From the NCBI GenBank assembly GCA_016935885.1, contig JAFGQA010000024.1, positions 1-7,225 of the forward strand: a stretch of 7,225 nt of DNA, written 5' to 3'. The notes under the pieces were generated by a model. It was not told the origin of the DNA. It ran no database searches and saw nothing but the letters and a program-made list of their open reading frames with translations. Made by a program: the position numbers and the translations under genes. Below are positions 1 through 7,225 of the stretch, piece after piece; position 1 is the first letter of the stretch, and each line of letters begins with the position of its first letter. This DNA is from Phycisphaerae bacterium (GTDB lineage: Bacteria; Planctomycetota; Phycisphaerae; UBA1845; UTPLA1).

Positions 1-7
1 CACAAAC

Positions 8-246
8 AGAACGACTGTACGCTCTGCCGAGAATCCTTTCTCGGCACCGGCTTCAGGACCGAGAAGGGATTCTCGGTCCAGCAATCGCAGTCGCGTTTCC
101 TGTGAAACGCGGTACTAGTACGGCGTTTCACGAGTAGAACGACTGTACGCTCTGCCGAGAATCCTCTCTCGGCACCGGCTCCAGGACCGAGAAGGGATTC
201 TCGGTCCAGCAATCGTAGTCGCGTTTCCTGTGAAACGCGGTACTAG
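8..246. repeat. Two-copy tandem repeat (128-bp period) with three hairpins per unit
   Basis: Copy 1 (8-118) and copy 2 (136-246) share 111 bp with only three substitutions (38/166, 53/181, 88/216), separated by a 17-nt linker. The first bases of the window resemble the end of that linker, so the array may continue upstream. Each unit holds three short-loop hairpins. In copy 1 these are 25-46 (9-bp stem, loop TCCT), 56-79 (10-bp stem, loop GGGA) and 92-111 (8-bp stem, loop CTGT). The first two share the stem CCGAGAA/TTCTCGG. Two of the three substitutions fall between hairpins; the third opens only the apical pair of the first hairpin in copy 2. No hairpin is followed by a T tract, so these are not ordinary terminators. 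No coding sense is seen. Function is unknown: possibly a REP-like repeat or a structured RNA. Confidence 0.9.
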
Positions 247-370
247 CTGGATGACGATCGGGGCGCAGCCGACGAAGGCCGTCCTTTCACCGACGTCCCG
301 CCGGTGCCGCAGTGACTCGGACAGCCTGCCGTCTGGCGAACCTCTGGCTTGGCGTTTGGCGGACTTCCGG

Positions 371-399
371 TTGGGTCGTGCCGATCGACGGATTACTAT
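371..399 (+). promoter_or_regulatory. Candidate promoter giving a leaderless transcript for the radical SAM gene
   Basis: TTGGGT (371-376), a 17-nt spacer, then TACTAT (394-399). The -10 element matches four of six consensus positions and fits the TANNNT form seen before leaderless genes. The expected transcription start falls at about 406-407, on the A of the ATG at 407. No Shine-Dalgarno sequence precedes that ATG, which agrees with leaderless initiation. Nothing recognisable was found in 247-370. Confidence 0.4.
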
Positions 400-406
400 A
401 GTCCCC

Positions 407-1120
407 ATGGGTCTCATCCGCTACGCGAAGTACGCCACCAGCCACAAACCGCGCGAGGTCGTTTTGCTCAAGGGCTTGCCGTGCATCTGGGGCCGCTGTT
501 CCTTCTGCGACTACATCGACGACAACACGACCGACGAGGCGTGGATTCAGCGCGTCGCCGAGGAGAACCTCGCCAAGGTCACCGGCGAATTCGGCCGTCT
601 GCAGGTCATCAACAGCGGCTCGATCCAGGAGTTGCCCCGCGGCGTCCGGGAGCAGATCCGCGGCCTGTTGAAAGCCAAAGGCATCACCGAGTTCTGGGCC
701 GAATCCTTCTGGGCGTACAGAGAGGACTTCGAGCGGACGCGGGCCTTCTTCGACACGGACGGTCACCGGGTTCACACTCGTCTGTTTCTCGGCGTCGAGA
801 CCTTCGACGACCCCTTGCGCAACGGCATCCTGAACAAGTCCATGCACTGGTCAGGCCTCGACGAGGTCGCGGCCGCCACCGACTCGATCTGCCTGATGAT
901 CGGCTTCAAAGGGCAGACCCGCGAGATCGTCCGGCGCGACGTTGATGTGCTGCTGGCGAAGTTCACACACGGCATCGTGAACGTGTTCACCGAGAACCGC
1001 CTCAGCCGAGGTCTGATGGACGAGGAGTTGAAGGCCTGGTTCCGCGAGGAATACGCCTGGCTGGCCGACGAGCCCAACGTTGACGTGCTCTGGAAGAACA
1101 CGGATTTCGGCGTAGGATAA
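407..1120 (+). CDS. Radical SAM enzyme with a CX4CX2C cluster motif
   Basis: A 237-residue protein that should bind a [4Fe-4S] cluster and S-adenosylmethionine in the cytosol and generate a 5'-deoxyadenosyl radical; the substrate is not shown by the sequence. The cluster cysteines are C26, C31 and C34 (PCIWGRCSFCDYIDDN), spaced CX4CX2C instead of the usual CX3CX2C. Later barrel motifs are visible: INSGS at 68-72, GVETFDD at 129-135 (a likely SAM-contacting Glu131), LMIGFKGQT at 163-171 and NVFTEN at 192-197. It is short: a core barrel with no extra C-terminal cluster or SPASM domain. The open frame extends back to a GTG at 230, but that lies inside a repeat hairpin. ATG 407 is preferred because family-like sequence starts there and a promoter lies just upstream. 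The gene is alone, with no operon partner. A role in queuine/preQ1 salvage (QueL-type) is one possibility from memory only and is not established here. Confidence 0.88.
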   Translation: MGLIRYAKYATSHKPREVVLLKGLPCIWGRCSFCDYIDDNTTDEAWIQRVAEENLAKVTGEFGRLQVINSGSIQELPRGVREQIRGLLKAKGITEFWAESFWAYREDFERTRAFFDTDGHRVHTRLFLGVETFDDPLRNGILNKSMHWSGLDEVAAATDSICLMIGFKGQTREIVRRDVDVLLAKFTHGIVNVFTENRLSRGLMDEELKAWFREEYAWLADEPNVDVLWKNTDFGVG

Positions 1121-1312
1121 GCTCCAAGGTCTGCAACGGACAGTCTCCGACGAGCCGTGGTCCGCCCATCTTGGGTCTTGCGGCGCCCTTGAGACGGGGC
1201 CCAGATTCCCTCGCACCGATGTCCATGTACACACAGGAGTTGCCAGTCCGAATGCGGGCACACCCGGCGGAGAAGGACATCCAGACGGCTTCGCCTCGAC
1301 GGTACCAGATCA

Positions 1313-1353
1313 GGCCTGTGAAACCATCTCGCGCCGAGAAGAAATCACAGGCC
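1313..1353. other. Bipartite hairpin with a symmetric internal loop
   Basis: GGCCTGTGA (1313-1321) pairs perfectly with TCACAGGCC (1345-1353). Inside, TCTCG (1327-1331) pairs with CGAGA (1335-1339) around a CGC loop. The two stems are separated by a 5x5 internal loop. It lies 192 nt after the radical SAM stop and has no T tract on either side, so a terminator role is doubtful. It could be an RNA structure or a protein-binding palindrome. Confidence 0.6.
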
Positions 1354-1389
1354 CCGTAAGGCGTCGGAGGGATAGGTGGCGTTGGGGCG

Positions 1390-1561
1390 GTGTCGTCACG
1401 ATACGGTCGCAGCGAGGGGCCGTGACACATTCGGTGGCATTCGATTCTGGGGGAATCGGGCGGCTTGTCAGCCCCTGCGGTCTCTCCGGTGGGCGCATGG
1501 GGCAAGCACACTGGCAGGCAAGCTGCCAGTGGCACCGGGCCGTGTCGCCACGATACGGTCG
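1390..1561 (+). repeat. 20-bp direct repeats bracketing dispersed repeat A
   Basis: GTGTCGTCACGATACGGTCG at 1390-1409 recurs with one change (T to C at the seventh base) at 1542-1561. The right copy directly follows dispersed repeat A; the left copy ends 8 nt before it. With its flanks, the right copy can also fold as a hairpin (about 1540-1558). It may be a duplicated target or an outer module of the dispersed repeat. Confidence 0.75.
1418..1541 (+). repeat. Dispersed intergenic repeat, copy A
   Basis: About 124 bp that matches the reverse complement of 2724-2849 almost along its full length, for example in the blocks CATTCGATTCTGGG and GCGGTCTCTCCGGTGGGCGC. It contains the hairpin CACTGGCAG-GCAAG-CTGCCAGTG (1509-1531, 9-bp stem) and a degenerate second hairpin near 1457-1474 that is perfect in copy B. 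It has no coding capacity. Repeats of this style, with gctgccag-type hairpins and GTGGCACC borders, are in my experience common in planctomycete intergenic DNA; the family is not named here. Confidence 0.85.
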
Positions 1562-1576
1562 TGGGATGGTTCTCGG

Positions 1577-1605
1577 TTGATGTTGTCGGCGCCGCTGGTG
1601 ATAAT
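1577..1605 (+). promoter_or_regulatory. Sigma-70-type promoter of the OmpA-domain lipoprotein gene
   Basis: TTGATG (1577-1582), a 17-nt spacer, then GATAAT (1600-1605), matching four and five of six consensus bases. Transcription would start at about 1612, giving a ~60-nt leader. A small palindrome, CATCC-TCCA-GGATG (1607-1620), lies over the start site and could be an operator or a 5' stabilising hairpin. Confidence 0.55.
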
Positions 1606-1671
1606 GCATCCTCCAGGATGTGCGGAATGCGCGAACGAGGTTCCAACGAGATATCGACAGGGAGGCCAAGG

Positions 1672-2541
1672 ATGAGCAAGGTCAGGATGCTATGGTTACT
1701 CAGCGGCGTGACGTTTGTGTGGGTCGCGGCGGGCGGCTGCATCGCGCAGGGTGAATACGACCGGGTGGACTTCGCCCGGCGCAAGGCCTTGGAGCGGGCC
1801 GACACCTTGGAACGTGACCTCGAGGATTGCCGGAATCAAACGGTGGCCATGGAAAGGGAACGCGGGAGTCTCCAACGCGAGTTGGATACGAAGACTGCGA
1901 TGGCCGAGACGTTGCAGGCGGAAAACGAGCGTCTTGACGCCATGACCAGGCAACTTCAGGAGCAACTTGGCCTGGCCATGAAGGTGGGTGACATCCAGGT
2001 CGTGGAAGTCAAGCTCCCACCGGAGTTGGATCGGGCCTTGCAGGATTTCGCGGCTCAGTATCCCGAGGCCGTCGAGTACGACCCACAGCGCGGGGCGGTG
2101 CGATGGAAGAGCGATTTGACCTTTGCCCTCGGCAGTGACAAGGTACAAGACTCCGTACGCAACTCGCTGAAGTCCTTTGCGGACATCGTGAATTCTCCGG
2201 CGGCGGCCGCGTTTGAGGTCGTCGTCGTTGGACACACGGACGACGTGCGGATCACGCCGGCCACGGCTCAGAAGCACCCGACGAACTGGCACCTGTCCGT
2301 ACACCGGGCCGTGGCGGTGATGTTCGCGCTGCATCAATACGGCGTGGACTTCAAGCGGATAGGGTGCATGGGCTACGGCGAGTACAGGCCCCGGAAGCCA
2401 AACCCACCGCACGGCGGGTGCGAGGCGAACCGGCGCGTCGAAATCTTCCTGGTTGCGAGTGGGGAACAACCCGCCGGCATGGATACCTCGCCCGGGGAGG
2501 CAAAGGAAGGCTCGACCGTTGCCAAGACCGAGTCCGATTAG
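1672..2541 (+). CDS. Lipoprotein with coiled coil and C-terminal OmpA-like peptidoglycan-binding domain
   Basis: A 289-residue envelope protein that should anchor a membrane to peptidoglycan. Residues 1-22 form a signal peptide (MSKVR then a hydrophobic stretch), followed by a relaxed lipobox, AAGGC, with C23 as the probable lipidated residue. Residues ~30-103 are charged heptad-like sequence rich in Glu, Arg and Leu, a probable coiled-coil spacer. Residues ~147-262 are an OmpA-like domain: GHTDD (187-191, with the ligand-binding Asp), NWHLSVHRA (205-213), GYGEYRP (234-240) and NRRVEIFL (253-260, with the conserved Arg). The last ~27 residues are a polar tail. C232 and C250 lie within the domain and might form a disulfide. 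ATG 1672 was chosen for the GGGAGG site 6 nt upstream (1660-1665) and the signal peptide; the frame is open further upstream, but through repeat DNA. It appears monocistronic. It resembles Pal/MotB-type anchors, but with no transmembrane stator segment MotB is unlikely. Confidence 0.92.
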   Translation: MSKVRMLWLLSGVTFVWVAAGGCIAQGEYDRVDFARRKALERADTLERDLEDCRNQTVAMERERGSLQRELDTKTAMAETLQAENERLDAMTRQLQEQLGLAMKVGDIQVVEVKLPPELDRALQDFAAQYPEAVEYDPQRGAVRWKSDLTFALGSDKVQDSVRNSLKSFADIVNSPAAAAFEVVVVGHTDDVRITPATAQKHPTNWHLSVHRAVAVMFALHQYGVDFKRIGCMGYGEYRPRKPNPPHGGCEANRRVEIFLVASGEQPAGMDTSPGEAKEGSTVAKTESD

Positions 2542-2723
2542 CCCGCCGCACTCACCCCGGAGATCGCAGAGGAAAGTTTGCTTCGTACGGCGTCGGTCAC
2601 GAGGCAGAGCCCCTCGTCGGACTCGTTCGGGTCAGACTTCAACCGGCTGCCCGCAAGCCGACCGATGCTGCGAGGCCTGACGGTGTCGTTGGTCGGGCCG
2701 GTGCCGATGTTGCGGTACTCGAT
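2542..2723. other. Non-coding spacer after the lipoprotein gene
   Basis: No family could be recognised in any frame. A minus-strand frame stays open across it (start at 2972, stop at 2538), but it runs through repeat B and lacks a ribosome site, so it is treated as chance. No U-tracted terminator was seen after the lipoprotein stop. Confidence 0.55.
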
Positions 2724-2849
2724 CGGGCGGGTGGCACTGGCAGCTTGCCTGCCAGTGTCCATGCCCCGTGCGCCCACCGGAGAGACCGCACGGGCGGACA
2801 AGCCGCCCGGTGGCACCCAGAATCGAATGCCGCCGGAAGTGTCACGGAC
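2724..2849 (-). repeat. Dispersed intergenic repeat, copy B (inverted relative to A)
   Basis: The reverse complement of copy A, with scattered substitutions and small length differences. It holds two clean hairpins: CACTGGCAG/CTGCCAGTG (2735-2757, 9-bp stem) and CGGGCGG/CCGCCCG (2791-2809, 7-bp stem, loop ACAAG). Copy A has the first intact and the second damaged, so B looks closer to the ancestral form. Its right edge abuts the broken IS110 reading frame. Confidence 0.85.
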
Positions 2850-2938
2850 CCACGGTGACCGGCCAACGAGACGCGAGCTTGGCTGACAACGCACATCGTG
2901 ATAGTGTTCTTGTGGAGGTCGCAGCCGATGTAGTTCAT
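2850..2938 (-). pseudogene. IS110-family transposase, 5' fragment only
   Basis: The minus-strand ATG at 2936-2938 begins MNYIGCDLHKNTITMCVV, the characteristic N-terminus of IS110-family (DEDD, RuvC-like) transposases, with the first catalytic Asp in GCDLHK at residue 7. A good ribosome site, AAGGAG, lies 5 nt upstream on the minus strand (plus-strand CTCCTT just after 2938). Only about 30 residues remain of a protein that is usually 300-400 long. The frame then runs into dispersed repeat B and ends without any later IS110 motif (second catalytic block, Tnp_20 domain). The rest of the transposase is absent from the window, so this is a dead remnant. Confidence 0.75.
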
Positions 2939-3062
2939 GGTTTCTCCTTGTGTGGAAACTGCTGGAGTTCATGCCGAAACCAACTGTTTACCACGGCCTC
3001 AAGGAACCGTGGACGCCACGACTCGACCTCCGCTTCATAGCTTCACACGAATCCGTCGATTC
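2939..3062 (-). other. IS110 leader region; possible remnant of a bridge RNA
   Basis: This DNA lies just upstream of the transposase fragment on the minus strand. In part of the IS110 family this position encodes the guide (bridge) RNA. Several pairings are visible: CCACGG 2991-2996 with CCGTGG 3007-3012; a competing CGTGG 3008-3012 with CCACG 3016-3020; and GAATC 3049-3053 with GATTC 3058-3062. The structure agrees with a leader RNA, but neither the guide loops nor the element end can be assigned from one copy. Confidence 0.3.
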
Positions 3063-3344
3063 AAGTTTGACGGCGTAACAGCAACATCTGGCAAGGCCTG
3101 GGAATTCCGCAAAGGACCTGTACGGATTCCACACGGCGTGCGACCGCTTTGCCGGATGCCAGTACAAACAGTGGCCGGGAATACGAGGCGATCAAGGCTC
3201 CGCCGCCGGTGGGGACGTGATTGACCTGGGGCAGGTCCTTTCTGAGAATAGGCTGCGAAGGAACGAATCAGCGGATCGTCTTGCCCGCGAGGCCCCAGGA
3301 GCGGTCGTTGGCGTCCGGAAACGGACGGAACCTGCTTCGCAACC
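3063..3344. other. Spacer upstream of the sigma factor gene
   Basis: No recognisable gene. Short open frames without a good start exist on the + strand (for example 3079-3363), but no protein family was recognised. The supported contents are a promoter candidate at 3221-3249 and a 6-bp hairpin closed by a GAAA tetraloop at 3312-3327. Confidence 0.5.
3221..3249 (+). promoter_or_regulatory. Sigma-70-type promoter for the sigma/anti-sigma/rsgA unit
   Basis: TTGACC (3221-3226), a 17-nt spacer, then GAGAAT (3244-3249), matching five and four of six consensus bases. Transcription would start at about 3256, giving a ~90-nt leader. The palindrome GACCT-GGGGC-AGGTC (3223-3237) overlaps the -35 box and spacer, a typical place for a repressor site. 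Confidence 0.45.
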
Positions 3345-3352
3345 ATGCGTCC
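3327..3352 (+). promoter_or_regulatory. Possible ECF-type autoregulatory promoter
   Basis: GGAACC (3327-3332), 15 nt, then CGTCC (3348-3352) resembles the GGAAC ... CGTC pattern read by many ECF sigma factors, as expected if the sigma factor controls its own gene. The start would fall near 3360, on a second in-frame ATG (3360-3362), giving a leaderless message five codons shorter. The overlap with the annotated ATG at 3345 makes this uncertain. Confidence 0.25.
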
Positions 3353-4001
3353 AAATACGATGAAGGACCCGTCGGTGAACGCCCCGAGTGTCGCGATTCC
3401 TTTCGAGGACGCGGAGCTTGTGGAGCAGTGCCGACGTGGCGACAACGCCGCGTTCGGCCGGTTGGTGGTCAAGTATCAAGACCGTGTGTTCAACACGTGC
3501 TGGCGGATGTGCGGCAACCGGGCCGACGCCGAGGATCTGACGCAGGAGGCCTTCGTCAGGGCGTTGCAGTCGATCGATCGGTTTGGCGGTCGGTCGAAGT
3601 TCTATACGTGGGTGTTCCGCATTGCGGTGAATCTTGTGATCAGCGCCCGACGGATGAACAGACGCACAACGACATACTCGCTCGACGCATCATACGACGC
3701 GGCGAGGCATGGGGAATCGCACCCGGCCGGCCCGCAGTTAGCAGCGGGCGACGAGTCGCCCGATCAGCACGCGTCGACCCGGGAACATCAGGCGCTCGTG
3801 CTCGATGCCTTGGAGAGCCTGGACGAGGAGCAGCGCGCGGTTGTGATCCTGCGGGACTTGGAGTCGTTCGCGTATGATGAGATCGCCGAGATACTGGAGG
3901 TGCCACCGGGGACGGTGAAGTCGCGCCTGCATCGGGCTCGGCTGGCGTTGCGGCAGACATTGTCACCGATCCTGGCGAGCAGTTCTGCAGCCCGGCCATA
4001 G
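3345..4001 (+). CDS. ECF (sigma-24-type) RNA polymerase sigma factor
   Basis: A 218-residue group 4 sigma factor that would direct RNA polymerase to a dedicated set of promoters. Region 2 spans about residues 23-103 and includes the DAEDLTQEAFVRAL block (61-74), which contacts core enzyme, and RSKFYTWVFRIAVN (83-96), which reads and melts the -10. A hydrophilic linker (~104-148) replaces region 3. Region 4 (~150-208) contains SLDEEQRAVVILRDLE and a helix-turn-helix with IAEILEVPPGTVKSRLHRAR, which reads the -35. No extra C-terminal domain is present. ATG 3345 has no strong ribosome site; ATG 3360 (residue 6) is an equally plausible start and loses nothing conserved. The next gene encodes its likely anti-sigma factor, so activity is probably held off at the membrane until a signal arrives. 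The stop TAG (3999-4001) lies within the left ATAG flank of the element at 4002-4100. Confidence 0.95.
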   Translation: MRPNTMKDPSVNAPSVAIPFEDAELVEQCRRGDNAAFGRLVVKYQDRVFNTCWRMCGNRADAEDLTQEAFVRALQSIDRFGGRSKFYTWVFRIAVNLVISARRMNRRTTTYSLDASYDAARHGESHPAGPQLAAGDESPDQHASTREHQALVLDALESLDEEQRAVVILRDLESFAYDEIAEILEVPPGTVKSRLHRARLALRQTLSPILASSSAARP

Positions 4002-4100
4002 CAGCCCGTGGTAAAAGGGAAAACAGCGGTTCGGAAACGTCGTTCCTGACCGTGAAAACCACCGGCTTTGGCGCCGGTGCCACAGTTTTGCCACGGGCTG
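4002..4100. mobile_element. MITE-like 99-bp element between sigma and anti-sigma genes
   Basis: CAGCCCGTGGTAAAA (4002-4016) is the inverted repeat of TTTTGCCACGGGCTG (4086-4100): 15 positions with one mismatch that would be a U-G pair in RNA. ATAG stands directly outside both ends (3998-4001 and 4101-4104), like a target-site duplication. Inside are two further stems: CGGT/ACCG plus GGAA/TTCC (4027-4052) and CACCGGC/GCCGGTG (4060-4079). As RNA it would form a three-way junction. It encodes no protein and has no U tract after the stem. Without it and one ATAG copy, the two genes would be 17 nt apart. The repeat structure is certain; transposition is inferred. Confidence 0.6.
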
Positions 4101-4121
4101 ATAGCGGAGCGGTGGAGAGCC

Positions 4122-5975
4122 ATGGCGGACAAGAATGGACAATACGAGCAATTGACGGCCTACCTTGACGACGAGCTGTCGGAAGCGGAGCGGGCCGAGG
4201 TGGAGCGTCTGCTGGCCGAGGACGAGGGGGCACGAGTCCTGTTGGAGGAGCTGCGGCAGACGTCGGACCTGGTACGGAGTCTGCCGCGCGGTCATGCGCC
4301 GACCAATCTGCCCGAAAGCGTGCTGGTCCGGCTGGAGCGACAGGCGTTGTTGGGTGACGCGCCGAGGTGTTCCTCGGCCGGCAGGACGAGGTCGAGGCTT
4401 CTGGGCGGATTGGCCATCGCCGCATCCGTGGTCATCGTGATCACGGCGGGTTGGCTGCTGTTTCCGGGGTTGTCGGGGGTCAGGCAGGCGCGAGAGGTGG
4501 TAACGCTGGCGGACAAGGAGGCCGTGGGCGACTCGGAGGAGGGTGACCGTGACGAGGCCAGCCGGTCCATGTCACGCCGGCTTGGCACGGTGGGAGCCGG
4601 GGAAGCCCGCGATTTGAGTGCATCTGCCGACCCGCGAGTCCGTGGCGCCACCGCCACCAGTGAGAGGCTCCAGGCTACCAGGCAAGCGGCGGTGGAGTCG
4701 GTCGAGGAGAAGGAGGAGACCGCCTTGGCGCGAGCACCCGCACTGGTGGCCAAGAAGAAGCTTGAGCGCGGAACGGAAGGCGAAACGTCCGTGGGCGTGG
4801 GCGACGAAGCTGTCAACCGTCTGATGGCGTTGGCTTACGTGGGCTCGACGACGAAGGCCGATAGCGATCAGGCGACCGAGGAGCAGGAGATGCCCGGCAG
4901 GCGCGGCGGACAACGGGCGACGAAACGGCCCGATGGAATGGAAGGCCCGCCTGTTCCTCCGGTCAGCGATGATACGGCCGGTGCCGGCTTTGAGGGCTTG
5001 CTGGCCGCAAGGGTCCTGGCTAACAGCGACTTGCGACGCGCATCGGCTGACACGTTTGCGAATCGTGTTGTGGTAGAGACGGATGCGGAGACCGGTGACA
5101 AGATCCAGGCGCACATCGGCAGATTCATGGAATCGCACGGTATTCCAGATGTCCGGTCGCGGGATCTACCGGAACCGATCAAGGCGACACAACCGTTCTA
5201 CTTGGTGAGGGAGACTGGGCCGGACAAAGAACCGTCAGAATCGGTGCCGGCGGGCGAGCTGAGAGAAGGCAAGCAGTGCGGCGTCGATGTTCTGATGAAT
5301 GTATCCCGCACGCAGGCGGCGAGCCTGATCACCGGAATGGAGAAGATCGCGCGCCAAGACGAAGCGACCGTCGCCTGGACGGCGAATGACGTCCGAGTGA
5401 CGGACGAGCATCCGGCGATGGACGTGGTCCGGCGTGTCGTGCGCGCAGACAAGCGTCTTGAACCGGTCTTGCCTCCGCCGGACAGGGGCGCCGTGCCCGC
5501 CCCCGCGGACAAGGCAGCGGAGGCTGGCGGTCTCGCCAAGGCAGGCGATGACATTGGCGAGAAGGGCGAACGCGGCCATGGACGTGCCAAGGGATCGGAG
5601 CGGGAGGCATTGGGCGCCGAGGGGCGCGCCACCGGGCCGCCTTTCGTTGGCGGGCCGACGCAGATGAGGGCCGACGAGGTCGTGGCGCTGGTCATCTCGC
5701 TGCGCAGGGTCCGGACGGATGAACGGTTTCCACCTGGGAGTCCAAACGTCACAACGCGCGCGGCCAGCCCGCGTGGTTCCGCGGACGATCAGAAACGCGC
5801 AGGGGTGGCGGTGGCTGGCCCGCAACCTGCACCTCCCAAGGCCCCAGCCGCATCTCAGCCCACGAGCCAAGGCGGCCGGCGCGGCATGGCCGGCGCGGGC
5901 CCGACCACGCAGGATGCTCGGGAGCGACCACTGCCTGACCGTCGCGGCTCTGACGAGGGGAGCGCCGGTGGCTAA
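4122..5975 (+). CDS. Membrane-anchored anti-sigma factor with long exported region
   Basis: A 617-residue protein that probably binds the adjacent sigma factor at the inner face of the membrane and releases it on an envelope signal. Residues ~1-65 are an acidic helical N-terminal domain (YEQLTAYLDDELSEAERAEV ...) typical of anti-sigma N-termini, but with no His or Cys, so the zinc-binding HX3CX2C motif of ZAS proteins is absent. Residues ~93-115 form one transmembrane helix (LLGGLAIAASVVIVITAGWL). The remainder is exported. It is mostly low-complexity and charged, rich in Ala, Gly, Glu and Pro, with a more ordered part at ~314-430 showing two beta-alpha segments (NRVVVETDAETGDKIQAHIG and CGVDVLMNVSRTQAASLITG), and a Pro/Gly/Ser-rich tail. 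ATG 4122 is chosen for the GGTGGAG site at 4111-4117; the frame is open further upstream only inside the inserted element. It overlaps rsgA by 8 nt. The pairing with the sigma factor is inferred from position. Confidence 0.85.
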   Translation: MADKNGQYEQLTAYLDDELSEAERAEVERLLAEDEGARVLLEELRQTSDLVRSLPRGHAPTNLPESVLVRLERQALLGDAPRCSSAGRTRSRLLGGLAIAASVVIVITAGWLLFPGLSGVRQAREVVTLADKEAVGDSEEGDRDEASRSMSRRLGTVGAGEARDLSASADPRVRGATATSERLQATRQAAVESVEEKEETALARAPALVAKKKLERGTEGETSVGVGDEAVNRLMALAYVGSTTKADSDQATEEQEMPGRRGGQRATKRPDGMEGPPVPPVSDDTAGAGFEGLLAARVLANSDLRRASADTFANRVVVETDAETGDKIQAHIGRFMESHGIPDVRSRDLPEPIKATQPFYLVRETGPDKEPSESVPAGELREGKQCGVDVLMNVSRTQAASLITGMEKIARQDEATVAWTANDVRVTDEHPAMDVVRRVVRADKRLEPVLPPPDRGAVPAPADKAAEAGGLAKAGDDIGEKGERGHGRAKGSEREALGAEGRATGPPFVGGPTQMRADEVVALVISLRRVRTDERFPPGSPNVTTRAASPRGSADDQKRAGVAVAGPQPAPPKAPAASQPTSQGGRRGMAGAGPTTQDARERPLPDRRGSDEGSAGG

Positions 5976-7086
5976 GAAGCGCAAGGGCTCGAAGGCCACG
6001 GGCCGCAAGGTCCGCGTGGACCTACGCAAGAACCGGGGAAAGACCGTTCGTGAGAAGGGCGAATACACGCGCCGATTTCGCGAGGAAGATATTGCGCAGG
6101 AGGACGCGAAACTGGTCGAGCACGTCCGCGCGAAGGGGGTGTTGTCGCGCAAACGCACGGTCATCCTGCAAGACGAAGATGCAAAGGATACGCGACTGCG
6201 GCGGGGCACGGTGGTGGCCGTGCGAGGGCCCGTTGCGGAGGTGGACGACGGGGCGAATTCGTGGGCGTGCACTGTCCGGCGTATGCTGCGGACGCGGCTG
6301 ATCAAGGAACGCCATCCGGTCGCGGTCGGTGACGTGGTGGGCTTCCTGCCGGAGGGCGTGATCGAGGAGGTGGCCGATCGCAAGACGATGCTCGTGCGCC
6401 AGTATGAGCAGCGAGTGCAGGTTGTCGCGGCGAACGTGGACCTTGCGGTGATCGTGGTCGCGGCAGACGAACCGACGTTGAGACCACATTTGATCGATCG
6501 GTACCTCGTGGCGGCTCACCAGGGGGGGATGTGCCCGGCGATCTGCATAAACAAGATGGACCTCGATGTCGACGGCGCGGCGGCGGCGGTGGCGAAGCGA
6601 TATGAGCGGTTGGGCTACCGGTCGCTGCTGACCTGTGCGATCGACGGGCGGGGGCTTGACTCGATGCGGGAACTGCTGAGTAATCAGACGTCGGTCTTGA
6701 TCGGTCCCAGCGGTGCCGGCAAGAGCTCGCTGCTGAATGGGCTGGATCCGGACCTGTCGCTGCGGGTGGGGACATTGACCGACCTGCGGCGCGGCCGGCA
6801 CACGACGACCACGGCACGCCTGCTGCGGTGGGCGTTCGGCGGATATGTGGTGGACACGCCCGGGCTGCGGCAATTCGAGCCGGCGGACGTCGAGCCCGAG
6901 GAGCTCGAGGCCTACTTCGTTGAGTTCGTAGACCTGATCCACGCGTGTCACTTTCCGGATTGCTCGCACACGCACGAGGCGGATTGCGCCGTCAAGGCGG
7001 CGGTCAAGGCCGGACAGGTCGCGAGCGAGCGATACGAGAGCTATTGCAGAATGTATGATGAATGCACGGCGAAGCGGGAGTATTAA
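5968..7086 (+). CDS. rsgA: Small ribosomal subunit biogenesis GTPase RsgA
   Basis: A 372-residue circularly permuted GTPase that checks late 30S subunit maturation near the decoding centre. Order of parts: a Lys/Arg-rich N-terminal extension (~1-40); a linker with LSRKRTVI; an OB-fold domain (~68-125); then the permuted G domain with NKMD (195-198, G4), GPSGAGKSS (246-254, P-loop), RGRHTTTT (275-282, switch) and DTPG (296-299, G3). The C-terminal zinc finger has C327, C332, H334 and C340 (CX4CXHX5C), as in other RsgA proteins. It is longer than E. coli (~350) or B. subtilis (~298) RsgA because of the basic N-terminus. The GTG at 5968 is the start: GAGGGGAG (5955-5962) lies 5 nt upstream, and the conserved basic N-terminus begins there. 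The frame is open back to 5719, but inside the anti-sigma gene. The 8-nt overlap with the anti-sigma stop suggests translational coupling. Confidence 0.97.
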   Translation: MAKKRKGSKATGRKVRVDLRKNRGKTVREKGEYTRRFREEDIAQEDAKLVEHVRAKGVLSRKRTVILQDEDAKDTRLRRGTVVAVRGPVAEVDDGANSWACTVRRMLRTRLIKERHPVAVGDVVGFLPEGVIEEVADRKTMLVRQYEQRVQVVAANVDLAVIVVAADEPTLRPHLIDRYLVAAHQGGMCPAICINKMDLDVDGAAAAVAKRYERLGYRSLLTCAIDGRGLDSMRELLSNQTSVLIGPSGAGKSSLLNGLDPDLSLRVGTLTDLRRGRHTTTTARLLRWAFGGYVVDTPGLRQFEPADVEPEELEAYFVEFVDLIHACHFPDCSHTHEADCAVKAAVKAGQVASERYESYCRMYDECTAKREY

Positions 7087-7124
7087 GAGGGTCGTTTCAA
7101 GGGTTGAGGGTACAGAATCAGCGA

Positions 7125-7198
7125 CCACCGGCAGAGCTGGTGGTATGAGGAAGGCCCCTGAAAGGGGCCAGCGGTCGAACCCGCCCCGAAGGGGGCGG
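7125..7198 (+). terminator. Cluster of three GC-rich hairpins after rsgA
   Basis: Three successive stems: CCACCGGC/GCTGGTGG (7125-7143, one G-T pair), GGCCCCT/AGGGGCC (7153-7169, loop GAA) and CCGCCCC/GGGGCGG (7181-7198, loop GAAG). None is followed by a T tract. The position, 38 nt after the last gene of the unit, suits a U-less terminator or an mRNA 3'-end stabiliser. The final bases (7199-7225) show nothing recognisable. Confidence 0.45.
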
Positions 7199-7225
7199 AG
7201 GATCGTTGCCACGGGTGGAGCGAAG

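What the first reader, a model, noticed from the sequence alone, without database searches (positions are those of the whole stretch)
3998..4104. MITE-like insertion precisely between an ECF sigma gene and its anti-sigma gene
Seen directly: 15-bp terminal inverted repeats (4002-4016 / 4086-4100, one mismatch) with ATAG directly outside each end. The left ATAG contains the sigma stop codon. Removing 4002-4104 leaves the stop followed after 17 nt by the anti-sigma ATG, with its GGTGGAG ribosome site: an ordinary operon junction. The site reconstruction plus the duplication point to a small non-autonomous element. It may uncouple translation of the sigma factor from that of its inhibitor.
Basis: partly seen in the sequence, partly recalled or inferred. 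Interest (0 to 1): 0.75.

Follow-up and report, generated by a model that had tools for sequence, protein, structure and literature searches.

The report
Small jumping hairpin splits sigma/anti-sigma pair
A 99-base piece of transposon-like DNA, of a family with many copies in related planctomycete bacteria, has landed exactly between a sigma-factor gene and the gene for its likely inhibitor, leaving both whole but pushing them apart; it is a new family of a well-known kind of mobile DNA, and its effect on gene expression is untested.

Summary
Observation confirmed; the MITE reading is supported. Window 4002-4100 has 15-bp inverted ends (one mismatch) flanked by ATAG. Relatives are dispersed repeats: 20 stretches in four genomes and 47 matches in G267 (40 of 343 candidates scored; some are pieces of one copy), the closest genome found. 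Of 22 paired-end G267 copies, 11 carry an exact 4-bp duplication centred on TA; 0 of 20,000 flank shuffles reach 11. In G267 the same gene block has an empty junction, sigma TGA overlapping anti-sigma ATG. In 58 evaluated relatives no element end lies in the junction. Pairing across 20 copies shows no more covariation than shuffles, against a conserved regulatory RNA. No transposase with these ends was found, and the window's own genome is not held. Likely effect, inferred only: a hairpin spacer without terminator that loosens translational coupling and may invite RNase III. Four of seven other long junction spacers tested hold unrelated dispersed repeats; preference for this junction is not shown.

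The parts
3345..4001 (+). ECF-type sigma factor gene, stop TAG at 3999-4001
   Evidence: ORF list; Pfam Sigma70_r2, Sigma70_r4_2
3998..4001 (.). left copy of the 4-bp target duplication, ATAG, containing the sigma stop
   Evidence: sequence; duplication size and TA centre from other copies
4002..4100 (+). 99-bp non-autonomous palindromic element (MITE)
   Evidence: near-full-length relatives mostly at 80-92% identity in G267, G001, G002, one longer copy at 70%
4002..4016 (+). left terminal inverted repeat CAGCCCGTGGTAAAA
4086..4100 (-). right terminal inverted repeat (CAGCCCGTGGCAAAA on the minus strand)
4026..4053 (+). first inner hairpin (predicted)
   Evidence: minimum-energy fold; no covariation support
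4060..4079 (+). second inner hairpin CACCGGC...GCCGGTG (predicted)
   Evidence: best-kept helix among 20 copies (97.9% of cells paired) but no two-sided change
4101..4104 (.). right copy of the target duplication, ATAG
4111..4117 (+). likely ribosome-binding site GGTGGAG of the anti-sigma gene
   Evidence: sequence, by inspection
4122..5975 (+). putative anti-sigma factor gene (zinc-finger-like N-terminus)
   Evidence: ORF list; zf-HC2 just below cut-off; homologues next to sigma genes in 58 of 60 loci examined

Best explanation
4002-4100 is a copy of a miniature inverted-repeat transposable element. It was inserted by a transposase acting in trans that recognises ends like CAGCCCGTGG(C/T)AAAA and makes a 4-base duplication at targets centred on TA (CTAG, ATAG, TTAG, CTAT and the like). 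Here the target was ATAG, whose last three bases are the sigma stop codon, so duplication left the sigma gene, the anti-sigma start and its ribosome site unchanged. Shown: dispersed copies in relatives, 4-bp duplication, empty syntenic site in G267. Inferred: cut-and-paste by a DDE-type transposase. The likely consequence, inferred and untested, is that the shared mRNA carries a 99-nt hairpin and 103 extra nt between sigma stop and anti-sigma ribosome site; ribosomes ending sigma translation can no longer re-initiate directly on the anti-sigma gene, and the double-stranded arm may invite RNase III cleavage, lowering or uncoupling inhibitor synthesis relative to sigma. By the scan used it is neither an intrinsic terminator nor a sigma-70-type promoter. 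The confidence given is for the identity and the insertion; for the effect I would give about 0.5.
For: Dispersed copies: 20 stretches holding both ends in genome contigs, 16 in one planctomycete MAG (SZAS-6), 3 in two Zod_Metabat planctomycete MAGs, 1 in an acidobacterial MAG; 22 copies, all with different flanks. In G267 47 matches with 40 of 343 candidates scored. The same ends bound elements of different length and core: about 47, 98 and 138 bp in G267, 92 and 268 bp in the acidobacterial MAG, as expected if the ends are what is mobilised. Duplication: 11 of 22 paired-end G267 copies exact at 4 bp, shuffle mean 2.96, maximum 9, none of 20,000 as high. Empty syntenic junction in G267; of 58 evaluated relatives 25 overlap and 40 have a gap of at most 20 nt. 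No covariation beyond shuffles among 20 copies; 132 of 188 differences from consensus are transitions, as in decaying copies. No terminator or promoter found in 3700-4400.
Against: No genome is held for the window, so no second copy in the same genome could be shown. G267 is a distant relative (sigma 61%, anti-sigma 55% in the tblastn pieces; 37% over residues 4-584), so it shows absence, not the exact pre-insertion bases. No autonomous partner was found. Half of the G267 copies (11 of 22) lack an exact duplication. In SZAS-6 the signal is weak (6 of 19 rows exact; 34 of 2000 shuffles as high) and 4 of 16 clean copies have inverted flanks. In G001 and G002 the short end pattern was no commoner than its reversed control (9 against 31; 19 against 47), so copies are few there. 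The functional consequence has no data behind it.
Confidence: 0.93

Rival explanations
1. A native regulatory RNA or attenuator of the sigma/anti-sigma operon, built into the junction and kept by selection.
For: Stable fold, z = -3.0. 93.1% of cells in the consensus structure pair, against 33.5-49.9% when partners are slid by 1-3 columns, and the covariation score is 0.145 against 0.051-0.074; the tool warns that a structure derived from the same sequences beats slid versions for that reason alone.
Against: No element end in the junction of the 58 evaluated loci; many dispersed copies elsewhere; pairing and covariation equal to shuffled values, and fewer two-sided changes (2 pairs) than in five of six slid versions; no Rfam match in the window at gathering threshold.
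Confidence: 0.03
2. A REP/REPIN-type palindrome spread by a RAYT tyrosine transposase rather than by a DDE transposase.
For: Palindromic and abundant; planctomycetes are reported to hold REPs (PMC3733652, abstract and passages); four SZAS-6 copies have inverted flanks instead of direct duplications.
Against: An exact 4-bp direct duplication centred on TA in most of the 11 exact among 22 G267 copies; from recalled knowledge this marks DDE-type and not Y1 (RAYT) insertion. 15-bp ends with varying cores fit a MITE. RAYT genes were not searched.
Confidence: 0.06
3. The same mobile element, but without regulatory consequence: a neutral passenger at a permissive site.
For: Both genes and the anti-sigma ribosome site are intact; spacers of 36-251 nt occur in 17 of 58 relatives and one of 24 nt, and several of the longest hold dispersed repeats.
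Against: In 25 of 58 relatives the genes overlap, the closest one included, so tight linkage is common. This rival concerns the effect, not the identity, and its odds are on that question alone.
Confidence: 0.45

Closest known systems
Chunjie MITE of Geobacter uraniireducens (Chen et al. 2008; seen only as a passage and a reference title in PMC10969869)
   Different: Chunjie is 178-235 bp; its ends and target were not compared with these.
Correia elements (NEMIS) of Neisseria (passages of PMC10969869)
   Same: MITE lying in transcripts; RNase III cleavage at its terminal inverted repeats is reported.
   Different: Their TA target and typical size are recalled and differ or were not compared; processing is not shown here.
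ERIC elements (passage of PMC10969869)
   Same: Insertion at the 3' end of Yersinia genes is reported to affect levels of the transcripts that contain them.
   Different: Other host group; no sequence comparison made.
GTAG/CGTC-tagged REPs (PMC3733652, abstract and passages)
   Same: Abundant intergenic palindromes, reported also from Planctomycetes.
   Different: REPs are 20-40 bp with unpaired tags, GTAG ones tied to RAYTs; here mostly 98-138 bp with 15-bp ends and a 4-bp duplication.

Membership tests
MITE | short, no transposase gene (size limit of a few hundred bp recalled) | tested here: met
   99 bp; family members of 47-268 bp
MITE | terminal inverted repeats | tested here: met
   15 bp, one mismatch
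MITE | target site duplication of fixed length | tested here: met
   4 bp, 11 of 22 exact in G267, 0 of 20,000 shuffles as high; weaker in SZAS-6, 6 of 19 rows, 34 of 2000 shuffles as high
MITE | multiple dispersed copies in the host genome | tested here: inconclusive
   own genome not held; met in relatives G267, G001, G002
MITE | empty site in a relative | tested here: met
   G267 syntenic junction; distant, so absence is shown, not the exact pre-insertion bases
MITE | related autonomous element with the same ends (helpful, not strictly required) | tested here: inconclusive
   none found by three transposase families in 3-5 draft genomes or by pairing ends in fetched loci; other families and most of the genomes' sequence were not examined
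derivative of the IS701-type (DDE_5) element found in G267 | same terminal repeats | tested here: not met
   the element at G267:C308 has ends TACTACAACGCTAAGA between CTAA repeats, read by eye
REP/REPIN | RAYT gene flanked by the palindromes | not tested
   RAYT genes not searched
Rfam RNA family | score over a gathering threshold | tested here: not met
   0 matches in the window
intrinsic terminator | G+C stem followed by a run of T | tested here: not met
   0 found in 3700-4400

The most novel reading that the evidence does not exclude
The sigma/anti-sigma junction in Planctomycetota is a recurrent landing site for small palindromic mobile elements that reset the ratio of sigma to its inhibitor: the window's element, and unrelated dispersed repeats in four of seven other long spacers tested (G143, G214, G134, G140), would be independent events of regulatory tuning by mobile hairpins that break an overlapping, translationally coupled junction.
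Probability: 0.12. Interest if true: 0.65.

Novelty: new member of a known kind. Interest (0 to 1): 0.36.

Why it matters
It defines a MITE family of planctomycetes by its ends, its 4-bp TA-centred duplication and several cores, and gives a clean natural case of a mobile hairpin dropped into a two-gene switch without damage to either gene. The balance of an ECF sigma factor and its inhibitor sets how sensitive such a switch is, so an insertion that changes only the spacer is a ready-made test of how mobile DNA may tune regulation. The survey suggests that such spacers are colonised more than once.

Tried and rejected
Own-genome search: not possible. Viral contigs: 0 matches to the two-ended pattern. 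Plasmid collection with sigma gene plus element: 1 record, a 67-base match within the sigma gene, Nocardia. Autonomous partner: PF13546 gave three places in 5 genomes; one (G267:C308) is a separate element with other ends, standing next to the left part of a 138-bp-type copy, its right side being cut off by the contig end; the other two have no such ends in their loci. PF01609 was searched in 3 genomes (5 places) and PF05598 in 5 (1 place, in G004); none of their loci holds a pair of these ends. Pairs of ends 0.15-3.5 kb apart in the fetched loci bound two separate copies with ordinary genes between (glutamine synthetase-like in L130, phospholipase D-like in L017, named by eye), a 268-bp element, or stretches not examined further. 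An exact-end scan of G003 (66 hits, 0 in the reversed control) showed no inward-facing pair further apart than about 110 bases. A short-end scan of five genomes: 126 against 35 in the control for G267, 155 against 22 for G003, 27 against 9 for G004, but 19 against 47 for G002 and 9 against 31 for G001 (listing truncated). Native RNA: rejected. Terminator and promoter: none. Literature searches, listings only unless said elsewhere: planctomycete plus MITE 7 papers; IS701 plus YTAR 0; MITE with ECF sigma terms 56 papers, 10 listed, none with a title on this subject; MITE plus operon terms 3; the end sequences as text 239 papers, the 15 listed unrelated by title; planctomycete ECF classification 7; Chunjie 9, 5 listed. 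I did not find this family in print in these searches. The likeness of the target consensus to IS5/IS701-type elements is recalled and comes from no call.

Dropped rows: one of the 23 G267 rows (a 251-bp mispaired span of L090) was left out. In SZAS-6 three of 19 rows are mispaired spans (209-299 bp); its shuffle figures include them; the copy L006 was not counted because its flank is too short. The 60 loci are the 30 best anti-sigma matches of each of two order searches (133 of 161 and 98 of 114 genomes matched); two (L048, L075) could not be evaluated; starts were chosen by script and some gaps (for example L035, L078, L089) may be miscalled. In one search seven of the eight spacers of at least 90 nt were tested; L035 was not. 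In one search 20 copies were aligned; partial copies and the longer variants L117 and L129 were left out, and a few rows with degenerate ends include flanking letters.

Full report
What is there. The window carries an ECF-type sigma gene (3345-4001), a putative anti-sigma gene (4122-5975) and an RsgA-type GTPase gene after it. Between the first two lies a 99-bp palindromic element, 4002-4100, with 15-bp inverted ends (one mismatch) and ATAG on both sides. The finding's coordinates and letters are right. On its own the arm pair is only moderately surprising: 8 of 100 shuffles of the window hold at least one inverted 15-mer of that quality and spacing; the window holds five, this one and four in the repeat block at 1-246.

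It is a dispersed repeat. A scan of genome contigs for both ends 54-84 bases apart gave 20 stretches: 16 from the planctomycete MAG SZAS-6, 2 from a Sedimentisphaerales MAG, 1 from a Phycisphaerae MAG and 1 from an acidobacterial MAG, 22 copies in all with different flanks. The Sedimentisphaerales and Phycisphaerae copies share the window's core at 90-92% identity; the whole-element query finds nothing in SZAS-6 or the acidobacterial MAG, whose cores differ. In the order of G002, 6 of 114 genomes matched, but only G002 and G267 with near-full-length copies; the other four had short matches at E of 1e-4 or so. In the order of G001, 1 of 161 matched, G001 itself. G267 alone gave 47 matches with 40 of 343 candidates scored; some are two pieces of one copy.

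It moves with its ends. G267 has the same ends on elements of about 47, 98 and 138 bp, the acidobacterial MAG on 92 and 268 bp, SZAS-6 mostly on 98 bp. In 22 paired-end G267 copies 11 have an exact 4-bp direct repeat, 8 of them in the 15 copies whose left flank is not the palindrome CTAG; flank shuffles give 2.96 on average, 9 at most, in 20,000. The flanking bases centre on TA: T at position 2 in 40 of 44 and A at position 3 in 40 of 44. In SZAS-6 the signal is weaker (6 of 19 rows, 34 of 2000 shuffles as high), and 4 of 16 clean copies have inverted flanks of 4 to 8 bases, which I cannot explain.

The empty junction. The best anti-sigma match among the 275 genomes searched with it is in G267. 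There the sigma, anti-sigma and an RsgA-like frame (recognised by eye) stand in the same order, and the sigma TGA overlaps the anti-sigma ATG as ATGA. The sigma C-terminus is of similar length in both (LSPILASSSAARP in the window, LSPILGKALLE in G267), so the insertion did not obviously truncate it. Across 58 evaluated loci the median gap is 4 nt; 25 overlap, 40 are at most 20 nt, 8 are at least 90 nt. Allowing 2 mismatches one element-end-like hit was found in these loci (L079 at 1884), allowing 3 a scatter of single hits, none of them in a junction. The 17-nt gap left after taking out 4002-4104 falls in the common range.

Not a conserved RNA. On 20 aligned copies the consensus structure has 29 pairs; 93.1% of cells pair, as in shuffles (93.1), and 2 pairs show a two-sided change against 2.2 in shuffles. 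Partners slid by 1-3 columns pair less (33.5-49.9%) and score lower, as expected for a structure taken from the same consensus. Of 188 differences from the consensus 132 are transitions. This fits decaying mobile copies. No Rfam match.

How it most likely acts. Shown: it adds 103 bases between an intact stop and an intact ribosome site, and the transcript is predicted to fold strongly. No terminator-like or promoter-like site was found in 3700-4400. Inferred: loss of re-initiation-type coupling, which overlap in the closest and in many other relatives suggests as a common state; and possible RNase III processing, for which Correia elements are a precedent (passages of PMC10969869). I hold an effect about as likely as a neutral passenger.

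Partner. The strongest DDE_5 (PF13546) match in G267 belongs to an element with other ends, TACTACAACGCTAAGA, between CTAA repeats. On its left stands the left part of a 138-bp-type copy; the contig ends right after the second CTAA, so that it is nested in that copy is likely but not seen in full. No transposase gene was found between the MITE's ends. The mobilising enzyme is unknown; that its target recalls IS5 and IS701 elements is from memory.

A wider pattern. Seven long spacers from the same junction in other genomes were joined into one query and searched in their seven genomes. Matches, self match included: G143 45 (40 of 220 candidates scored), G214 71 (40 of 352), G134 20, G140 10 (40 of 52), G232 7, G223 3, G146 1; the listing was truncated. 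In G143, G214, G134 and G140 the listed matches fall, nearly all, on that genome's own spacer, so these four spacers hold dispersed repeats (in G134 mainly a stretch of about 32 bases). G146 had only itself; in G223 and G232 one further short match to the own spacer is listed. The spacers were picked because they are long, and intergenic space in such genomes may be rich in repeats (the window alone has two more families), so no preference for this junction is shown.

Verdict. A real element, ordinary in kind, in an interesting place: a new MITE family with a testable but untested effect.

Noticed in passing
window 1-118 and 129-246: Two close direct copies (95% alike) of a palindrome-rich repeat with CCGAGAA...TTCTCGG stems.
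   Followed up: no
window 1410-1542 and 2724-2857: Another repeat in inverted orientation (86 nt at 91% and 42 nt at 86%); by eye a similar stretch lies beside the element copy at L017:2702-2799.
   Followed up: no
window 2639-2938 (minus): A short ORF begins MNYIGCDLHKNTITMCVV, recalled as IS110-transposase-like, then runs into the repeat above; it may be a transposase remnant. Pfam gave no match.
   Followed up: partly
L146 (G267:C308): An IS701-type (DDE_5) element with ends TACTACAACGCTAAGA and CTAA repeats stands in, or next to, a 138-bp-type copy of the element family; the contig ends at its right side.
   Followed up: partly
L001, L010, L014, L018:614-709 (SZAS-6): Element copies whose flanks are inverted repeats (4 to 8 bases) instead of direct duplications, as if inserted at the centre of palindromes.
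   Followed up: no
L013/L141 (acidobacterial MAG): The same 15-bp ends with TTAG and TTAA duplications on unrelated 92- and 268-bp elements in a MAG of another phylum: lateral spread, or a mis-binned contig.
   Followed up: no
L033, L037, L041, L082 junctions: Unrelated dispersed repeats lie in long sigma/anti-sigma spacers of other genomes.
   Followed up: partly
L017:2702-2799 (G002): An element copy lies about 150 bases upstream of a frame that looks, by eye, like another sigma-70-family factor.
   Followed up: no
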